This document shows positions 1 through 64,000 of a stretch of DNA of 64,000 bases, piece by piece (positions within the stretch are counted from its first letter, which is position 1; each line of letters opens with the position of its first letter). The DNA is from Malaciobacter halophilus (lineage in GTDB: Bacteria > Campylobacterota > Campylobacteria > Campylobacterales > Arcobacteraceae): contig NZ_NXIF01000007.1 of the NCBI RefSeq assembly GCF_002837275.1, positions 62,001 to 126,000 of the forward strand, written 5' to 3'. The notes under the pieces are model-generated. The model saw only the letters and a program-made list of their open reading frames with translations, was not told the DNA's origin and ran no database searches. Position numbers and translations under genes: made by a program.

Positions 1-1899
1 AACTCCATCTTTAAGTTTTAATACATCAACTTTAAGTTTAGCAGTATCATAAACTAAATCAACATTTGCTACACCTTCTCTTGCTTCTTCTAAGAAGTTT
101 GCTCTTGAAGCTGCTGTTACAAGTGAGTCTGACATAAATGCAATTTGTGCAGACATTTTTGAAATATCATCAGCTACAGTTGCATTTTTTTGTGTTGATT
201 GGTCAAGATTACTAACCGCATCATTTATTTGAATAATACCTTTTTCTTGCTCTTTAGATGCAGTAGCAACACTATCAATCATATCAATAGTATCTGAAAT
301 ATGACTATTAAGCTCTTTATATCCTTCTATCATATTTGTTGAGATACCTTTACCTTCCGTTGCCTTTACACTTGCGTCTTCAACTAAGTCTTTAATCTCT
401 CTTGCTGCTTCAGCACTTCTATTTGCAAGATTTCTAACCTCTTGAGCAACAACAGCAAAACCTTTTCCAGCTTCACCAGCAGTTGCTGCTTCAACAGCTG
501 CATTTAAAGAAAGTATATTTGTTTGGAAAGCTATTTGATCAATTACTTCAATTGCTTCATTAATTGCAGTAACCTTATCATTTATCTCTTCCATAGAAAC
601 AGCAGTTGTATTTGCTAAATCCATACCTTTTTTAGCTGAGCCAGTTACATCTTGAGCTAAACTTGCCATTTTTACGGTAGTTTCAGTATTACCTTTTATA
701 TTTGCAGTTATTTGCTCTAATGCAGCAGCAGTCTCTTCTAAGCTACTTGCTTGTTCATTTGATGAAGTAGATAGATTCTCAGATGCTTTAGATAGTAAGT
801 GTGTATTTTTACTAAGTTCATCACCTGTATTCATAATCATAGCTAAAATCTCTGATGTATTATTTCCTACTAATTTAATTCCAGCAGCAAGAGAACCTAA
901 ATCTCCATAAATACCTTTATCATCTATTTTATAATCAAATTTTGATTCTGAATAGTTTTTTAAAGTCTCATTAATTTTATCAAGTGTTTGTTTTGTACTT
1001 AAAATCATTGTATTAAGTTTATTTTTTAGGTCTTCTACATATGGATTTGCAGCAGTTGATTGTACACTATAAACAAAGAACCCATTTCCAGTTTTTTCTA
1101 ATATATCATTTGCTTCTTCAATTACTTTTTCATCTTGTTTAAGACCTTGTCTTACTTTATCCATGTAAGCATTAAATAAAACAGCAACTTCTCCAATTTC
1201 ATCTTTTGATTGAATCTCTAATTTTATACTTGTGTCATTTGATTTTAATAAATTTTCAAAACCTTCTTTTAGTTTACCAATTGGATTTGTAGCTCTTTTA
1301 ACTAAAACCAAAACAAGTCCAATAGTTATCCATCCTAAGATAGTAGCAATAATAAGTATTTCAACAACTAAAGCATAAATTCTATCATCAGCTTCATCAA
1401 GAGAGAAAGTTAAATCCATTACCCCAATTACATCACCTTCTTGTTGATTAGCATGACATAGTAAACACTCTTGTGTTGCAATCATTGGCTTTATCATCCT
1501 TAATTCATGGCCTTTTTCATCATTTACTTCTAGTATTTTTGATTTTTTAGTTTTAAAAGACTCTAAAATCTCTCTATCTTTTGTATATGGTGCTCCTGGG
1601 TCATACATATCTATTAAAGGTTGACTTTTTGCAACTACTAACTCTTTTACTCCTTTTATCCCTCTTGCTTCTTCCTCTGCTTTAGCAATTTGTGCAGGAT
1701 CTCCTGTGTTCATAGCATGTCTTAAACTTTGAAACATTGCACTATTTAGCATAGATAAGTTCTCTTTTGTTACGGCAATAGAGTCCTCTTTTACGCTTTT
1801 TGTTGTGAAATATACTATAGTTAAACTGCTAATGGTCATCAATATCAATAAAGAAAATATGATTTTATTACTTATCTTTTTTGTAACGATATCGAGCAT
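1..1899 (-). CDS. methyl-accepting chemotaxis protein with periplasmic haem c motif (3' end outside window)
   Basis: The open frame runs 633 codons from ATG at 1899 to the window edge. It shows a cytoplasmic Lys-rich start, a membrane segment at about residues 13-32, a periplasmic domain, a second membrane segment at about 168-195, a HAMP-like linker and the conserved MCP signalling tip (EVRNLANRSAEAAREI, encoded near 400-440). At residues 145-149 is CLLCH, a covalent haem c attachment motif, followed by GVMDLTFSL. The role is inferred as redox or ligand sensing relayed to CheA/CheW. It is divergent from ruvA, with a 150-bp gap. The MCP assignment is certain; haem binding is inferred from the motif. 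Confidence 0.93.
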   Translation of the reverse strand, partial: MLDIVTKKISNKIIFSLLILMTISSLTIVYFTTKSVKEDSIAVTKENLSMLNSAMFQSLRHAMNTGDPAQIAKAEEEARGIKGVKELVVAKSQPLIDMYDPGAPYTKDREILESFKTKKSKILEVNDEKGHELRMIKPMIATQECLLCHANQQEGDVIGVMDLTFSLDEADDRIYALVVEILIIATILGWITIGLVLVLVKRATNPIGKLKEGFENLLKSNDTSIKLEIQSKDEIGEVAVLFNAYMDKVRQGLKQDEKVIEEANDILEKTGNGFFVYSVQSTAANPYVEDLKNKLNTMILSTKQTLDKINETLKNYSESKFDYKIDDKGIYGDLGSLAAGIKLVGNNTSEILAMIMNTGDELSKNTHLLSKASENLSTSSNEQASSLEETAAALEQITANIKGNTETTVKMASLAQDVTGSAKKGMDLANTTAVSMEEINDKVTAINEAIEVIDQIAFQTNILSLNAAVEAATAGEAGKGFAVVAQEVRNLANRSAEAAREIKDLVEDASVKATEGKGISTNMIEGYKELNSHISDTIDMIDSVATASKEQEKGIIQINDAVSNLDQSTQKNATVADDISKMSAQIAFMSDSLVTAASRANFLEEAREGVANVDLVYDTAKLKVDVLKLKDGV

Positions 1900-1947
1900 C
1901 CCAACGCCCCTTTTTTTTAAGTTTACTTATTATATAATGAATTTAAT

Positions 1948-1965
1948 TTAGATATGGTTATCTAA
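1948..1965. promoter_or_regulatory. inverted repeat in MCP/ruvA divergent region
   Basis: TTAGATA and TATCTAA form a perfect 7+7 bp inverted repeat with a 4-bp spacer, about 50 bp upstream of the chemoreceptor start. It may be an operator. Repeats of this length arise by chance in such AT-rich DNA, so support is weak. A second hairpin, AAAAAAAGT/ACTTTTTTT at 1988-2008, lies nearer ruvA. Confidence 0.25.
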
Positions 1966-2049
1966 GTATAAAAAAGTGGAATTTTAGAAAAAAAGTAACA
2001 CTTTTTTTAAAAAATAAATATAAAAAATAATTATAAAGAGAATTAAAGA

Positions 2050-2610
2050 ATGATAGTTGGTATCGAAGGTAAGATAGAGAGGAAAGAGCCTACTTTATTG
2101 CATATCAATGCAAATGGACTTATCTACGAAGTTTTTGTATCTGTAAATTGTAGCTCAAAAATAACTAAAAATGAAGTTAAACTTTATACTACGCATATAA
2201 TACGAGAAGATGCACAAAATTTGTACGGTTTTTTAGATTTAAATGAAAAAAAATTATTTGATACAGTTATAAAAATAAATGGTGTTGGACCAAAAGTTGC
2301 ACTTGCAATTTGTTCTACTTTTACACCCTCTTCATTTTCTGAAATTGTAACATCAAATGATGTTAGTATGTTAAAAAGAGTTCCTGGTATTGGACCAAAA
2401 GGTGCAAGTAGGATTTTAGTAGAGTTGTCTGGTTTTGTAGTAGATAAAGCAGAAGATGAAGGCTCTTCTATTACAAATACATTAGAAGCATCTTTAGCTT
2501 TAGAATCATTAGGGTTCAAAAAAGATGTCGTTTCAAAAGTGCTTAAAACTTGTGTTAGTACAAATACAAGTGATTTAGTAAAAGAGGCTTTAAAAAAGCT
2601 ACAAAGATAG
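2050..2610 (+). CDS. ruvA: Holliday junction branch migration protein RuvA
   Basis: RuvA binds four-way DNA junctions as a tetramer and directs the RuvB helicase during recombinational repair. The 186-residue length fits the family. An N-terminal OB-like domain (1-63) is followed by two helix-hairpin-helix motifs, INGVGPKVA (about 76-84) and VPGIGPKGA (about 111-119), and a short C-terminal domain III (from about 140) that contacts RuvB. It is the first gene of a group with ddl, a hydrolase and murF, an order also found in Campylobacter. ruvB and ruvC are not in the window. Confidence 0.96.
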
Positions 2611-2624
2611 TTTAGGAGAAAATA

Positions 2625-3665
2625 TTGAAATTAGGGATTATTTTTGGTGGAGTTTCATATGAACATGAAATCTCAATTGTTTCTGCAATTGCAATGAAAG
2701 ATGTTATAAATACACAAATACAGTATATTTTTTTAGATGAAAATAGAGAGTTTTATCATATCCCAACTGATACAATAAAATCAAAACTTTTTAGTTCAAA
2801 AGATTATAAAAAGTGCCAAAAAATTGAGTTGCATAAAGATGGTTTTTATACTCAAGGAAGCTTTTTGTCAAAACCTAAAAAGATTGAAGTTGATACTTAT
2901 TTAAATATGATGCATGGTGCAGATGGAGAAGATGGGGTAATATCTTCTTTATTAGAATTTAATAATTTATCATATATTGGGCCAAGAAAAGAGGCTTGTT
3001 CTGTAAGTTTTAATAAGTTTTTAACAAAAGGATACTCTTTAAGTGTTGGAGTAAAAACTATTGATTATAAATACTTTACAAGAGATGATAAAGTAAATAT
3101 AGATAATTTTCCTGTAATTATAAAGCCTGTAAGACTTGGTAGTTCTATTGGAGTTTCAGTTGTAAAATCAAATGAAGAGTTAGAGTATGCACTTGATGTA
3201 GCTTTTGAATTTGATGATGCAATAATAGTAGAACCTTTTATAAATGGAATTAAAGAGTATAATTTAGCAGGTTGTAAAATAAATAATGAATTTGAATTTT
3301 CTATTATTGAAGAGCCTCAAAAAGCAGAGTTTTTAGACTTTGATAAAAAGTATTTAGATTTTGCAAGAACAAGTACAGCACTTAAAGCAGATATATCAAA
3401 AGAATTAGAAGAAAAAATCAAAAAAAGTTTTAAAGATATTTATAATACTTTATTTGATGGAGCACTAATTAGATGTGATTTTTTTGTAAAAGATAATGAA
3501 GTATATCTAAATGAAATAAATCCTGTTCCAGGAAGTATGGCAAACTATCTTTTCTCAAACTTTGATGAAATTATAAAAAAACTTTCAAAATCATTGCCAA
3601 AAACAAGAAAGATTTTAATAAACTATGACTATGTAAATAAGATTCAAGCAAGCAAGGGTAAGTAA
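2625..3665 (+). CDS. ddl: D-alanine--D-alanine ligase
   Basis: Ddl joins two D-alanines with ATP to make the dipeptide used by MurF in peptidoglycan synthesis (cytoplasm). Visible features are the N-terminal FGGVSYEHEIS, the ATP-grasp segment KPVRLGSSIGVSVV (about 168-181) and the C-terminal metal/substrate motif LNEINPVPGS (about 296-305). The 346-residue length is normal. The TTG start is supported by AGGAGA 5 bp upstream. It follows ruvA by 14 bp and abuts the next gene exactly, so it is co-transcribed. alr, which makes its substrate, lies 33 kb away at 36445-37470. Confidence 0.96.
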   Translation: MKLGIIFGGVSYEHEISIVSAIAMKDVINTQIQYIFLDENREFYHIPTDTIKSKLFSSKDYKKCQKIELHKDGFYTQGSFLSKPKKIEVDTYLNMMHGADGEDGVISSLLEFNNLSYIGPRKEACSVSFNKFLTKGYSLSVGVKTIDYKYFTRDDKVNIDNFPVIIKPVRLGSSIGVSVVKSNEELEYALDVAFEFDDAIIVEPFINGIKEYNLAGCKINNEFEFSIIEEPQKAEFLDFDKKYLDFARTSTALKADISKELEEKIKKSFKDIYNTLFDGALIRCDFFVKDNEVYLNEINPVPGSMANYLFSNFDEIIKKLSKSLPKTRKILINYDYVNKIQASKGK

Positions 3666-4385
3666 TTGGCAGTTAAGAATATAGCAATTTTTGAAAAAGA
3701 GTTTGATGTATCCTATGAGATTGTAAATCCAAGTAAGAAACAAGATATAGTTTTTTTACATGGTTGGGGAAGTAATAAGCAAATTATGAAAAATGCTTTT
3801 GAAAATTGTTTGGAAGATTTTAGACATATTTATATAGATATGCCAGGATTTGGGAATACATCAAATAGCTATATTTTACATACTAAAGATTATGCTTTAG
3901 TAGTTGAAAAATTACTTTATGCTTTAAACTCAAATCCAGTTGTAATTGCAGGGCACTCTTATGGTGGAAAGGTTGCAACTTTACTAAATCCTAAAAATTT
4001 AGTTTTATTAAGTAGTGCAGGTATTGTAGAAGATAAACCTTTTAATATAAAAGTTAAAATATTTTTTGCAAAACTATTTAATAAACTAGGTTTTAGTAAA
4101 CTTACAAAAGCTTTTAGAAGTAAAGATGTTGAGTCTATGAGTGAAAATATGTATGAAACTTTTAAAAATGTTGTAAATGAAGACTTTACAAAACAGTTTT
4201 CAAGATTTGAAAATAATGCATTGATTTTTTGGGGAGAAGATGATAAAGCAACTTCCCTTGAATCTGGAAAAAAAATCGCTAAACTAATAAAAAAATCAAA
4301 ATTTAAATCATATAAAGAAGAACACTATTTTTTCTGTAAATATGCAGAAGATATAGCAAAGGAAATAAAGAATGGAATACTTTAA
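3666..4385 (+). CDS. alpha/beta hydrolase of the cell-wall operon
   Basis: This is an alpha/beta hydrolase-fold protein of 239 residues. The oxyanion loop HGWG (32-35), the nucleophile elbow GHSYGG with Ser98, a likely acidic residue in GEDDKATS near 200 and a His near 220 (EEHYF) form a complete catalytic set. The substrate is unknown. The TTG start follows the ddl stop without a gap, and the 3' end overlaps murF by 14 bp. A hydrolase sits in the same place in Campylobacter, so a link to peptidoglycan precursors is plausible but inferred. There is no signal peptide, so it should be cytoplasmic. Confidence 0.85.
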   Translation: MAVKNIAIFEKEFDVSYEIVNPSKKQDIVFLHGWGSNKQIMKNAFENCLEDFRHIYIDMPGFGNTSNSYILHTKDYALVVEKLLYALNSNPVVIAGHSYGGKVATLLNPKNLVLLSSAGIVEDKPFNIKVKIFFAKLFNKLGFSKLTKAFRSKDVESMSENMYETFKNVVNEDFTKQFSRFENNALIFWGEDDKATSLESGKKIAKLIKKSKFKSYKEEHYFFCKYAEDIAKEIKNGIL

Positions 4386-5808
4386 TCTATTTACCGAAAT
4401 AGTTTTTATTATGACTTTAGGTTGGTATTTAATTACCAATTTACAATGGTATAATTATAAACTTGAAAGAGTTATTTTAAAGCATCATAAACAAGAGTGG
4501 CATTTTACTTATTTTGTTTTTCCAATAGTGATTTTTTATGTTTTAAATGATATAGCTTTTGCTATATTCTTTTATGTTTTTTATGCTGCATTATTCTATT
4601 TTTGGAATAAAAAATTAGATAGAGGCTTGGTTCTTACTTCAAGAGTAAAAAGATTTTTAGCTATACTTTTATTTGTGACTTTTGCTATAAAAGCTTTATG
4701 TTTAGCAAGTCAGTCTTGTTATATTTCCGCTGTTTTTATTCCTTTAATTTTAGCATATGCAATCTCTACTGGACTGGAAAAAATATTTTTTATCTCTTTT
4801 AAAAATCAAGGTAAAAAAAGAATTCAATCTATGAATGACTTGAAAATTGTTGCCATTACTGCTTCATATGGAAAAACATCAATAAAAAACTATTTATATC
4901 AAGTATTAAAACATAAATTTATTACTTATAAAACACCAAGGTCTGTTAATACAATTGCAGGAATAGTTTTAGATGTAAATAGAGATTTACCCGCTAACGC
5001 ACAAGTATATATTGCAGAAGCAGGTGCTAGACAAGAAGGGGATATTGCAGAAATTACAGATTTTTTAGAACCTCAGTATTGTGTTATAGGAAGTGTAGGA
5101 GAACAGCATATTGAGTATTTTAAAACTTTAGATAATATTATTAGAACTAAGTCTGAAATCTTACAATCAGCAAGAATGAAAAAAGGTTTTGTTCATGAAA
5201 GTGTACCTTTAAAAAAGCATCCTTCAATTATAAAGTTTCCAGATAATTTAAATATAACTATGAGTAATTTAGAAGGTATTTGGTTTGATGTTGAGATAAA
5301 TGGAGTAAAAGAGCATTTTCATGCACCTTTATTAGGAAGCTTCAATGCCATTAACTTAACAGCTGTAATTCATGTAGCTTTAGAGCTTGGTATGAGTTTA
5401 GAAGAGATAAAATTAGCTTTTGAAAAACTTGAACCAGTTGCACATAGACTTCAACTAATTCATGCAGGTGGGAAAATTATTGTTGATGATAGTTTTAATG
5501 GAAATCTTGAAGGAATGCTTGAAGCTGTAAATATTTGTTCAACATATGAAGGAAGAAAAGTTATTGTAACACCTGGACTTGTAGAGTCAACAGATGAAGC
5601 AAATATTTTATTGGCAAAACAGATAAATGAAAATTTTGATTTAGCAATTATCACAGGAAAATTAAACTCTCATCTTTTAAGTTCGAATATAGATGAAAAA
5701 AGAGTAATTATTTTAAAAGATAAATCAAAACTAGAACAGACATTGGCAGAACAAACAAAACAAAGTGATTTGATTTTGTTTGCAAATGATGCACCAAATT
5801 TTATTTAG
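4372..5808 (+). CDS. murF: UDP-N-acetylmuramoyl-tripeptide--D-alanyl-D-alanine ligase, membrane-anchored form
   Basis: MurF adds D-Ala-D-Ala to the UDP-MurNAc-tripeptide. The Mur ligase core begins with the ATP-binding segment ITASYGKTS (about 162-170), followed by the middle domain with NTIAG and EAGARQEGDI, and a C-terminal ligase domain with DDSFNGN. The first 140 residues are hydrophobic, with about four membrane segments; this N-terminal extension replaces the usual soluble domain 1 and is typical of Campylobacterota MurF. It overlaps the hydrolase gene. The 478-residue length agrees with the homologues I know. It forms one pathway with ddl. Confidence 0.92.
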   Translation: MEYFNLFTEIVFIMTLGWYLITNLQWYNYKLERVILKHHKQEWHFTYFVFPIVIFYVLNDIAFAIFFYVFYAALFYFWNKKLDRGLVLTSRVKRFLAILLFVTFAIKALCLASQSCYISAVFIPLILAYAISTGLEKIFFISFKNQGKKRIQSMNDLKIVAITASYGKTSIKNYLYQVLKHKFITYKTPRSVNTIAGIVLDVNRDLPANAQVYIAEAGARQEGDIAEITDFLEPQYCVIGSVGEQHIEYFKTLDNIIRTKSEILQSARMKKGFVHESVPLKKHPSIIKFPDNLNITMSNLEGIWFDVEINGVKEHFHAPLLGSFNAINLTAVIHVALELGMSLEEIKLAFEKLEPVAHRLQLIHAGGKIIVDDSFNGNLEGMLEAVNICSTYEGRKVIVTPGLVESTDEANILLAKQINENFDLAIITGKLNSHLLSSNIDEKRVIILKDKSKLEQTLAEQTKQSDLILFANDAPNFI

Positions 5809-5847
5809 TATTATAAAAAGAGTCTTTACCATTTTTAGGAGTAAATA

Positions 5848-6336
5848 ATGCAAAGAGTATATGCCCCTTGGCGACATGAGTATGTGACAGAAGAGAAAAT
5901 TGACGGGTGTGTATTTTGTCATATTGCAAAAAATTTAGAAGATAATAAATTGCAAGTTGTTTTTAGTGATGAATTATGCTATGTGGTTATGAATAAATAT
6001 CCTTATTCACCTGGTCATATGATGGTAATTCCTTATACTCATACAGATAAAATTGAAGATTTAGATGATGAAGTTTGGTTGAGAATTTCTTTGCGTGTAA
6101 AACAAGGAGTTAAACTCTTAAAAGATGTTATGAATGCGCATGGAGTAAATATTGGCATGAACTTAAGTGATGCAGCAGGAGCTGGAATAGCAGAACACGT
6201 GCATTATCATTTGCTTCCAAGATGGAGAGGAGATACTAATTTTATCTCAGTAATTGGACATACAAGAGTATATCCAGTTGATTTTGACTCTATTTATAAC
6301 AAAATCAAAAGTAACGCTTCAAAACATTTTATATAA
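5848..6336 (+). CDS. HIT family nucleotide hydrolase/transferase
   Basis: This 162-residue histidine-triad protein probably cleaves dinucleoside polyphosphates or nucleoside phosphoramidates. It has an N-terminal C-x2-C pair (Cys21, Cys24), the HIT substrate segment KYPYSPGHMMVIP (about 50-62), and the triad HVHYH (117-121), whose middle His is the usual nucleophile. A good Shine-Dalgarno (AGGAG) precedes the ATG. It lies 39 bp after murF and may be co-transcribed with the cell-wall genes; homologues often sit near them, without a clear functional reason. Confidence 0.9.
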   Translation: MQRVYAPWRHEYVTEEKIDGCVFCHIAKNLEDNKLQVVFSDELCYVVMNKYPYSPGHMMVIPYTHTDKIEDLDDEVWLRISLRVKQGVKLLKDVMNAHGVNIGMNLSDAAGAGIAEHVHYHLLPRWRGDTNFISVIGHTRVYPVDFDSIYNKIKSNASKHFI

Positions 6337-6399
6337 AAAAATAAACTATATTATAATATTTTAATGTGTAATTCAATATAATTTCAAAACATAAAAAAA

Positions 6400-6443
6400 G
6401 CTTAAGGTTTAAGCAGAACATAAGAGATACTCTCCTACTTATG
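6400..6443 (+). promoter_or_regulatory. paired hairpins in the pst leader
   Basis: Two stem-loops lie 35-80 bp before pstS. GCTTAA-ggt-TTAAGC spans 6400-6414, and CATAAG/CTTATG spans 6419-6443 with a 13-nt loop. The AAG of the first 3' arm could instead extend the second stem by pairing with CTT at 6444-6446, so the two forms would compete. A leader-mediated control is possible. No known riboswitch family is recognised. Confidence 0.35.
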
Positions 6444-6477
6444 CTTCATAATTTTATAAAAATTATAGGAGTAAGTT

Positions 6478-7293
6478 TTGAAAAAATTACTACTTACAAT
6501 AATCACACTATCTTTAACTCTTTTAAATGCTTCTGATTTAAAAGTTTTTGAAAATTTAAAAGGTTCATTAAATATTGCTGGTGGAACTGCACATATAAAA
6601 TGTGAAAAAGAAGCAATTAAAAATATTATGAGAAAATATCCTGACATCTCTATTTCTATTGCTGGTGGAGGAAGTGGAATGGGTATTAAACAAGTAAGTT
6701 CAAAAATTATTGATTTAGCAAATTCTGGAAGAAAGCCAACTAAAAAAGAGATTGAAAATGGAAACTTAAAGCTTTATAGATTTGCAATTGATGGTATTGG
6801 AGTTATTGTTAATCCTAAATTAAATATAGACTCTTTAACAACTAAACAATTACAAGATATATTTAGTGGTAAAATTACAAACTTTAAAGAGATTGGTTTG
6901 CATGATGCCGTTATAAATTTATATACAAGAGATGAATCAAGTGCAACAAGAAAAGTTTTTTGGAAAAAAGCACTTAAAAAATCACCTATTTCTAAAAAAG
7001 CAAGAGTAGTGTCATCAAATGCAGCTATGAAAACAGCAGTTTCAAAAGATAAAAATGCAATAGGAATAATCTCTTTAGGTGTTGCAAATAGTAGTGTTAA
7101 ACTTCTAAAAATTAATGGTGTTGCCCCAACTGTTGAAAATATAAATAAAGATACTTATAAAGTAGCAAGAGGTTTATATTTATTAAGTAATGGAGAGCCT
7201 TCAAAATTAGCTAGTGCATATATTTCATATTTAAGAAGTAAAGAGGGTGCAAAAATAGTATCAAAATATGGATTTATACCTGTAAATGAATAA
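6478..7293 (+). CDS. pstS: phosphate ABC transporter, periplasmic binding protein
   Basis: PstS captures phosphate in the periplasm and delivers it to PstCA. A signal peptide (about 1-18, ending LLNA) precedes the mature chain. Anion-binding loops are visible: AGGGSGMGIKQ (about 62-72) and TRDESSATRKVF (about 150-161). The 271-residue length matches the short PstS class. The TTG start is supported by AGGAG 7 bp upstream. It is the first gene of a four-gene operon and overlaps pstC by 8 bp. phoU and phoBR are not beside it. Confidence 0.9.
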   Translation: MKKLLLTIITLSLTLLNASDLKVFENLKGSLNIAGGTAHIKCEKEAIKNIMRKYPDISISIAGGGSGMGIKQVSSKIIDLANSGRKPTKKEIENGNLKLYRFAIDGIGVIVNPKLNIDSLTTKQLQDIFSGKITNFKEIGLHDAVINLYTRDESSATRKVFWKKALKKSPISKKARVVSSNAAMKTAVSKDKNAIGIISLGVANSSVKLLKINGVAPTVENINKDTYKVARGLYLLSNGEPSKLASAYISYLRSKEGAKIVSKYGFIPVNE

Positions 7294-8128
7294 TCTTTTC
7301 TCTAAAGGACTACTTTTTATAACTTTAATTAGTAGTCTTTTGGTTTTTTGTATCTTTTTTTTAATAATATACTTGTGTATAGATGTTTTTAGTCTTGATG
7401 AAATAAAATCTTTTTTCACTCTAACATGGAGTGTTGAAGAGAAAAAGTATGGAATATTAGTTCCTTTAATGGGCTCTTTTATAGTAAGTTTTATAGCTTT
7501 GATTTTAGGTTTTATTTTTTCATTTTCAATCTCTAGTATGATTTTTTTGACTAAATTTACTATTATTAAGCTTTTTTTGGAAAAGACAGTTTTATTAATG
7601 GCTACAATTCCCACAGTAATTTATGCTTTTTCAGCTTTATTTATTTTTGTACCATTTATAAGTTTGTTTAAACCTAGCTCAACTCTATCTATACTTGTTG
7701 CTAGTGTTGTTTTATCATTACTTTTGATTCCAACTATGAGTCTTATATTTTTAAATATTTTTAATAATTTAGCACAAAAGTATATGAAGTGTTGTTTAAA
7801 TTTAGCCTTGAGTAAAGAAGAGTTTTTTTTCAAGTTTGTTATAAAAAATTCAATTCAGCAATTAGCACAAGGTTTTTTATTGGCAACAACTAGAGCACTT
7901 GGTGATACTATGATTGTTTTAATGCTTGCAGGAAATGCATTGGCTGTGCCTAGTTCTATTTTTGATTCAACAAGAAGTTTAACTTCACATATTGCACTTA
8001 TTTTTGCAAATGATTTTGAATCAATGGCTTTTAAAGCAATATTTTTATGCGCATTACTACTTCTTAGTTCTAATTTTATACTAATTTTAATAATTAGAAA
8101 AATAAAAGGAAAAGATTATGCAGTATAG
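7286..8128 (+). CDS. pstC: phosphate ABC transporter permease PstC
   Basis: This 280-residue inner-membrane permease has about six hydrophobic segments. The cytoplasmic EAA-type loop is seen as ATTRALGDTMIVLMLAGN (about 205-222), which contacts the ATPase. It overlaps pstS (8 bp) and pstA (11 bp), which implies translational coupling. PstC and PstA form the phosphate channel. The order S-C-A-B is the family norm. The C/A assignment follows gene order, since both are the same fold. Confidence 0.9.
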   Translation: MNNLFSKGLLFITLISSLLVFCIFFLIIYLCIDVFSLDEIKSFFTLTWSVEEKKYGILVPLMGSFIVSFIALILGFIFSFSISSMIFLTKFTIIKLFLEKTVLLMATIPTVIYAFSALFIFVPFISLFKPSSTLSILVASVVLSLLLIPTMSLIFLNIFNNLAQKYMKCCLNLALSKEEFFFKFVIKNSIQQLAQGFLLATTRALGDTMIVLMLAGNALAVPSSIFDSTRSLTSHIALIFANDFESMAFKAIFLCALLLLSSNFILILIIRKIKGKDYAV

Positions 8129-8987
8129 TTTATACAAAGTAGTCTTAGCTATTTTTACAATAAGTGCTATATGTTTGGTTTATACGCTTTTAGGTTTTGT
8201 TTTGATAAAAGGTTTTAATACTATATCTTTAGAGTTGATTTTTCAAGATACAAATGTATTAGATGCAATACTCTTAAAACAGCGAGTATTTGATGGTATT
8301 TTCCCTGCAATAGTTGGAACACTTATGTTAATTTTACTTAGTTTAAGCTTTTCATTTATTTTTGGATTTGCAAGTGGAATTTATTTAAGTATTTATGCAA
8401 ATAAAAAATTAAAAGAGTATATAAATTTCTGTTTTGAACTGTTGTCTTCTGTACCTTCTATTTTAATAGGGTTATTTTTTTTATTGTTAAGTATATATTT
8501 ACATGAGAAGTTTTTGACAAATTTTTTACCTTCATTATTTCTTTCTTCTTTAGCCTTGGCACTTCTTATCATGCCATATATTGTAAAAAATACTCAATAT
8601 GCACTTGATAATATTCCAAAACATATAAAATTGCTATCTTTAAATTTAGGTTTATGCAAAACAAAGAATCTTTTTTTAGTTTTAATCCCATACTGTTCAA
8701 AAGAGCTTTTAAGTGGAGTATTCTTGGCTTTAGGTCGTGCATGTGAAGATACAGCAGTTATTATGCTAACAGGAGCGGTTGCAAGTGTAGGAATTGCAAG
8801 TAGTATATTTTCAAAGTATGAAGCATTGCCTTTTTATATATACTATATCTCTACAAATTATGGTGATGAAACTGAGCTTAATCAAGCTTTTAGTGCAGCA
8901 CTAATACTTTTAGTGATTTCTATGAGTCTGTTTTTAGTAACAAAACTTATACAACAAAGAGTAAAGAGAAAAAATGGTTATTATTAA
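8118..8987 (+). CDS. pstA: phosphate ABC transporter permease PstA
   Basis: This 289-residue permease has about six membrane segments, partner of PstC. The EAA-like loop is LALGRACEDTAVIMLTGA (about 201-218). It is embedded in the operon, with an 11-bp overlap upstream and 14 bp downstream. The conserved Gly-Arg-Ala followed by an acidic residue matches PstA/PstC proteins. No unusual features are visible. Confidence 0.9.
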   Translation: MQYSLYKVVLAIFTISAICLVYTLLGFVLIKGFNTISLELIFQDTNVLDAILLKQRVFDGIFPAIVGTLMLILLSLSFSFIFGFASGIYLSIYANKKLKEYINFCFELLSSVPSILIGLFFLLLSIYLHEKFLTNFLPSLFLSSLALALLIMPYIVKNTQYALDNIPKHIKLLSLNLGLCKTKNLFLVLIPYCSKELLSGVFLALGRACEDTAVIMLTGAVASVGIASSIFSKYEALPFYIYYISTNYGDETELNQAFSAALILLVISMSLFLVTKLIQQRVKRKNGYY

Positions 8988-9633
8988 AAATTTAAAATTG
9001 CAATTTGCAAATAAAATAGTTTTTGAAAAATTAAATCTTCATATAAAAAAAGATGCTATTACTGCAATTCAAGGTCCAAGTGGAATAGGTAAAACTTCAC
9101 TTTTTTTATGTATAAACTCTATGATTAGATTTGAAGAAGATTATAAATTAAGTGGAGAAATACTTTATAAAAAAGGTGATAAATATATAGATGTATTAAC
9201 TTTAGATGACTATGAAGTACAAGAGCTTAGAAAAGAGATTGTTTATGTTTCTCAACATCCTGATTTGCTTCCTATGAGTATATATGATAATTTAAATTTC
9301 TTTGCAAAAACACACAAAATTAAAAACAAAGAACAAAGTATAATTGAAGCATTAAAACAAGTATATTTGTATGATGAGGTAAAAGATATACTAAATAAGA
9401 GTGCTTTAAAACTTTCAGGAGGCCAACAACAACGGTTAATATTAGCAAGAGCACTATTGTTAAAACCAAAGTTATTACTCTTAGATGAACCAACAGCATC
9501 TTTAAATGAGTCTTTAAGTATTAAAATAGAAAAGATGTTAAAACAGCAAAATACTACTATTGCAATAATAAGTCACTTTAAATCACAAATAAAAAATATT
9601 GCAGATTTCAAATATTTTTTAGAGGGAGTATAA
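8974..9633 (+). CDS. pstB: phosphate ABC transporter ATP-binding protein
   Basis: This ATPase drives PstCA. Walker A GPSGIGKTS (34-42), Q-loop near 94, signature LSGGQQQR (147-154), Walker B LLLLDEP (167-173), D-loop SLN and H-loop His (IISH) are all present, so it should be active. At 219 residues it is somewhat shorter than common PstB (about 250), with a short C-terminus. It is last in the operon; its stop lies one base from the stop of the convergent gene at 9635. Confidence 0.88.
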   Translation: MVIIKNLKLQFANKIVFEKLNLHIKKDAITAIQGPSGIGKTSLFLCINSMIRFEEDYKLSGEILYKKGDKYIDVLTLDDYEVQELRKEIVYVSQHPDLLPMSIYDNLNFFAKTHKIKNKEQSIIEALKQVYLYDEVKDILNKSALKLSGGQQQRLILARALLLKPKLLLLDEPTASLNESLSIKIEKMLKQQNTTIAIISHFKSQIKNIADFKYFLEGV

Positions 9634-9634
9634 T

Positions 9635-9904
9635 TTACTCCTGCTCTTGGCTCTCTTCTAAAAGATTTTCTATTTTTGTATAAATCTCTTCAGCTTGTTT
9701 TTCATCTATTTTGTTTTCATTAATTCCTACTACAATATTTTGTAGCTCTACAAGAAATGACTCCATCTCTTTTACTTCTTCCATATTATCTTCTGTTTGT
9801 TCATCGTTTTTTATAAGTTCATGTAGCTCATTGATATATGCTTCTACTTCTGGTATCATTGTCGTTTCAATAACTTCTAATAAATCTTGTTTGATTTGAG
9901 TCAT
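9635..9904 (-). CDS. small acidic helical protein, function unknown
   Basis: This 89-residue protein is very rich in Glu and predicted to be largely helical or coiled coil, with no Cys and no membrane segment. I do not recognise a domain. It has a Shine-Dalgarno-like AGGATAT before ATG and converges on pstB with a 1-bp gap, so the two transcripts probably overlap at their 3' ends. It could be a small regulator or chaperone-like protein, but nothing in the sequence decides this. Confidence 0.7.
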   Translation of the reverse strand: MTQIKQDLLEVIETTMIPEVEAYINELHELIKNDEQTEDNMEEVKEMESFLVELQNIVVGINENKIDEKQAEEIYTKIENLLEESQEQE

Positions 9905-10063
9905 AACTATATCCTTAATTTTTTTTCATTATAACAAAAGCTAGCCTTAATGTAACAAATCTATTGAAAAAAAGTTTAAATTTTATATCTACATAAAAAA
10001 TTTTTTTATTCTATATGATTTTTTAGTATGATATACAATATTATTATTTGTAAAGGATACTTT

Positions 10064-11308
10064 ATGAAAAAAGATGTAGTTATAATAGGTGGTGGTATTG
10101 TAGGACTAAATTGTGCCTATTTTCTACAAAAAAGTGGAAGAGAAGTAACTGTAATTGATGAAAATGATATAACAGATTCTACATCATTTGGTAATGCAGG
10201 GCTATTGTCATCATATGATAAAACTCCTTTAAGTTATCCAGGTGTTGTAACAAATACATTAAAGTTGATGTTAAAAGGTCAATCTCCTGCTATTTTTCAT
10301 CCTACAATAAGTCCTAAAATATATAAGTGGTTATTAAATTTTATACTTAATGCAAATGAAAAAAGAACAAAAAAAACAATGATGCTTTTTGAAAAATTTG
10401 GTGAACTCTCTTTACAATTTTATGAACAAATGATAAAAGAGCATAATTTGGATTTTGATTATCACAGAAATGGAATGCTATCTGTTTTTACCGAAGATAA
10501 AAGTTATAATCAGAAACTAAAAACATACAATTATGTAGATGAAGATAGATTTAAAATTTTAGATTTTGATGAGTTACAAGAGTATGTACCCACAATAACA
10601 CAAAAAGCAAAAGGTGCGATACTGTTTAAAAAAAATGCACATTTTGATTCAAGAAAAGTTATGAATGAATTAAAAAAACATTTAGAACAAGAAGGTGTGG
10701 AGTTTATCTTAAATGAAAGAGTAGAGCAATTGGATATAAGAAATGATAAGGTTAAGTATGTAATCACTTCAAATGGTAACCAATATAGGCCAAATCATAC
10801 AGTTATGTCAACTGGTTACCAAACTTTACTTGCAAATCAATGCAAAAAAGATTTGATGATGACTCCTGCAAAAGGATATAGTATTACTTTTGAAATGCCT
10901 AGTGAATTAGTGCCTAAGACTTCTACACTATTTAATGATTTATTTATAGTAATGACTCCTAGAAAAGATAGTGTACGTTTAACTTCAAAATTGGAAATAG
11001 GTAGTGATGACTCTAAAGTTGTACAAAAACAAATTGATAGTATCAAAAATAACTTCTTTGCATATAATAAAAGCTTTGATATGAAAAATGAAACAACATG
11101 GGCAGGATTTAGACCTTTGACACCAAATGATATACCTTTAATAGGAAGAGATGAAAATATAAAGAATTTGACATACGCTATGGGACTTGGTTGGTTAGGT
11201 ATGACTTTTGCACCAGCTGTTGGTTCAATAATAAGTGATTTAGTATCAAATGATAAAAAAAATGCACAAAGTGATGGAGTATTGCTTTTTTCAGGATTTT
11301 ATCAATAA
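10064..11308 (+). CDS. dadA: D-amino-acid dehydrogenase-like FAD oxidoreductase
   Basis: DadA-type enzymes oxidatively deaminate D-amino acids such as D-alanine and pass electrons to the respiratory chain. The N-terminal dinucleotide-binding motif VIIGGGIVGLNCAYFL is followed by DSTSFGNAGLLS, and the C-terminal FAD segment is GFRPLTPNDIPLIGR plus MGLGWLGMTFAPAVG. I chose ATG 10064 (414 aa) because AAAGGA precedes it; the frame is open to 10028, but with no ribosome site there. It is followed after 9 bp by the beta-lactamase gene, so they are likely co-transcribed. The substrate is inferred from family only. Confidence 0.85.
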   Translation: MKKDVVIIGGGIVGLNCAYFLQKSGREVTVIDENDITDSTSFGNAGLLSSYDKTPLSYPGVVTNTLKLMLKGQSPAIFHPTISPKIYKWLLNFILNANEKRTKKTMMLFEKFGELSLQFYEQMIKEHNLDFDYHRNGMLSVFTEDKSYNQKLKTYNYVDEDRFKILDFDELQEYVPTITQKAKGAILFKKNAHFDSRKVMNELKKHLEQEGVEFILNERVEQLDIRNDKVKYVITSNGNQYRPNHTVMSTGYQTLLANQCKKDLMMTPAKGYSITFEMPSELVPKTSTLFNDLFIVMTPRKDSVRLTSKLEIGSDDSKVVQKQIDSIKNNFFAYNKSFDMKNETTWAGFRPLTPNDIPLIGRDENIKNLTYAMGLGWLGMTFAPAVGSIISDLVSNDKKNAQSDGVLLFSGFYQ

Positions 11309-11317
11309 AGGATAAAC

Positions 11318-12085
11318 ATGAAGAAATTATTTGTTTTTTTACTACTTCTTTGTAGTTTAGTAAAAGCAGAAGATATAGAGATAAAATCAATTTTTAACTC
11401 TTTTGATGTTGATGGAACAATAGTTATACAATCTTTGTATAGTAAAAAAAACTATGTTTATAATTTAAATAGGGCAACAAAACCTTTGTTGCCAGCTTCA
11501 ACTTTCAAAATACCAAATAGTTTAATTATATTAAATGAAAAACTATTGCATGATGAAAATCAAATAATAAAGTGGGATAAAAAGAAGAGATTTTTAAATG
11601 TATGGAATCAAGACCAAACTCTTAAAACTGCTTTTAGATACTCTTGTGTTTGGTGTTATCAAAAATTTGCAAAAAAAATCTCAATACAAAAGTATGAAAA
11701 GTATTTGAAACTTTTAGATTATGGAAATAAAAAAGTTGGTATTGATTCAAGTAGCTTTTGGCTTGATGGAGATATAAAAATAACAGCATTTGAACAAGTA
11801 GAGTTTTTAAGAAAATTGTATTTAAATAACCTTCCACTAGATAAAAAATATATTAATATAGTAAAAGATATTATGTTTGAAGAAAAAAATAGAAAATATA
11901 AACTAAGTTCAAAAACTGGATGGGCTACATCAGTAAAAAATAAACATGGATGGTATGTAGGCTTTTTAGAAACAAAAAAAGAAGTTTGGTTTTTTGCAAC
12001 AAATCTTTTAATAGAAGATTTTAAAAGATTAGATTTAAGAAAAAAAGTAACCTTAGAAGTATTAAAGCAAAAAAGGGTGATTTAG
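11318..12085 (+). CDS. class D (OXA-type) beta-lactamase
   Basis: This serine beta-lactamase is exported by a signal peptide (about 1-17, ending VKA). All class D motifs are visible: STFK (61-64, catalytic Ser61 and carboxylatable Lys64), SCV (109-111), YGN (135-137), the omega-loop Trp148 (SSFWLDG) and KTG (199-201). The 255-residue length is typical. It follows dadA by 9 bp with AAAGGA as ribosome site. Chromosomal OXA enzymes are common in Arcobacter, and nothing here looks mobile: no integron or IS is nearby and base use matches the neighbours. The hydrolysis spectrum cannot be read from sequence. Confidence 0.93.
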   Translation: MKKLFVFLLLLCSLVKAEDIEIKSIFNSFDVDGTIVIQSLYSKKNYVYNLNRATKPLLPASTFKIPNSLIILNEKLLHDENQIIKWDKKKRFLNVWNQDQTLKTAFRYSCVWCYQKFAKKISIQKYEKYLKLLDYGNKKVGIDSSSFWLDGDIKITAFEQVEFLRKLYLNNLPLDKKYINIVKDIMFEEKNRKYKLSSKTGWATSVKNKHGWYVGFLETKKEVWFFATNLLIEDFKRLDLRKKVTLEVLKQKRVI

Positions 12086-12108
12086 ATAATCAAAAATGAT
12101 TATCTAAA
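12081..12108. terminator. bidirectional terminator between beta-lactamase and 12104 gene
   Basis: TTTAGATAATCA and TGATTATCTAAA form a perfect 12-bp stem with an AAAA loop. The stem contains the stop codons of both convergent genes, so it can end transcription in both directions. The stem is AT-rich and U-runs are short. Confidence 0.7.
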
Positions 12109-12520
12109 ATACAAAAGCTATGTCTTTAAGACTTAGTTGATACATAGTAACTTTAACACCAGCAGAATCAACTATATTGTAAGTAATAGTGTATTCATTT
12201 GGATTTTCAATGTCTGGATTGTTTTTTGCAAACTCTTCAAATTTTTTATTATCTATTATTGAATAGATAAATTGAGCTTTTTCTTTAAACTTATCATTAT
12301 TGATATATAAATCAAATATTTGTTTGTGTTGAACCTTATCATACTTATTTACAAAGTTTTTGTTGTATAACTCTTCTACTAAATCTGATTTGTTAAATTC
12401 ATTAGTATTATATAAATAGTAATCTTTGTGTAAAAGTTCATTTAGATTTTCACTAATTAGAAAATGGTTGTATCTTATATAGTCTTCATCTTTTGAGATT
12501 TCATTAATATATTCAATCAT
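12104..12520 (-). CDS. conserved-looking protein of unknown function
   Basis: This 138-residue soluble protein is rich in Asn, Lys, Glu and Tyr, with no Cys, no signal and no recognised domain. The N-terminal two thirds look helical; the last 35 residues (YTITYNIVDSAGV...) look like beta strands. A good ribosome site (AAGGAGC) precedes ATG. It is transcribed away from the repeat array at 12577-12710, which could therefore be its operator region. Function unknown. Confidence 0.75.
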   Translation of the reverse strand: MIEYINEISKDEDYIRYNHFLISENLNELLHKDYYLYNTNEFNKSDLVEELYNKNFVNKYDKVQHKQIFDLYINNDKFKEKAQFIYSIIDNKKFEEFAKNNPDIENPNEYTITYNIVDSAGVKVTMYQLSLKDIAFVF

Positions 12521-12576
12521 ATTGCTCCTTATTATATGTAAAAGTTTATTGTAATATAACTTTTATATTTATAATA

Positions 12577-12710
12577 ATTTGCTAATGAAAAGTAAGTAAA
12601 TAGTAAAAATAGCAAAATATTTGCTAATGAAATGTAGTGAAATAGGGTAAAAAGTAGTAAATATTAGCAATACACACATTTTAAAAGCAAATTACTCACA
12701 TTTTAAGAGC
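12577..12710. repeat. spaced direct and inverted repeats upstream of 12104 gene and S10 operon
   Basis: TTGCTAAT occurs at 12579-12586 and 12621-12628 in direct orientation and as its complement at 12663-12670, each start 42 bp from the last. The first two copies share 14 identical bases (12577-12590 and 12619-12632). Around the second copy TAGCAAA-n3-TTTGCTA (12610-12626) is a palindrome. A second pair, CACATTTTAAAAGC and CACATTTTAAGAGC, starts at 12675 and 12697, 22 bp apart. Spacings near whole helical turns suggest protein sites on one DNA face. Confidence 0.7.
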
Positions 12711-12753
12711 GTTTTCACAAAAATCTAATAAAAGTCTATTTTTTTTGTATTTA

Positions 12754-12854
12754 TTTCCTTTTTAAAAGGATAAAAATATATAAAATGTAGTGTTTTTTGT
12801 CAAAATACTTAATAAATTTAAATAAAATAAATACTTTCCTTTTTATAAGGAAAT
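12754..12854. promoter_or_regulatory. two similar near-palindromes upstream of the S10 promoter
   Basis: TTTCCTTTTTAAAAGGA (12754-12770) and TTTCCTTTTTATAAGGAAA (12835-12853) are near-perfect dyads of the same sequence, 81 bp apart, the second ending about 37 bp upstream of the -35 box. They may be operators or an upstream-activating element. The rest of 12711-12890 shows only AT-rich DNA. Confidence 0.4.
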
Positions 12855-12890
12855 AAAATAGAGATATTTTTTTTGGAAAGCCCATAAATC

Positions 12891-12919
12891 TTGACATTTA
12901 ACAAAAATTAAGTTATAAT
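12891..12919 (+). promoter_or_regulatory. sigma-70 promoter of the S10 ribosomal operon
   Basis: TTGACA (12891-12896) and TATAAT (12914-12919) are both exact consensus with the optimal 17-bp spacer. Full -35 boxes are uncommon in Campylobacterota, which fits a very strong promoter. The transcript start would be near 12926, giving a leader of about 60 nt. Confidence 0.9.
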
Positions 12920-12937
12920 CCGCGTCCATAAAAAATA

Positions 12938-12965
12938 GTTAGAGTACTTTTTTGGTATATCTAAC
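12938..12965 (+). promoter_or_regulatory. hairpin in the rpsJ leader
   Basis: In the presumed 5' leader GTTAGA pairs with TCTAAC, and GTAC pairs with GTAT across one bulged A, giving a 10-bp stem. This could be a ribosomal-protein binding site for feedback control, as L4 does in E. coli, though no sequence similarity to that leader is evident. Confidence 0.4.
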
Positions 12966-12985
12966 GAGTTCTTTAAAGGAAAAAA

Positions 12986-13300
12986 ATGGAAAAAATTAGA
13001 TTAAAGCTTAAAGCTTATGATCACAGAGTTTTAGACAGAAGTGTTGCTTCTATTGTTGAAGCTGTAAAAAGAACTGGTGCTGAGTTAAGAGGTCCAATCC
13101 CTCTTCCTACAAAAATCAGAAAGTATACAGTTTTAAAAGGGCCTCACGTTAACAAAGACGCTAGAGAGCAATTCGAAATTAGAGTACACAGCAGAATTAT
13201 TGATATTATTGCTGCAACTCCTGATACAGTTGATTCTCTAATGAAACTTGATTTAGCTCCAGAAGTTGATGTTGAAGTTAGATCAATGGGTCAAGAGTAA
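12986..13300 (+). CDS. rpsJ: 30S ribosomal protein S10
   Basis: S10 is a head protein of the 30S subunit and also the NusE antitermination factor. The 104-residue protein starts [17 protein letters not shown] and contains RGPIPLPTK and [14 protein letters not shown], all diagnostic. AAAGGA precedes the ATG. First gene of the operon, directly behind the strong promoter and leader hairpin. Confidence 0.98.
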
Positions 13301-13316
13301 GAAGGAAGGGTAAAGA

Positions 13317-13895
13317 ATGGAATTCATAGTTGAAAAAATCGGTATGAGTAGAACTGTTTCAGTTCCAAGTGTTCCTGTTACACTTTTAAAAGTTCTTGAT
13401 ACAAAAGTATGTGAGATAGCTGAAAACGGTAAAGCAATTGTAGCTTTTGCAAATGGTAAAAAATTTAACAAAGCTATTGAAGGTCAACAAAAAAAATACA
13501 ATTTAAGTAAAGAGTTCAACAGATTTGCAACAATTTCTGTAGCAAACACTGAAGCTGGTGACTTAGATGTATCTGGTTTATCTGATGCTAATGTTTTAAA
13601 ATCAACTTTTAAAACAAAAGGTAGAGGTTTTGCTGGTGGTATGAAAAGATGGAACTTTGCAGGTGGGCCTAAGTCTCACGGTTCAAGATTCCACAGAGCA
13701 GTAGGTTCAATTGGTAACTGCGAATGGCCAGGAAGAGTTCAACCAGGGCAAAAAATGCCAGGACATTACGGAAATACGAACGTATCTGTAAAAAATGATA
13801 TTGTTTCATTTGATGCTGAAACAGGTATTTTAGTTGTTAAAGGTTCAGTTGCTGGACCAAATGGTGCATTAGGAAAAGTAAAGGTTGCTAAATGA
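13317..13895 (+). CDS. rplC: 50S ribosomal protein L3
   Basis: L3 is an early 23S-binding protein with a loop near the peptidyl transferase centre. The 192-residue product contains [22 protein letters not shown] (about 102-123, loop region) and [12 protein letters not shown], both family hallmarks. ATG lies after a GGAAGG-type site; the 3' end overlaps rplD in ATGA. The glycine-rich loop segment is intact. Confidence 0.98.
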
Positions 13896-14503
13896 GTAAA
13901 GCAATAGTATTAAACGAAAAATTTGAAAATAATGGTGAATTAGATTTACCAGCAAGTTATGAAGAGATTAACTCTCACAACTTATATTTATATGTTAAAT
14001 CACATCTTTCATCATTAAGAGCTAATACAGCTAGAGTTAAAAATAGAACTGAAGTAAGCGGTGGTGGTAAAAAACCTAAAGCTCAAAAAGGTTCAGGTGG
14101 TGCTAGATGGGGTTCTAGAAGATCTCCGCTATTTGTTGGTGGTGGACAAATCTTTGGACCTACAAAAAGAAACTACAATCAAAAAGTTAACAAAAAGCAA
14201 AAAGCTTTAGCATTATCTTATGCTTTAAATGCTCACGCTAATCAAGAATCTTTATTTGTAGTTGATTCTGTTAAGGTTGAGTCTGGAAAGACTAAAGATG
14301 CAGTGGCAGTTTTAAACAAATTAAATAAGAGAGATACTTTAATTGTTGTTGATACAATCGAAGAAAAAACTTATTTATCATTTAGAAACATTAAAAACTG
14401 TTATGTTATTGAAAAGCAAGAAGTTAATGCTTATTTAATTTCTGCATATCATTCAGTACTAATTGAAAAATCAGTATTTGATGCACTAACAAAAGAGGCG
14501 TAA
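13892..14503 (+). CDS. rplD: 50S ribosomal protein L4
   Basis: L4 binds 23S rRNA, lines the exit tunnel and in several bacteria represses its own operon. The 203-residue protein has the tunnel-loop motif [25 protein letters not shown] split over about 61-84, and a typical C-terminal Rossmann-like half. Its start overlaps the rplC stop, suggesting translational coupling. If the leader hairpin is regulatory, L4 would be the first ligand to test. Confidence 0.97.
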
Positions 14504-14505
14504 AA

Positions 14506-14787
14506 ATGGCAGATATTACAGATATTAAAGCAATATTATACACAGAGAAAACTATTGAGCTTCAAGAGAACGGTGTAATCGTTGTTCAAACTAGTCCTAG
14601 AATGACTAAGACTGGTTTAAAAGAAGTTTTCAAAGAGTATTTTGGAGTAACACCTGAAAAGGTTAATTCATTAAGACAAAGTGGTAAAGTAAAAAGATTT
14701 AGAGGAAGAGTTGGTAAAAGACCTGACTTTAAAAAGTTTTATGTAACATTACCAGAGGGCGCTGAAATAGCGAACCTATCAGCATAA
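14506..14787 (+). CDS. rplW: 50S ribosomal protein L23
   Basis: L23 sits at the tunnel exit and docks trigger factor and SRP. The 93-residue protein has TEKTIELQE near the start and the basic RNA-binding segment [23 protein letters not shown] (about 63-85), consistent with a short L23. It is separated from rplD by 2 bp. Confidence 0.96.
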
Positions 14788-14799
14788 GGAGTATAGAGT

Positions 14800-15627
14800 A
14801 TGGCATTAAAAAAATTTAGACCAATAACTCCTGCTAGAAGATTCATGTCTGTTATGGATACTTCTGATATTACTTCTAAGCCAACAGTAAGAAGCTTACT
14901 TAAAAGAGTAAAAGCAAGTGCTGGTAGAAATAATAACGGTAGAATCACTTCAAGACACAAAGAAGCAGGTGCTAAAAAATTATATAGAATTATTGATTTC
15001 AAAAGAAACAAATTTGGTGTAGAAGGTACTGTTTCTACTATCGAGTACGATCCATATAGAAATTGTAGAATTTGTTTAGTAACTTATGCTGATGGTGAAA
15101 AAAGATATATCTTACAACCATCTGGATTAAAAGTTGGTGACAAAGTACAAGCTGCTGAGTCTGGATTAGATATTGTTCCTGGAAATGCTTTAAGATTAGC
15201 AAGTATCCCTGTAGGTACTATGGTTCATAACATTGAGTTAAAACCTGGTAAAGGTGGACAAATTGCTAGATCTGCTGGTGGATATGCTCAAATCATGGGT
15301 AGAGAAGGAAAATATGTTATCTTAAGATTACCATCTGGTGAAATGAGAAAAATCCTTGGTGTTTGTATGGCAACTGTAGGTATCGTTGGTAATGAGTATT
15401 ACATTAATATGGTAATTGGTAAAGCTGGTAGAACTAGACACATGGGTATTAGACCTCAAACAAGAGGTTCTGCTATGAACCCAATTGATCACCCACACGG
15501 TGGTGGTGAAGGTAAAACTAACTCAGGAAGACATCCAGTTACTCCATGGGGTATGCCAACTAAAGGTTATAAAACTAGAAAGAAAAAAGCTAGTGATAAA
15601 TTAATCATTTCAAGAAGAAAGAAGTAA
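14800..15627 (+). CDS. rplB: 50S ribosomal protein L2
   Basis: L2 is a core 23S-binding protein needed for subunit joining. The 275-residue protein carries the conserved [14 protein letters not shown] (about 227-240) including the functionally important His, and [13 protein letters not shown] at the C-terminus. It starts [14 protein letters not shown] after a GGAG site. Normal length. Confidence 0.98.
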
Positions 15628-15636
15628 GGGTTTAAG

Positions 15637-15915
15637 ATGGCAAGATCAATAAAAAAAGGTCCATTTGTAGACGCGCACCTAATGAAAAAAGTTATCAAAG
15701 CTGTTGAAGCAAATGATAAAAAACCTATTAAAACATGGTCAAGAAGATCAACTGTTTTACCAGATATGATTGGATTAACATTCAACGTTCACAATGGTAG
15801 AAACTTTGTTCCTGTATTAATTACTGAAAATCATGTTGGATATAAATTAGGTGAATTCGCACCAACAAGAACTTTTAAGGGACATAAAGGTTCTGTACAG
15901 AAGAAGGTAGGTTAA
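15637..15915 (+). CDS. rpsS: 30S ribosomal protein S19
   Basis: S19 lies in the 30S head and contacts S13 and the A-site finger. The 92-residue sequence has [32 protein letters not shown] and the [13 protein letters not shown]-type segment (here [16 protein letters not shown]), all diagnostic. Ribosome site AAGGG. Confidence 0.98.
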
Positions 15916-15918
15916 GAA

Positions 15919-16251
15919 ATGGGTAAAGCAATATTAAAATTTATTAGAGTTTCTCCAATCAAAGCAAGATTAATTGCTAGAGAAGTTCAAGGTATGAATG
16001 CTGAATATGCAATTGCTTCATTAGAGTTCACTCCTAATAAAGCTGCAGGAATTATTTCAAAAGTTATCGCATCTGCTGTTGCAAATGCAGGTTTAGAGCC
16101 AGAAGAGGCAGTTATTACATCTGCTAGAGTTGATAAAGGTCCTGTTCTTAAGAGATTTACTCCAAGAGCAAGAGGTTCTGCTTCACCTAAGCATAAACCA
16201 ACTGCACACATTATGATTGAAGTAGCTGCTGCTGAAAAAGGAGATAAATAA
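15919..16251 (+). CDS. rplV: 50S ribosomal protein L22
   Basis: L22 lines the exit tunnel; changes in its loop can affect macrolide binding in other bacteria. The 110-residue protein contains [16 protein letters not shown] (about 9-24) and the hairpin loop [21 protein letters not shown] (about 76-96), with the loop intact. It overlaps rpsC by one base. Confidence 0.97.
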
Positions 16252-16949
16252 TGGGTCAAAAAGTTAATCCAATAGGTTTAAGATTAGGTATCAACAGAAA
16301 CTGGGAATCAAGATGGTTTCCATCATTTGAAAAACTACCTGCAAACGTTGCAGAAGACGATAAAATCAGAAAATATATCAAAAAAGAGTTATATTACGCT
16401 GGTGTAGCACAAACTATTGTAGAAAGAACTGCTAAAAAAGTTAGAGTTACTATTGTTGCTGCTAGACCTGGAATTATTATCGGTAAAAAAGGTGCAGACG
16501 TTGAAAAATTAAAAGCAAATCTTTCTAAATTAGTTGGAAAAGAGATTGCTGTTAATATTAAAGAAGAAAGAAAACCACAACTTTCTGGTCAATTAGCTGC
16601 TGAAAATGTTGCTCAACAATTAGAAAGAAGAGTTGCATTTAGAAGAGCTATGAAAAGAGTTATGCAAAATGCACTTAAATCAGGTGCAAAAGGAATTAAA
16701 GTTTCTGTTTCTGGTAGACTTGGTGGAGCTGAAATGGCTAGAACTGAGTGGTACTTAGAAGGTAGAGTTCCTTTACATACTTTAAGAGCTAGAATTGATT
16801 ACGGTTTTGCTGAAGCTCATACAACTTATGGTTGTATTGGTATTAAAGTTTGGATTTTCAAAGGTGAGGTACTTGCTAAAGGTATCCCTGCAGAAAAAGC
16901 TGAAACTTCTAAACCAAAAAGAAGACCAAGTAAAAGAAGAGGTAAATAA
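16251..16949 (+). CDS. rpsC: 30S ribosomal protein S3
   Basis: S3 forms part of the mRNA entry channel. The 232-residue protein starts [16 protein letters not shown], carries the KH domain motif [16 protein letters not shown] (about 73-88) and the C-terminal [20 protein letters not shown] (about 154-173), and ends in a Lys/Arg-rich tail. Normal length and position. Confidence 0.98.
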
Positions 16950-16951
16950 TT

Positions 16952-17377
16952 ATGTTAATGCCTAAAAGAACTAAATTCAGAAAACAGCAAAAAGGAAGAA
17001 ATAGAGGTAAAGCTCATAGAGGTAACTTCTTAGCTTACGGAGATTTCGGACTTAAGGCTTTAGAGCATGGTAGAATTGATTCTAGACAAATTGAAGCTGC
17101 CAGAATTGCTATGACTAGAAAAGTTAAGAGACAAGCAAAAGTATGGATTAAAGTTTTCCCAGACAAGCCTTTAACTGCTAAACCATTAGAAACAAGAATG
17201 GGTAAAGGTAAAGGTGCTGTTGATAAGTGGGTTATGAACGTTAAGCCAGGTAGAATTTGCTTCGAAATGGCGGGTGTTGGTGAAGAGTTAGCAAGAGAAG
17301 CTTTAACTTTAGCTCAACATAAATTACCATTTAAGACTAAAATTGTAACAAGAGATAGCGAAAATGAATTATACTGA
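16952..17377 (+). CDS. rplP: 50S ribosomal protein L16
   Basis: L16 helps position tRNA in the A site. The 141-residue protein begins [19 protein letters not shown] and carries [24 protein letters not shown] (split about 32-55) and [10 protein letters not shown]. It overlaps rpmC by 14 bp, indicating coupling. The first ATG is kept because the [11 protein letters not shown] start is the family norm. Confidence 0.98.
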
Positions 17378-17549
17378 TATTAAAGACAAAAGCTTAACAG
17401 AGTTAAACGAGTTATTAAAAGAGAAAAAGGTGCTTCTTTTTGAATTAAAAGCAAAGCTAAAAACGATGCAGTTAACAAATACTTCTGAATTAAAAGCGGT
17501 TAAAAAAGAGATCGCGCAAATTCAAACAGCAATTACTGCAGCTAAATAA
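17364..17549 (+). CDS. rpmC: 50S ribosomal protein L29
   Basis: L29 is a small two-helix protein beside the tunnel exit. The 61-residue sequence has [22 protein letters not shown], matching the family in length and helical pattern. It lies between rplP and rpsQ as in other bacteria, overlapping the former. Confidence 0.95.
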
Positions 17550-17565
17550 CTTAAGGATCTAAGGT

Positions 17566-17820
17566 ATGAGTACACATAAAAGAGAGATTCAAGGTGTTGT
17601 GGTAAAGAAATCTGGAGATAAAACTGCTTCTGTGTTAGTTACAAGAAACGTTTTACACCCAAGATATCACAAAACTGTGAAGAGATTTAAAAAATATTTA
17701 ATTCATGATGAAAGAAATGAATTAAATGTTGGTGACTCAGTTGTTGCAATTGAGTGTAGACCAATTTCAAAAACTAAATCTTTCAGATTAAAGAAAATTG
17801 TAGCTACAGGAGTTAAATAA
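17566..17820 (+). CDS. rpsQ: 30S ribosomal protein S17
   Basis: S17 is an OB-fold primary binder of 16S rRNA. The 84-residue sequence contains [39 protein letters not shown] and [20 protein letters not shown], all diagnostic. Its stop overlaps the rplN start by one base. Confidence 0.97.
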
Positions 17821-18188
17821 TGATTCAAAGTTTTTCTAGATTAAATGTAGCTGATAATACTGGTGCAAAAGAGATTATGTGTATCAAAGTTTTAGGTGGT
17901 TCTAAAAGAAGATACGCAACAGTAGGTGACGTAATTGTTGCTTCTGTAAAAAAAGCTCTACCAACTGGTAAAGTAAAAAAAGGTCAAGTTGTTAAAGCAG
18001 TAATTGTAAGAACTCATAAAGAAGTTCAAAGAGAAAATGGTTCATTAATTAGATTTGATGACAATGCTGCGGTTATTCTTGATGGTAAAAAAGAACCAAT
18101 TGGAACAAGAATTTTTGGACCTGTTGCTAGAGAAGTTAGATACTCAGGTTTCATGAAAATTGTTTCACTTGCTCCGGAGGTACTATAA
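17820..18188 (+). CDS. rplN: 50S ribosomal protein L14
   Basis: L14 lies at the subunit interface near the factor site. The 122-residue protein starts [28 protein letters not shown] and has [13 protein letters not shown] near its end, as in nearly all bacteria. Normal length. Confidence 0.98.
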
Positions 18189-18190
18189 TT

Positions 18191-18430
18191 ATGGCTATTA
18201 AATTAAAAATTAAAAAAGGTGATACAGTTAAGATTATCGCTGGTGATGACAAAGGTAAAACTGGTGAAGTTTTACAAGTTTTACCAAAAGAGAACAAAGT
18301 AATTGTAAAAGATTGCAAAGTAGCTAAAAAAACTGTAAAACCAGATCAAGAAAAAAACCCTAATGGTGGATTTGTAAACAAAGAGATGCCTATTGATATC
18401 TCTAATGTAGCAAAAGTAGAAGGTAATTAA
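18191..18430 (+). CDS. rplX: 50S ribosomal protein L24
   Basis: L24 starts 50S assembly. The 79-residue protein has a KOW motif ([24 protein letters not shown], about 8-31). It is shorter than E. coli L24 (about 104) but close to other Campylobacterota. It lies 2 bp after rplN. Confidence 0.95.
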
Positions 18431-18432
18431 TT

Positions 18433-18981
18433 ATGGCAGCAAGATTATTAGAAAAGTACAAAAACGAAATTAAGCCAGTTTTAGAATCAGAGTTTCCTAA
18501 AAACAAGATGTTAACTGCTAAATTAGAAAAAGTAGTTATCTCTGTTGGTGCTGGTGAAGCTATGAAAGATAGTAAATTAATGCAAAACATCCAAGATACT
18601 ATCTCTTTAATTGCTGGACAACATGCAGTTAAAGTAATTGCTAAGAAATCAGTTGCAGGATTTAAAGTAAGAGAAGGTATGCCAGTAGGTGTAAAAGTTA
18701 CACTAAGAGGTGAAAATATGTATACTTTCTTAGATAAACTTTGTTCAGTTGCTTTACCAAGAGTAAAAGACTTTAGAGGTCTTAAAAGAAATGGATTTGA
18801 CGGAAGAGGTAACTACAACTTCGGTTTAGATGAGCAGTTAATGTTCCCAGAAGTAGTTTATGATGATATCATCAAAACTCACGGTATGAATATTTCAATT
18901 TCTACAAGTGCAGACAATGATGCTGAAGCATTCAGATTATTAGAGCTTGTTGGAATTCCATTTACTAAAGGAAGAGCGTAA
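18433..18981 (+). CDS. rplE: 50S ribosomal protein L5
   Basis: L5 binds 5S rRNA and contacts the P-site tRNA. The 182-residue protein contains [36 protein letters not shown] (about 73-94) and the C-terminal [17 protein letters not shown]. It abuts rpsN with a one-base overlap. Confidence 0.98.
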
Positions 18982-19166
18982 TGGCAAAGAAATCTATGAT
19001 TGCTAAAGCAAAGAGAACTCCTAAGTTCTCTTCAAGAGCATATACAAGATGTTCAGTTTGTGGAAGACCACATTCAGTATACAGAGATTTTGGTCTTTGT
19101 AGAGTTTGTTTAAGAAAAATGGCTAACGAAGGGTTACTTCCTGGTGTTAGAAAATCTAGTTGGTAG
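18981..19166 (+). CDS. rpsN: 30S ribosomal protein S14, zinc-binding type
   Basis: This 61-residue S14 carries two CxxC pairs (CSVC at about 24-27 and CRVC at about 40-43), so it is the short zinc-containing form rather than the long zinc-free form. It ends in the typical [11 protein letters not shown]. Growth would depend on zinc for this protein unless a second copy exists elsewhere. Confidence 0.97.
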
Positions 19167-19179
19167 GAGAATTTAAGCT

Positions 19180-19578
19180 ATGATGAATGATATAATCGCA
19201 GATGCTTTAACTAGAATAAGAAATGCTGCACTTAGAAAATTAGAAGTTGCAACATTATTACACTCAAATACAATTGTAGGTATTCTAGAAGTATTACAAC
19301 AAAAAGAGTATATTGAGAGTTACAAAGTTATCGATGCAGAAAATAATAAGAAAACAGTACAAGTTACATTAAAATATGATGATAATGATAACTCTGTAAT
19401 TAACGAAATTAAAAGAGTTTCAAAACCAGGAAGAAGAGTATATAAGTCTTCTTCAGAATTAAAAAACTTTAAAAATGGATACGGTACAATCATTGTTACA
19501 ACTAACAAGGGTGTTATCGCTAACGATGAAGCTTATGCTTCAAAAGTTGGTGGTGAAGTACTGTGTACAGTATGGTAG
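19180..19578 (+). CDS. rpsH: 30S ribosomal protein S8
   Basis: S8 is a primary 16S-binding protein and in E. coli represses the spc operon. The 132-residue protein starts [16 protein letters not shown]; the first of two adjacent ATG codons is chosen because family members start MxNDI. The C-terminus [22 protein letters not shown] is diagnostic. GGAGAA precedes the start. Confidence 0.98.
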
Positions 19579-19587
19579 GAGAGTGTA

Positions 19588-20121
19588 ATGTCTAGAATTG
19601 GAAAAAGACCTATTTCTATACCAAATGGAATTGAAGTAACTGTAGAAGGTACAGTAGTTAACGTTAAAAAAGGAAGTAAAGTTTCTTCTGTTGAGACTCA
19701 TGGAAGAGTAGGAATTGAAGTAGCTGATAATAAAGTTATTCTTTCTAAAATTGGAGAACAACCTGAAGCTGCAGCTTTCTGGGGAACTTATAGAGCACTT
19801 ATTAACAATGCTATTGAAGGATTAGATAAAGGTTTTGCTAAATCTTTAGAAATCAACGGTGTTGGTTATAGAGCTGCTGTAAAAGGTAAAGTTCTTGAAC
19901 TACAATTAGGATACTCTCACCCAATTAATTACGATATCCCAGAAGGATTAGATATTACAGTTGAGAAAAACTTAATTCACGTAAAAGGTGCAGACAAACA
20001 ACAAGTTGGGCAAGCTGCTGCAATTATTAGAGGCTTTAGAAAACCTGAACCATATAAAGGTAAAGGTGTTAAATATGTTGATGAGCATATTGTTAGAAAA
20101 GCTGGTAAAACTGCGAAGTAA
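19588..20121 (+). CDS. rplF: 50S ribosomal protein L6
   Basis: L6 supports the factor-binding region of the 50S. The 177-residue protein has two repeated domains; diagnostic parts are [31 protein letters not shown] and the C-terminal [17 protein letters not shown] (about 148-164). Normal length and position. Confidence 0.98.
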
Positions 20122-20131
20122 GGTGTGAGTA

Positions 20132-20491
20132 ATGAGTAGAGCAAAAGAAATAGCAAAAAAGAACGCTTTAAGATTAAAAAGAAAAAGAAGAGTTAGAGGT
20201 AGTATTTCTGGTACTGAAAGTAAACCAAGAGTTACTATTACTAAATCTAATAAATATGTTTCAGCACAAGCAATTGATGATGTAGCTGGTAACACTTTAG
20301 CTGCTGCTAATTCTAAGACATTAGGATTAAATGTATCTAAAGAGAGCGCTTCTAAAACAGCTGCTAAATTAGCAGAAGAGTTAAAAGCGAAGAATATTGA
20401 TACTGTAGTATTTGATAGAAATGGATACCTGTATCATGGTGTGGTTGCAGCATTTGCTGACGCATTAAGAGAAAACGGAATTAAACTATAA
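20132..20491 (+). CDS. rplR: 50S ribosomal protein L18
   Basis: L18 binds 5S rRNA with L5. The 119-residue protein starts with a basic tail ([19 protein letters not shown]), and ends [26 protein letters not shown], split here as a family hallmark. It follows rplF by 10 bp. Confidence 0.97.
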
Positions 20492-20497
20492 GGGTTA

Positions 20498-20944
20498 ATG
20501 ATGGCAGCAGTAAATAGAGAAGATTTTCAAGAAGCAATCGTTAAAATCGGAAGAGTAACAAAAGTTGTAAAAGGTGGTAGAAGATTCAGATTTACAGCTT
20601 TAGTTGTTGTTGGTGATAAAAATGGTACAGTAGGTTATGGAACTGGTAAAGCTAAAGAGGTTCCTGATGCAATTAAAAAAGCTTTAGATGATGCATTTAA
20701 ATCATTAGTAAGCGTTTCTATTAAAGGAACTACAATTGCACATGACATTGAGCATAAGTATAATTCAAGTAAAATTTTACTTAAACCAGCTTCAGAGGGT
20801 ACAGGACTTATCGCAGGTGGTGCGGCAAGACCAGTACTAGAATTATCAGGTGTTAAAGATATTATTGCAAAATCTTTAGGTTCAAACAACCCTAACAACC
20901 TTGTACAAGCTACTGTTGAAGCACTAGCTAGAATAAAAGGATAA
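20498..20944 (+). CDS. rpsE: 30S ribosomal protein S5
   Basis: S5 affects decoding fidelity. The 148-residue protein has the N-terminal [19 protein letters not shown] (about 23-41), [19 protein letters not shown] and the C-terminal [16 protein letters not shown]. Unlike most bacteria no rpmD (L30) follows: rplO starts 4 bp later, as in other Campylobacterota. Confidence 0.98.
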
Positions 20945-20948
20945 TTAG

Positions 20949-21347
20949 ATGGCATTAAATAATTTACAACCAGCTGAAGGTAGTACTAAAAACGTTAAAA
21001 GAGTTGGTAGAGGTCAAGGTTCAGGAATGGGTAAGACTTCTACTAGAGGTCAAAAAGGTCAAAAATCTAGATCTGGATTTAAGAATAAAAGAGGTTTTGA
21101 GGGTGGTCAACAACCAATCCATAGAAGACTTCCAAAAGTAGGTTTCTTCTCAAGAGTTAGCAAACCTTACTCTATTAATGTAGATAGAGTTAAGCAAGTT
21201 GCACAGTTAGAAGAGATTACTTTAGATTCTATTAAATCAGTTTATAAACTATCTAAATCAGTTGAGAAGGTTAAATTAATCGGTTCAGCTGCTAAAGATT
21301 TAGCATCTAAAATTAAAGACGAAAACGTAACTACAACTGGAAAATAA
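20949..21347 (+). CDS. rplO: 50S ribosomal protein L15
   Basis: L15 is a late assembly protein of the 50S. The 132-residue sequence has the Gly/Arg-rich N-terminus [22 protein letters not shown] (about 20-41) and [18 protein letters not shown]. It is at the short end for the family. It is adjacent to secY, as usual. Confidence 0.97.
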
Positions 21348-21349
21348 TT

Positions 21350-22612
21350 ATGAGTAAAGATCTTATAAATAAGATTCTTATTACTTTAGGGTTTATATTC
21401 CTTTACAGGCTACTGGCATATGTGCCAGTACCTGGTGTTAATATAGATGTAGTAAAAGAATTCTTCGATTCAAATGCAAATAATGCATTAGGTCTTGTAA
21501 ATATGTTTAGTGGTAATGCAGTTGAAAGATTGTCAATTATATCACTAGGAATTATGCCTTACATTACAGCTTCTATTATTATGGAACTTCTAGCAGCTAC
21601 TTTCCCAGCACTTGGTAAAATGAAAAAAGAGAGAGATGGTATGCAAAAATATATGCAAATCATCAGATATACTACTATTGTTATTACACTAATTCAATCA
21701 ATTGGTGTATCAATGGGTCTAAATTCATTAACTGGGCAAAGTGGACAAAGTGCAATTTCTATTGATATGAATACTTTTATTGCAGTATCATCTATATCAA
21801 TGTTGACAGGAACTATGTTATTAATGTGGATTGGAGAGCAAATAACTCAAAAAGGTATTGGTAACGGTATTTCGTTAATTATCTTTGCAGGTATTGTTTC
21901 TGCAATTCCAAGTGCTATTGGTGGTACAGTTGATTTAGTAAATAATGGTCAAATGAACTTTTTAACAGTTATTGCAATTTTAGTAATTATTCTTGCAACT
22001 GTTGGAGCTATTATTTATGTGGAACTAGGTGAGAGAAGAGTACCTGTTTCATACTCAAGAAAAGTTATGATGCAAAATCAAAACAAAAGAGTTATGAACT
22101 ATATACCTATTAAGGTTAATTTATCAGGTGTAATTCCAGCTATTTTTGCAAGTGCTATTTTAATGTTCCCAGCGACTGTTTTACAAGGTAGTCAAAACGA
22201 GTACTTAGTAGCTATTGCGGATTTTTTAAATCCGAGCAGTTATACTTTTAATATTTTTATGTTTTTATTTGTAGTATTTTTTGCATTTTTCTATGCAAGT
22301 ATTACATTTAATGCAAAAGATATTTCAGACAATTTAAAAAGACAAGGTGGATTTATTCCAGGTGTTAGACCAGGAGCATCAACTGCAAACTTCTTAAATG
22401 AAGTAGCAAGTAGATTAACTTTCTGGGGAGCATTATACCTTGCAGCAATTTCAACGGTTCCTTGGCTTTTAGTTAAGTCAATGGGTGTTCCATTCTATTT
22501 TGGTGGTGTTGCTGTTCTTATTGTTGTTCAAGTTGCTATTGATACAATGAGAAAAATAGAAGCACAACAATATACTAATAAGTATGAAACACTAAGTGCG
22601 GTTGGGCTGTAG
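21350..22612 (+). CDS. secY: protein translocase subunit SecY
   Basis: SecY is the channel of the general secretion machinery. The 420-residue protein has about ten hydrophobic segments; diagnostic parts are the N-terminal LGFIFLYRLLAYVPVPGV, plug region SGNAVERLSIISLGIMPYI and the cytoplasmic loop with QGGFIPGVRPG (about 336-346). It follows rplO by 2 bp and is followed by map rather than adk, which lies 12 kb further on. Confidence 0.98.
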   Translation: MSKDLINKILITLGFIFLYRLLAYVPVPGVNIDVVKEFFDSNANNALGLVNMFSGNAVERLSIISLGIMPYITASIIMELLAATFPALGKMKKERDGMQKYMQIIRYTTIVITLIQSIGVSMGLNSLTGQSGQSAISIDMNTFIAVSSISMLTGTMLLMWIGEQITQKGIGNGISLIIFAGIVSAIPSAIGGTVDLVNNGQMNFLTVIAILVIILATVGAIIYVELGERRVPVSYSRKVMMQNQNKRVMNYIPIKVNLSGVIPAIFASAILMFPATVLQGSQNEYLVAIADFLNPSSYTFNIFMFLFVVFFAFFYASITFNAKDISDNLKRQGGFIPGVRPGASTANFLNEVASRLTFWGALYLAAISTVPWLLVKSMGVPFYFGGVAVLIVVQVAIDTMRKIEAQQYTNKYETLSAVGL

Positions 22613-22614
22613 TT

Positions 22615-23379
22615 ATGGCAATTGCAATTAGAAAACCAAATGAAATTCAAAAACTTCGCGACGCTAACGTTATCGTTGCGAAGACTTTAAATTATTTAAA
22701 CGAAAATGTAAAGCCAGGCATGACTTTAAAAGAAGTTGATGTTATGGGTGAGAAGTTTTTGAGAGATCTTGGAGCTAGACCGTCTTTTAAAGGACTGTAT
22801 GGTTTCCCTGGTGCTATTTGTACCTCACTAAATGAAGTTATTATCCATGGTATACCAGATGATACTGTTTTAAAAGAAGGCGACATTTTAGGCCTTGATA
22901 TTGGAACAGAGTTAGATGGTTGGTATGGAGATGCTGCTATTACTATGCCAATTGGCAAAATCTCAAAAGAGGATGAAGAGTTAATTGCTTGTGCAAAAGA
23001 CTCTTTACTTTATGCTATTGATATTATCAAAGAAGGTATGAGATTTAAAGAACTTTCAAAAGCAATAGAAGATTTTATCGTTGCTAGAGGTTATCAACCT
23101 CTAATTAGATTTTGTGGACATGGTATTGGTAAAAAACCTCATGATGAGCCTGAAATTCCAAACTATTTAGAAAATGGAAGTCCAAAATCTGGACCAAAAA
23201 TTAAAAATGGAATGGTATTTTGTATAGAACCTATGATTTGTCATAAAGATAGAGAACCTGTTATTTTAGAAAATGATTGGGATGTTGTATCAAGAGATGG
23301 ATTAAGAGGTAGCCATTATGAGCATACAGTAGCTGTTATTAACGGCAAAGCAGAGATTTTAAGTACAGTAGATAACTAG
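22615..23379 (+). CDS. map: methionine aminopeptidase, type I
   Basis: It removes the initiator methionine from new proteins. The 254-residue pita-bread enzyme shows metal ligands in DIGTELDGWYGDAA (Asp pair), CGHGIGKKPHDEPEIPNY (His) and CIEPMICH and HYEHTVAV (Glu pair). The short form without an N-terminal extension is the bacterial type. It starts 2 bp after secY; coupling to ribosomal protein synthesis makes biological sense. Confidence 0.97.
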   Translation: MAIAIRKPNEIQKLRDANVIVAKTLNYLNENVKPGMTLKEVDVMGEKFLRDLGARPSFKGLYGFPGAICTSLNEVIIHGIPDDTVLKEGDILGLDIGTELDGWYGDAAITMPIGKISKEDEELIACAKDSLLYAIDIIKEGMRFKELSKAIEDFIVARGYQPLIRFCGHGIGKKPHDEPEIPNYLENGSPKSGPKIKNGMVFCIEPMICHKDREPVILENDWDVVSRDGLRGSHYEHTVAVINGKAEILSTVDN

Positions 23380-23391
23380 GGAGACAATAAA

Positions 23392-23610
23392 GTGGCAAAA
23401 GATGATGTTATTGTGATTGATGGTAAAGTTGTAGAGGCTTTACCTAATGCAATGTTTAGAGTAGAGCTAGACAACGGACATGTAGTATTATGTCATATCT
23501 CAGGAAAAATGAGAATGCACTACATTAAAATTTTACCTGGTGATAAGGTAAAAGTAGAAATTACACCTTATTCACTTGATAAAGGTAGAATTACTCATAG
23601 ATATAAGTAA
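23392..23610 (+). CDS. infA: translation initiation factor IF-1
   Basis: IF-1 blocks the A site during initiation. The 72-residue OB-fold protein has [21 protein letters not shown] (in part), [23 protein letters not shown] and ends KGRITHRYK. The start is GTG at 23392 with GGGAGA upstream. It is last in the operon, directly before the terminator; rpmJ, rpsM, rpsK, rpsD, rpoA and rplQ are not here. Confidence 0.97.
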
Positions 23611-23617
23611 TTTTTAT

Positions 23618-23658
23618 AAAAAGAGACAATAACTTATAATTTTGTCTCTTTTTTTTTC
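23618..23658 (+). terminator. rho-independent terminator of the S10-infA operon
   Basis: AAAAAGAGACAA (23618-23629) pairs with TTGTCTCTTTTT (23642-23653) across a 12-nt loop, followed by a run of T. It lies 8 bp after the infA stop and closes the 10.6-kb operon. Confidence 0.92.
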
Positions 23659-23714
23659 CTTCTTTTAGATTAATCTTGTTAAAATACTTCTAAATAATTA
23701 AAAGTTGAACTATT

Positions 23715-24971
23715 ATGGAAGATATAAAAAAAATAATTAAAAATACTATTCGATCTTTAACAAAGCAAGAAATACCCGCAACTCCATCTAATTATGCAAA
23801 AGAGTTTTATAAGCAAGCACAAGAGCTAGATTTTAGAGTTGATGAGTTAAATAAGTTTTATAAGTTATATAAAGATTTAAATGAAGATGAGAAGCTATAT
23901 ATAAGTGAAAATGATATAACCACTTATTTTGAACTATCCTTCTTGCTATTAAAAAGAGTAAATAACAAAGATTTAACTAAATTTATAGAGAATTTAGATT
24001 TTTTACTTACCCCTTCTATTGATTATAATATTGAAAAAAAGATTTCACAACTAAAAACAGAACTTTTACAAGAGCCTCAAAGATTAGTTAAAAATAGTAC
24101 TATAAATAGATTAAGAAAATTTACAAATGAAAGAATTACAAGAGATAAAGTTGTAGTTCAAGAAAAAGCAAAAGATGTTAAAAAAGTAATTAATCTTATG
24201 GGAAAATATTTTGACAAATGTTTACTTCAAAGTGATGATACTTCAAAAGAGGTTACAATGATAAAAACTGAACTAGAAGGCTTGGAGTTATCAAAACATT
24301 CAGCTAGGGATTTAGCTATGCTTCAAAGTAAGCTAGTAGATACTATTCATAAATTAGAAAATAGTATAGATGAATCTCAAGCTGAACTTTTTAAAGGACA
24401 AAAAGATTGTGTTTATTTACAAAAACAAATAAATAAACTTGAACAAGATTTAAATGAAGTTAGTAGAGAAAAAGATATAGATTTTTTAACAGGTATTGCT
24501 AACAGAAGAGCATTTGCAGCAGAAGTTGACAAAATTGAGAATGAATATGAAATATTTAAATCTAAGTATGCAATAGTATTTTATGATATTGACCACTTTA
24601 AATCTATTAATGATAATTATGGCCATGAATGTGGAGATACTGTATTAAGTACTTTTGCAACAATACTAAAAAAACTAACAAGAGAAGAAGATGTAATTTG
24701 TAGGTATGGTGGAGAAGAGTTTATAGCTTTAATTCACTATACAGAAGATGATGAAGTATTAAGTTATTTAAAAAGAGTACAAAATATTGTTTCTACAAAT
24801 AAATTTGTTCATAAAGATATAAAATTAAAAGTTAAATTTTGTGCTGGAGTAGTTTATAGAAATAAATATAACTCTTATAATGAAGCTTTAGAACAAGCAG
24901 ATTTACTACTAAATAAAGCTAAACATGAAGGTAGAGATAAAATTATTATTGATACTGGAGTGTATATATAA
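23715..24971 (+). CDS. soluble GGDEF diguanylate cyclase
   Basis: It makes the second messenger c-di-GMP from GTP. The C-terminal third holds a complete GGDEF domain: DFLTGIANRRAF (about 257-268), FYDIDHFKSIND, and the active loop RYGGEEF (about 331-337). REED five residues before it is an RxxD inhibitory site, so product feedback is likely. The first 250 residues are helical with a long coiled coil just before GGDEF, no membrane segment and no sensor domain I recognise. It is monocistronic, 56 bp after the infA terminator. Confidence 0.93.
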   Translation: MEDIKKIIKNTIRSLTKQEIPATPSNYAKEFYKQAQELDFRVDELNKFYKLYKDLNEDEKLYISENDITTYFELSFLLLKRVNNKDLTKFIENLDFLLTPSIDYNIEKKISQLKTELLQEPQRLVKNSTINRLRKFTNERITRDKVVVQEKAKDVKKVINLMGKYFDKCLLQSDDTSKEVTMIKTELEGLELSKHSARDLAMLQSKLVDTIHKLENSIDESQAELFKGQKDCVYLQKQINKLEQDLNEVSREKDIDFLTGIANRRAFAAEVDKIENEYEIFKSKYAIVFYDIDHFKSINDNYGHECGDTVLSTFATILKKLTREEDVICRYGGEEFIALIHYTEDDEVLSYLKRVQNIVSTNKFVHKDIKLKVKFCAGVVYRNKYNSYNEALEQADLLLNKAKHEGRDKIIIDTGVYI

Positions 24972-24976
24972 TAAAC

Positions 24977-25061
24977 AAAGCTATGAAGCCTCGTATTAGT
25001 TATAGTTCGCAGTTTAAAAAGGTATAACTAATAGTTAGCTCCATAGTTTTGCCTACTAAAT
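24977..25061. other. long imperfect hairpin between GGDEF gene and HTH gene
   Basis: AAAGCTATG pairs with CATAGTTTT (9 bp, one G-U) and, inside it, TATTAGTTATA pairs perfectly with TATAACTAATA (11 bp) around an 18-nt loop; AGC/GCT may add three more pairs in the internal loop. It lies just after the diguanylate cyclase stop and before the convergent HTH gene. It may be a transcript-end structure or a small RNA; there is no long U-run. Confidence 0.45.
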
Positions 25062-25077
25062 ATTTACAACTACACTA

Positions 25078-25287
25078 TTATAGTCTATTTTCGGTTAATT
25101 TAATCTCTTCTTCAAGAAGTTTCTTGTGATTAATCATAAGTTGTAAGTTTTTATTTAACAACTCTTTCCTTTTATATGACTCTATAATAAAATTATAAAG
25201 CTTAGGTCTTGTTTTTTTCCAATTGTGTAAAGTTGTCTTATTTACTCCTAATTCTTTTTCTAATGTTCTAAGACTTGGTAAAGTCAT
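25078..25287 (-). CDS. small helix-turn-helix DNA-binding protein
   Basis: This is a 69-residue protein, MTLPSLRTLEKELGVNKTTL at its start, with a helix-turn-helix at about residues 5-26 (LRTLEKELGVNKTTLHNWKK) followed by a basic helical tail. I chose ATG 25287 because AGGA lies 7 bp upstream; the frame is open to 25338, but that extension would translate through the operator-like repeat. It is probably a transcriptional regulator of its own gene and perhaps of the divergent glycosylase gene; both are inferences from the repeats at 25316-25381. The ligand is unknown. Confidence 0.75.
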   Translation of the reverse strand: MTLPSLRTLEKELGVNKTTLHNWKKTRPKLYNFIIESYKRKELLNKNLQLMINHKKLLEEEIKLTENRL

Positions 25288-25315
25288 TATAAATCCTGTA
25301 TTGTTGCTTGAAATG

Positions 25316-25345
25316 TATTGTACAAAATATTTGAACAAAAATCAA
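25316..25345 (-). promoter_or_regulatory. probable promoter of the HTH gene overlapping repeat 1
   Basis: Read on the minus strand, TTGATT (complement of 25340-25345) and TACAAT (complement of 25317-25322) are spaced by exactly 17 bp, about 30 bp upstream of the HTH start. The first 24-bp repeat (25316-25339) covers the -10 and the whole spacer, so a protein bound there would block transcription. Confidence 0.55.
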
Positions 25346-25381
25346 GTAAAAAATAAATATTGTACAAAATATTGGAACAAA
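25316..25381. repeat. two near-identical 24-bp direct repeats, 42 bp apart
   Basis: 25316-25339 and 25358-25381 read TATTGTACAAAATATT, then T or G, then GAACAAA; 23 of 24 bases are the same and the offset is 42 bp, four helical turns. Each copy holds the dyad TTGTACAA and, 13 bp later, TTtGaACAA. They lie between the divergent HTH and glycosylase genes and look like operators. Confidence 0.8.
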
Positions 25382-25415
25382 TTAATGTGAAAGTTAAGTT
25401 TTTGTAAAATTTGGC

Positions 25416-26081
25416 ATGACAAATGCAGTTAAAAACAGAATTTTATATCAATTAAATTTTTTAGAATCTATTGGTTATGAGTATCATCCAAATATTGAAT
25501 TTGGCAAAAATGAGATAAATGATTCAAATTTGCCAAATAACTTAAGTGAACTAAAAAATATAGTTGATAATTGCTATTTATGTGATTTGTGTAAAACTAG
25601 AAAAAATGTACTTTTTGGACAAGGTAATAGCGATGCAAAAGTTCTTTTTATTTTAGAAGAACCAACAACTAGTGAAGATGAGTTAGGAGAGTTTTTTGTT
25701 GGTAAAAGTGGTGAAATATTAAAAAATATGATTCAAAATGTACTTATGTTAGACACTCATGATGTATATGTTACTAATATTGTTAAATGTAAATCTAATG
25801 ACGGATTTACTACAACAAATGCAAATAGTTGTAGGGTATATTTAGATAAACAAATTGAGTTAATAAATCCAATGTTAATTGTAACTTTTGGAGAGAAAGC
25901 TTATAAGTATTTAACAAATGATAATGTACAATTTGAACAAGTAAGAGGAAATATACTTCCTTTTAAATATTATAATATTATTCCTACTTTTTCACCTAGT
26001 ATATTACTTAGGAATCCTTCATTAAAAAAAGAAGCATATTATGATATGCTAAAAATTAAATCTATACTGGAGATAAATTGA
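25416..26081 (+). CDS. divergent family-4-like uracil-DNA glycosylase superfamily protein
   Basis: This 221-residue protein has the family-4 UDG layout: a Cys cluster (CYLCDLC, about 54-60, plus Cys in VKCKS and NSC) that could hold a 4Fe-4S cluster, the segment EDELGEFFVGKSGE (about 91-104), NIVKC and a C-terminal LLRNPS. However the usual GEAPG motif is LEEPT and the catalytic HPxxLLR is SPSILLR (no His). It may be inactive or act on another substrate. Residues 1-45 are an unassigned extension. Its stop overlaps the next start. Confidence 0.75.
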   Translation: MTNAVKNRILYQLNFLESIGYEYHPNIEFGKNEINDSNLPNNLSELKNIVDNCYLCDLCKTRKNVLFGQGNSDAKVLFILEEPTTSEDELGEFFVGKSGEILKNMIQNVLMLDTHDVYVTNIVKCKSNDGFTTTNANSCRVYLDKQIELINPMLIVTFGEKAYKYLTNDNVQFEQVRGNILPFKYYNIIPTFSPSILLRNPSLKKEAYYDMLKIKSILEIN

Positions 26082-27196
26082 AACAGATAGTACTTATTAT
26101 TGCTACAGTTTTTTTATTTTTTGGATGTACTCAAAAACAAAGAGTAGTAGATATTCAAAAAAAACAAGAAATTCCAACTACTAAACAAGAGCAAGTAAAA
26201 GAAGAGATAGCTTTTGACAAGCTTTCAGAAGATGAAATAGTTATCAATGAAGTAAAATCAATTGAAGATAAAGATTTAGATGATGTATTTAAATTAGCAG
26301 TAGTTTATCCTTCTAAGGTAGTTGGTAAATATGCAAATAATACTGTAAATACAATTACTGCTTATTTGTTATTTAAAAATGAGAAGTTTAAAGTTGAAAC
26401 TTTTGATACTATTGATGAGAGTATGTTATCAATAGAAAATAGTGTAAAACAGTTAAAAGATGCTGGTTATGAGAAGGTAATTGCACTTTTTACAAATGAA
26501 GGATATAAAAAGCTAGCAAGTTTTTCTTTTGATAGTGATGTTAAAATCTATTTTCCTTTGATAAATAAACAAACAGTTTCTATAATTAAAGATAATTTTT
26601 TATTTGGAGGAATTTCATATAAAAAGCAGATTGATTTACTTCAAAGCTTATCAAATGGCAAAAATATTATGTATTACCAAAAAAATTATTTAGGTAATAA
26701 ACTAAAAACTATTTATGAAAATAGTGTGCAAAATATTATTACTATTAAAAATGTTGAGAGTAGAAACAATGATTATAGAAGATTAGTTAATGATAATAGA
26801 CTTGATAAAGCAGCTGTTATGTTAAATACTTCTATTATAAAAACTTCTATTATCCTTTCTCAAATTAGAGCTTTTGAAAAAGAGCCTGAAGTTGTTTTAT
26901 CAACACAGTTAAACTTTAATCCTTTATTAATATCTTTAACTCAAGCAGAAGATAGAACTAGTTTTGTACTTGCTAATTCTATTGATGCAACAAATGAGAA
27001 ATTAGAAGATATTTTAGATTCTTTAGGTGCTGATATTGTCTATGATTGGGTAAATTACTCTTCATTAGTAGGAGTTAATAGACTTTTTGATGAAAATAAA
27101 TCTGGATTAATAAAAACAAAATTTGAAGAGAATAGAGTTTTATATGAGCCAAAACTATATAAAAGTACAGCGCATGGATTTCAAAAGATTAAGTAA
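26078..27196 (+). CDS. lipoprotein with periplasmic-binding-like domain
   Basis: TTG start overlaps the previous stop in TTGA. The signal sequence ends in the lipobox LFFGC, so Cys17 would be lipidated. After a Glu/Lys-rich linker (about 20-75), the body (about 75-372) has alternating strand and helix blocks such as [16 protein letters not shown] and [13 protein letters not shown], reminiscent of type I periplasmic-binding or LpoA-like (PBP activator) domains. That fold is my inference; the function is unknown. It is paired with the UDG-like gene. Confidence 0.75.
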
Positions 27197-27204
27197 ATCT
27201 TGGA

Positions 27205-27210
27205 TATAAT
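27205..27210 (+). promoter_or_regulatory. -10 box upstream of aspS
   Basis: TATAAT preceded by TGGA, 30 bp before the aspS start, with an A/T-rich upstream stretch and no clear -35, the usual look of a Campylobacterota sigma-70 promoter. Confidence 0.6.
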
Positions 27211-27240
27211 CGCGAATATTTAAAAAGACGGAGTTTAGAA

Positions 27241-29004
27241 TTGAGAACGCATTATTGTACAGACGTAACAGAAAAAAACATTGGTGAAACAGTTACTGTT
27301 GCTGGTTGGGTAAACAGTAGAAGAGACCACGGTGGAATTATATTTATTGACTTAAGAGATAAAGGTGGACTAGTTCAGTTAGTTTGTGACCCACAAGATA
27401 GCAAAGAGTCTTTAGAAAAAGCAGAAACAGTAAGAGATGAGTTTGTTTTAGTAGCTACTGGAAAAGTTAGAGCAAGAGGTGAAGGTTTAGAAAACCCTAA
27501 CTTAACTACTGGAAAAATTGAAATTGTTGTAAGTGACTTAACTATTGAGAATAGATCTAAACCTATGCCATTTGATTTAGGTGATGAAAAAGTAAATGAA
27601 GAGATTAGATTAAGAAATAGATTTTTAGAGTTAAGAACACCAAAAGCTTATGATATTTTTAAATTAAGAAGTAAAGCTACTATTCAAGTTAGAAATACTT
27701 TAGACGAATTAGGTTTTCTTGATGTTGAAACTCCAATTTTAACGAAGTCAACTCCTGAAGGTGCAAGGGATTATTTAGTGCCAAGTAGAGTTCATCCAGG
27801 TGAGTTTTATGCTCTTCCTCAGTCTCCTCAATTATTTAAACAGTTATTGATGGTTTCTGGATTTGATAAATATTTTCAAATTGCAAAATGTTTTAGAGAT
27901 GAAGACTTAAGAGCTGATAGACAACCTGAATTTACTCAAATTGATATTGAGATGTCATTTTGTAATCAAGAAGATATTATAAAAGTAGCTGAAAAACTAA
28001 TTTATGATGTTTTTACAACTTGTGGAAAAGATATACCTACAACTTTTCCTAGAATTACATATAAAGAAGCAATGGAAAAATATGGTTCAGATAAACCTGA
28101 TTTAAGATTTGATATGCCAATGGTAGATGTTATTGATATTTTTGCTAACTCTACAAATGAGATTTTCTCTTCTATTGCAAAAGATAAGAAAAATAATAGA
28201 ATTAAAGCTTTAAAATGTCCAAATGGAGATAATATCTTCTCTAAAAGACAAATGAAAGGTTTTGAAGATTACGTTAGAAAATTTGGAGCTAAAGGTTTAG
28301 GTTACTTCCAAATGAAAGAAGATGGATTAAAAGGTCCTTTAACTAAATTCTTTAGTGAAGAAGATTTAGAAGAGATTGTAAAATCAACTGAATTAGAAGT
28401 TGGTGATGTTGTATTTTTTGGAGCAGGAGATAAAAAAACTGTATGGGATTATATGGGAAGATTTAGACTTTATCTTGCTGAGCAAATGGAAATTATTCCA
28501 GCAGATACTTATAAATTTGCGTGGGTTGTTGATTTCCCAATGTTTGAAGTTGAAGATGGAAAAACAAAAGCATTGCACCATCCATTTACAATGCCAAATT
28601 TAGAAAAATGTGATTTAAATAATATTGAGGATTTAGAAGATATTGAATCAATTGCATATGATTTAGTTCTAAATGGAACTGAACTTGGTGGTGGTTCAAT
28701 AAGAATTCATAAAGAAGATGTACAAGAAAAAGTATTTGAACTTATGGGTATTTCTCAAGAAGAAGCAAATGAGAAGTTTGGATTTTTACTTGAAGCATTA
28801 AGATATGGAGCACCAAGTCATGGTGGAATTGCTTTTGGTCTTGATAGATTAGTAATGCTTCTTGCTGGAACTGATTCTATTAGAGATGTAATTGCATTCC
28901 CTAAAACACAAAGAGCTCAATGTTTATTAACAGATGCACCAAGTCCTGTTGATAATGAGCAATTAAAAGAGTTAAGTCTAAGAATTAGACAACCTCAAGC
29001 TTAA
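27241..29004 (+). CDS. aspS: aspartyl-tRNA synthetase
   Basis: AspRS charges tRNA-Asp; in related bacteria the enzyme also charges tRNA-Asn, which GatCAB then amidates, so a non-discriminating form is likely. The 587-residue bacterial type has an anticodon-binding OB domain (1-110), motif 2 [16 protein letters not shown] (about 219-234), a GAD insertion (about 290-420) and motif 3 [16 protein letters not shown] (about 526-541). Start TTG at 27241 with ACGGAG upstream. Confidence 0.97.
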
Positions 29005-29021
29005 TATATAAAAGAGTAGAT

Positions 29022-29801
29022 ATGAAAAAAGTAATAATACTATTTTTTCTATCTATCTCTATTTTATATGCAAAACCTAGACTTTCTGTATCTATTCTAC
29101 CTTTAGAGTATATTATTGAAAAAATCACAGTTAATAAATTTTATTATATTTCTTTGTTTCAAGAAAACTATATAACTGAATATCCTTCAAAAAAAAGAGT
29201 TAGAAAACTATCTTATTCCCCTGTTTTTTTGTCTATGAATTTACCTAAAGAAAAAGATTATATAAATGATTTAAAAGCAATTAGTAATATTAAAGTTGTT
29301 GATGTAACAAAAGGAATCAATAGAATTGATAATAATCCTTATATTTGGACAGACCCTATAAACTTTAGAAAAATTGTATTAAATGTATATGATGAAATAG
29401 TTAAACTTGATAAAGCACACAAGTCTTATTATGAAAAAAACTTGACTAAATTATTAAGAGATATAGATGAGATTTTTTTAGCAGTAAAGATGCAACTAAA
29501 TACAATGAAAACTTATAATTTTTATGCCTTTGATGAGTATTGGGATTATTATGCAAATAGATATAGATTAAATATTTATAAGAAGAAAAAACAAAAACTT
29601 AATGCAAAACAGATATATAATACAATACTTTTTGCAAGAGAAAATGATATATATAGAACTATTGTTGATACTCATGATAGTAGTGATATAATCTCTTTTT
29701 TTGCACAAAATTCAGAAACTGAAATTATAAAAAATAACATTTTTAAAAAAAACTGGCAAGCAAATATTTTTATATTTACTCAAAAAATAGCTGAAGATTG
29801 A
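29022..29801 (+). CDS. ZnuA-like periplasmic protein lacking the usual His ligands
   Basis: This 259-residue protein with a signal peptide (about 1-17, ILYA) resembles cluster A-I metal-binding proteins: SVSILPLEYIIEKI at the start and NPYIWTDPINFRKIV where ZnuA has DPHxWLDP. The His ligands of ZnuA are replaced (His to Tyr at that motif) and the His-rich loop is missing, so zinc binding is doubtful. A DTHD near 224 is the only His-containing candidate ligand. It lies 17 bp after aspS; no permease or ATPase is nearby. Role unknown. Confidence 0.7.
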   Translation: MKKVIILFFLSISILYAKPRLSVSILPLEYIIEKITVNKFYYISLFQENYITEYPSKKRVRKLSYSPVFLSMNLPKEKDYINDLKAISNIKVVDVTKGINRIDNNPYIWTDPINFRKIVLNVYDEIVKLDKAHKSYYEKNLTKLLRDIDEIFLAVKMQLNTMKTYNFYAFDEYWDYYANRYRLNIYKKKKQKLNAKQIYNTILFARENDIYRTIVDTHDSSDIISFFAQNSETEIIKNNIFKKNWQANIFIFTQKIAED

Positions 29802-29817
29802 TAATCACAAACATAAT

Positions 29818-29835
29818 TTTATACAATTGTATAAA
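29818..29835. promoter_or_regulatory. 18-bp perfect palindrome upstream of the cache-CheW gene
   Basis: TTTATACAATTGTATAAA is a perfect dyad 80 bp before the start at 29916, in a plausible operator position. About one palindrome of this length is expected by chance in a window this AT-rich, so support is limited. Confidence 0.35.
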
Positions 29836-29915
29836 TAATATACATAATATAGGTATATTTTCTACATTTAAAAATATATAATCTTTATATCTAATCAATC
29901 TAAAAAGGAAGAGAA

Positions 29916-32504
29916 ATGTCTGGGTTGATAAACTACAAAGGTATAAATGTAAAAAAAGAGTTATACCCTATAATTAAACATATAGAAGATGTTGATAAAT
30001 ATAGAGAAGAGTTGGGTAGATTAAGCTCTTCATGGGATATTTTTGCACTTCTTGGACAACTTGGTGATATAAATATTGATATTGGAAAAACAAAAGAGAA
30101 TTTTTTAAATTTAACTTCAACTTTATTAAATCATTTAAGTGAACAAACTATAAAAAAAGTTACTGCTGAGATGAACTTTAAGGCTCAAGTAGCCATAGAT
30201 GTTGTGATTAGGAATCTTTTTGAAAGAACAGCTGATATTGGTTTTTTAGCAACAGATGATGATATTAGAGTTTTTATTGAATCTTATGTATCAGATTATA
30301 ATGATGAAAGTATTGAACTTAAGCATGAAATACAAAAAAGATTTAAAGAGTATGTGGCTAAATACTCTGTATATTTTGATATTGTATTAGTTAATACTAA
30401 AGGTAAAATACTTGCAAGATTGGATGAAAATGAAAAGATAGAAAAAGTAGATTTATCTTTTGTAAATGAAGTATTAAATACAAACGATGAGTATGTAGAA
30501 ACATATAAACACCACGATTTTATTCCTCAAGATAAAAATACATTAGTATATTCATATAAAGTTACAAAATCAAATAATCCAAACTCTGAAAATTTAGGAG
30601 TTCTTTGTTTATGTTTTAAATTTCAAGATGAGATGAAAGGAGTTTTTAATAATCTTGTAGATACAAAAAATAAAGAATCAATTACTATTTTAGATGAGAG
30701 TGGAGTTGTAATTGCTTCTAGTGATAAAGTGCATATTCCTTTAGGTTCAAAACTGCCAATCGTTTTAAATGATGAGTACAAAATAGTATCCTTTGCTGGT
30801 AGGGATTATATTGCTAAAACATGTAAAACAAATGGTTATCAAGGTTTTAAAGGGCTTAGTTGGTATGGACATATAATGATACCACTTGAGTACGCTTTTT
30901 TAAGTGATGAATTAGAGTCTAGTAGTGTAGATGATAAAGTAATTGAAGCTATGATGAATAATGAACAACACTTCTCAAAAGAGCTACAAGAAGTATTTAA
31001 TAAGAGTAAAACTATACAAGATAATTTAAATAGAGTAATTTGGAATGGTAATATATCTCAAAGTAAAGTTAACTCTTCAAATAGAGAGTTTTCAAAATCT
31101 TTATTAAATGAGATAGGTGTTACAGGAGTGAAAGCAAACTCTTCTTTAAGTAATCTAAATAAAACAATTATAAATTCAATTATAAAAGATAGTGAGTTCT
31201 TATCTTCTTTAGCAATAGATATTATGGATAGAAACTTATATGAAAGAGCTAATGATTGTAGGTGGTGGGCTCTTACTTCATTTTTTAGAAAAGCATTAGA
31301 TAATTTGGAGACAATAGAAGATAAAAAAGATGAGATAAGTTCAATTTTAAAGTATATAAATGATTTATATACAGTATATACAAATCTTTTGATTTTTGAT
31401 AAAAATGGAAAAATAATTGCAGTTTCAAATAAAAAAGAAGAGCATTTAGTTGGTAAAATCTTAACTCAAGAGTGGGTACAGAAGAGTTTAAATTTGAAAA
31501 ATACTTCTAAATATTGCGTATCAAAATTTCAAAAGAGTAATTTATATGAAAATGAATCAACTTATATTTATTGTAGTGCAATTCGTTCTTTAATTGATGA
31601 AAAGAAAATAAACGGTGGAATTGCAATCGTATTTGATTCAACTTTTCAATTTAATGCAATGCTTAATGAAACGCTACCTAAAGATAATAAAGGTGAAAAA
31701 ATAGATGGAGTATTTGCACTTTTTACAAATAAAGATAAGACAATTATCTCTTCTACAAATGAAAAGTTTAAAATAGATAGTATCTTAGACTTAGATGATA
31801 AATTTTTTACATTACAAAATGCTCAAAAATTAAGTCAAATAGTTGAATACGAAGGGAAATATTATGCAGTTGCTGTTAGATGCTCTTCTGGATATAGAGA
31901 GTATAAAAGTAGTGTAGATGATTATAAAAATGATGTATTATGTTTTGTATTTATTTATATAGGAGATATTAATAGTAAAAATAGATTTAAACACAAAGTT
32001 AAAGATAAGTTTAATGTATCTTCAAAAAAGAGTTTAACTCAAGATAGTGTGGATTTAGCAACATTTAATCTTGGAAGTAAATTTTTAGCAGTGGAAGCAA
32101 AAAATATTATCTGCTCTATTGGAATTGATAAGCTTGAAGAATCAATTGATATGGATAAAAAAAATCATTTTAAAGGAATGGTTTTATATAAACAGAATCT
32201 AATTTCTGTTTTAGATATTAGAGATTTTATAAATGAAGAGATAGAAGATGATGAGTTAGAAAATATTATATTGTTGCAGTATGATAAAGATAATGTAGAG
32301 CATTGTGTTGGAATTTTAGTATCTTCATTGGAAAATATTAGTGTAGTTGAAAGAAAATCAATTCAACATATTCAAAATCACTTTTTAGGAGCTGGTACTT
32401 TAATTCAAAGTCTTGTTGATATTGAAGAGAATGGAAACTCAAAAGTAGCCATGATACTTGATATTAAAAAGATTGATGATAATTTAACACAAGAGTTAAG
32501 CTAA
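29916..32504 (+). CDS. soluble sensor with two cache-like units and a C-terminal CheW domain
   Basis: This is an 862-residue protein with no signal peptide and no membrane segment. Two related units are visible: AIDVVIRNLFERTADIGFLA (about 93-112) with a following alpha/beta domain that contains ILDESGVVIASSD, and LAIDIMDRNLYERANDCRWW (about 427-446) followed by LLIFDKNGKIIAVSN. Residues about 710-862 match CheW (LATFNLGSKFLAVEAKNI, GMVLYKQNLISVLDIRDF). So it could bring ligand or redox input straight to a CheA array from the cytosol. It is monocistronic with AGGAAG upstream. Domain names are from pattern only. Confidence 0.8.
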   Translation: MSGLINYKGINVKKELYPIIKHIEDVDKYREELGRLSSSWDIFALLGQLGDINIDIGKTKENFLNLTSTLLNHLSEQTIKKVTAEMNFKAQVAIDVVIRNLFERTADIGFLATDDDIRVFIESYVSDYNDESIELKHEIQKRFKEYVAKYSVYFDIVLVNTKGKILARLDENEKIEKVDLSFVNEVLNTNDEYVETYKHHDFIPQDKNTLVYSYKVTKSNNPNSENLGVLCLCFKFQDEMKGVFNNLVDTKNKESITILDESGVVIASSDKVHIPLGSKLPIVLNDEYKIVSFAGRDYIAKTCKTNGYQGFKGLSWYGHIMIPLEYAFLSDELESSSVDDKVIEAMMNNEQHFSKELQEVFNKSKTIQDNLNRVIWNGNISQSKVNSSNREFSKSLLNEIGVTGVKANSSLSNLNKTIINSIIKDSEFLSSLAIDIMDRNLYERANDCRWWALTSFFRKALDNLETIEDKKDEISSILKYINDLYTVYTNLLIFDKNGKIIAVSNKKEEHLVGKILTQEWVQKSLNLKNTSKYCVSKFQKSNLYENESTYIYCSAIRSLIDEKKINGGIAIVFDSTFQFNAMLNETLPKDNKGEKIDGVFALFTNKDKTIISSTNEKFKIDSILDLDDKFFTLQNAQKLSQIVEYEGKYYAVAVRCSSGYREYKSSVDDYKNDVLCFVFIYIGDINSKNRFKHKVKDKFNVSSKKSLTQDSVDLATFNLGSKFLAVEAKNIICSIGIDKLEESIDMDKKNHFKGMVLYKQNLISVLDIRDFINEEIEDDELENIILLQYDKDNVEHCVGILVSSLENISVVERKSIQHIQNHFLGAGTLIQSLVDIEENGNSKVAMILDIKKIDDNLTQELS

Positions 32505-32529
32505 TTTAAAATTTATAGAATAAGTTAAA

Positions 32530-32574
32530 AGATATTTTGGCACAATACAAAAAAATATTAAGGTCAAAATATCT
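32530..32574 (+). promoter_or_regulatory. inverted repeat enclosing the ribosome site of the YgiQ gene
   Basis: AGATATTTTG and CAAAATATCT form a perfect 10-bp pair; the 3' arm touches the ATG at 32575 and the AAGG ribosome site lies in the 25-nt loop. If the transcript starts upstream, this could control translation. Stems of this kind also arise by chance here. Confidence 0.3.
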
Positions 32575-34332
32575 ATGAATAGAAATGAATTTTTACCAAC
32601 TACTAAAAAAGAGATGAATAAACGTGGTTGGGATAAACTTGATGTTATTTTAATATCTGGTGATGCATATATTGACTCTCCTTTTATGGGAGTAGCTGTT
32701 GTTGGAAGAATACTTGAAAGTATTGGATTAAAAGTGGGGATAATAGGGCAACCTGATATAAACTCTGATATAGATATAAAAAGACTTGGAGAACCAAAAC
32801 TTTTTTGGGGAGTAAGTGGTGGAAGTATTGATTCTATGGTATCAAACTATACTGCTACTAAGAAGTTTAGAAATAGTGATGATTACACTCCTGGTGGTAA
32901 AAATAACAAAAGACCAGATAGAGCTACTTTAGTATATACTAATTTAATAAGAAGATATTTTAAAAATACAGTTCCTATTGTGCTTGGTGGAATAGAAGCA
33001 AGTCTTAGAAGGTTAACTCATTATGATTACTGGTCAAATAAACTAAGAAAACCTATTTTATTTGATACAAAAGCTGATTATATGATTTATGGAATGGGTG
33101 AACAAGCTATTATTGATTTGGGTAATTATTTAAAAGAAGGAAAAGACCCTAAAACAATTAAAGGAGTTTGTTATATCTCAAAAGAGCCAGTATATGAGTA
33201 TGAGCAAATACCAAGTCATGATGAGTGTTTAAAAGATAAAGAGAAGTATATTGATTTATTTAGAGCATTTTATGATAATAATGACCCTGTGTATTCTAAA
33301 GGCCTTTGTCAAAAAGTAGATACAAGGTATTTAATTCAAAATCCTCCAAGTGATTATTTAGAAGAAGAGCAGATGGATAAAATTGCATCTTTCCCTTATC
33401 AAAGAGATTTACATCCATATCATAAAAAAGATGGAAATGTTAAATGTTTAGAAACTATAAAATTTTCTATTATGACTCATCATGGATGTTGGGGAGAGTG
33501 TAATTTTTGTGCAATTGCAGTACATCAAGGTAGAACTATTAGAACAAGAAGTGAAAAGAATATTATTCAAGAAGCAAAACATTTTACTAAAATGAAAGAC
33601 TTTAAAGGAGTTATTTCTGATGTAGGTGGGCCTACTGCAAATATGTATGGCTATGAGTGCAAAAAGAAGTTAAAAAAAGGTACTTGTATAGATAACTATC
33701 GATGCGTTGATGATAAAAGACTTTGTAAAGCTATGAAAGTTGACCATAGTAGAAACATACAGCTTTTAAAAGATATAAGAGAAGTTCCTGGTGTTAAAAA
33801 AGCATTTGTAGCTTCAGGAGTTAGATATGATTTAATTACTGCTGATAAAAAACATGGATATGAGTATTTAAAACAGATGGTAAATCATCATATCTCTGGG
33901 CAGATGAAAGTAGCACCTGAACATACAAGTGATGAGGTTTTATATCATATGGGAAAACCTGGAAAACAAACACTAATTGATTTTAAAAGAATGTATGATA
34001 AATTAAATAAAGAATCAGGGAAAAAACAGTTCTTAACATATTATTTAATAGCAGCACATCCAGGTTGTAAAGAGAAACATATGCATGAATTAAAGCAGTT
34101 CACTACAAATGAATTAAAGATGAATCCTGAACAAGCACAAGTATTCACTCCAACTCCTGGAACATACTCAGCTGTTATGTATTATACTGAAATGGACCCT
34201 TTTACTAAGAAAAAGGTTTTTGTAGAAAAAGAGACTAGAAGAAAAGAGAAACAAAAAGAGATAGTTATTAAAAAAACAGGTTTTAATAAAAATAATAGAA
34301 GAAAAAACTATTCATCTGATATGCAAGGATAA
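32575..34332 (+). CDS. YgiQ-family radical SAM protein
   Basis: This 585-residue protein of the UPF0313/YgiQ family has N-terminal ISGDAYIDSPFMGVAVVGR, the radical SAM cluster motif CWGECNFC (C-x3-C-x2-C, about 305-312) followed by AIAVHQGR, and the C-terminal QVFTPTPGTYSAVMYYTEMDPF. These match the family end to end. The reaction is not established. It ends in a basic tail. Transcribed alone, 83 bp before adk. Confidence 0.92.
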   Translation: MNRNEFLPTTKKEMNKRGWDKLDVILISGDAYIDSPFMGVAVVGRILESIGLKVGIIGQPDINSDIDIKRLGEPKLFWGVSGGSIDSMVSNYTATKKFRNSDDYTPGGKNNKRPDRATLVYTNLIRRYFKNTVPIVLGGIEASLRRLTHYDYWSNKLRKPILFDTKADYMIYGMGEQAIIDLGNYLKEGKDPKTIKGVCYISKEPVYEYEQIPSHDECLKDKEKYIDLFRAFYDNNDPVYSKGLCQKVDTRYLIQNPPSDYLEEEQMDKIASFPYQRDLHPYHKKDGNVKCLETIKFSIMTHHGCWGECNFCAIAVHQGRTIRTRSEKNIIQEAKHFTKMKDFKGVISDVGGPTANMYGYECKKKLKKGTCIDNYRCVDDKRLCKAMKVDHSRNIQLLKDIREVPGVKKAFVASGVRYDLITADKKHGYEYLKQMVNHHISGQMKVAPEHTSDEVLYHMGKPGKQTLIDFKRMYDKLNKESGKKQFLTYYLIAAHPGCKEKHMHELKQFTTNELKMNPEQAQVFTPTPGTYSAVMYYTEMDPFTKKKVFVEKETRRKEKQKEIVIKKTGFNKNNRRKNYSSDMQG

Positions 34333-34365
34333 AAAGTACAAAAACTTGTATAAGTTGCTTTTTGC

Positions 34366-34371
34366 TATAAT
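34366..34371 (+). promoter_or_regulatory. extended -10 promoter of adk
   Basis: TGCTATAAT gives an extended -10 (TGn plus TATAAT) 45 bp upstream of adk, with a T-rich stretch before it. Confidence 0.6.
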
Positions 34372-34415
34372 ACCGCCAATTTAATACATTTATAAAAATT
34401 GATAAGGGAACATTT

Positions 34416-34985
34416 ATGAAAAAACTTTTTTTAATTATTGGTGCACCAGGAAGTGGTAAAACAACAGATGCAGAATTGATTGCTCAAAAACATGAAAATA
34501 TAACTCACTACTCAACAGGAGATATGTTTAGAGCTGAAGTTGCAAGTGGAAGCCAAAGAGGAAAACTAATTGATTCATATGTATCAAAAGGAAACCTTGT
34601 TCCAATTGATATTGTAATTGAAACTATTGTAGGAGCTATAAAAAAAGCTCCAACTGATGTTGTTGTAATTGATGGTTATCCAAGAAGTGGTGAGCAAATG
34701 ACTGAGCTTGATAAATACTTACAAACTGAATCTGAAGTAGAGTTAGTAAATTGTATTGAAGTTGAAGTATCTGAAGAAGTTGCAAAAGATAGAGTTCTTG
34801 GAAGAGCTAGAGGTGCTGATGATAATGTAGAAGTTTTTAATAATAGAATGAAAGTATATACTGAGCCTTTAGCTGAAATTCAAGAGTTTTATACACAAAA
34901 AGGACTTTTAAAGAAAATCAATGGTGAAAGAACTATTGAAGAGATAGTTTTAGAAATGGATGAGTTTATTCAATCAAAAATTTAA
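34416..34985 (+). CDS. adk: adenylate kinase
   Basis: Adk interconverts ATP, AMP and ADP. The 189-residue protein has the P-loop GAPGSGKTT (8-16), [18 protein letters not shown] (AMP site), [10 protein letters not shown] (about 89-98) and RARGADDN in a short LID; it lacks the zinc-type long LID. In many bacteria adk follows secY; here it is separate, with its own promoter and AAGGG ribosome site. It is followed by the CinA-like gene after 15 bp. Confidence 0.95.
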
Positions 34986-35000
34986 TTAAAAGAAATAGAA

Positions 35001-35780
35001 GTGAAACAAAGTGAAAAAATAGTTAACTTTTATTCAGTTATAATTGGAACAGAACTTTTAAATGGGCGTCGTAAAGATGCCCATTTTTCTTTTTTAAATC
35101 AAGAGTTGGTAAGAAGAGGGTGGCGACATAAAGCCTCTTTTGTAATAGAAGATGAACCTGAACTTATGGAAAATATATATAGATTAATAAAAGCAGATAA
35201 AAACTCTGTTATGTTTAGTTTTGGTGGTATAGGTTCTACTCCTGATGATTTGACAAGAGAAGTTGCAGGAAAAGTTTTTACTAATGGTCAAATGTGTTTT
35301 CATAAAGAAGCAAAAGCTTTAATAGAAAAACAGTTTAAGCAAGAAGCTTATCCCCATAGAATTAATATGGCTTATTTACCAAAAGACTCTAAATTATTAG
35401 ATAATGTCGTAAATAATGTACCAGGTTTTTATTTGGATAATAGATTCTTTTTTACTCCAGGTTTTCCATCTATGAGTCAAGCTATGGTACTACAAGCACT
35501 TAATAAATATTATGAAAAAAATAGTGTAGAAAAATATAGACTATCTTTAACTGCTGGTTGTGGAGAGAGTGATTTAATTGATATTATGAAACAAGTAAAT
35601 AGTGAAGAAGTTGAACTATCTTCTCTTCCTAGATTTATTGATAATAACAAAAGAGCAACTGTTATATCTCTTAGTTCTATAAATAAGCAAGCTGTTGAAA
35701 AATATTATGAATTATTTGTAAGCTATTTAAAACAGAATAAAATAGACTGCTTTTTAGAAGATATTGCTAAAAGAGATTAA
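35001..35780 (+). CDS. CinA/MoaB-like molybdopterin-binding domain protein
   Basis: This 259-residue protein corresponds to the N-terminal domain of CinA: IIGTELLNGRRKDAHFSFLN (about 14-33), FSFGGIGSTPDDLT (about 73-86) and FFFTPGFPSMSQAM. The C-terminal nicotinamide-nucleotide amidase domain is missing, so it is a stand-alone domain protein; activity unknown (the domain in CinA has ADP-ribose pyrophosphatase activity). GTG start at 35001 with AGAA upstream. It is probably co-transcribed with adk and converges on the Sel1 gene with a 2-bp gap. Confidence 0.88.
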   Translation: MKQSEKIVNFYSVIIGTELLNGRRKDAHFSFLNQELVRRGWRHKASFVIEDEPELMENIYRLIKADKNSVMFSFGGIGSTPDDLTREVAGKVFTNGQMCFHKEAKALIEKQFKQEAYPHRINMAYLPKDSKLLDNVVNNVPGFYLDNRFFFTPGFPSMSQAMVLQALNKYYEKNSVEKYRLSLTAGCGESDLIDIMKQVNSEEVELSSLPRFIDNNKRATVISLSSINKQAVEKYYELFVSYLKQNKIDCFLEDIAKRD

Positions 35781-35782
35781 GT

Positions 35783-36448
35783 TTATTTAGGTTGTGTATA
35801 AAAATCAAACTTAAAACCTTTGTCTTCTGGATATTTTTTTAGATTATAATCTTTGTAAACTTTGATACATAAAGGATGATTTTTTTTCATCCCTTCTTTT
35901 GCAAAAACATGGGCTCTTCCAAAATTTGGAAAAACTCCTTTTCCACTTGCATACATTAAAGCAAGGTTACAATGTGCTTCTGTATATCCAGCTTTTGATG
36001 CTTTTTCAAAATATTTAACAGCTAATTTATAATCTCTATCTACTCCAACTCCATTAATTAAGATTTTTCCCATCATATTATGTGCTGGTGTATAGTTTGC
36101 ATTACTTAGTTCTAAAAAAAGATTATAAGCTTTTTTTGTATCATAATAGGGTGATTTTTTATTTATATATAATTTTCCTAAATAGTATCCTGCTTTTTTA
36201 TCTCCTAATACTGCACCTTTAGTTAAAAGAATAAAAGCATTATTTATATTTTTTTGTATCTCTTCTCCATTTGCATAAATCATTGCAAGTCTAAAAATTG
36301 CATCAGTATTATTTTCCTGCGCTAAATCTTTATAATAGCCTAAAGCTTCTAAGACACCTTTTTCTTTCTCTACTTTTTGTGCTTGTTCAAAAGTTAAAGA
36401 AAATGATAACGTAAAAATTGTAGTTATTAAAAGAAAATATTTAATCAT
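35783..36448 (-). CDS. exported Sel1-repeat protein
   Basis: This 221-residue protein with a signal peptide (about 1-17) carries three to four Sel1/TPR-type helical repeats, for example [42 protein letters not shown] and [15 protein letters not shown], with the spacing of HcpA-like proteins. It probably mediates protein contacts in the periplasm. Its start overlaps the alr stop in ATGA, so both are translated from one message with uvrC. Confidence 0.85.
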
Positions 36449-37470
36449 TGGATTATCTCTTTTTTTATTGTTGGATTTAATTTTGTTGTTATTTCATATG
36501 TTATTGTATCATGAATCTTTGCTAATTGTCTAGCATCATTAAAAATACAAATATTTTCATCATTGCAATTTACACTAAGATTATCCATAGATACTCTTCC
36601 TAAAATCTCATAACCCTTAGGAGTTATGTATTTATGTTTTTCATTTAATCTAAAAAAACCATCTCCATAACCAACATCATATGTAGAGATAGTCATATCT
36701 TTTTTTGCAATATATCCTCCACCATAACCAACTCTTTGACCCTTTTTTATCTCTCTTGTGGCAATTTTTTGACCCCACAGTGACATAACTGGTTTTAAAT
36801 CTGGATTATTAAATATATTGTCAGTTTCTAAATATCCATAAGAAGCGATACCAACTCTTGCAAAATCTTCATCAAAATTATTAATTCTAAACAAAGCAGA
36901 AGAGTTTGCAGAATGAAATTTTGGAAGTGGTATTGAAAGTTGTTCACATATGTTTTTCACTTCTTCTTTTATTTGCCTAAAATTTGACCTTTGCCAGTAA
37001 AAATCAGTTGCCAGTTCATCAGCACATCTATAATGTGTGAACAAACCAGTGAATTTTAAGTTTTGTTTATAAAGCCCATGAATAGCCTCTTTAAGCTTAT
37101 CTTTATTTATCCCATTTCTATGCATTCCACTATCCACTTTTAGATGAACTTGCGTATTTTTGGGCAATTGTTTAATTTGTTCAAGTGAGTTTACAGCTAT
37201 GTGAAAAGTATGTGAATAAGTACTTAAGTTCGTATCAGCTAATATTAAGATATAATCAAAATAGTTATTTATTTTTCTAGCTTCTTCACAAGTTCTAACA
37301 ACTGCTTTTTTTATACCGAACTCTTTTGCTAATTTTGCAATTTCTAAAAGTCCATGACCATAAGCATTGTCTTTTAACACAATTGCGACCTTTTCTTTAC
37401 TTTTTGTTTGTTTTAATATAAGATTTAAATTATGAAATAGATTTTTTTTATTTAATAAAATTTTTGCCAA
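36445..37470 (-). CDS. alr: alanine racemase
   Basis: This PLP enzyme makes D-alanine for Ddl. The PLP-lysine motif is [10 protein letters not shown] (about 31-40; more often VKADAYGHG), and the second catalytic Tyr lies in [10 protein letters not shown] (about 244-253); GRVSMDN follows near 291-297. At 341 residues it is slightly short for the family. TTG start at 37470 with AAAGG upstream; 11 bp after uvrC and overlapping the Sel1 gene. Confidence 0.93.
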
Positions 37471-37481
37471 CTTTTTAGCCT

Positions 37482-39311
37482 TTAATTTTCTAATGTTTTA
37501 AAATGAGTTATTAATAAACTAGCATCTTTTTCGTTTAGAACTGCTTTTAATTCATCAAAGGATGCATTTCTTATTTTCTCAAATTCACCAAAATATAATA
37601 GAAGCTTTTTAACTTTAGCTTCTCCTATTCCTTTTATTTGAAGTAAAGAGATTTTACTATCTTCTTTTCTTTTTTGTTTTTTATGAAAGCTTATTGCAAA
37701 TCTATGTGCTTCATCTCTTAACCTTTGAATAAATTGCAGTCTTTTATCACTAGGAAGTAAATCAACTCTTTTTATTGAGTTGTTTTGTTCAAAATAAATA
37801 ATATCTTTTGCACTTCCTTTTGCTCTATGAGCTTTAAAATCAAGTTTTTCCTTTGCAATAGCAATAATATCAAGATTTACTCCAACTGAGTTTCTTATAT
37901 CAATTGCAAGTTTTAATAAAGTTTCTCCTCCATCAATTACCCAAACATCTGGTGCTGGATTTTTTTCAAAACTTTGAACTCTTCTTATTAGAGTCTCTTT
38001 CATTTGTGCATATTCATCTTTAGCTTCTAAATTATAGTGCCTATAATCTTTTTTTACAAATTTCTCTTCCCATGTAACCATCGCACCCACAGTTGCTTGT
38101 CCCATCATATGTGAATTATCATAACATTCAAATCTACTTGGAGTATAAGAAAGATTTAGTAACTGTTTTAACTCTTCATAAATAGAACTATTTGTTGTTT
38201 GTAATCTTAATAATTCATTACAATTATTTATTGCAACTTTTATAATTTCTGTTTTTTTCCCTCTTTTTGGATGTGTTATTGGAATATTTTTTTCAAATCT
38301 ATCTTTAATAAATTCTTGCAATTCATCAATCTCTTGTGTTATCTCATCTGCTACTATAATCTCTTTAGGAAGTAACGGAATTTCATTATCATAATAGTTT
38401 ATAATTGCTCTTTTATAGGCTTCATTTAAATCTATTTCCAATTGAGTTTGATTTATTTTTAAGTAGTCATGATTACTTGAAGCTAATTTTCCTTCTCTAA
38501 AAAACATTCTTACAATAACTGCTTTATCTTTTGACGCTCTTATAGCAAATAAATCAAGGTCAATATTTGAAGCTAAATCCATTCCTGTATGAATTTGAGA
38601 TTTTTCTATTGTTTTGATTCTATCTCTTAACTTCATAGCCTCTTCAAAACGAAACTCTTCAGAGTATTGAAGCATTTTTTCATTTAGTTTTTTTATAAGT
38701 CGATTTTTGTTGTATATAAACTCTAATGCTTCTTCAACAATTTTACTATACTCTTCTTTTGTAATTTTTCCTACACAAGGAGCATGACATTTTTTTATTT
38801 GATGAAATAAACAGGCCTCTTTACTTTTTACACAAGACTTTTTTTGAACAAGAGGTACTATTTCATAGATGCTATCTAGCATATCTCTAGCTCCTGTTGA
38901 GTAAGGGCCAAAATATTTAATATTTTTATCTTTTAGAACTTTTCTTGTAATTTCAAGTCTTGGAAAATCCTCTTTATAATCTATTATAATATATGGATAA
39001 GTTTTATCATCTCTTAAAAGAATATTATATTTAGGTTTAAGTTGTTTAATAAGTGAATTTTCTAGAATAAGTGCATCATGTTCATTTGGCACTACAATCC
39101 ACTCTAAAGACTTAACCTCTGTTATCATTTTGTATATTCTTGGACTTAATTTATCAGCAGGGGCTAAAGTAGGAGTAAATTTAAAGTATGACTTTACTCT
39201 ATTTTTAAGCACTTTTGCTTTGCCTATGTATAATAAATGTCCATCTTTATCAAAGTATTGATAAACTCCGGCACTATTTGGTAGTTCTTTAAGTTTTTCT
39301 TCTAAATTCAT
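37482..39311 (-). CDS. uvrC: excinuclease ABC subunit C
   Basis: UvrC makes both incisions in nucleotide excision repair. The 609-residue protein has the GIY-YIG nuclease ([22 protein letters not shown] in part, 12-33), four Cys around 159-178 (a 4Fe-4S cluster is known in UvrC), a UVR motif ([13 protein letters not shown], about 217-229), an RNase H-like nuclease ([25 protein letters not shown]) and C-terminal HhH ([16 protein letters not shown]). First gene of uvrC-alr-Sel1. Confidence 0.96.
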
Positions 39312-39333
39312 TTATGAATTTTATCTAAAAGTT

Positions 39334-39363
39334 TATACACTTTCCTTTTAATGAAAGTGTATA
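39334..39363. terminator. hairpin between secreted-protein gene and uvrC
   Basis: TATACACTTTC and GAAAGTGTATA form a perfect 11-bp stem with an 8-nt loop just after the stop of the minus-strand gene at 39365. It probably ends that transcript; the U-run is weak, and it may instead sit in the uvrC leader. Confidence 0.55.
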
Positions 39364-39364
39364 T

Positions 39365-40270
39365 TTAATGATAATTTATATAATAAGGTCTAACCATTAT
39401 TTTTTGATTACCAACTGGTTCATAACCTAATATTTGTTTTGGAGTCATTATTGGTTTAATATCATTTTTATAAAAGATTTTAAAACCTCCAATTGCTTTA
39501 TTTGTTTGACTTGATGCATACAATCCATTATATATTTTGATTTTAACTTGTGCACTTCCATGACCATCAATATTATAAATAAGCTTTACATTATCATAGT
39601 TTTTAACTTGCTCTTTTTGTCTTAACATTCTTTTATGAAACATATGAATTATTAGTTTTTTTTCTTGATTTATATTGTGCTTTTTTAAATATGTACTAAT
39701 TAATTCTTGTGCGTCGTTTAAATGATTTGCAAATATATGGCCTATATATCTTCCAGGAGGGTATCTTCTATGTTTTGGAATTTTAAATTCAGGGTCAATT
39801 GCTAAGTGTACATTTTTATATTTCAAATATTTTAAAACAGGTTTTATAGCTTCTGATGGTGTGTATGTTCCAAGTTGTAAATCTATAATTACTAAAAAGT
39901 TCTCTTTTTGAGCTCTTTTTATATATTTTAATACAGTTTTTTCACTCATTCCTAAAAGATAATCATTTCTTCTACCTGGATCTTTAGTTGCTAAAGAGTG
40001 AATAAGATGAAAAGCTAATTTTACATCTAGTTTATTATCTAGTTCATTATTGAAATAGTTTTGCTTTTTCTTCATCTTTTTTATTAATTCATCAAGACTA
40101 CTTTGACCTAAAATCCCTAAAGATGGTGTATTTGGTCTTCCATAATACCCAATTAAAAGTTCATCTTTTTTTGTAACTGCTGTATTTTCTTCAACTAATG
40201 TAGTTTTTGCATATGCTAGTTGAAAAAATAAAAAGATACAAATACTTAAAACTGTAAAAACACTTCTCAT
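39365..40270 (-). CDS. exported protein with TIM-barrel-like pattern, function unknown
   Basis: This 301-residue protein has a signal peptide (about 1-21, LAYA). The mature part opens with LIGYYGRPNTPSLGILGQ and has strand-like blocks FLVIIDLQLGTY, VHLAIDPEFKIP, PPGRYIGHIFANHLNDA and KLIIHMFHKRML. The pattern resembles conserved secreted proteins of actinobacteria that have no assigned function; Asp and Glu at DPEF are candidate catalytic residues. A glycoside-hydrolase-like barrel is an inference. Monocistronic. Confidence 0.75.
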   Translation of the reverse strand: MRSVFTVLSICIFLFFQLAYAKTTLVEENTAVTKKDELLIGYYGRPNTPSLGILGQSSLDELIKKMKKKQNYFNNELDNKLDVKLAFHLIHSLATKDPGRRNDYLLGMSEKTVLKYIKRAQKENFLVIIDLQLGTYTPSEAIKPVLKYLKYKNVHLAIDPEFKIPKHRRYPPGRYIGHIFANHLNDAQELISTYLKKHNINQEKKLIIHMFHKRMLRQKEQVKNYDNVKLIYNIDGHGSAQVKIKIYNGLYASSQTNKAIGGFKIFYKNDIKPIMTPKQILGYEPVGNQKIMVRPYYINYH

Positions 40271-40394
40271 TTTCTCTTTCTTTTTTGTTTAATTTTATTA
40301 TTTTGTGAAAGTATATTATAAAATATTAAAAATATAATTTAAGTAGAAATGATAAATTTTAATAAGCGCTTACTTTTATAAAATTAGAAAAAAA

Positions 40395-41678
40395 TCAACT
40401 TGATATAACTCTATTTCTTCCACTATTTTTTGCTTTATATAAAGCTTTATCTGCACGATTAATTAAACTAAAAAAACTATCTTCACTATTGCAAGTAGCA
40501 ACACCTGCACTAATAGTTATATAAATATAATCTTCATTGTTTTTATAAGCACTTTTTTCAACTAATAGTCTTAAATTATTAGCTAAATTTATAGCACCTT
40601 TTAAATCAGTATTATTTAATGCTATATAAAACTCTTCTCCACCTGTTCTTGCTAAAATGTCAGAGTTTCTTATATTATTTTTAAGGATATTTGCAATTTG
40701 TTTTAATATCATATCTCCAATATGATGTCCATATGAATCATTTACTCCTTTAAAAAAATCTATATCAATACAAATTATTGAAAAAGGTATTTTCTCTCTT
40801 TTTGCTAAAAAGAAAACTTTTTCTCCCATCTCAAAGAAAAACCTTCTATTGGGAATCTTTGTTAAAAAGTCAGTTATTGAAATTTTTGTTAACTTTTTAT
40901 TTGTTTTTCTTAGCTCTTTTGTTCTTTTTTTTACTTTTCTTTCTAAAGTTTTATTAAGAAGTAATATCCTTTTTTCTTTATTTGATAAACTAATTATTGT
41001 ATATATTATTAAACTAAGAAAAATAATTGAAGTAACAATAGTAATTATATAAAGATTTGAAGCTTTTTGTTCTATTGCTTGAATACTTTTAATGTAATTA
41101 TCAGCAGGGATACTTACTCTAAGACCTCCTAATACATCACCTAATTTTTCACCTTTTGTATGGCATTTTAAACATGAGTTTTCAGCTTTTAAAGCTCCTA
41201 GTAAATCATATCTATTAGCAGTAAATTGAGTATAAAATTTTTTATTTGTTTTTTCTAAACTCTTTAATGCTTTCTTTTCAAACTCGTCAGCTTCATTATT
41301 GGGATTTATAGCGTTCGCATTTGTTATTTTAAAAAAGTAGTTTCCTCTTTGATTAGTAATTTCAGAGATTTGTCTAGTCATCCAAGCAGGATTTATTTTT
41401 ATTAGTAGTTCATTTTTATTTGTATATGCAATATTATCTTCTAAATATTTATTTGGCTTAATATTATCATGGGCTTTTATATAAATACCATTGTGGCTTG
41501 AAGCCCAACTTCTTGTATTTAGCATATTTGTAAAAAGAGATTTAGCTTCTTGAAATAAAATATTTTTATTTAAGTTTACATAATACTCTTTTGAAGTTTT
41601 TATATGAGAAAGAATACTTATAGTAAAAATAAAAATAGTAAAGGCTACAAAAACGATTAAAAACTCTTTTTTTTTCAT
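40395..41678 (-). CDS. membrane diguanylate cyclase with haem c (Tll0287/DUF3365-like) sensor
   Basis: This 427-residue protein has membrane segment 1 (about 7-25), a periplasmic domain starting TRSWASSHNGIY (55-66) and containing CLKCH (169-173), a haem c motif, membrane segment 2 (about 205-230), a coiled coil, then GGDEF with DFLTKIPNRRFF, IDIDFFKGVND and RTGGEEF (about 347-353). An RxxD inhibitory site (RNSD) is present. The layout predicts redox or gas sensing coupled to c-di-GMP synthesis. Monocistronic. Confidence 0.9.
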   Translation of the reverse strand: MKKKEFLIVFVAFTIFIFTISILSHIKTSKEYYVNLNKNILFQEAKSLFTNMLNTRSWASSHNGIYIKAHDNIKPNKYLEDNIAYTNKNELLIKINPAWMTRQISEITNQRGNYFFKITNANAINPNNEADEFEKKALKSLEKTNKKFYTQFTANRYDLLGALKAENSCLKCHTKGEKLGDVLGGLRVSIPADNYIKSIQAIEQKASNLYIITIVTSIIFLSLIIYTIISLSNKEKRILLLNKTLERKVKKRTKELRKTNKKLTKISITDFLTKIPNRRFFFEMGEKVFFLAKREKIPFSIICIDIDFFKGVNDSYGHHIGDMILKQIANILKNNIRNSDILARTGGEEFYIALNNTDLKGAINLANNLRLLVEKSAYKNNEDYIYITISAGVATCNSEDSFFSLINRADKALYKAKNSGRNRVISS

Positions 41679-41712
41679 AGTTAAACCTTTTATTATAAAT
41701 AATTATAACAAA

Positions 41713-41724
41713 ATTGTTAACAAT
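41713..41724. promoter_or_regulatory. 12-bp palindrome before the haem c diguanylate cyclase gene
   Basis: ATTGTTAACAAT is a perfect dyad 35 bp upstream of the start at 41678. It could be an operator, but dozens of such palindromes are expected by chance in AT-rich DNA of this length. Confidence 0.2.
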
Positions 41725-41760
41725 ATGAGAAAAATATTAGTTAAATTTTATACAAAAAAC

Positions 41761-42522
41761 CTATAAATTCTCTTTAAACCATAATTTACATAACAAAGAA
41801 TATATCTTTTCATAACATTTGAGTTTTTGAAAATGAGAATATTTTAAATTTTTAAAATATTGTTTAAGTAGAATTTTCTTTTTCCTTTTATCTAAATTAA
41901 ACTCAATACAAATAGTTGCTAAATCAAAAAAAATATCATTTATTCCTGCATATTCCCAATCTATTAAATAGATGTTTTTATCACTAAAAATGATATTTTT
42001 AGGATTTAAATCATGATGGCATAAAGCAAGATTTTTTTTAAAGTTTCTAAGCTTTTTTAGTTTCTTTTTTAATTTTTTTATGAGTTTTTGACTTTTCTTA
42101 TCGTGTAAAGAGTTTTTGTAGTGATTTAAATCTATATTAAAGTCATAAGTTTTACTTTTCATTTTTAGTTTATGAACTTTTTTAACTTTTTTTATTAAGG
42201 TTTTTAACTCTTTACTTTTTAGTTTATTTTTATGTTCTCCTTTTAAATAGTTAGAAATAAGTAAACCATTTTTTTTATCAAAATAGTAAGGCTTTGCAGT
42301 TAAATTTTTTTTAAAAGCCTCTTTTTGTACTTTATATTCAAACTCTCTACTTATATTTACACTTTTATTTGAGTGAAAAAATCTTAAAACATATGATTGT
42401 TTTTTTGTCTTTACAATATAATTAGTATTACATAAACCTTGATTTTTAACTAACATAATATTTTTTATATATTTCTTTTTTAAAAAATCATGAGTTTTAA
42501 TAAAGCTTATATCAGTTTTCAT
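41761..42522 (-). CDS. choline/thiamine-kinase-like phosphotransferase
   Basis: This 253-residue protein has an aminoglycoside-phosphotransferase fold: substrate/ATP loop region GLCNTNYIVKTKKQSYVLRF (about 30-49), catalytic CHHDLNPKNIIF (about 172-183, Asp as base and Asn as metal ligand) and LIDWEYAGINDIFFDLA (metal Asp). This subgroup includes choline, ethanolamine and thiamine kinases. Its start overlaps pnuC by 11 bp, so it probably phosphorylates, and so traps, the vitamin imported by that protein; the substrate is unproven. Confidence 0.8.
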   Translation of the reverse strand: MKTDISFIKTHDFLKKKYIKNIMLVKNQGLCNTNYIVKTKKQSYVLRFFHSNKSVNISREFEYKVQKEAFKKNLTAKPYYFDKKNGLLISNYLKGEHKNKLKSKELKTLIKKVKKVHKLKMKSKTYDFNIDLNHYKNSLHDKKSQKLIKKLKKKLKKLRNFKKNLALCHHDLNPKNIIFSDKNIYLIDWEYAGINDIFFDLATICIEFNLDKRKKKILLKQYFKNLKYSHFQKLKCYEKIYSLLCKLWFKENL

Positions 42523-43114
42523 AATCTTTTTTCCACTTTATAAATGCAACTATTGCAAGTATTGTATAAATAGTAAATAAAATAGCAGTTAGATAAAAGG
42601 CTTTATTTATATAAATATATATTGAAATTGCATCAATTACTATCCAATATAACCAGTTTTCAATAACTTTTTTTGCAAGTAAATATGTATTGAAAATTGC
42701 AAATACAGTAGTAAAAGTATCAAGATAAGCATAGTCTGCATTTGTATAGTTTTTCATATAATAACCAAGTACTAAAGAAAGAGTAGTTAATAAAAAAATT
42801 GCTTTTATATTTTTATTTATTCCTAAAGTTGAAATTTTAAGTTCAGCTTTTTTATTACTATTTGTATATTTCCAAGAGTACCAACCATAAATTGCCATTA
42901 TTAAATAGTATGCATTTAGGAATGAGTCCATTAATAAAGATGCATCAAAAAATATTATTGTATATATAAGTGTACTAAAAAATGCAGCTACAAAGCACCA
43001 AACATTTTGTTTTATGGCTAAAAGCAAATATAAAATTGATAGAAACATTGCAATTGCTTCTAAACTACTAGTAGATTGTAAAGTTTGTATTAAGGGATTT
43101 AAAAAAGTTTCCAT
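42512..43114 (-). CDS. pnuC: PnuC-family vitamin transporter
   Basis: This 200-residue inner-membrane protein has about seven hydrophobic segments and the family pattern VWCFVAAFFSTLIYTIIFFD, YGWYSWKY and ENWLYWIVIDAISIYIYINK. PnuC proteins move nicotinamide riboside by facilitated diffusion driven by phosphorylation; the relative PnuT carries thiamine. The coupled kinase gene supports a facilitator-plus-kinase pair. No TPP or NAD riboswitch is seen in the 119 bp upstream, so the substrate remains open. Confidence 0.88.
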   Translation of the reverse strand: METFLNPLIQTLQSTSSLEAIAMFLSILYLLLAIKQNVWCFVAAFFSTLIYTIIFFDASLLMDSFLNAYYLIMAIYGWYSWKYTNSNKKAELKISTLGINKNIKAIFLLTTLSLVLGYYMKNYTNADYAYLDTFTTVFAIFNTYLLAKKVIENWLYWIVIDAISIYIYINKAFYLTAILFTIYTILAIVAFIKWKKDYEN

Positions 43115-43233
43115 ATTCTATCCTTTGCAAAATTGAAAATATATCCAAACCTAGATAAAATTACACAATATGTAAGTATCATCTAATAAAGTATAGTGTA
43201 CATTACGATTTTAAAACAGACTATAGGAATAAA

Positions 43234-43512
43234 ATGAGTTTAGTAAAACAAACAGTTTATATTGCAAAGCAAAAAAAACAAAACGACTTAAAAAAACTAC
43301 TATTTACTCATCTACTAAATGTAAATAAAGTAGAAGGTTGTAAGAACTACGAAGTTTATGAAGCTGATGAAGATGAAACAGAGCTTTTAGTATATGAAGA
43401 GTGGAGTAGTGAAGAACTGTTTAATGATTATAAACAGACACAAGAGTATAAAAATTTCAATGAACAAAAAAAGAGCTTAATTAAAAGAGAAGAAGTTCTT
43501 CCAAACTTTTAA
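43234..43512 (+). CDS. antibiotic-biosynthesis-monooxygenase (ABM) domain protein
   Basis: This 92-residue ferredoxin-like fold protein of the YgiN/ABM superfamily has VKQTVYIAKQKKQNDLKKLL (strand-helix), NVNKVEGCKNYEVYEADED and LLVYEEWSSEELFNDYKQTQ, the typical W in EEW. Family members act as quinol monooxygenases or haem-degrading enzymes; which applies here is not visible. AGGA lies before ATG, and the next gene starts 9 bp after its stop. Confidence 0.85.
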   Translation: MSLVKQTVYIAKQKKQNDLKKLLFTHLLNVNKVEGCKNYEVYEADEDETELLVYEEWSSEELFNDYKQTQEYKNFNEQKKSLIKREEVLPNF

Positions 43513-43521
43513 AGGGAAAAT

Positions 43522-44157
43522 TTGATTACCAAAAAAGATATAGTAGAAGAGATAAGACAAGAGTTAAGTGATAGTAAAAGTTTAGATGAAATTTTAAAAG
43601 ATTTAGAGTATGAAGTAAATTTAAGTAAATGGGCTTATAGATTCTCAACACAAGAGTTTGAAAAAAAACAAAATCTTTCAAGAAAGCTATTTCATTATGT
43701 ATTATCAAATGCACAAGATTATAGAGATTATGTTGATTTTGCATATTATATTAGTAAAAAAGATGGCTTAGCTGATGATGATTTATCAAAAGAAGCTTAT
43801 AAATTAGCAATATCTAAGATAACTCTATTTAGAGATTTAAGAAGTATTGCTGATATTTTAGCAAAACCTAAAGACTCTTTTTATGACGAAAATATGGCAA
43901 AAAGTGTTTATAAAGAGGCTATTGAAAAAGCCTCAAGTGCATATGAGTATTTAACACTTGCTGAGTCTTTATGTGATAAAAGTTTATTAAATGATAAGCA
44001 ATGGGCAAAAGAAGTCTATAAACTTGCTTTAAAAATTGCTTCAACTTCTGATGAATATGAGGCAATTGCAGAATCAATTTTAAACGAAGATAATTTAGAT
44101 GATGAAAAATGGGCAAATGAGGTATTTTCAATAAGTTCAAAGCTTGAAGATAATTAA
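43522..44157 (+). CDS. helical-repeat protein, function unknown
   Basis: This 211-residue acidic, soluble protein starts at TTG 43522 with AAAGGG upstream. Residues about 88-205 hold three to four related units of about 40 residues with a pattern like D-x2-W/L-A-K-E-x-Y-K-x-A (examples LSKEAYKLAI, MAKSVYKEAI, WAKEVYKLAL, WANEVFSISS), so a TPR-like solenoid is likely. No catalytic motif is seen. It is co-transcribed with the ABM protein. Confidence 0.75.
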   Translation: MITKKDIVEEIRQELSDSKSLDEILKDLEYEVNLSKWAYRFSTQEFEKKQNLSRKLFHYVLSNAQDYRDYVDFAYYISKKDGLADDDLSKEAYKLAISKITLFRDLRSIADILAKPKDSFYDENMAKSVYKEAIEKASSAYEYLTLAESLCDKSLLNDKQWAKEVYKLALKIASTSDEYEAIAESILNEDNLDDEKWANEVFSISSKLEDN

Positions 44158-44159
44158 AA

Positions 44160-44657
44160 TTAAAAAGGATTTGTTTTTTCAATGATAATATCATTGTTAT
44201 TAACAAATCTATCACATTTTTTGCCTTCTAAAGAGATACAAATATCTTGCCATTTTTTTGAGTGACCTGCATTTTTCTTTGAAAAATCTTTTAATACAAA
44301 CATTATAGCATGGGCATATTCATGTGGTAAAACAGAATCAATCATATAATCAATATTTTCTTTAAATCTATTTTTATTAAGATATATAATAATCCCTTTA
44401 TCATAACTATAAATAGCCATACCAAATAGATTGTTTTTCATATTCTTTGAGATTAAAACTGGAATATCATAAGTAATATTATAGTTTTTATATGCTAATT
44501 GTCTTAAATGCTTTGTTTTTTGTTCAATTTTAGAAATAATATCTTGATTAAGTGGTTTTGTTTTAAATTCATAATCTTTATACCAAAGATAAATTAAGAA
44601 TATAGCACTTATTAAAGTGATGAATAAAAAAATATTAGATACTTTCTTTATCCCCAC
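44160..44657 (-). CDS. membrane-anchored SprT-like zinc metalloprotease
   Basis: This 165-residue protein has one N-terminal membrane segment (about 8-26) and then a SprT-like domain: PHEYAHAIMF (HExxH form, about 111-120) and the third ligand in KNAGHSKKWQDIC (about 129-141), which fits the SprT pattern. The body would face the periplasm if the anchor is N-in. Start GTG at 44657 with AGGATA upstream, 6 bp after the J-domain gene, so these two form an operon. Confidence 0.82.
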   Translation of the reverse strand: MGIKKVSNIFLFITLISAIFLIYLWYKDYEFKTKPLNQDIISKIEQKTKHLRQLAYKNYNITYDIPVLISKNMKNNLFGMAIYSYDKGIIIYLNKNRFKENIDYMIDSVLPHEYAHAIMFVLKDFSKKNAGHSKKWQDICISLEGKKCDRFVNNNDIIIEKTNPF

Positions 44658-44663
44658 TTTTAA

Positions 44664-45131
44664 TTATCCTATATATTGTAAAAGTACATCTTTGTAGTGA
44701 TTTAACTCTTGCATTAAGGTATCATCACTATTATTTATATCAGGATGATATTTTCTTGCTAGTTCTTTATATCTTTTTTTTACTTCTTCTTTTGTAGGAG
44801 TATGAGAAAAACCAAAAAACTCTTTTGCCTTATCTACTTCTGCAATACCAGGTCTTTGTGCAAACTGTTGGTTAAAGTTATTAAAGTCAAAATCCCTAAA
44901 ATCAAAATTTTGATTTGCTCCATTTGAAAAATCATTTTGTGTATAAGTAAATTTAAAACCATTTGACATCTTTTTTAATTTTTTATAAATAAAAAAGTAT
45001 CCAAGTAGAAATATAGTCGCAACTATTATTAAAAAAGTTCCAAAGTTTGTAAAAATAAGATATAAGATAAATAGTAAAATTCCAACTCTAATAAGTCTAT
45101 TAAAAATATATATAATTGTATTATTGTGCAT
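44664..45131 (-). CDS. membrane protein with C-terminal J-domain
   Basis: This 155-residue protein has two hydrophobic stretches (about 10-30 and 32-52), a Phe/Asn-rich linker (NDFSNGANQNFDFRDFDFNN, about 66-85) and a C-terminal J-domain (FFGFSHTPTKEEVKKRYKEL in part, then RKYHPDINNSDD with the HPD signature). It probably recruits DnaK to the inner membrane. It is co-transcribed with the SprT-like protease; the pair suggests a membrane protein quality-control role, which is inferred. Confidence 0.82.
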   Translation of the reverse strand: MHNNTIIYIFNRLIRVGILLFILYLIFTNFGTFLIIVATIFLLGYFFIYKKLKKMSNGFKFTYTQNDFSNGANQNFDFRDFDFNNFNQQFAQRPGIAEVDKAKEFFGFSHTPTKEEVKKRYKELARKYHPDINNSDDTLMQELNHYKDVLLQYIG

Positions 45132-45281
45132 TTTTATTAAATATTCCTTTGTATTTCAAGTTTGATATTATAATATAAACATATAAAATTTTTGTAATAA
45201 ATTATCAATTATACAAAAAGAATTAAATAAATAAATAAAACCAAAGCTACATTTCAATTTTTAATTTATCTATTTTTACAT

Positions 45282-45373
45282 AATTATCACATTTTGTTAC
45301 ATAACTACTCAAATAAATTAATAGAAAAACTAATTTTTTCTTCTATTATTTTTATCATACAATTATCACATTT
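45282..45373. repeat. 13-bp direct repeat upstream of lactate permease
   Basis: AATTATCACATTT occurs at 45282-45294 and again at 45361-45373, 79 bp apart, with the second copy 38 bp before the permease start. The 279-bp gap between the divergent J-domain gene and the permease holds otherwise only AT-rich DNA. The repeats may bind a regulator of lactate use. Confidence 0.5.
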
Positions 45374-45410
45374 CTTGCTTATTATTTCAGTGAGTTCAAA
45401 GGAGAGTATT

Positions 45411-47101
45411 ATGGACATTAGTACACAAGCACTTTATGCTGCATTACCAATTTTTATTGCAGCAGTATTGTTAGTTGGTCTTAGATTACCAGCAAAAAAA
45501 GCAATGCCAATAGTATATATTGCTACAGCGTTAGTAGCACTATTAGTTTGGGAGGTTACATTTAATAGAGTGTTAGCTTCAACAATTCAAGGTCTTCTTA
45601 TAACAGTTGCAGTTTTATGGATAATTTTTGGTGCAATATTACTTTTAAATACACTAAAACATTCAGGTGCAATTGCTGTAATCAGACAAGGTTTTAATAA
45701 TATTAGTCCTGATAGAAGAGTACAGGTTATTATTATTGCATGGTTGTTTGGTTCTTTTATAGAAGGAGCTTCAGGATTTGGTACGCCAGCAGCAATCGCA
45801 GCACCATTATTGTAGCAATTGGTTTTCCTGCTATGGCAGCTGTTATGGTTGGGATGATGATTCAAAGTACACCTGTATCATTTGGAGCAGTTGGAACACC
45901 TATTTTAATTGGAGTTAATAAAGGTTTAGATAGTGCAAGTATTAGTGCCACATTAGACTCTCTTGGGTCAAATTGGGAAGCATACTTAAGACTTATTACA
46001 TCTGAAGTTGCAATAGTTCATGCTATCACTGGAACACTTATTCCTTTATTTATGGTGATTATGTTAACTAGATTTTTTGGTAAAAATAAATCATGGACTG
46101 AGGGTTTAAATATTATTCCATTTGCAATCTTTGCAGGAGTTTGTTTTACTATTCCTTATGCATTAACAGGTATTTTCTTAGGTGCTGAATTTCCTTCTTT
46201 AATAGGAGCATTAGTTGGGCTTCCTATTGTTACATTTGCTGCTAAAAAAGGTTTTTTAATTCCAAAAAATACTTGGGATTTTGCACCTAAAGAGCAGTGG
46301 CCAGTTCATTGGGTAAGTAAATTAGAAATGAAACTTGACGCAATGACTGCAAAAGTTCCAATGTCTTTAACTAAAGCTTGGATTCCATATATTTTAGTTG
46401 CAGTTATCTTAGTTATCACAAGAGTAAGTGATGAAGCAAAAGCCTTTGTAAAATCAGTTGTAATTCCTTTTAAAGATATTTTAGGAGAAGGTTTAGGTTA
46501 TAGCATTGCTCCATTATATTTACCTGGTGGTATCTTAGTATTTGTAGTTTTATTAACATTCTTCCTTCACAAAATGGAATTCAAAGAGTTAAAAGAGGCA
46601 GTTTCTGAATCTTCAAAAGTTATGATAGGTGCGGGCTTTGTTTTAGTATTTACAATCCCACTTGTTAGAATCCTTATTAATTCAGGTATTAATGAGTCTG
46701 GATTTGATTCTATGCCAGTTGCAATGGCAAATTTTGTTGCATCATCAGTAGGAGATATATATCCTATGTTTGCCCCAATGATTGGAGCATTAGGAGCGTT
46801 TATTGCAGGAAGTAATACTGTATCAAATATGATGTTAAGTCAATTTCAATTTGGAGTTGCAGATGCTTTAGGTGTTTCAACTGCTTTTATGGTAGCTCTT
46901 CAAGCAGTTGGTGCAGCAGCTGGTAATATGATTGCAATTCATAATGTTGTAGCTGCATCTGCAACAGTTGGATTATTAGACCAAGAGGGAGAAACTTTAA
47001 GAAGAACAGTTATACCTACTATTTACTACTGTTTAATAGCTGGTATTTTAGGACTTATTGGAATGTACACATTAGGACTAACAGACCCACTTATGAAATA
47101 A
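45411..47101 (+). pseudogene. lctP: L-lactate permease with a single-base frameshift
   Basis: The LctP-family lactate:proton symporter would have 563 residues. Residues 1-134 (45411-45812) end at [12 protein letters not shown] followed at once by TAG (45813-45815); the conserved continuation [14 protein letters not shown] is read one base back (GTA at 45812-45814) and is open to 47101 with about ten more membrane segments. One missing base in TTATTG explains this. Everything else looks intact, so it is a recent mutation or a sequencing error. AAAGGAG precedes ATG 45411. Confidence 0.88.
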
Positions 47102-47125
47102 AAGAGGAAACTCCTCTTTTATTTT
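47097..47125 (+). terminator. terminator of lactate permease gene
   Basis: AATAAAAGAGGA (47097-47108) pairs with TCCTCTTTTATT (47112-47123), a 12-bp stem with a 3-nt loop, starting within the permease stop codon and followed by T-rich sequence. Confidence 0.88.
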
Positions 47126-47205
47126 ACTACAAAATTCTATTTATCTGAATTGACACAAACAATTTTTTGAAGTATACTAAAGTTAAATAATCTTAGGAGA
47201 TTATT

Positions 47206-48375
47206 ATGACTGGAACTATAAATGTTTCTATGAAAACAAAAATTTTAATTATTACTATATTTGTAGTTTTCTTTTTAGCTATTGCTTCTTTAATTGGAAC
47301 AATCATAACTATAAATTCAATAAACAAATCAAATATTGATGATTATAAACATGATATATATTTAAAAACACAAACAGAACTTCAAAATTATGTTCAAGTT
47401 ACAATTCAAACAATAGACTCTTTTTATCAAAGAACTTCACCTATTAAGATAAAAAAAGAGGTTCAAAAACATTTAACAGAACAGATGGGTTTACTTTTTT
47501 CTATTCTTGAAGATAACTATGAAGAGCATAAAAATAGTATGAGTAAAGAGAGTTTAAAAAAACATCTTTTAAAAACAATAAAAGCAGCAAAATATGGTAA
47601 AAATGGTTATTTTTGGGTAAATAATTTTGATGCTGTAATGTTGATGCATCCAATATTTCCAGATTTAAATCAGCAAAACTTAATGGAAAGAAAAGATGAA
47701 GATGGGAAGCAACTTTTTAAGGCTTTTGTTCATATTGCAAAGACACAAGATGAAGGTTTTGTTGACTATCTATGGCCAAAACCAGGCTTTGAAAAAGCAC
47801 AAGAGAAAATATCTTTTGTAAAGGTATTTAAACCTTTTAATTGGATAATTGGAACAGGTGATTATGTAGAAGATGTTACAAAAAAACTACAACAAGAAGC
47901 TATAAAAACTATTTCTGAAATAAGGTATGGTAAAAATGGTTATTTTTGGATAAATAATAGCGAACCTAAGATGATTACACATCCAATTTTTCCTAAATTA
48001 AATGGTAAAGATTTATCTACTTTTCAAGATAAAAATGGACAATATATTTTTAATGAGTTTGTAACTTTAGCAAATGAGAAAAAAGAGGGTGGACTAATTC
48101 TTTATATGTGGCCAAAGCCAAATGAACAACAAGCCAAACCAAAATTCTCTTATGTTCAAAAGTTTGAGCCTTGGGATTGGATAGTTGGAACAGGAGCTTA
48201 TATTGACGATGTTGAAGCAAAAATTAAAAAGATGGAAGAGAAATCCAAAAAAAGCTTACAAGTTGTTGTGATTATAAGTGCAGTAATTTTTATAATTGTT
48301 TTAATTGTGTTATCTTTAATAACTCTAGCTTTATCAACAAAAAGAGATAATAAAAATTTTGATGATGAGTATTAA
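47206..48375 (+). CDS. membrane protein with two cache domains and no output domain
   Basis: This 389-residue protein has membrane segment 1 (about 13-36), two tandem sCache_2-type units each with YGKNGYFWxNN (about 127-137 and 243-253), HPIFP and the closing WIIGTGDYVEDV or WIVGTGAYIDDV, then membrane segment 2 (about 346-371). Only about 15 residues follow, so there is no HAMP, MCP, kinase or GGDEF part. Cache units of this type often bind small organic acids. It lies 104 bp after lctP but behind its terminator. AGGAG precedes ATG. Confidence 0.85.
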   Translation: MTGTINVSMKTKILIITIFVVFFLAIASLIGTIITINSINKSNIDDYKHDIYLKTQTELQNYVQVTIQTIDSFYQRTSPIKIKKEVQKHLTEQMGLLFSILEDNYEEHKNSMSKESLKKHLLKTIKAAKYGKNGYFWVNNFDAVMLMHPIFPDLNQQNLMERKDEDGKQLFKAFVHIAKTQDEGFVDYLWPKPGFEKAQEKISFVKVFKPFNWIIGTGDYVEDVTKKLQQEAIKTISEIRYGKNGYFWINNSEPKMITHPIFPKLNGKDLSTFQDKNGQYIFNEFVTLANEKKEGGLILYMWPKPNEQQAKPKFSYVQKFEPWDWIVGTGAYIDDVEAKIKKMEEKSKKSLQVVVIISAVIFIIVLIVLSLITLALSTKRDNKNFDDEY

Positions 48376-48513
48376 TTTTTTGTATAAAATCTATATTTTT
48401 ATTATATAATATCACAAAAATTTGCAGTTTTATTATTAGTCGAATTTTATAATTTAAAAATAAATAATTTATGGTAATATCTAAACTATAAAGATATTAG
48501 TATTGAGGTGTTT

Positions 48514-48780
48514 ATGGATAAAGAGGATTTTGATAAGGCTGTTGATTTGTTTGGAATATTAACAAAAACTTCAAAAAAAGAGTTAAAACAGAAGTATTTA
48601 AAACTTTCAAAAAAGTATCATCCTGATATGCCAACAGGAAGTGAGCAGAAGTTTCAAGAGCTAAAACAATCTTATGAACTTTTGCTAGATTATATTGAAA
48701 ATTATAAATTTAGTTTTGAAGAAGAAGAGTTTAAACAGCAATATCCCTCTTTTACTAACTATAAAAATTGGAATATTTAA
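48514..48780 (+). CDS. small J-domain protein
   Basis: This is an 88-residue stand-alone J-domain with KKELKQKYLKLSKKYHPDMP (HPD at about 36-38) and then LKQSYELLLDYI. It lacks the G/F and zinc regions of DnaJ, so it is a specialised DnaK co-chaperone. I chose ATG 48514 because GAGG lies 6 bp upstream; GTG 48508 is an alternative. It is first of four closely spaced genes (gap 15 bp to the next). Confidence 0.83.
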   Translation: MDKEDFDKAVDLFGILTKTSKKELKQKYLKLSKKYHPDMPTGSEQKFQELKQSYELLLDYIENYKFSFEEEEFKQQYPSFTNYKNWNI

Positions 48781-48795
48781 ACATAGGAGTTTAAT

Positions 48796-49650
48796 ATGTT
48801 TGATAAAAAAATAGTAAAAGATATTGTTTTAAGTACATTAGTAGCAGATTCATACAGTTTAGGAGCTCATTGGGTTTATAATGAGAAACAACTTCAAACT
48901 TTAAATATAGACTGGAATGAGTTAAATGCTCCTTGTTCTATTTGGCATAAAGGTAAAATAGCAGGAGAATTTACCCATTATGGTGACCAAACTTTTTGGT
49001 TATATGATTTTTTAAAAGAGAAAGATAAGTTTGATATAAAAGCATATAGTTTATATTGGCTTGAAAAAGTACAAGCTTACAATGGTTATATTGATGCAGC
49101 AACAAGAAATAGTTTAGAGTTTATAAAAAATGAACAAATAAAAGGTTCTGATTCTACTGATTTATCAATTGTAGGAAGAGTTGCGCCACTATTATTAGTT
49201 AGTAATAATAAAAAAGAGTTTTTAGATAATGTTGAGCTATTTACAGCTTTAACCCATAATAGTTCAGAATCTTTAAATGCAAGTAAATTTTTTGCAAAAT
49301 TACTTTTGAAGGTATTAGATAAATGGGATATAAAAGAAGCAATTATACAATTAAAAGATGAATCAGATTTAGATATTCAAGAATATATTAAAAAAGCTTA
49401 TGATTCAAAAGATAAAGAGAGTTTTGAAGTAATAAGAGAGTTTGGTCCTGCTTGTGCGACAAGTGAAGGTTTTGCATCTGTGTTACATTTGTTATTTAAG
49501 TATGACAATTTAAAAGAGTTATTAATACAAAATGCTAAAGCTGGTGGCGACTCTAGTGCAAGAGGTATGGTAGCAGCTATGATTTTTTCAGCTAAGTACG
49601 GCTTAAAAGATATTCCAAAATCATGGTTAAAAATAAAGGTAGTAATATAA
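48796..49650 (+). CDS. ADP-ribosylglycohydrolase-family protein, divergent metal site
   Basis: This 284-residue ARH-fold protein has LVADSYSLGAHWVYN (about 16-30; the position of GDAxGxPxE in ARH), HYGDQTFWLYDFL, and the C-terminal AKAGGDSSARGMVAAMIF (about 247-264), where active ARH proteins have GGDTDT. The second metal-binding Asp is thus missing, as in the crystallin-J1-like branch, so ADP-ribose cleavage is uncertain. AGGAG lies before ATG; the next gene starts 3 bp after its stop. Confidence 0.82.
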   Translation: MFDKKIVKDIVLSTLVADSYSLGAHWVYNEKQLQTLNIDWNELNAPCSIWHKGKIAGEFTHYGDQTFWLYDFLKEKDKFDIKAYSLYWLEKVQAYNGYIDAATRNSLEFIKNEQIKGSDSTDLSIVGRVAPLLLVSNNKKEFLDNVELFTALTHNSSESLNASKFFAKLLLKVLDKWDIKEAIIQLKDESDLDIQEYIKKAYDSKDKESFEVIREFGPACATSEGFASVLHLLFKYDNLKELLIQNAKAGGDSSARGMVAAMIFSAKYGLKDIPKSWLKIKVVI

Positions 49651-49653
49651 AAG

Positions 49654-50064
49654 ATGAGAAGAATTACAAATTTTTACAAGGATAAATTCTATATTGAGAT
49701 TATAGTAGCAACAGTTTTATTTATTATAGCTATTTCTATGGATAAATTGATGGATTTTATTATCTATATGCTTTATTTTATAATTTTCTTAGAAATAGTA
49801 AGAGCTGTTATTAATTTTGTAAGAGAACAAAGAGTTGTATTAAGTATCTTAGTTGATGCATTTATTATCTTAACATTAAGAGAGTTTATTGTAAATGTTG
49901 TAAAAGTAAATACAGAAGATTTAACATCAGTAGATGCTTTGTTATCAAGTCCTGTAAATTTTAATATTATGATTTTATCAGTAGTAATTATATTTTTACT
50001 TTTAGTTAGATATTTATCAATTAAAAGTTCTCCTCAAAACTTACTAAAAGAGCATGAAGAGTAA
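49654..50064 (+). CDS. PsiE-like membrane protein
   Basis: This 136-residue protein has four hydrophobic segments (about 12-32, 35-52, 62-84, 103-122) and the conserved VDAFIILTLREFIVNV between the third and fourth region, as in the phosphate-starvation-inducible PsiE family. No function is established for the family. Embedded in the operon with gaps of 3 and 2 bp. Confidence 0.78.
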   Translation: MRRITNFYKDKFYIEIIVATVLFIIAISMDKLMDFIIYMLYFIIFLEIVRAVINFVREQRVVLSILVDAFIILTLREFIVNVVKVNTEDLTSVDALLSSPVNFNIMILSVVIIFLLLVRYLSIKSSPQNLLKEHEE

Positions 50065-50066
50065 AG

Positions 50067-50948
50067 ATGTTCATTAGTTACGATGAACCTTTATATAGGC
50101 CTCCTGCTGAGGCCTATTCTTTTATACTTCAAGTGACATTAGGTTGTAGTTTTAATAAATGTAGTTTTTGTAGTATGTATGAAACAAAAAAGTTTAAAAT
50201 AAGAAGTATAGATGAAATTTTAACTGATATAAAAATATATGCAAAATATAATAAAAGTGCAAAAAGAGTCTTTTTAGCAGATGGTGATGCTTTAGCTTTA
50301 CCAACTAAAAAGCTTATTGAAATTTTAAATCTTTTAAATGAGTATTTTCCAAAATTAAGAAGAGTTTCTATTTATGCATCTGCATTTAATTTGTATGATA
50401 AAACGCTAGAAGAGTTAAAACTATTAAGAAGTAAAAAGTTAAGTTTAATCTATTATGGAATAGAAACAGGAAGTTATGAACTTCTAAAAAAGATTAAAAA
50501 GCCAATAACAAATGATAAGATGATAAGTGGTTTAAATAAAGCAAGCAATGCAAATATGAAGATTTCTGCAACAGTTGTTTTAGGTATTGGTGGTAAAAAA
50601 TATAGTAAAGAGCATATTTTACATACTTCAAATATAATAAATAATACAAATATAACTTATCTTTCTACTTTACAGCTTATGCTAGATAATAGTTCTATAA
50701 ATGGTTTTTATAAGGGCTTTGATAATGATTTTGAGCCTTTAGATGATATTGAAATGTTAAAAGAGCAAAAATCTTTTATTTCTAGTTTAAATCCAAAAAA
50801 TGCAGTTATATTTCGTTCAAATCATGCTTCTAATAGTTTTGCTTTAGCTGGAACTTTACCTAAAGATAAAGAAAAATTAATAAAAGAGTTAAGTTTAGTA
50901 ATAAAGGCTCAAAAGCCCATAATTCCAAACTTTTTACGTGGTTTTTAG
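50067..50948 (+). CDS. radical SAM protein with C-x4-C-x2-C motif
   Basis: This 293-residue protein has LGCSFNKCSFCSMYETKKFKI near 25-45. The cluster Cys are spaced C-x4-C-x2-C rather than the standard C-x3-C-x2-C, which fits a COG1032-like group I know with GCSxNKCxFC. Later segments RVFLADGDALALP, YYGIETGSYELL and KISATVVLGIGG match the SAM barrel. The substrate is unknown. Last of the J-domain/ARH/PsiE-like operon. Confidence 0.85.
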   Translation: MFISYDEPLYRPPAEAYSFILQVTLGCSFNKCSFCSMYETKKFKIRSIDEILTDIKIYAKYNKSAKRVFLADGDALALPTKKLIEILNLLNEYFPKLRRVSIYASAFNLYDKTLEELKLLRSKKLSLIYYGIETGSYELLKKIKKPITNDKMISGLNKASNANMKISATVVLGIGGKKYSKEHILHTSNIINNTNITYLSTLQLMLDNSSINGFYKGFDNDFEPLDDIEMLKEQKSFISSLNPKNAVIFRSNHASNSFALAGTLPKDKEKLIKELSLVIKAQKPIIPNFLRGF

Positions 50949-50991
50949 TGTAAGTTTAAAAAAAATTTAAAAAAAATCTTTCATTTTGGAT

Positions 50992-51018
50992 AAAAACTAT
51001 CTAAAAAAACAGTTTTTT
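50992..51018 (+). terminator. weak terminator after radical SAM gene
   Basis: AAAAACT and AGTTTTT form a 7-bp stem with a 12-nt loop and a short T-run, 43 bp after the gene. It is AT-only apart from one pair. Confidence 0.4.
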
Positions 51019-51022
51019 ATTG

Positions 51023-51028
51023 TATAAT
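51023..51028 (+). promoter_or_regulatory. -10 box of the RRM gene, long leader
   Basis: TATAAT, 110 bp before the RRM gene start, would give a leader of about 100 nt. Within it GTTAT and ATAAC (about 51091-51118) can pair around AAGGGCG. Long leaders are usual for RRM and cold-shock genes. Confidence 0.45.
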
Positions 51029-51138
51029 CAAATTACTAATATATTTAATGTACCTATACTGGCAATATCTATATTCCCAAATATGAATAAAGTTATGTAA
51101 AGGGCGTTAATTATATAACAATAAAAGGAAAAGAAAAA

Positions 51139-51417
51139 ATGCAAATTTACGTTGGGAATATGTCTTATGGGACTACAGAAGAGAGTTTAAGAGCACTATT
51201 TGCTCAGTATGGAGAAGTTAGTTCTGTTAAAATTATTACTGATAGAGAGACTGGAAGAGCAAAAGGTTTTGGATTCATTGGAATGGAAGACAATACTGCT
51301 GGACAAAGTGCTATTGATGAATTAAATGGGAAAGAATTCGAAGGAAGAACTCTTAAAATCAATGAGGCTAGACCAAGAGAAGAGAGACCAAAAAGAAACT
51401 TTAATAATAGATTTTAA
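51139..51417 (+). CDS. single-RRM RNA-binding protein
   Basis: This 92-residue protein is essentially one RNA recognition motif: RNP2 IYVGNM (3-8), RNP1 KGFGFIGM (about 47-54) with the aromatic residues that stack on RNA intact, and a short Arg-rich tail (RPREERPKRNFNNRF). Bacterial members are often cold-induced. It has AAAGGAAAAG upstream, its own promoter and a strong terminator. Confidence 0.95.
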   Translation: MQIYVGNMSYGTTEESLRALFAQYGEVSSVKIITDRETGRAKGFGFIGMEDNTAGQSAIDELNGKEFEGRTLKINEARPREERPKRNFNNRF

Positions 51418-51448
51418 TTAAATCAATTATTTTAAAGCTTAGAGTCTT

Positions 51449-51485
51449 AAAGGGGATGAAAGGTTATCTTTCATCCCTTTTTTTA
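51449..51485. terminator. terminator between RRM gene and xth
   Basis: GGGATGAAAG (51453-51462) pairs with CTTTCATCCC (51468-51477), flanked by AAA/TTT, followed by seven T. It ends the RRM transcript and, with A-rich 5' flank, can also serve xth on the minus strand. Confidence 0.92.
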
Positions 51486-52268
51486 TAGTTCAATTTCTAT
51501 ACCAATAGGGCAGTGGTCACTTCCCATATAATCATCTAAAATAAAAGCATCTTTAATGTTATGTTTTAAATCTTCACTTACATAAAAATAGTCAATTCTC
51601 CAGCCAACATTATTTGCTCTTGCATTTGCTCTATAGCTCCACCAGCTATATTTGTCTTTTATTTGACCATTGATTAGTCTAAAAGTATCAATATATCCAT
51701 GTTCTAAGAACTTTGTAATCCATTCTCTTTCCATAGGTAAAAAACCTGATGTTTTTTCATTCGCTTTTGGTCTTGCAATATCAATCTGTGTATGTGCTGT
51801 ATTAACATCACCACAAACTATAATAGAAAATCCATCTTCTCTTAGTTTTTGACAATAGTTTAAAAATCTATCATAAAATTGCATTTTATAATCCAATCTT
51901 TCATCTGAACTTTGTCCATTTGGAAAATATACATTAAAATATGCAATCTTTTTATTATTAAAATTAAAATGTGCTTCGTTTATTCTTCCTTCTTTTAGCA
52001 CATCTACTTCTAAGCAATTATCACTAAAAAAAGGTTCAATCTGACTATAAAGTGCAGTTCCTGAACGTCCTTTAATACTACAAGGATTTATATGCTTAAA
52101 TTTATACTCTTTTTCAAATATTGATTTAGGGATTTGATTCTCTTCTGCTTTAATCTCTTGTAATCCTAAAATATCAACATCTTGTTTATCTATCCATTTT
52201 AAAGCCTCTTTTCTATCTACGGCTCTAATTCCATTTACATTCCACGAAATAAATCTATATTTTTGCAT
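51483..52268 (-). CDS. xth: exodeoxyribonuclease III
   Basis: This AP endonuclease/3' exonuclease acts in base-excision repair. The 261-residue protein has the metal-site motifs SWNVNGIRAV (8-17), LQEIKAEENQIP (about 36-47, Glu ligand), GDVNTAHTQIDIA (about 151-163) and the terminal SDHCPIGIEI (catalytic Asp-His). Normal length. It is monocistronic or leads into nothing; its 3' end touches the RRM terminator. Confidence 0.96.
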   Translation of the reverse strand: MQKYRFISWNVNGIRAVDRKEALKWIDKQDVDILGLQEIKAEENQIPKSIFEKEYKFKHINPCSIKGRSGTALYSQIEPFFSDNCLEVDVLKEGRINEAHFNFNNKKIAYFNVYFPNGQSSDERLDYKMQFYDRFLNYCQKLREDGFSIIVCGDVNTAHTQIDIARPKANEKTSGFLPMEREWITKFLEHGYIDTFRLINGQIKDKYSWWSYRANARANNVGWRIDYFYVSEDLKHNIKDAFILDDYMGSDHCPIGIEIEL

Positions 52269-52293
52269 TTAATTCCTTATTTTGTTTAATATA

Positions 52294-52536
52294 TTACTTG
52301 TTATTGCTTTTATTACTACTGTTTTTTTGTTTAGTATTTTTACTTTTTTCATCTTTTTTTATCTGTTTTGTTTGTTTTGAAAAACTATTAAAAGAGTTAT
52401 TAAAAGATGAAGTTGTTTTTTTATTATTATCACCAAGTAAGGAGTCACCTTTGCCTCCATGCATATCAATTTTGCCATAAGTATTAGCAAAACTAAGCAT
52501 TGAAATACTAAGGATTAAAAGTATTGATTTTTTCAT
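52294..52536 (-). CDS. small exported basic protein, function unknown
   Basis: This 80-residue protein has a signal peptide (about 1-17, LSFA) and a mature chain that is low-complexity, rich in Lys, Ser and Asn (KQTKQIKKDEKSKNTKQK), probably disordered. GKIDMHGGKGDSLLGDN is the only distinctive segment. Its start overlaps the upstream gene by 29 bp. No known domain. Confidence 0.65.
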   Translation of the reverse strand: MKKSILLILSISMLSFANTYGKIDMHGGKGDSLLGDNNKKTTSSFNNSFNSFSKQTKQIKKDEKSKNTKQKNSSNKSNNK

Positions 52537-52777
52537 TTTTTCTTTTCCTTAAATTTTTGAATATTCCATAGATTGTAATAGCAATCCAGAATACTTCAAT
52601 TATAAAAGAACCAAGATTAAAATGAACACATAGTGAGATAAGTAATAGTATAGCACCAACTAAATTTAATATTTGATATTGAATTGAATGTATATCATAT
52701 TTGTCTAGTTGCAAAAATAGATATGCAGCTACTACAAAAGACATCCCAACAAAGCCTATCCATTGAAAAATATCCAT
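52508..52777 (-). CDS. small membrane protein of the CBU_0592-like type
   Basis: This 89-residue protein has three hydrophobic segments. The pattern WIGFVGMSFVVAAYLFLQLD, then YQILNLVGAILLLISL, matches small membrane proteins of the CBU_0592-like group, function unknown. AAAGGAG precedes ATG. It is upstream of, and overlaps, the exported basic protein, so the two are coupled. Confidence 0.75.
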   Translation of the reverse strand: MDIFQWIGFVGMSFVVAAYLFLQLDKYDIHSIQYQILNLVGAILLLISLCVHFNLGSFIIEVFWIAITIYGIFKNLRKRKNEKINTFNP

Positions 52778-52885
52778 TATACTCCTTTATTAATTCTTTA
52801 TAAAAAAAAACTATTAATAAATATTTTTTTATATCACATAAAAATTATTTTCTATAATTGCAAAATATTTAATTTAGGATTTTTT

Positions 52886-53344
52886 TTGAAACTCATTATT
52901 TTACTATTTTTAGCTTTATTAAATGTAAATGCGAACTCTAACAGTTTCAATAAAATAGCTATGAATGCAAACTTTTATATTTTTCAAGGTAAAAATAAAA
53001 CAGAAAATTTAAACTTTAAATACAATATGAATCTATATCATGATGTAAAAGAAGATTTTGTATCAAGTGCATACTGTTTTTTTGCTTCTAAAACTGAACT
53101 TAAATTCAATTCAAAAGATAAATCAAAATATAAAATCTGTTTAAAATCAAATAATAAAGTATTTGTTTATATTTTAAATAAAAATAATAGATATAGTAAA
53201 AGTGATGACTTTAAAGCTATTATTAATGATATTAACTTAAATATTAAAAAAGACAAAAAAAGTTGTCATGCAAATGCTAACTCTTACCTTACAGTACAAA
53301 ATAGAATAAATAGATGTCTAAAACATATAAATAAAAAGTCCTAA
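52886..53344 (+). CDS. exported protein of unknown function
   Basis: This is a 152-residue protein from a TTG start at 52886, chosen because AGGA lies 6 bp upstream and the first 18 residues (MKLIILLFLALLNVNA) then form a clean signal peptide; an upstream ATG at 52763 would overlap the divergent gene. The mature part has three Cys after the signal (for example SAYCFF, KICLK, KSCHANA, NRCLKH), so disulfides are likely in the periplasm. No domain recognised. Monocistronic. Confidence 0.65.
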   Translation: MKLIILLFLALLNVNANSNSFNKIAMNANFYIFQGKNKTENLNFKYNMNLYHDVKEDFVSSAYCFFASKTELKFNSKDKSKYKICLKSNNKVFVYILNKNNRYSKSDDFKAIINDINLNIKKDKKSCHANANSYLTVQNRINRCLKHINKKS

Positions 53345-53400
53345 CTTTATTATTTTTATGAAATTTTAAGAACAAAACATATAAAATCTACATTTTAAAA

Positions 53401-53457
53401 TTAAGCGATTTCCAAGGTTTGGAACGACAATTATGCTATTCTTGTCATGTGCTTTAA
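53401..53457 (+). promoter_or_regulatory. candidate three-way-junction leader before the desulfidase operon
   Basis: TTAAGC (53401-53406) can pair with GCTTTAA (53451-53457, one bulge) and enclose TTCCAA-ggt-TTGGAA (53410-53424) and GACAA-n11-TTGTC (53426-53446). The junction strands are GAT, C and ATGT. This is the layout of a compact riboswitch, but it matches no family I know. It ends 24 bp before the start at 53482. Confidence 0.4.
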
Positions 53458-53481
53458 AAACTAATATTAATAAGGTTTTTT

Positions 53482-54033
53482 ATGCACCGAAATAAAAAAA
53501 TTCTTCTTTTAAGTCACTGTATTTTTAATGTAAACTCAAAAGTAAATAAAATTGCTAATTATGGTGGTTGTTTACAAGAACTTGTAACTCCTTTAATACA
53601 AAAAGGTTATGGCTTTATTCAACTTCCTTGTCCTGAATTACTATCTTATGGTGTAAAAAGGTGGGGACAAGTTAAGCAGCAGTTTGATACTCCTTATTTT
53701 CGTAAACATTGCGAAACTTTACTAGAACCAATTATTCAACAATTACTTGATTATACTAATAATAATTATGAAATCTCTGGATGTATTGGAGTTGATGGTA
53801 GTCCTAGTTGTGGAATTAATCATACTTGTAAAGCTTGCAATTGGGAAGGTGAGATTGATGAAAACTTCTCTTTAGAAAATATTTTAAATTCATTAAATAA
53901 AGTGGAAGAAAAAGGTGTTTTTATGGAGGTTTTTGAAAACTTATTAATTGAAAATAGACTTCATTTAGATTTTTACGCAATAAATGAAGCTAACCCAACT
54001 GCCTCAGTGCAGAATATACTTAAGGAATTATAA
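53482..54033 (+). CDS. TudS/DUF523-related putative desulfidase
   Basis: This 183-residue protein resembles DUF523/TudS-type proteins, which carry an iron-sulfur cluster and remove sulfur from thiouracil. Visible Cys motifs are LLLSHCIFNVNSK (Cys13), QLPCPELLSYG (about 48-58), GCIGVDGSPSCGI (about 99-111) and CKAC. It is the first gene of a three-gene unit with an amino-acid-type ABC binding protein and permease; overlap of one base with the next. A sulfur-containing substrate for the importer is a reasonable inference. Confidence 0.78.
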   Translation: MHRNKKILLLSHCIFNVNSKVNKIANYGGCLQELVTPLIQKGYGFIQLPCPELLSYGVKRWGQVKQQFDTPYFRKHCETLLEPIIQQLLDYTNNNYEISGCIGVDGSPSCGINHTCKACNWEGEIDENFSLENILNSLNKVEEKGVFMEVFENLLIENRLHLDFYAINEANPTASVQNILKEL

Positions 54034-54758
54034 TGAAAAAGTTTATTGCAGGATTTTTATTTTGTTTTACACTATTTGCACATGCAAATGATGATGTGAT
54101 AACAGTAGGACTTTGTGCTGCTTATCCCCCATTTGAATCAAGGGATGCTAAAAGTGGAGAAATTGTAGGTTTTGATGTTGATTTAGCAAAAGAGATAGGA
54201 AAAGTTCTAAATAGAAAAATAGTAATAAAAGATGCAGAGTGGCAAGCTTTATTAGGTGGATTAAAAACAAATCAGTATGATGTGATTTTAAGTGCTATGA
54301 GTAGACAAGAAGCAGGTGTAAATAATGTAAATTTATCAAATACTTACTTTTTATTAAATGATGTTGTTGTTGTAAAAAAAGACAATAATAGTATCAAGAC
54401 AAAAGAGGATTTAAAAGGAAAAGTTGTTGGTGTACAACTTGGAAGTGGAAGTGAACAAATAGTAGATAAATTAACTGGATTAAAAAGAGTTGCAAGATAC
54501 AACTATAACCCTGAAGCCTTTTTGGATTTAAAACATCAAAGAATTGATGCAGTTGTAGTAGGTTATGCATATGCAACAAAGCAAAAAAATTTTAAAAATG
54601 AGTATAAAATTGTAGATAAATTAGCTCCTGCACAATTAGTTGCAGTTATGAAAAAAGGTCAAGATAAACTAACAAAAGATATAAATATGGCCCTTGAGAA
54701 ACTAAGAGCAAACGGTGTGTATGATAAATTAGTACAAAAGTGGTTGGAAGTAAAATAG
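54033..54758 (+). CDS. polar amino acid ABC transporter, periplasmic binding protein
   Basis: This 241-residue protein has a signal peptide (about 1-18) and then a family-3 solute-binding fold: TVGLCAAYPPFESRDAKSGEIVGFDVDLAKEIGKVL (in parts, 24-58), EWQALLGGLKTNQYDVILSAMSR and KVVGVQLGSGSEQ. Ligand residues (Arg in SAMSR, Asp in RIDAVV) are present for an alpha-amino acid. Its stop abuts the permease start. It may carry cysteine-like or other sulfur amino acids given its neighbour. Confidence 0.9.
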   Translation: MKKFIAGFLFCFTLFAHANDDVITVGLCAAYPPFESRDAKSGEIVGFDVDLAKEIGKVLNRKIVIKDAEWQALLGGLKTNQYDVILSAMSRQEAGVNNVNLSNTYFLLNDVVVVKKDNNSIKTKEDLKGKVVGVQLGSGSEQIVDKLTGLKRVARYNYNPEAFLDLKHQRIDAVVVGYAYATKQKNFKNEYKIVDKLAPAQLVAVMKKGQDKLTKDINMALEKLRANGVYDKLVQKWLEVK

Positions 54759-55412
54759 ATGAATTTTAGTGTAGTTTATGATAACTTAGGGTTTTTATTT
54801 GAAGCTTCATGGCTTACAATATACCTATCTTTTGTATCTTTTTTAATTGCATTAGCAATTGGGGTTATAATAGGAACTTTAAGAAGTTATAAAATACACT
54901 GGACTTTAAATATGATTTTAAGTTCATATATTGAGATTTTTAGAGGTACGCCTTTATTAATACAACTATTTTTTATCTATTATGGACTACCCCAAATTGG
55001 TATCTCAATGACAAGTCATGAAGCTGCTATTTTGGGTTTATCCTTAAATTTTGGTGCTTATATGTCTGAAATCGTAAGAGCAGGTGTGCAAGGTATTTCA
55101 AAAGGTCAGTATGAGGCTGCTAAATCATTAGGAATGAATAATTTACATATGTTAATTTATATTGTTTATCCTCAAGCTTTAAGATTAACTCTTCCTTCTC
55201 TTACCAATACTTATGCTTCTATCTTAAAAGATAGCTCTTTAGTTTCTGTGTTGTCTATTACAGAACTAACAAGAGCAGGACAATTGATATATGTAAGAAC
55301 TTATGAGCCTTTTGAAATATATTTAACATTAGGCTTATTTTATTTTATAATGACTTATGCCATTTCTTTTATTTCTAAAAAAATAGAGAATAAATTTAGC
55401 TTTAATACATAA
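54759..55412 (+). CDS. polar amino acid ABC transporter permease
   Basis: This 217-residue HisMQ-type permease has about five membrane segments, FRGTPLLIQLFFIYYGLPQIG (about 66-86), and the EAA loop GQYEAAKSLGMNNLHMLIYIVYPQALRL (about 126-153). No ATP-binding gene follows; the next gene is an unrelated TauE/SafE protein. The transporter must borrow an ATPase encoded elsewhere. Begins directly after the binding-protein stop. Confidence 0.92.
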   Translation: MNFSVVYDNLGFLFEASWLTIYLSFVSFLIALAIGVIIGTLRSYKIHWTLNMILSSYIEIFRGTPLLIQLFFIYYGLPQIGISMTSHEAAILGLSLNFGAYMSEIVRAGVQGISKGQYEAAKSLGMNNLHMLIYIVYPQALRLTLPSLTNTYASILKDSSLVSVLSITELTRAGQLIYVRTYEPFEIYLTLGLFYFIMTYAISFISKKIENKFSFNT

Positions 55413-55497
55413 AAATAATCTACTTTAGTTTTTAAAATTTTTTTATTTATAAGTGAATTTTTGTTATTTTACTCTTCATTTTAAAATAGAGAAGAGC

Positions 55498-56214
55498 ATG
55501 GGAACAGAGATTTTTTTAGGAATAATTACTTTTTTTACTTCGACAATTGCAGGTGTTGTTGGACTTGGTGGGGGAATGATACTAATTGCTATTTTGCCCT
55601 CTTTTTTACCTGTTAATGCATTGATTCCAGTTCATGGACTTACCCAAATGTCAAGTAATTTTAGTAGGGCAGTCTTTGGTTATGCAGATGTTCAATATCA
55701 AGTAATACCAAAATTTTTACTAGGCTCACTTTTAGGTATTGCATTAATCTCTTCTGTTATATATTATATCTCTTTAGATTATGTACCTTTATTTATTGGT
55801 TTATATATACTTCTTTCTTTATGGTCAAAGAAGTTTAATGAAAAAATAAAAAGATTTGAAAGTTATTTTATAATTGGTTTTTTTCAAACAGGTTTATCTT
55901 TAGTTGTAGGTGCAACTGGCCCTTTGACTATGACCCTTTTATATAAAGATTTTGAAGAAAAAGATAAAGTAGTAGCAACAGCAGCTGCACTTATGGGAAT
56001 TACACATATTTTTAAAGTTTTTGTTTTTATATTTTTTGGATTTGCTTTTTTTGATTATATATGGTTACTTGTTTTTATGATTAGTGGTGCTATTGCAGGA
56101 AGTTATGCAGGTACAAAATTAAGAGATAAAATTGATGGTAAAAAGTTTAGAAATTTATTAAAAATATTACTATCTCTTTTAGCAATTAAAGTTATTGTTA
56201 CAGTATTTATCTAA
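55498..56214 (+). CDS. TauE/SafE-family sulfite/anion exporter-like membrane protein
   Basis: This 238-residue protein with about seven to eight hydrophobic segments has the two family repeats: STIAGVVGLGGGMILIAIL (about 13-31) and LSLVVGATGPLTMTLL (about 137-152). Family members move sulfite, sulfoacetate or other organic anions. I chose ATG 55498; the frame is open back to 55453 without a ribosome site. It may belong functionally with the sulfur-related operon 85 bp upstream. Confidence 0.85.
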   Translation: MGTEIFLGIITFFTSTIAGVVGLGGGMILIAILPSFLPVNALIPVHGLTQMSSNFSRAVFGYADVQYQVIPKFLLGSLLGIALISSVIYYISLDYVPLFIGLYILLSLWSKKFNEKIKRFESYFIIGFFQTGLSLVVGATGPLTMTLLYKDFEEKDKVVATAAALMGITHIFKVFVFIFFGFAFFDYIWLLVFMISGAIAGSYAGTKLRDKIDGKKFRNLLKILLSLLAIKVIVTVFI

Positions 56215-56256
56215 AATTAGATATAATTGACAAATAATAAAAAAAAAGGAAAGCCA

Positions 56257-56448
56257 ATGTTTGTTAAATTAAATGATAGAGTTTACTTAAATCTAGCAAA
56301 AATCACTAGAACAAAGATTGACCACGTAGAAGATGGAATTAGAGTTAGATTTTATGAAGGGCAAGATCAAGTTGCAAAATCTCAAAAATTTGAATCTATA
56401 AAAGAAGCAGATAAGTGGTTGAAAAAATTCTTAAAACCACAAAAATAA
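56257..56448 (+). CDS. small protein of unknown function
   Basis: This 63-residue, basic protein starts at ATG 56257, chosen for AAAGGAAAG just upstream; a TTG at 56227 is in frame but lacks a site. MFVKLNDRVYLNLAKITRTK and GIRVRFYEGQDQVAKSQKFE suggest a small beta-rich fold, then a helix (EADKWLKKFL). It faces ferritin tail to tail. No family recognised. Confidence 0.7.
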   Translation: MFVKLNDRVYLNLAKITRTKIDHVEDGIRVRFYEGQDQVAKSQKFESIKEADKWLKKFLKPQK

Positions 56449-56452
56449 TTTA

Positions 56453-56479
56453 AATAAGAGGAGATTTAATCCTCTTATT
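56453..56479. terminator. hairpin between small gene and ferritin
   Basis: AATAAGAGGA and TCCTCTTATT form a perfect 10-bp stem with a 7-nt loop placed between two convergent stop codons, so it can serve both. T-runs are short. Confidence 0.7.
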
Positions 56480-56986
56480 CTAAGCAGTTGGGTCATTAAA
56501 AACTCTTGCGCCTAACTCTTTATCTATTGTATATAAACCGTATCCGTTATCTCCAACTAGTTTAATATGGTCAATTATCTCTTTTACTGTTGCTTCTTCT
56601 TCAACTTGTTCTGTTACATACCATTGAAGTAAATTATAAGTAGCATGGTCTTTATCTTTCATAGCTAAATCACTTAAAACATTTAAATTTTTACTCATTT
56701 TTTGTTCATGTGCAAGGGATTTTTTAAATACATCAAGTAAAGATTTATACTCAACTTTTACTTCATCAATTGAAGGAAGCTTAATCTCAACATCTTGGTC
56801 TTCAAGATATTTAAATAGTTTCATCCCATGAGCAACTTCTTCTTGATATTGAATTAAAAACCAATTTGAAGCTCCATTAAAGCCCTCTTTTGAACAGTAT
56901 GCACTCATACCAAGATAGATATATGCAGAGTGATACTCTTTATTTAGTTGTTCTATTAATGCTTCTTGTAACTCTTTACTAATCAT
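56480..56986 (-). CDS. ftn: non-haem ferritin
   Basis: Ferritin stores iron as a 24-mer and oxidises Fe(II). The 168-residue protein has the ferroxidase ligands at the standard positions: Glu17 (NKEYHSAY), Glu50 and His53 (QEEVAHGMK), then Glu near 94 (AHEQKMS) and Glu/Gln near 126-130 (WYVTEQVEEE). It has no haem-ligand Met typical of bacterioferritin. AAAAGGAG precedes ATG. An inverted repeat lies 28-53 bp upstream of the start. Confidence 0.95.
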   Translation of the reverse strand: MISKELQEALIEQLNKEYHSAYIYLGMSAYCSKEGFNGASNWFLIQYQEEVAHGMKLFKYLEDQDVEIKLPSIDEVKVEYKSLLDVFKKSLAHEQKMSKNLNVLSDLAMKDKDHATYNLLQWYVTEQVEEEATVKEIIDHIKLVGDNGYGLYTIDKELGARVFNDPTA

Positions 56987-57014
56987 ATTAACTCCTTTTT
57001 ATAATAGTGATTAT

Positions 57015-57039
57015 AACAAGTAATTGTAATATACTTGTT
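57015..57039. promoter_or_regulatory. inverted repeat upstream of ferritin
   Basis: AACAAGTA and TACTTGTT are a perfect 8+8 bp inverted repeat with a 9-bp spacer, 29 to 53 bp before the ferritin start, where an operator for Fur- or PerR-like control would lie. It is not the classical Fur box. Confidence 0.4.
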
Positions 57040-57127
57040 TAAAACTAACATAACAAAACTTTAGATAAAATCACAAAATTCAAAACACAACAAACTTTTT
57101 GTGTTATTTATGCTTAATAACAAACTA

Positions 57128-57148
57128 TATAATCTCTTTAAAAGAGAT
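57128..57148 (+). promoter_or_regulatory. promoter and overlapping palindrome of ppaC
   Basis: TATAAT (57128-57133) is followed without gap by the dyad ATCTCTTT-A-AAAGAGAT (57132-57148), 20 to 36 bp before the start codon. It would overlap the transcription start, so it could be an operator or a 5' stem. Confidence 0.45.
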
Positions 57149-57167
57149 ATTAAAAGGATATATTTTT

Positions 57168-58088
57168 ATGGCAATTTATACATGTGGACATACAACTCCT
57201 GATTCAGACTCAATTTGTTCGGCTATTTCATTAGCTTATTTATTAAATAAAATAGGGCGTGAAGCAACTCCTGCTAGACAAGGGCCAGTTTCTCCAGAGA
57301 CTCAATTTATTTTGGATAGATTTGGTTTTGAAGCACCTGAGCTTAAAACTGAATTTGCTGGTGAAGAGATTTTTATAACTGATTATTCTGACAGAGGACA
57401 AGCTCCAAAAGATATAGATGAAGCTACTATTGTTGGTATTGTTGACCATCATAAATTAGGTGATTTAACTACTTCAGCACCACTTGAATGTTGGATTAGA
57501 CCAGTTGGTTGTACAAATACAATTGTAAAAGAGATGTATGATTATCATAAAGTTGAAATTCCTGCAAATATTGCTGGTGTTATGCTTTGTGCAATTCTTT
57601 CTGATACAGTAATTTTTAAATCACCAACTTGTACACCACTTGATATTGAAGTTGTAAGAGAACTTGCTTCTATTGCAGGTATTGAAGACTTTGGTGCACT
57701 TGGTATGGAGATGTTTAAAGTAAAATCAGCAGTTGAAGGTGTTCCTGTTAGAGATTTGATTTTAAGAGATTATAAACCATTTGATATGCATGGAAGTGCA
57801 GTTGGTATTGGTCAATTAGAAGTTGTAGATTTATCTATTTTTGATTCAATCAAAACTGAGTTACAAGCTGATTTAGATAAGTTAAGAGAAGAGAATAACT
57901 TGCATACTGCATGTTTACTTTTAACTGATATTATGAAAGAGGGTTCTGAAGTACTTGTTTCTTCATCTGATTCTTCTGTATTTGAAAAAGCATTTGATGT
58001 AAAATTAGAAGATAATAAAGTTTGGTTAGATGGTTGTTTATCAAGAAAAAAACAAATTATTCCTTTCTTAGAACCAGCATTTGCATAA
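57168..58088 (+). CDS. ppaC: manganese-dependent (family II) inorganic pyrophosphatase
   Basis: This DHH-family enzyme hydrolyses pyrophosphate. Metal ligands are visible: His8, Asp12 and Asp14 (GHTTPDSDS), Asp72 in TDYSD and the DHH signature at 93-95 (IVDHHKLGD); the C-terminal DHHA2 domain has the SRKKQIIP motif near the end. The 306-residue start at ATG 57168 is chosen because AAAGGA precedes it and homologues begin MAIYxxGH. No CBS insert. Followed by a strong terminator. Confidence 0.96.
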   Translation: MAIYTCGHTTPDSDSICSAISLAYLLNKIGREATPARQGPVSPETQFILDRFGFEAPELKTEFAGEEIFITDYSDRGQAPKDIDEATIVGIVDHHKLGDLTTSAPLECWIRPVGCTNTIVKEMYDYHKVEIPANIAGVMLCAILSDTVIFKSPTCTPLDIEVVRELASIAGIEDFGALGMEMFKVKSAVEGVPVRDLILRDYKPFDMHGSAVGIGQLEVVDLSIFDSIKTELQADLDKLREENNLHTACLLLTDIMKEGSEVLVSSSDSSVFEKAFDVKLEDNKVWLDGCLSRKKQIIPFLEPAFA

Positions 58089-58090
58089 AT

Positions 58091-58124
58091 AAAAAGATAG
58101 CTTAGTTGCTATCTTTTTATTTTT
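58091..58124. terminator. terminator between ppaC and the agmatinase-family gene
   Basis: AAAAAGATAGC (58091-58101) pairs with GCTATCTTTTT (58108-58118), 11 bp with a 6-nt loop and T-rich tail. A-run on the other side means it can work in both directions. Confidence 0.92.
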
Positions 58125-58144
58125 TAAGAGATAGATTTACTATT

Positions 58145-59206
58145 TTATTTATACGATATTTTATTTTGACTTGCTAATAAAGCTGCACTAAGATGGTATA
58201 AAATTCTTGCACCAACATTTTCATCCCAGTCGTTTTTGCTAACTCCTACCTCACATAAATCAAATCCTATTATATCTCTACCACTTTTTACTACCATATA
58301 AATAAGATGTTCTAATTGGCTATATCTAAGTCCTCCTGGAACTGGTGTTCCTGTATTTGGACAGTTAAGTGGTTCTAAACCATCAATATCAATAGATAAA
58401 TATACATTTTGTGGAAGTTGCTCAATAAAGGGAAAATATACCTCTTCTAGCGATTTTCCACATGCAAGCTCTTGTTGCATATGTGTATCATATAAACAAT
58501 TGGCTTTTTTCCCATACTCTTTTATTCTCAAAGCCTCTTCATTACTATAATCTCTAATTCCTATTTGAACAAGTTTTGAAACCTTGTCACACTCATTCAT
58601 GACATTGTAAAAAATAGAAGCATGGGAATATATAAAGCCTTCATATGCTTTTCTTAAATCATGATGTGCATCAACATGCAAAATACCAAAATTTTCATCT
58701 TGAGTATCATTTAAAGCTTTGATAAGTCCAAATGGACAAGAGTGTTCTCCTCCTACAACTGCTACAAATTTACCTTTTTTGATTTGCTTGATTGATTTTT
58801 TATAAACAGAATCATTTAAGATTTTAGAAGATTCATTTACAAAGTTTAAGGCTTTTTTCTTTACTTTCCCTTCTTCAAGTGCTTGAATTACTTTTAAAGC
58901 TTTTTTTCTAACTTTATTATTTAGTTTTAATAAATCTTTACTTGTTTCAAGCATAGCGATTCCAGCTGTATATGGCTTGATATAATGAAATGTTTCTAAA
59001 TCTAGTTGATGACTTGAAAGTCTAATAGCATCAGCAGCTTTTGCTGTTCCTTCTTTAAATGAAACAGTTGCTTCCCAAGGAACAGGAAGTAAAATTAAAC
59101 TTGCTTCTTTAGGGTCTAATTTTCCACCAATAAAACCATCATTTTTAGAAGGAGGTAAACCTAGTTCTAATATTTTTATCTCTTCTTTTAAAGTTCTATA
59201 AGACAT
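58145..59206 (-). CDS. speB: agmatinase/arginase-family ureohydrolase
   Basis: This binuclear manganese enzyme cleaves agmatine or a related guanidino compound to release urea. Metal motifs are complete: GGEHS (152-156), DAHHD (179-183) and SIDIDGLEP (271-279). The protein is 353 residues, longer than most SpeB (about 300), due to a helical Lys-rich insert at about 88-145. Agmatinase is favoured because polyamine enzymes are usual here, but arginase or another guanidinase cannot be excluded. Confidence 0.85.
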   Translation of the reverse strand: MSYRTLKEEIKILELGLPPSKNDGFIGGKLDPKEASLILLPVPWEATVSFKEGTAKAADAIRLSSHQLDLETFHYIKPYTAGIAMLETSKDLLKLNNKVRKKALKVIQALEEGKVKKKALNFVNESSKILNDSVYKKSIKQIKKGKFVAVVGGEHSCPFGLIKALNDTQDENFGILHVDAHHDLRKAYEGFIYSHASIFYNVMNECDKVSKLVQIGIRDYSNEEALRIKEYGKKANCLYDTHMQQELACGKSLEEVYFPFIEQLPQNVYLSIDIDGLEPLNCPNTGTPVPGGLRYSQLEHLIYMVVKSGRDIIGFDLCEVGVSKNDWDENVGARILYHLSAALLASQNKISYK

Positions 59207-59234
59207 ATATTTTCCTATTAAATTATTTGTTCTA

Positions 59235-59756
59235 TTAAATTTTACTTTTAACCCAATCAGAAAAATTAGGATGATTTAATTTTGCAATTTGAGTTAATTC
59301 TTGTGGGTTTATATTTGTAACACCAAAGTGCTCATTTACTTCTTCTTTTAAAAGTTCCCAATTTAACTCTTTTTTCTCTTTTAAGCTAAGCTCTATCCAT
59401 GAGTTATTAAAAAATAGATAACCTGAAGCTAATTGTTTAATAAAATCTGTAATACAAGAAGAGACAAGATAAGCCTCACCTTCTGAATCCATAAAAACAA
59501 CAGGTGGTTCTGTTTTTAGTTTTGGGTAAAACCATAAAAGAAACATTGAGCCACTTGCATCCTTACCAAACTGAATAAAACTATCATTGCAAGATGACCA
59601 AGTTTCATTGCCAAACCAATATTTAAAGGTTTGGTTTAACTCTTCTTTACTAACTTGATAAAACTCAAAATCTATAGGCCAAGATATAATCTCTTTTTCA
59701 CATAACTTTTTTAAATACTCTAATGATTCTAAAGAGTTTTTATTTAATCTATTCAT
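59235..59756 (-). CDS. SUKH (SMI1/KNR4)-like protein
   Basis: This 173-residue soluble protein has the segment DSFIQFGKDASGSMFLLWFYPK (in part, about 59-80) and PPVVFMDSEGEAYLVSSCITDFIKQLASG, a pattern typical of SUKH/SMI1 domains, which are often immunity proteins against toxins. No toxin gene is adjacent, so an immunity role is unsupported. AGGAG precedes ATG. It is followed by the agmatinase-family gene after 28 bp. Confidence 0.65.
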   Translation of the reverse strand: MNRLNKNSLESLEYLKKLCEKEIISWPIDFEFYQVSKEELNQTFKYWFGNETWSSCNDSFIQFGKDASGSMFLLWFYPKLKTEPPVVFMDSEGEAYLVSSCITDFIKQLASGYLFFNNSWIELSLKEKKELNWELLKEEVNEHFGVTNINPQELTQIAKLNHPNFSDWVKSKI

Positions 59757-59807
59757 TTGAAATATACTCCTAAATATTATCTTTTAATATATAATCTACT
59801 TAGTGAA

Positions 59808-60203
59808 TTATTCAGTATCACCAAAATTAGCAAAAGCATTTTCAATATTTGGAATACTTTTATATCTTGTTTTTGTTAATTTTACTTGCTTAGTTTTTAA
59901 ATCACATATTGCAATTCTAAAACTTGAACCTATAAAAGGTTCAACAACACAAATAATCTTATTATCAACTTCTCTTGTCGTATAAATTGTACCTTGAAGA
60001 GAATTAAAAAAATATTTTGGATAACTAAGTGGTGTTATTTCAACTATATCAATAGTTTGTTCATTTTCAAGAGTTTGTAATATATTCATAGCATCTTCAT
60101 AACTATCAAATTGAATACACCAATCATCAAAGATTTTATTAAAATGTTCTAAGTCTTCATCTAAAAAACCACCTGCAAGTGATTGTAATGCGTAAATTGA
60201 CAC
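59808..60203 (-). CDS. soluble protein of unknown function
   Basis: This is a 131-residue acidic protein. The GTG start at 60203 is chosen since AAAGG lies 8 bp upstream; a GTG at 60212 overlaps that site. It has LAGGFLDEDLEHFNKIFDDW near the N-terminus and three strand-like stretches (GTIYTTREVDNKIICVVEPF, SSFRIAICDL, VKLTKTRYKS). No known domain. It lies upstream of the SUKH-like gene on the same strand, with a 51-bp gap. Confidence 0.65.
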   Translation of the reverse strand: MSIYALQSLAGGFLDEDLEHFNKIFDDWCIQFDSYEDAMNILQTLENEQTIDIVEITPLSYPKYFFNSLQGTIYTTREVDNKIICVVEPFIGSSFRIAICDLKTKQVKLTKTRYKSIPNIENAFANFGDTE

Positions 60204-60361
60204 GTAAAGCACCTTTATGTAAATTAAAAATTGATTTTAACATATATAAAGAAAAAGTTCTTAAAAGTATAAGTTTATTTTTGACTTAATAAAAAGTTTT
60301 AACTCTTATGTTTTCTATGTATTTTAAATAGTTATGTTAAAAATCTTAATAAATAAAAATA

Positions 60362-62065
60362 ATGGATTATAATACAATGAAAAATATAAACACATTTGAT
60401 GAACTTGCAAAATTAACTGATTACTCTTTTTTAGAAGAGCTTAACTGTGAACCTAATTTAGAACAAAATGAAGACAATAAAACACCAAGACAAGTTTTTA
60501 GTGGTCATTATGTTTTAGTAGAGCCTACTGCTCTTAAAAAGCCTTTGTATGTTTCTTATAGTGAAGATTTTTGTAAAGAGTTAGGATTTACAAAAAGTTT
60601 AATAAACTCTAATGAATTTATTAAAATGTTTTCAGCAGATATGTCAACTCTACCAAGTGGAATGAAAAAAATAGGGTGGGCTACTGGATATGCACTATCT
60701 ATTTATGGTACAGAGTATTATACTCAATGCCCTTTTCAAACAGGCAATGCATATGGAGATGGTAGGGCTATTTCTATTTTAGAAGCAGTAATAAATAATA
60801 AAAGATGGGAGTTTCAATTAAAAGGAGCAGGAAGAACTCCATATTGTAGAGGAGCAGATGGACGAGCGGTATTACGTTCAAGTGTTCGTGAGTTTATAGC
60901 TCAAGAGCATATGCATTCGTTAAAAGTTCCTACTTCAAGATCTTTATGTCTATTTACAACTACAAAAGAGCAAGTAAAAAGACCTTGGTTTAATAATAAC
61001 TCTTATTCAAAAGAGGCAGAAGTTATGATAGAAGAAGATGTTGCAATTACTACAAGAGTTGCATCATCATTTATACGTGTTGGGCAACTTGAGCTTTTTG
61101 CTAGAAGAGCAAGAAAAAATGAACATGAAAAAGCGTACGAAGAGTTAGAAAAGCTTGTTTTACATTTAATTAATAGAGAATACAATAGTGAAATAAATAG
61201 TGATTTAAATTTAGAACAAAAAGTAATACTATTAGCACAAGAGTTTAAAAATAGACTTACTTCTTTAGTTGCTAATTGGATACGAGTTGGCTACTGCCAA
61301 GGTAATTTTAATAGTGATAACTGTGCAGCAGGAGGGTTTACTTTAGATTATGGCCCTTTTGGATTTATTGAAATGTTTAATCCCTCATATCAGCCATGGA
61401 CTAATGGTGGAGTACATTTTTCATTTTTTAATCAACCAAATGCTGCAAAAAAGAATTTTGAATCATTTTGTAGCTCATTAAAACCTTTATTAGCTTCAGA
61501 TTCAAAAAGTTTAAAAGAGCTTGAATATATTCAAAATAGCTTTTTTTCAATGATGAAAACAAAACTTGATAATATGTGGGCAAGTAAATTAGGACTTGAT
61601 AAGTTTGATTCTGAGATTTTTAATGAACTTATGAATTTAATGATTAAAACTAAAGTTGATTATACAATATTTTTCAGAGAACTATCAAATATACCTAGTA
61701 GTGTTGAAGATATAAAAATAAGTTTTTATGATGCTTCTAATGTAAATGAAAATCTTAAATCCCAGTGGAATAAATGGCTAGAAAAATGGAGAGCAAAAAT
61801 TGATAATAATTTAGAAGACTCTAGTTTAAAACTCTCAAATAAGATGAAAACAGTTAATCCAAAATATATTTTACGAGAATGGCATTTAGTGGAAGCTTAT
61901 AAACAAGCACAAAAAGGTAACTATGAATTAGTAAAACAGTTACAAAAAATTATGACAAATCCATATATTGAAAATAGTAAAGATATTCAAAGAGAGTATT
62001 ACAGTAAAAAACCTTTAACTCTTTTTGGAATCGCAGGTATTAGTCATGTAAGTTGCTCTTCATAG
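60362..62065 (+). CDS. selO: SelO/YdiU pseudokinase protein AMPylator
   Basis: SelO has a kinase-like fold that transfers AMP from ATP to Ser, Thr or Tyr of target proteins in the redox response. The 567-residue protein has KKIGWATGYALSIYG, FQLKGAGRTPYCRGADGRAVLRSSVREF (about 152-179, ATP site), FNSDNCAAGGFTLDYGPFGFIEMF (about 318-341, metal Asn and Asp) and ends VSCSS, where eukaryotic SelO has selenocysteine in the third last position. ATG 60362 lacks a good ribosome site; ATG 60377 is an alternative. Confidence 0.95.
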   Translation: MDYNTMKNINTFDELAKLTDYSFLEELNCEPNLEQNEDNKTPRQVFSGHYVLVEPTALKKPLYVSYSEDFCKELGFTKSLINSNEFIKMFSADMSTLPSGMKKIGWATGYALSIYGTEYYTQCPFQTGNAYGDGRAISILEAVINNKRWEFQLKGAGRTPYCRGADGRAVLRSSVREFIAQEHMHSLKVPTSRSLCLFTTTKEQVKRPWFNNNSYSKEAEVMIEEDVAITTRVASSFIRVGQLELFARRARKNEHEKAYEELEKLVLHLINREYNSEINSDLNLEQKVILLAQEFKNRLTSLVANWIRVGYCQGNFNSDNCAAGGFTLDYGPFGFIEMFNPSYQPWTNGGVHFSFFNQPNAAKKNFESFCSSLKPLLASDSKSLKELEYIQNSFFSMMKTKLDNMWASKLGLDKFDSEIFNELMNLMIKTKVDYTIFFRELSNIPSSVEDIKISFYDASNVNENLKSQWNKWLEKWRAKIDNNLEDSSLKLSNKMKTVNPKYILREWHLVEAYKQAQKGNYELVKQLQKIMTNPYIENSKDIQREYYSKKPLTLFGIAGISHVSCSS

Positions 62066-62157
62066 GCTAAATTATTTAAGTTTTGAGTTAAAAGGTGCTA
62101 AAATATCACATATTTTTCAAATAAGCATACAATAAATATAAAAGGAGTTTTTAGCTT

Positions 62158-62625
62158 ATGACGCCAGCAATAAATATTTTGAAAAAAAATAGATGTGATT
62201 TTAAAATACATAAATATGAACATGATACAAATAACACAGATTTTGGAAATGAAGCTGTAGAAAAATTAAATTTAGATGCAAATAGAGTTTATAAAACTTT
62301 GCTTGTTGAAATAGCGCCTAAAAAGCTCGCAGTTGCAGTTGTACCTGTTGCAAATCAACTCAGTTTAAAAAAAGTAGCCAATGCTTTAGGTGAAAAAAAA
62401 GTAGTTATGGCAGATAAAAATGAAGCTTCAAAAGTTACTGGATATTTAGTAGGAGGAATCTCTCCTTTAGGTCAAAAACGATTACTTCCTACGGTTATTG
62501 ATAGTGGCGCTTTAAATTTTGAAACTATATTTGTAAGTGGAGGTAAAAGAGGTCTTGATATTGAATTAAGTGCAGTTAAATTACAAAAAATTTTAGATGC
62601 AAAAGTTGAAGATATAAAAGCATAA
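62158..62625 (+). CDS. ybaK: Cys-tRNA(Pro)/Cys-tRNA(Cys) deacylase YbaK
   Basis: YbaK/EbsC proteins clear tRNA-Pro mischarged with cysteine. The 155-residue protein has [30 protein letters not shown] with the catalytic Lys, [29 protein letters not shown] (in parts, about 79-107) and [11 protein letters not shown], which match the family end to end. AAAGGAG precedes ATG by 9 bp. Confidence 0.93.
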
Positions 62626-62635
62626 AATAAATCTT

Positions 62636-62655
62636 AATTACAAAAAGTAATTTTT
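62636..62655 (+). terminator. weak terminator after ybaK
   Basis: AATTAC-aaaaa-GTAATT followed by TTT forms a 6-bp stem 11 bp after the ybaK stop. The stem is weak. Confidence 0.4.
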
Positions 62656-62754
62656 AAACTAATTTTGTATCTTATTTAAAAGTAACTATAGTTTAAGTTA
62701 CATATAAAGTTTGTTAATAGATAATCTTTATAACCTATAAGTAAAGGAAGAACT

Positions 62755-64000
62755 ATGGCTACTTCGGATATTGAAGCTGTTTGCTCTCAGCTATTAACAA
62801 AAGAGGATTTAAAGGTTTCAGATAAGTTTTTTCAAGAGGTGTTAAATGAGGGGATAATAACACAAATACTTGAAAATAGTGATACAAACTATATTAAAAT
62901 CTTCTCTACAAAACAGCTGTATTTGTCTACAATCACACCTATTTTACATGATATTGGATTTGAGATAATAGATGAAGTAACTTATAATATCTCAAGTAAG
63001 TCAGAAAGTGTTTATGTAAGTAGATTTAATCTTCATATAAAAGACGTAAATATAGTTAAAAGGGCTAAAGATAATCTAGAAAAAGTGATAACTCAAACTT
63101 TAAAAGATGACACGGTTTCTCACTCAAAACTTTTCTCTTTAGTATTATTGGAAAACCTTACTGTTAGAAAAGTTCAGTTATTAAAATCTTTTATTGAGTA
63201 TTTAGACCAAGCAGTTTTAACTTTAAATAGTGATACAATCTTAACTACATTAACTACACATCACAAAATTGCAAATCTATTTATTGATTATTTCTTTAAA
63301 AAATTCGACCCAAAAATAAAATCAAAAAGAAAGCAAGAGTTAGACTCTTTAGAAGAACAAATAGAGGAAAAAATAAAAATTATTCCTCAAATTATAGATG
63401 ATAAAGTTTTGAAACTTACTTTATCATTACTAAAATCACTTTTAAGAACCAACTACTTTTTAAATAAACAGACAATTGCTTTTAAAATAAATACTAAATC
63501 TTTTGCTGAAAATTTAAGAGGTTTACAACCAAATTTGGAAAACTTTATATATCATACAGATTTTTATGGAGTACACTTAAGAATGAGTAAAATCTCAAGA
63601 GGTGGACTTAGATGGAGTGATAGACACGAAGATTATAGACAAGAAGTAAAATCACTTATGATAACACAAGAGGGGAAAAACTCTATTATTATACCGGATG
63701 GTTCAAAGGGTGGATTTGTAATAAATAAAGATACTACTGAAGTTACAAAAGAGTATTTTGAGCATATTTACTCTTTATATATTCATGCAAACTTAGATTT
63801 AGTAGATAATATGCAAAATGGAAAAATTGTAAGAGATGAGAATATTGTAGCTTATGATGAAGAGGATGCATATTTTGTAGTTGCTGCAGATAAAGGAACT
63901 GCTGCTATGAGTGATGTGGCAAATGAAATAGCAATAAATAGGGGATATTGGCTAGGTGATGCTTTTGCAAGTGGTGGTTCAAATGGTTATGGTCATAAAG
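62755..64000 (+). CDS. large NAD-specific glutamate dehydrogenase (5' part; continues beyond window)
   Basis: The open frame runs from ATG 62755 to the window end (415 codons). The N-terminal 250 residues are helical; from about 260 the catalytic region starts with FYGVHLRMSKISRGGLRWSD, HEDYRQEVKSLMITQEGKNS and IPDGSKGGFVI, then VVAADKGTAAMSD and SGGSNGYGHK, hallmarks of the high-molecular-weight NAD-GDH group that deaminates glutamate to 2-oxoglutarate. AAAGGAAG precedes ATG. The N-terminus is shorter than in the 180-kDa class. Confidence 0.9.
   Translation, partial: MATSDIEAVCSQLLTKEDLKVSDKFFQEVLNEGIITQILENSDTNYIKIFSTKQLYLSTITPILHDIGFEIIDEVTYNISSKSESVYVSRFNLHIKDVNIVKRAKDNLEKVITQTLKDDTVSHSKLFSLVLLENLTVRKVQLLKSFIEYLDQAVLTLNSDTILTTLTTHHKIANLFIDYFFKKFDPKIKSKRKQELDSLEEQIEEKIKIIPQIIDDKVLKLTLSLLKSLLRTNYFLNKQTIAFKINTKSFAENLRGLQPNLENFIYHTDFYGVHLRMSKISRGGLRWSDRHEDYRQEVKSLMITQEGKNSIIIPDGSKGGFVINKDTTEVTKEYFEHIYSLYIHANLDLVDNMQNGKIVRDENIVAYDEEDAYFVVAADKGTAAMSDVANEIAINRGYWLGDAFASGGSNGYGHK

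Follow-up and report, generated by a model that had tools for sequence, protein, structure and literature searches.

At the lambda OR region, a small HTH protein (CI or Cro) acts on three palindromes placed approximately 24 bp apart between divergent promoters, and this arrangement forms the lytic switch. Autoregulated small HTH genes with tandem phased palindromes and a divergent target are an arrangement of an already known kind and mechanistically ordinary. In Campylobacter jejuni, promoters follow the layout TTnAAGTnTT, TTTTTTTG, TATAAT (PMC3824568), and the leaderless mRNAs of this species include those of the repair genes nth and mutY (PMC3847290).

Here, we analyzed a 64,000-nucleotide stretch of the Malaciobacter halophilus genome (contig NZ_NXIF01000007.1, positions 62,001 to 126,000; hereafter the window), in which two near-identical repeats lie between a small HTH gene and a divergent uracil-DNA glycosylase gene. 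We consider it likely that this locus encodes a local transcription regulator that is dedicated to a base-excision-repair gene and also controls its own expression. The family of the HTH protein, its operator, and the tie to uracil-DNA glycosylase appear to be undescribed within the searchable literature.

The repeat pair and its flanking genes

The locus contains the following features, numbered by their position in the window:

24970..25062, minus strand: conserved hairpin directly 3' of the HTH stop codon (alignment A4, L078-L114)
25078..25287, minus strand: small HTH gene, 69 aa, predicted autoregulator (ORF, ortholog start, and AF2 model)
25316..25381, no strand: 24-bp direct repeats, both copies (direct sequence comparison)
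25317..25345, minus strand: HTH promoter, -35 TTGATT (25345-25340), 17 bp, -10 TACAAT (25322-25317)
25318..25338, minus strand: predicted operator site 1, TTGTTCAAATATTTTGTACAA, located between the -35 and the -10 of the HTH promoter and extending into the latter
25360..25380, minus strand: predicted operator site 2, TTGTTCCAATATTTTGTACAA, 42 bp from site 1
25390..25410, plus strand: glycosylase promoter, AAAG (25390-25393), 11 bp, -10 TAAAAT (25405-25410)
25416..26081, plus strand: family-4 uracil-DNA glycosylase gene, 221 aa (PF03167, E = 1.6e-26; TIGR00758)

The 24-bp copies TATTGTACAAAATATTTGAACAAA (25316-25339) and TATTGTACAAAATATTGGAACAAA (25358-25381) are identical in 23 of 24 bases and spaced 42 bp apart, as the original prediction had stated, and such a match is indeed far beyond chance, with about 1e-6 repeat pairs of this kind expected per 128-bp region of the same composition. 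Allowing up to 3 mismatches, the window holds these two copies only (shuffled sequences give 0.01), and no further 24-bp copies were found in the rest of the 2.75-Mb genome. The dyad TTGTACAA, which had been proposed to lie within each repeat, is present, but the conserved unit is a different one: comparison of the upstream regions of HTH orthologs identified a 21-bp interrupted palindrome, TTGTTCC-N7-KGWACAA, and the 8-bp TTGTACAA in the proximal copy is the right half of this palindrome, overlapping the -10. On the basis of this comparison, the pair is a real operator with predicted protein binding, and its functional unit is larger than the 8-bp dyad. Across loci, the palindrome of site 2 is frequently clean (TTGTTCCAATTATTGGAACAT), and the right half of site 1 is fused with the -10 (TTGTACAAT). 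With transcription starts placed by inference from the -10 boxes, the sites are centered near -18 (site 1) and near -60 (site 2) relative to the predicted HTH start, and site 2 near -47 relative to that of the glycosylase gene. The TTGATT-17-TACAAT promoter proposed for the HTH strand was recovered, with the proximal copy covering its spacer and -10, and both the -35 (TTGAC/TTGAT) and the -10 (T-A-N-A-A-T) stand out as conserved columns across 43 loci. A possible third site spanning the -10 and the start codon of the glycosylase gene (TTGTCAT..TTGTACAA, 42 bp farther on) was considered and dropped because the same sequence occurs in HTH-less genomes, where it is simply the -10 box plus ATGACAA.

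The predicted 69-residue HTH gene was likewise borne out, with its ATG at 25287 and its stop codon at 25080-25078. The program-made ORF begins upstream at a TTG, whereas the ATG at 25287, with an AGGA ribosome-binding site approximately 6 nt ahead of it, is the start conserved in orthologs. The AF2 model of the protein (pLDDT 91) contains helices at residues 6-13, 17-26, and 28-68, a layout of two short HTH helices followed by one 41-residue helix; the protein is predicted to dimerize, probably via this C-terminal helix. Residues 16-24 are nearly invariant among orthologs, as is helix 17-26 (KTTLHNWKK). No sensor domain was found in the protein. Its best Pfam match was Xre/MbcA/ParS (E = 0.0069, 16.5 bits vs. 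a cut-off of 27.8), and scans against NCBIfam and PHROG returned no family above the cut-off; across orthologs, the top-scoring family was HTH_19 (E = 4e-5), with matches in 9 of 30 members and likewise none above the cut-off. Nothing significant was obtained in a sequence search of the PDB, nor any fold at E <= 0.001 in a PDB fold search.

The divergent neighbor, previously described only as glycosylase-like, belongs to the family-4 uracil-DNA glycosylases (TIGR00758, 135 bits vs. a cut-off of 125.3). The -10 of its promoter ends 5 nt before the ATG, and the layout AAAG-N11-TANAAT-N5-ATG is common to most HTH-bearing and HTH-less genomes; the glycosylase mRNA is probably leaderless.

Conservation and joint occurrence across Arcobacteraceae

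Ortholog loci were compared from related Arcobacteraceae genomes and named records (Arcobacter, Aliarcobacter, Halarcobacter, Poseidonibacter, and bins). An alignment of this kind had been proposed as a check of the original prediction, and the repeats and their spacing proved to be conserved: two palindromic sites precede the HTH gene in 46 of 47 distinct loci, which are not independent of each other owing to family ties between the genomes. The spacing is 42 bp in 37 and 43 bp in 9 of these 47 loci; a stricter filter retains 43 loci (34 at 42 bp, 9 at 43 bp). Among the 34 filtered 42-bp loci, sites 1 and 2 show a mean pairwise identity of 79% and 75%, respectively, compared to 50% in the non-promoter spacer, and site 1 lies anywhere from 25 to 60 bp from the start codon. 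As the spacer drifts and the start distance varies, it is thus length and phase that are conserved, not sequence. On the opposite side, the interval between site 2 and the glycosylase -10 is constant in 39 of 43 loci, and the HTH gene adjoins the glycosylase gene in 46 of 47. The sole locus without a full pair, L019 of the HTH-bearing genome G022, has a degenerate site 1. In one 74%-complete genome (G021; L094/L143, contig C80), the HTH gene lies apart from the glycosylase gene, and its promoter is accompanied by three full sites spaced 42 + 42 bp, of which one lies downstream of the promoter. A loose two-site pattern run over 104 genomes gave about as many matches as the control and was discarded.

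An HTH ortholog is found in 62 of the 104 Arcobacteraceae genomes, always as one copy, and the glycosylase gene in 58 of the 60 genomes tested. The site pair is absent in 21 genomes that have the glycosylase but not the HTH gene: in their best 42/43-bp pair, the weaker site has no more than 9 of 14 matches, compared to 12-13 of 14 in 10 of 11 HTH-bearing controls. This co-absence is unlikely to be a single event, since HTH-less and HTH-bearing species occur together within the same genera (g1, g6, g11, and g19). Some HTH-less promoters contain an apparent remnant half-site (GAACAAAT in G101, GAATAAAT in G117), which suggests loss and decay of the sites. The joint absence of sites and gene is the strongest evidence from which we infer the HTH protein to be the cognate binder.

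We built a site profile from 54 sites, which in the genome of M. halophilus recovered the two operator sites at E = 4e-5 and 8e-4, with the next place at E = 0.1. All one-mismatch pattern matches fetched in this genome lie within ORFs, and the extra single-site matches inspected in relatives fall within coding sequence; a single-site match in L140 is intergenic, but it is terminator-like and was rejected. The genome-wide search for additional copies, also suggested at the outset, therefore yielded no convincing further operator site by repeat, pattern, or profile searches. The predicted regulon appears to be limited to the present locus, with weak sites below the sensitivity of the profile being possible.

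Directly downstream of the HTH gene lies, in most lineages, the conserved hairpin of approximately 90 nt, whose outer stem covaries (two-sided changes in 8 of 17 pairs) and whose apical segment is conserved, with the consensus ACTTTTTTAAAGTGCGCGAAA and the apical loop ACTTTTTTAAAGYGCGCGAAA. No match to it was found in Rfam. The hairpin model hits one place per genome, adjoining the HTH gene, in 16 of the 22 genomes that carry this gene and in none of 12 HTH-less genomes; one further weak match elsewhere occurs in G060 (E = 0.07). The hairpin is absent in G003-G005, and the regulator model does not require it. It may act as a bidirectional terminator, a role that does not account for the conservation of the loop. 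In another lineage (L096, L098, L100-L102), the same position downstream of the HTH gene is taken by a hairpin of another kind (CATGATGTTTTAAGA..CCCATTAAATGCACA..TCTTAAAACATCATAGG), which has a distinct conserved loop.

Proposed regulation and alternative explanations

In the mechanism that we propose, the 69-residue protein would dimerize and its HTH would bind the two 21-bp palindromes, which share one face of the DNA at a distance of four helical turns. Because a protein on site 1 and RNA polymerase necessarily compete, the most probable result is autorepression: a dimer at site 1 would block the polymerase and cap the level of the HTH protein, which is thus predicted to repress its own promoter. 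A dimer at site 2, approximately 47 bp upstream of the glycosylase start, would adjust the glycosylase promoter, where a protein so placed could either assist or impede the polymerase. The in-phase site pair would make binding cooperative, as judged from the spacing alone. The mechanism would require no ligand or damage signal, and none was seen; without a sensor, such an autorepressor may do no more than keep its own concentration steady. The earlier suggestion that the regulator responds to DNA damage or base repair found no support: the protein lacks a sensor domain, LexA has no match in the genome, and the glycosylase promoter stays the same where the HTH gene is missing. The LexA search used PF01726, which had no match in this genome and was positive in 10 of 14 control genomes. 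The identity of the protein as a LexA/SOS repressor was rejected on the same grounds and because the 69-aa protein has no protease domain.

Since the glycosylase promoter is nearly the same in HTH-less genomes, it should work without the regulator, which would tune rather than enable it, and the putative control of the glycosylase by the HTH protein may be weak or incidental. Taken further, the protein might control only its own promoter, with the glycosylase a conserved neighbor whose promoter is unaffected. This is possible, though rather unlikely: the regulator is not needed for a promoter whose AAAG-N11-TANAAT-N5-ATG layout is the same without HTH gene and sites, and site 2 lies upstream of the glycosylase -10, but this reading would leave unexplained why the two genes are neighbors in 46 of 47 loci and why site 2 and the glycosylase -10 are a constant distance apart in 39 of 43. 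The 42-bp spacing, in turn, has to be weighed against the density of signals in this region, where two promoters and two sites occupy approximately 100 bp, with site 1 overlapping one promoter and the -10 of the other located 42 bp past site 2. We regard it as unlikely that the spacing is a mere by-product of such tightly packed divergent promoters instead of reflecting cooperative binding. Packing does not force a constant spacing, as the neighboring site-to-start distance ranges from 25 to 60 bp; G021, away from the glycosylase, has a third site at the same 42-bp step; and, suggestively, repeats at paralogous small HTH genes prefer 31 bp, or three turns. Still, it counts against the proposed cooperativity that a dimer of 69-residue proteins would have to bridge 21 bp of free DNA, and the constancy of the 42-bp step may in part stem from how the promoters are laid out instead of from contact between proteins.

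Palindromes with GTTC/GAAC half-sites serve several unrelated regulators. The resemblance of the present sites to these would fit binding by another, global regulator with the HTH gene as merely one of its targets, an explanation that is very improbable given that convincing sites occur at no other promoter in the genome, that absence of the sites coincides exactly with absence of the HTH gene, and that the genome lacks a LexA match. Small HTH genes with repeats can also call to mind replication iterons, partition sites, or a toxin-antitoxin operator, and the weak Pfam hint to Xre/MbcA/ParS (E = 0.0069, below the cut-off) points the same way. Yet the context is one of chromosomal housekeeping, there are only two sites, located on a promoter, and the partner is a ubiquitous repair enzyme in the opposite orientation, so that we give this origin almost no credence. 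An antitoxin of the Xre/MbcA/ParS type was rejected for the score of 16.5 bits vs. 27.8 and the same ubiquitous partner. Local regulation by the HTH protein itself is the reading that we retain.

Related small HTH proteins and described systems

HTH proteins of approximately 60-100 aa with likeness in the HTH occur elsewhere in the Campylobacterota (e.g. L193, L200, L204, and L207) and share a W-K/R-x-x-R/K-P-x-L motif after the HTH (profile E mostly 1e-5 to 1e-8). These mini-HTH paralogs differ from the present protein in operator sequence and spacing and are not orthologous to it. Palindromes approximately 31 bp apart, e.g. GCTAAATATTAGC, are found in the paralog promoters L200, L204, L207, L210, L215, L217, and L026. 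The repeat test is weak for single paralog promoters, and only the pooled 31-bp preference stands out; this three-turn spacing suggests a putative family-wide design of phased operators. A bolder and doubtful extension is that the HTH gene, phased operators, and hairpin form an undescribed regulatory module, and that the Campylobacterota contain a mini-HTH family with whole-turn operators. If true, a 69-residue protein with no sensor, possibly acting jointly with a structured RNA, would set the level of a base-excision-repair enzyme in a lineage without LexA, and the family would use operators at three or four whole turns with a separate palindrome per subfamily.

The regulator would be the first one recognized for a family-4 uracil-DNA glycosylase in these bacteria, for which no paper was found, and this candidate repair-gene regulator is hosted by a genome without a LexA match. 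With two sites, one spacing, and natural joint absences of regulator and sites, the locus offers a compact test case, and it points to uncharacterized, very small regulators in the Campylobacterota whose operators can be read from sequence.

Among described systems, the glycosylase promoter resembles the C. jejuni promoter layout (PMC3824568), and its -10 box lies directly ahead of the ATG, as in leaderless Campylobacter repair mRNAs (PMC3847290). Unlike the leaderless genes of C. jejuni, the gene is a family-4 uracil-DNA glycosylase of Arcobacteraceae, and its leaderless state is a prediction from sequence alone. The likeness to LexA/SOS lies in a putative self-regulating repressor beside a repair gene; the HTH protein differs in having no protease or sensor domain, a one-locus regulon, another operator sequence, and an unsupported link to damage. 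Lambda OR has three sites approximately 24 bp apart and a lytic switch, whereas the locus has two sites with a 42-bp spacing and no such switch; the HTH protein is not recognized as a CI/Cro relative, and its cooperativity is presumed. What the locus shares with lambda OR are palindromes between divergent promoters, one of them overlapping the regulator's own promoter, with a regular spacing suggestive of cooperative dimers.
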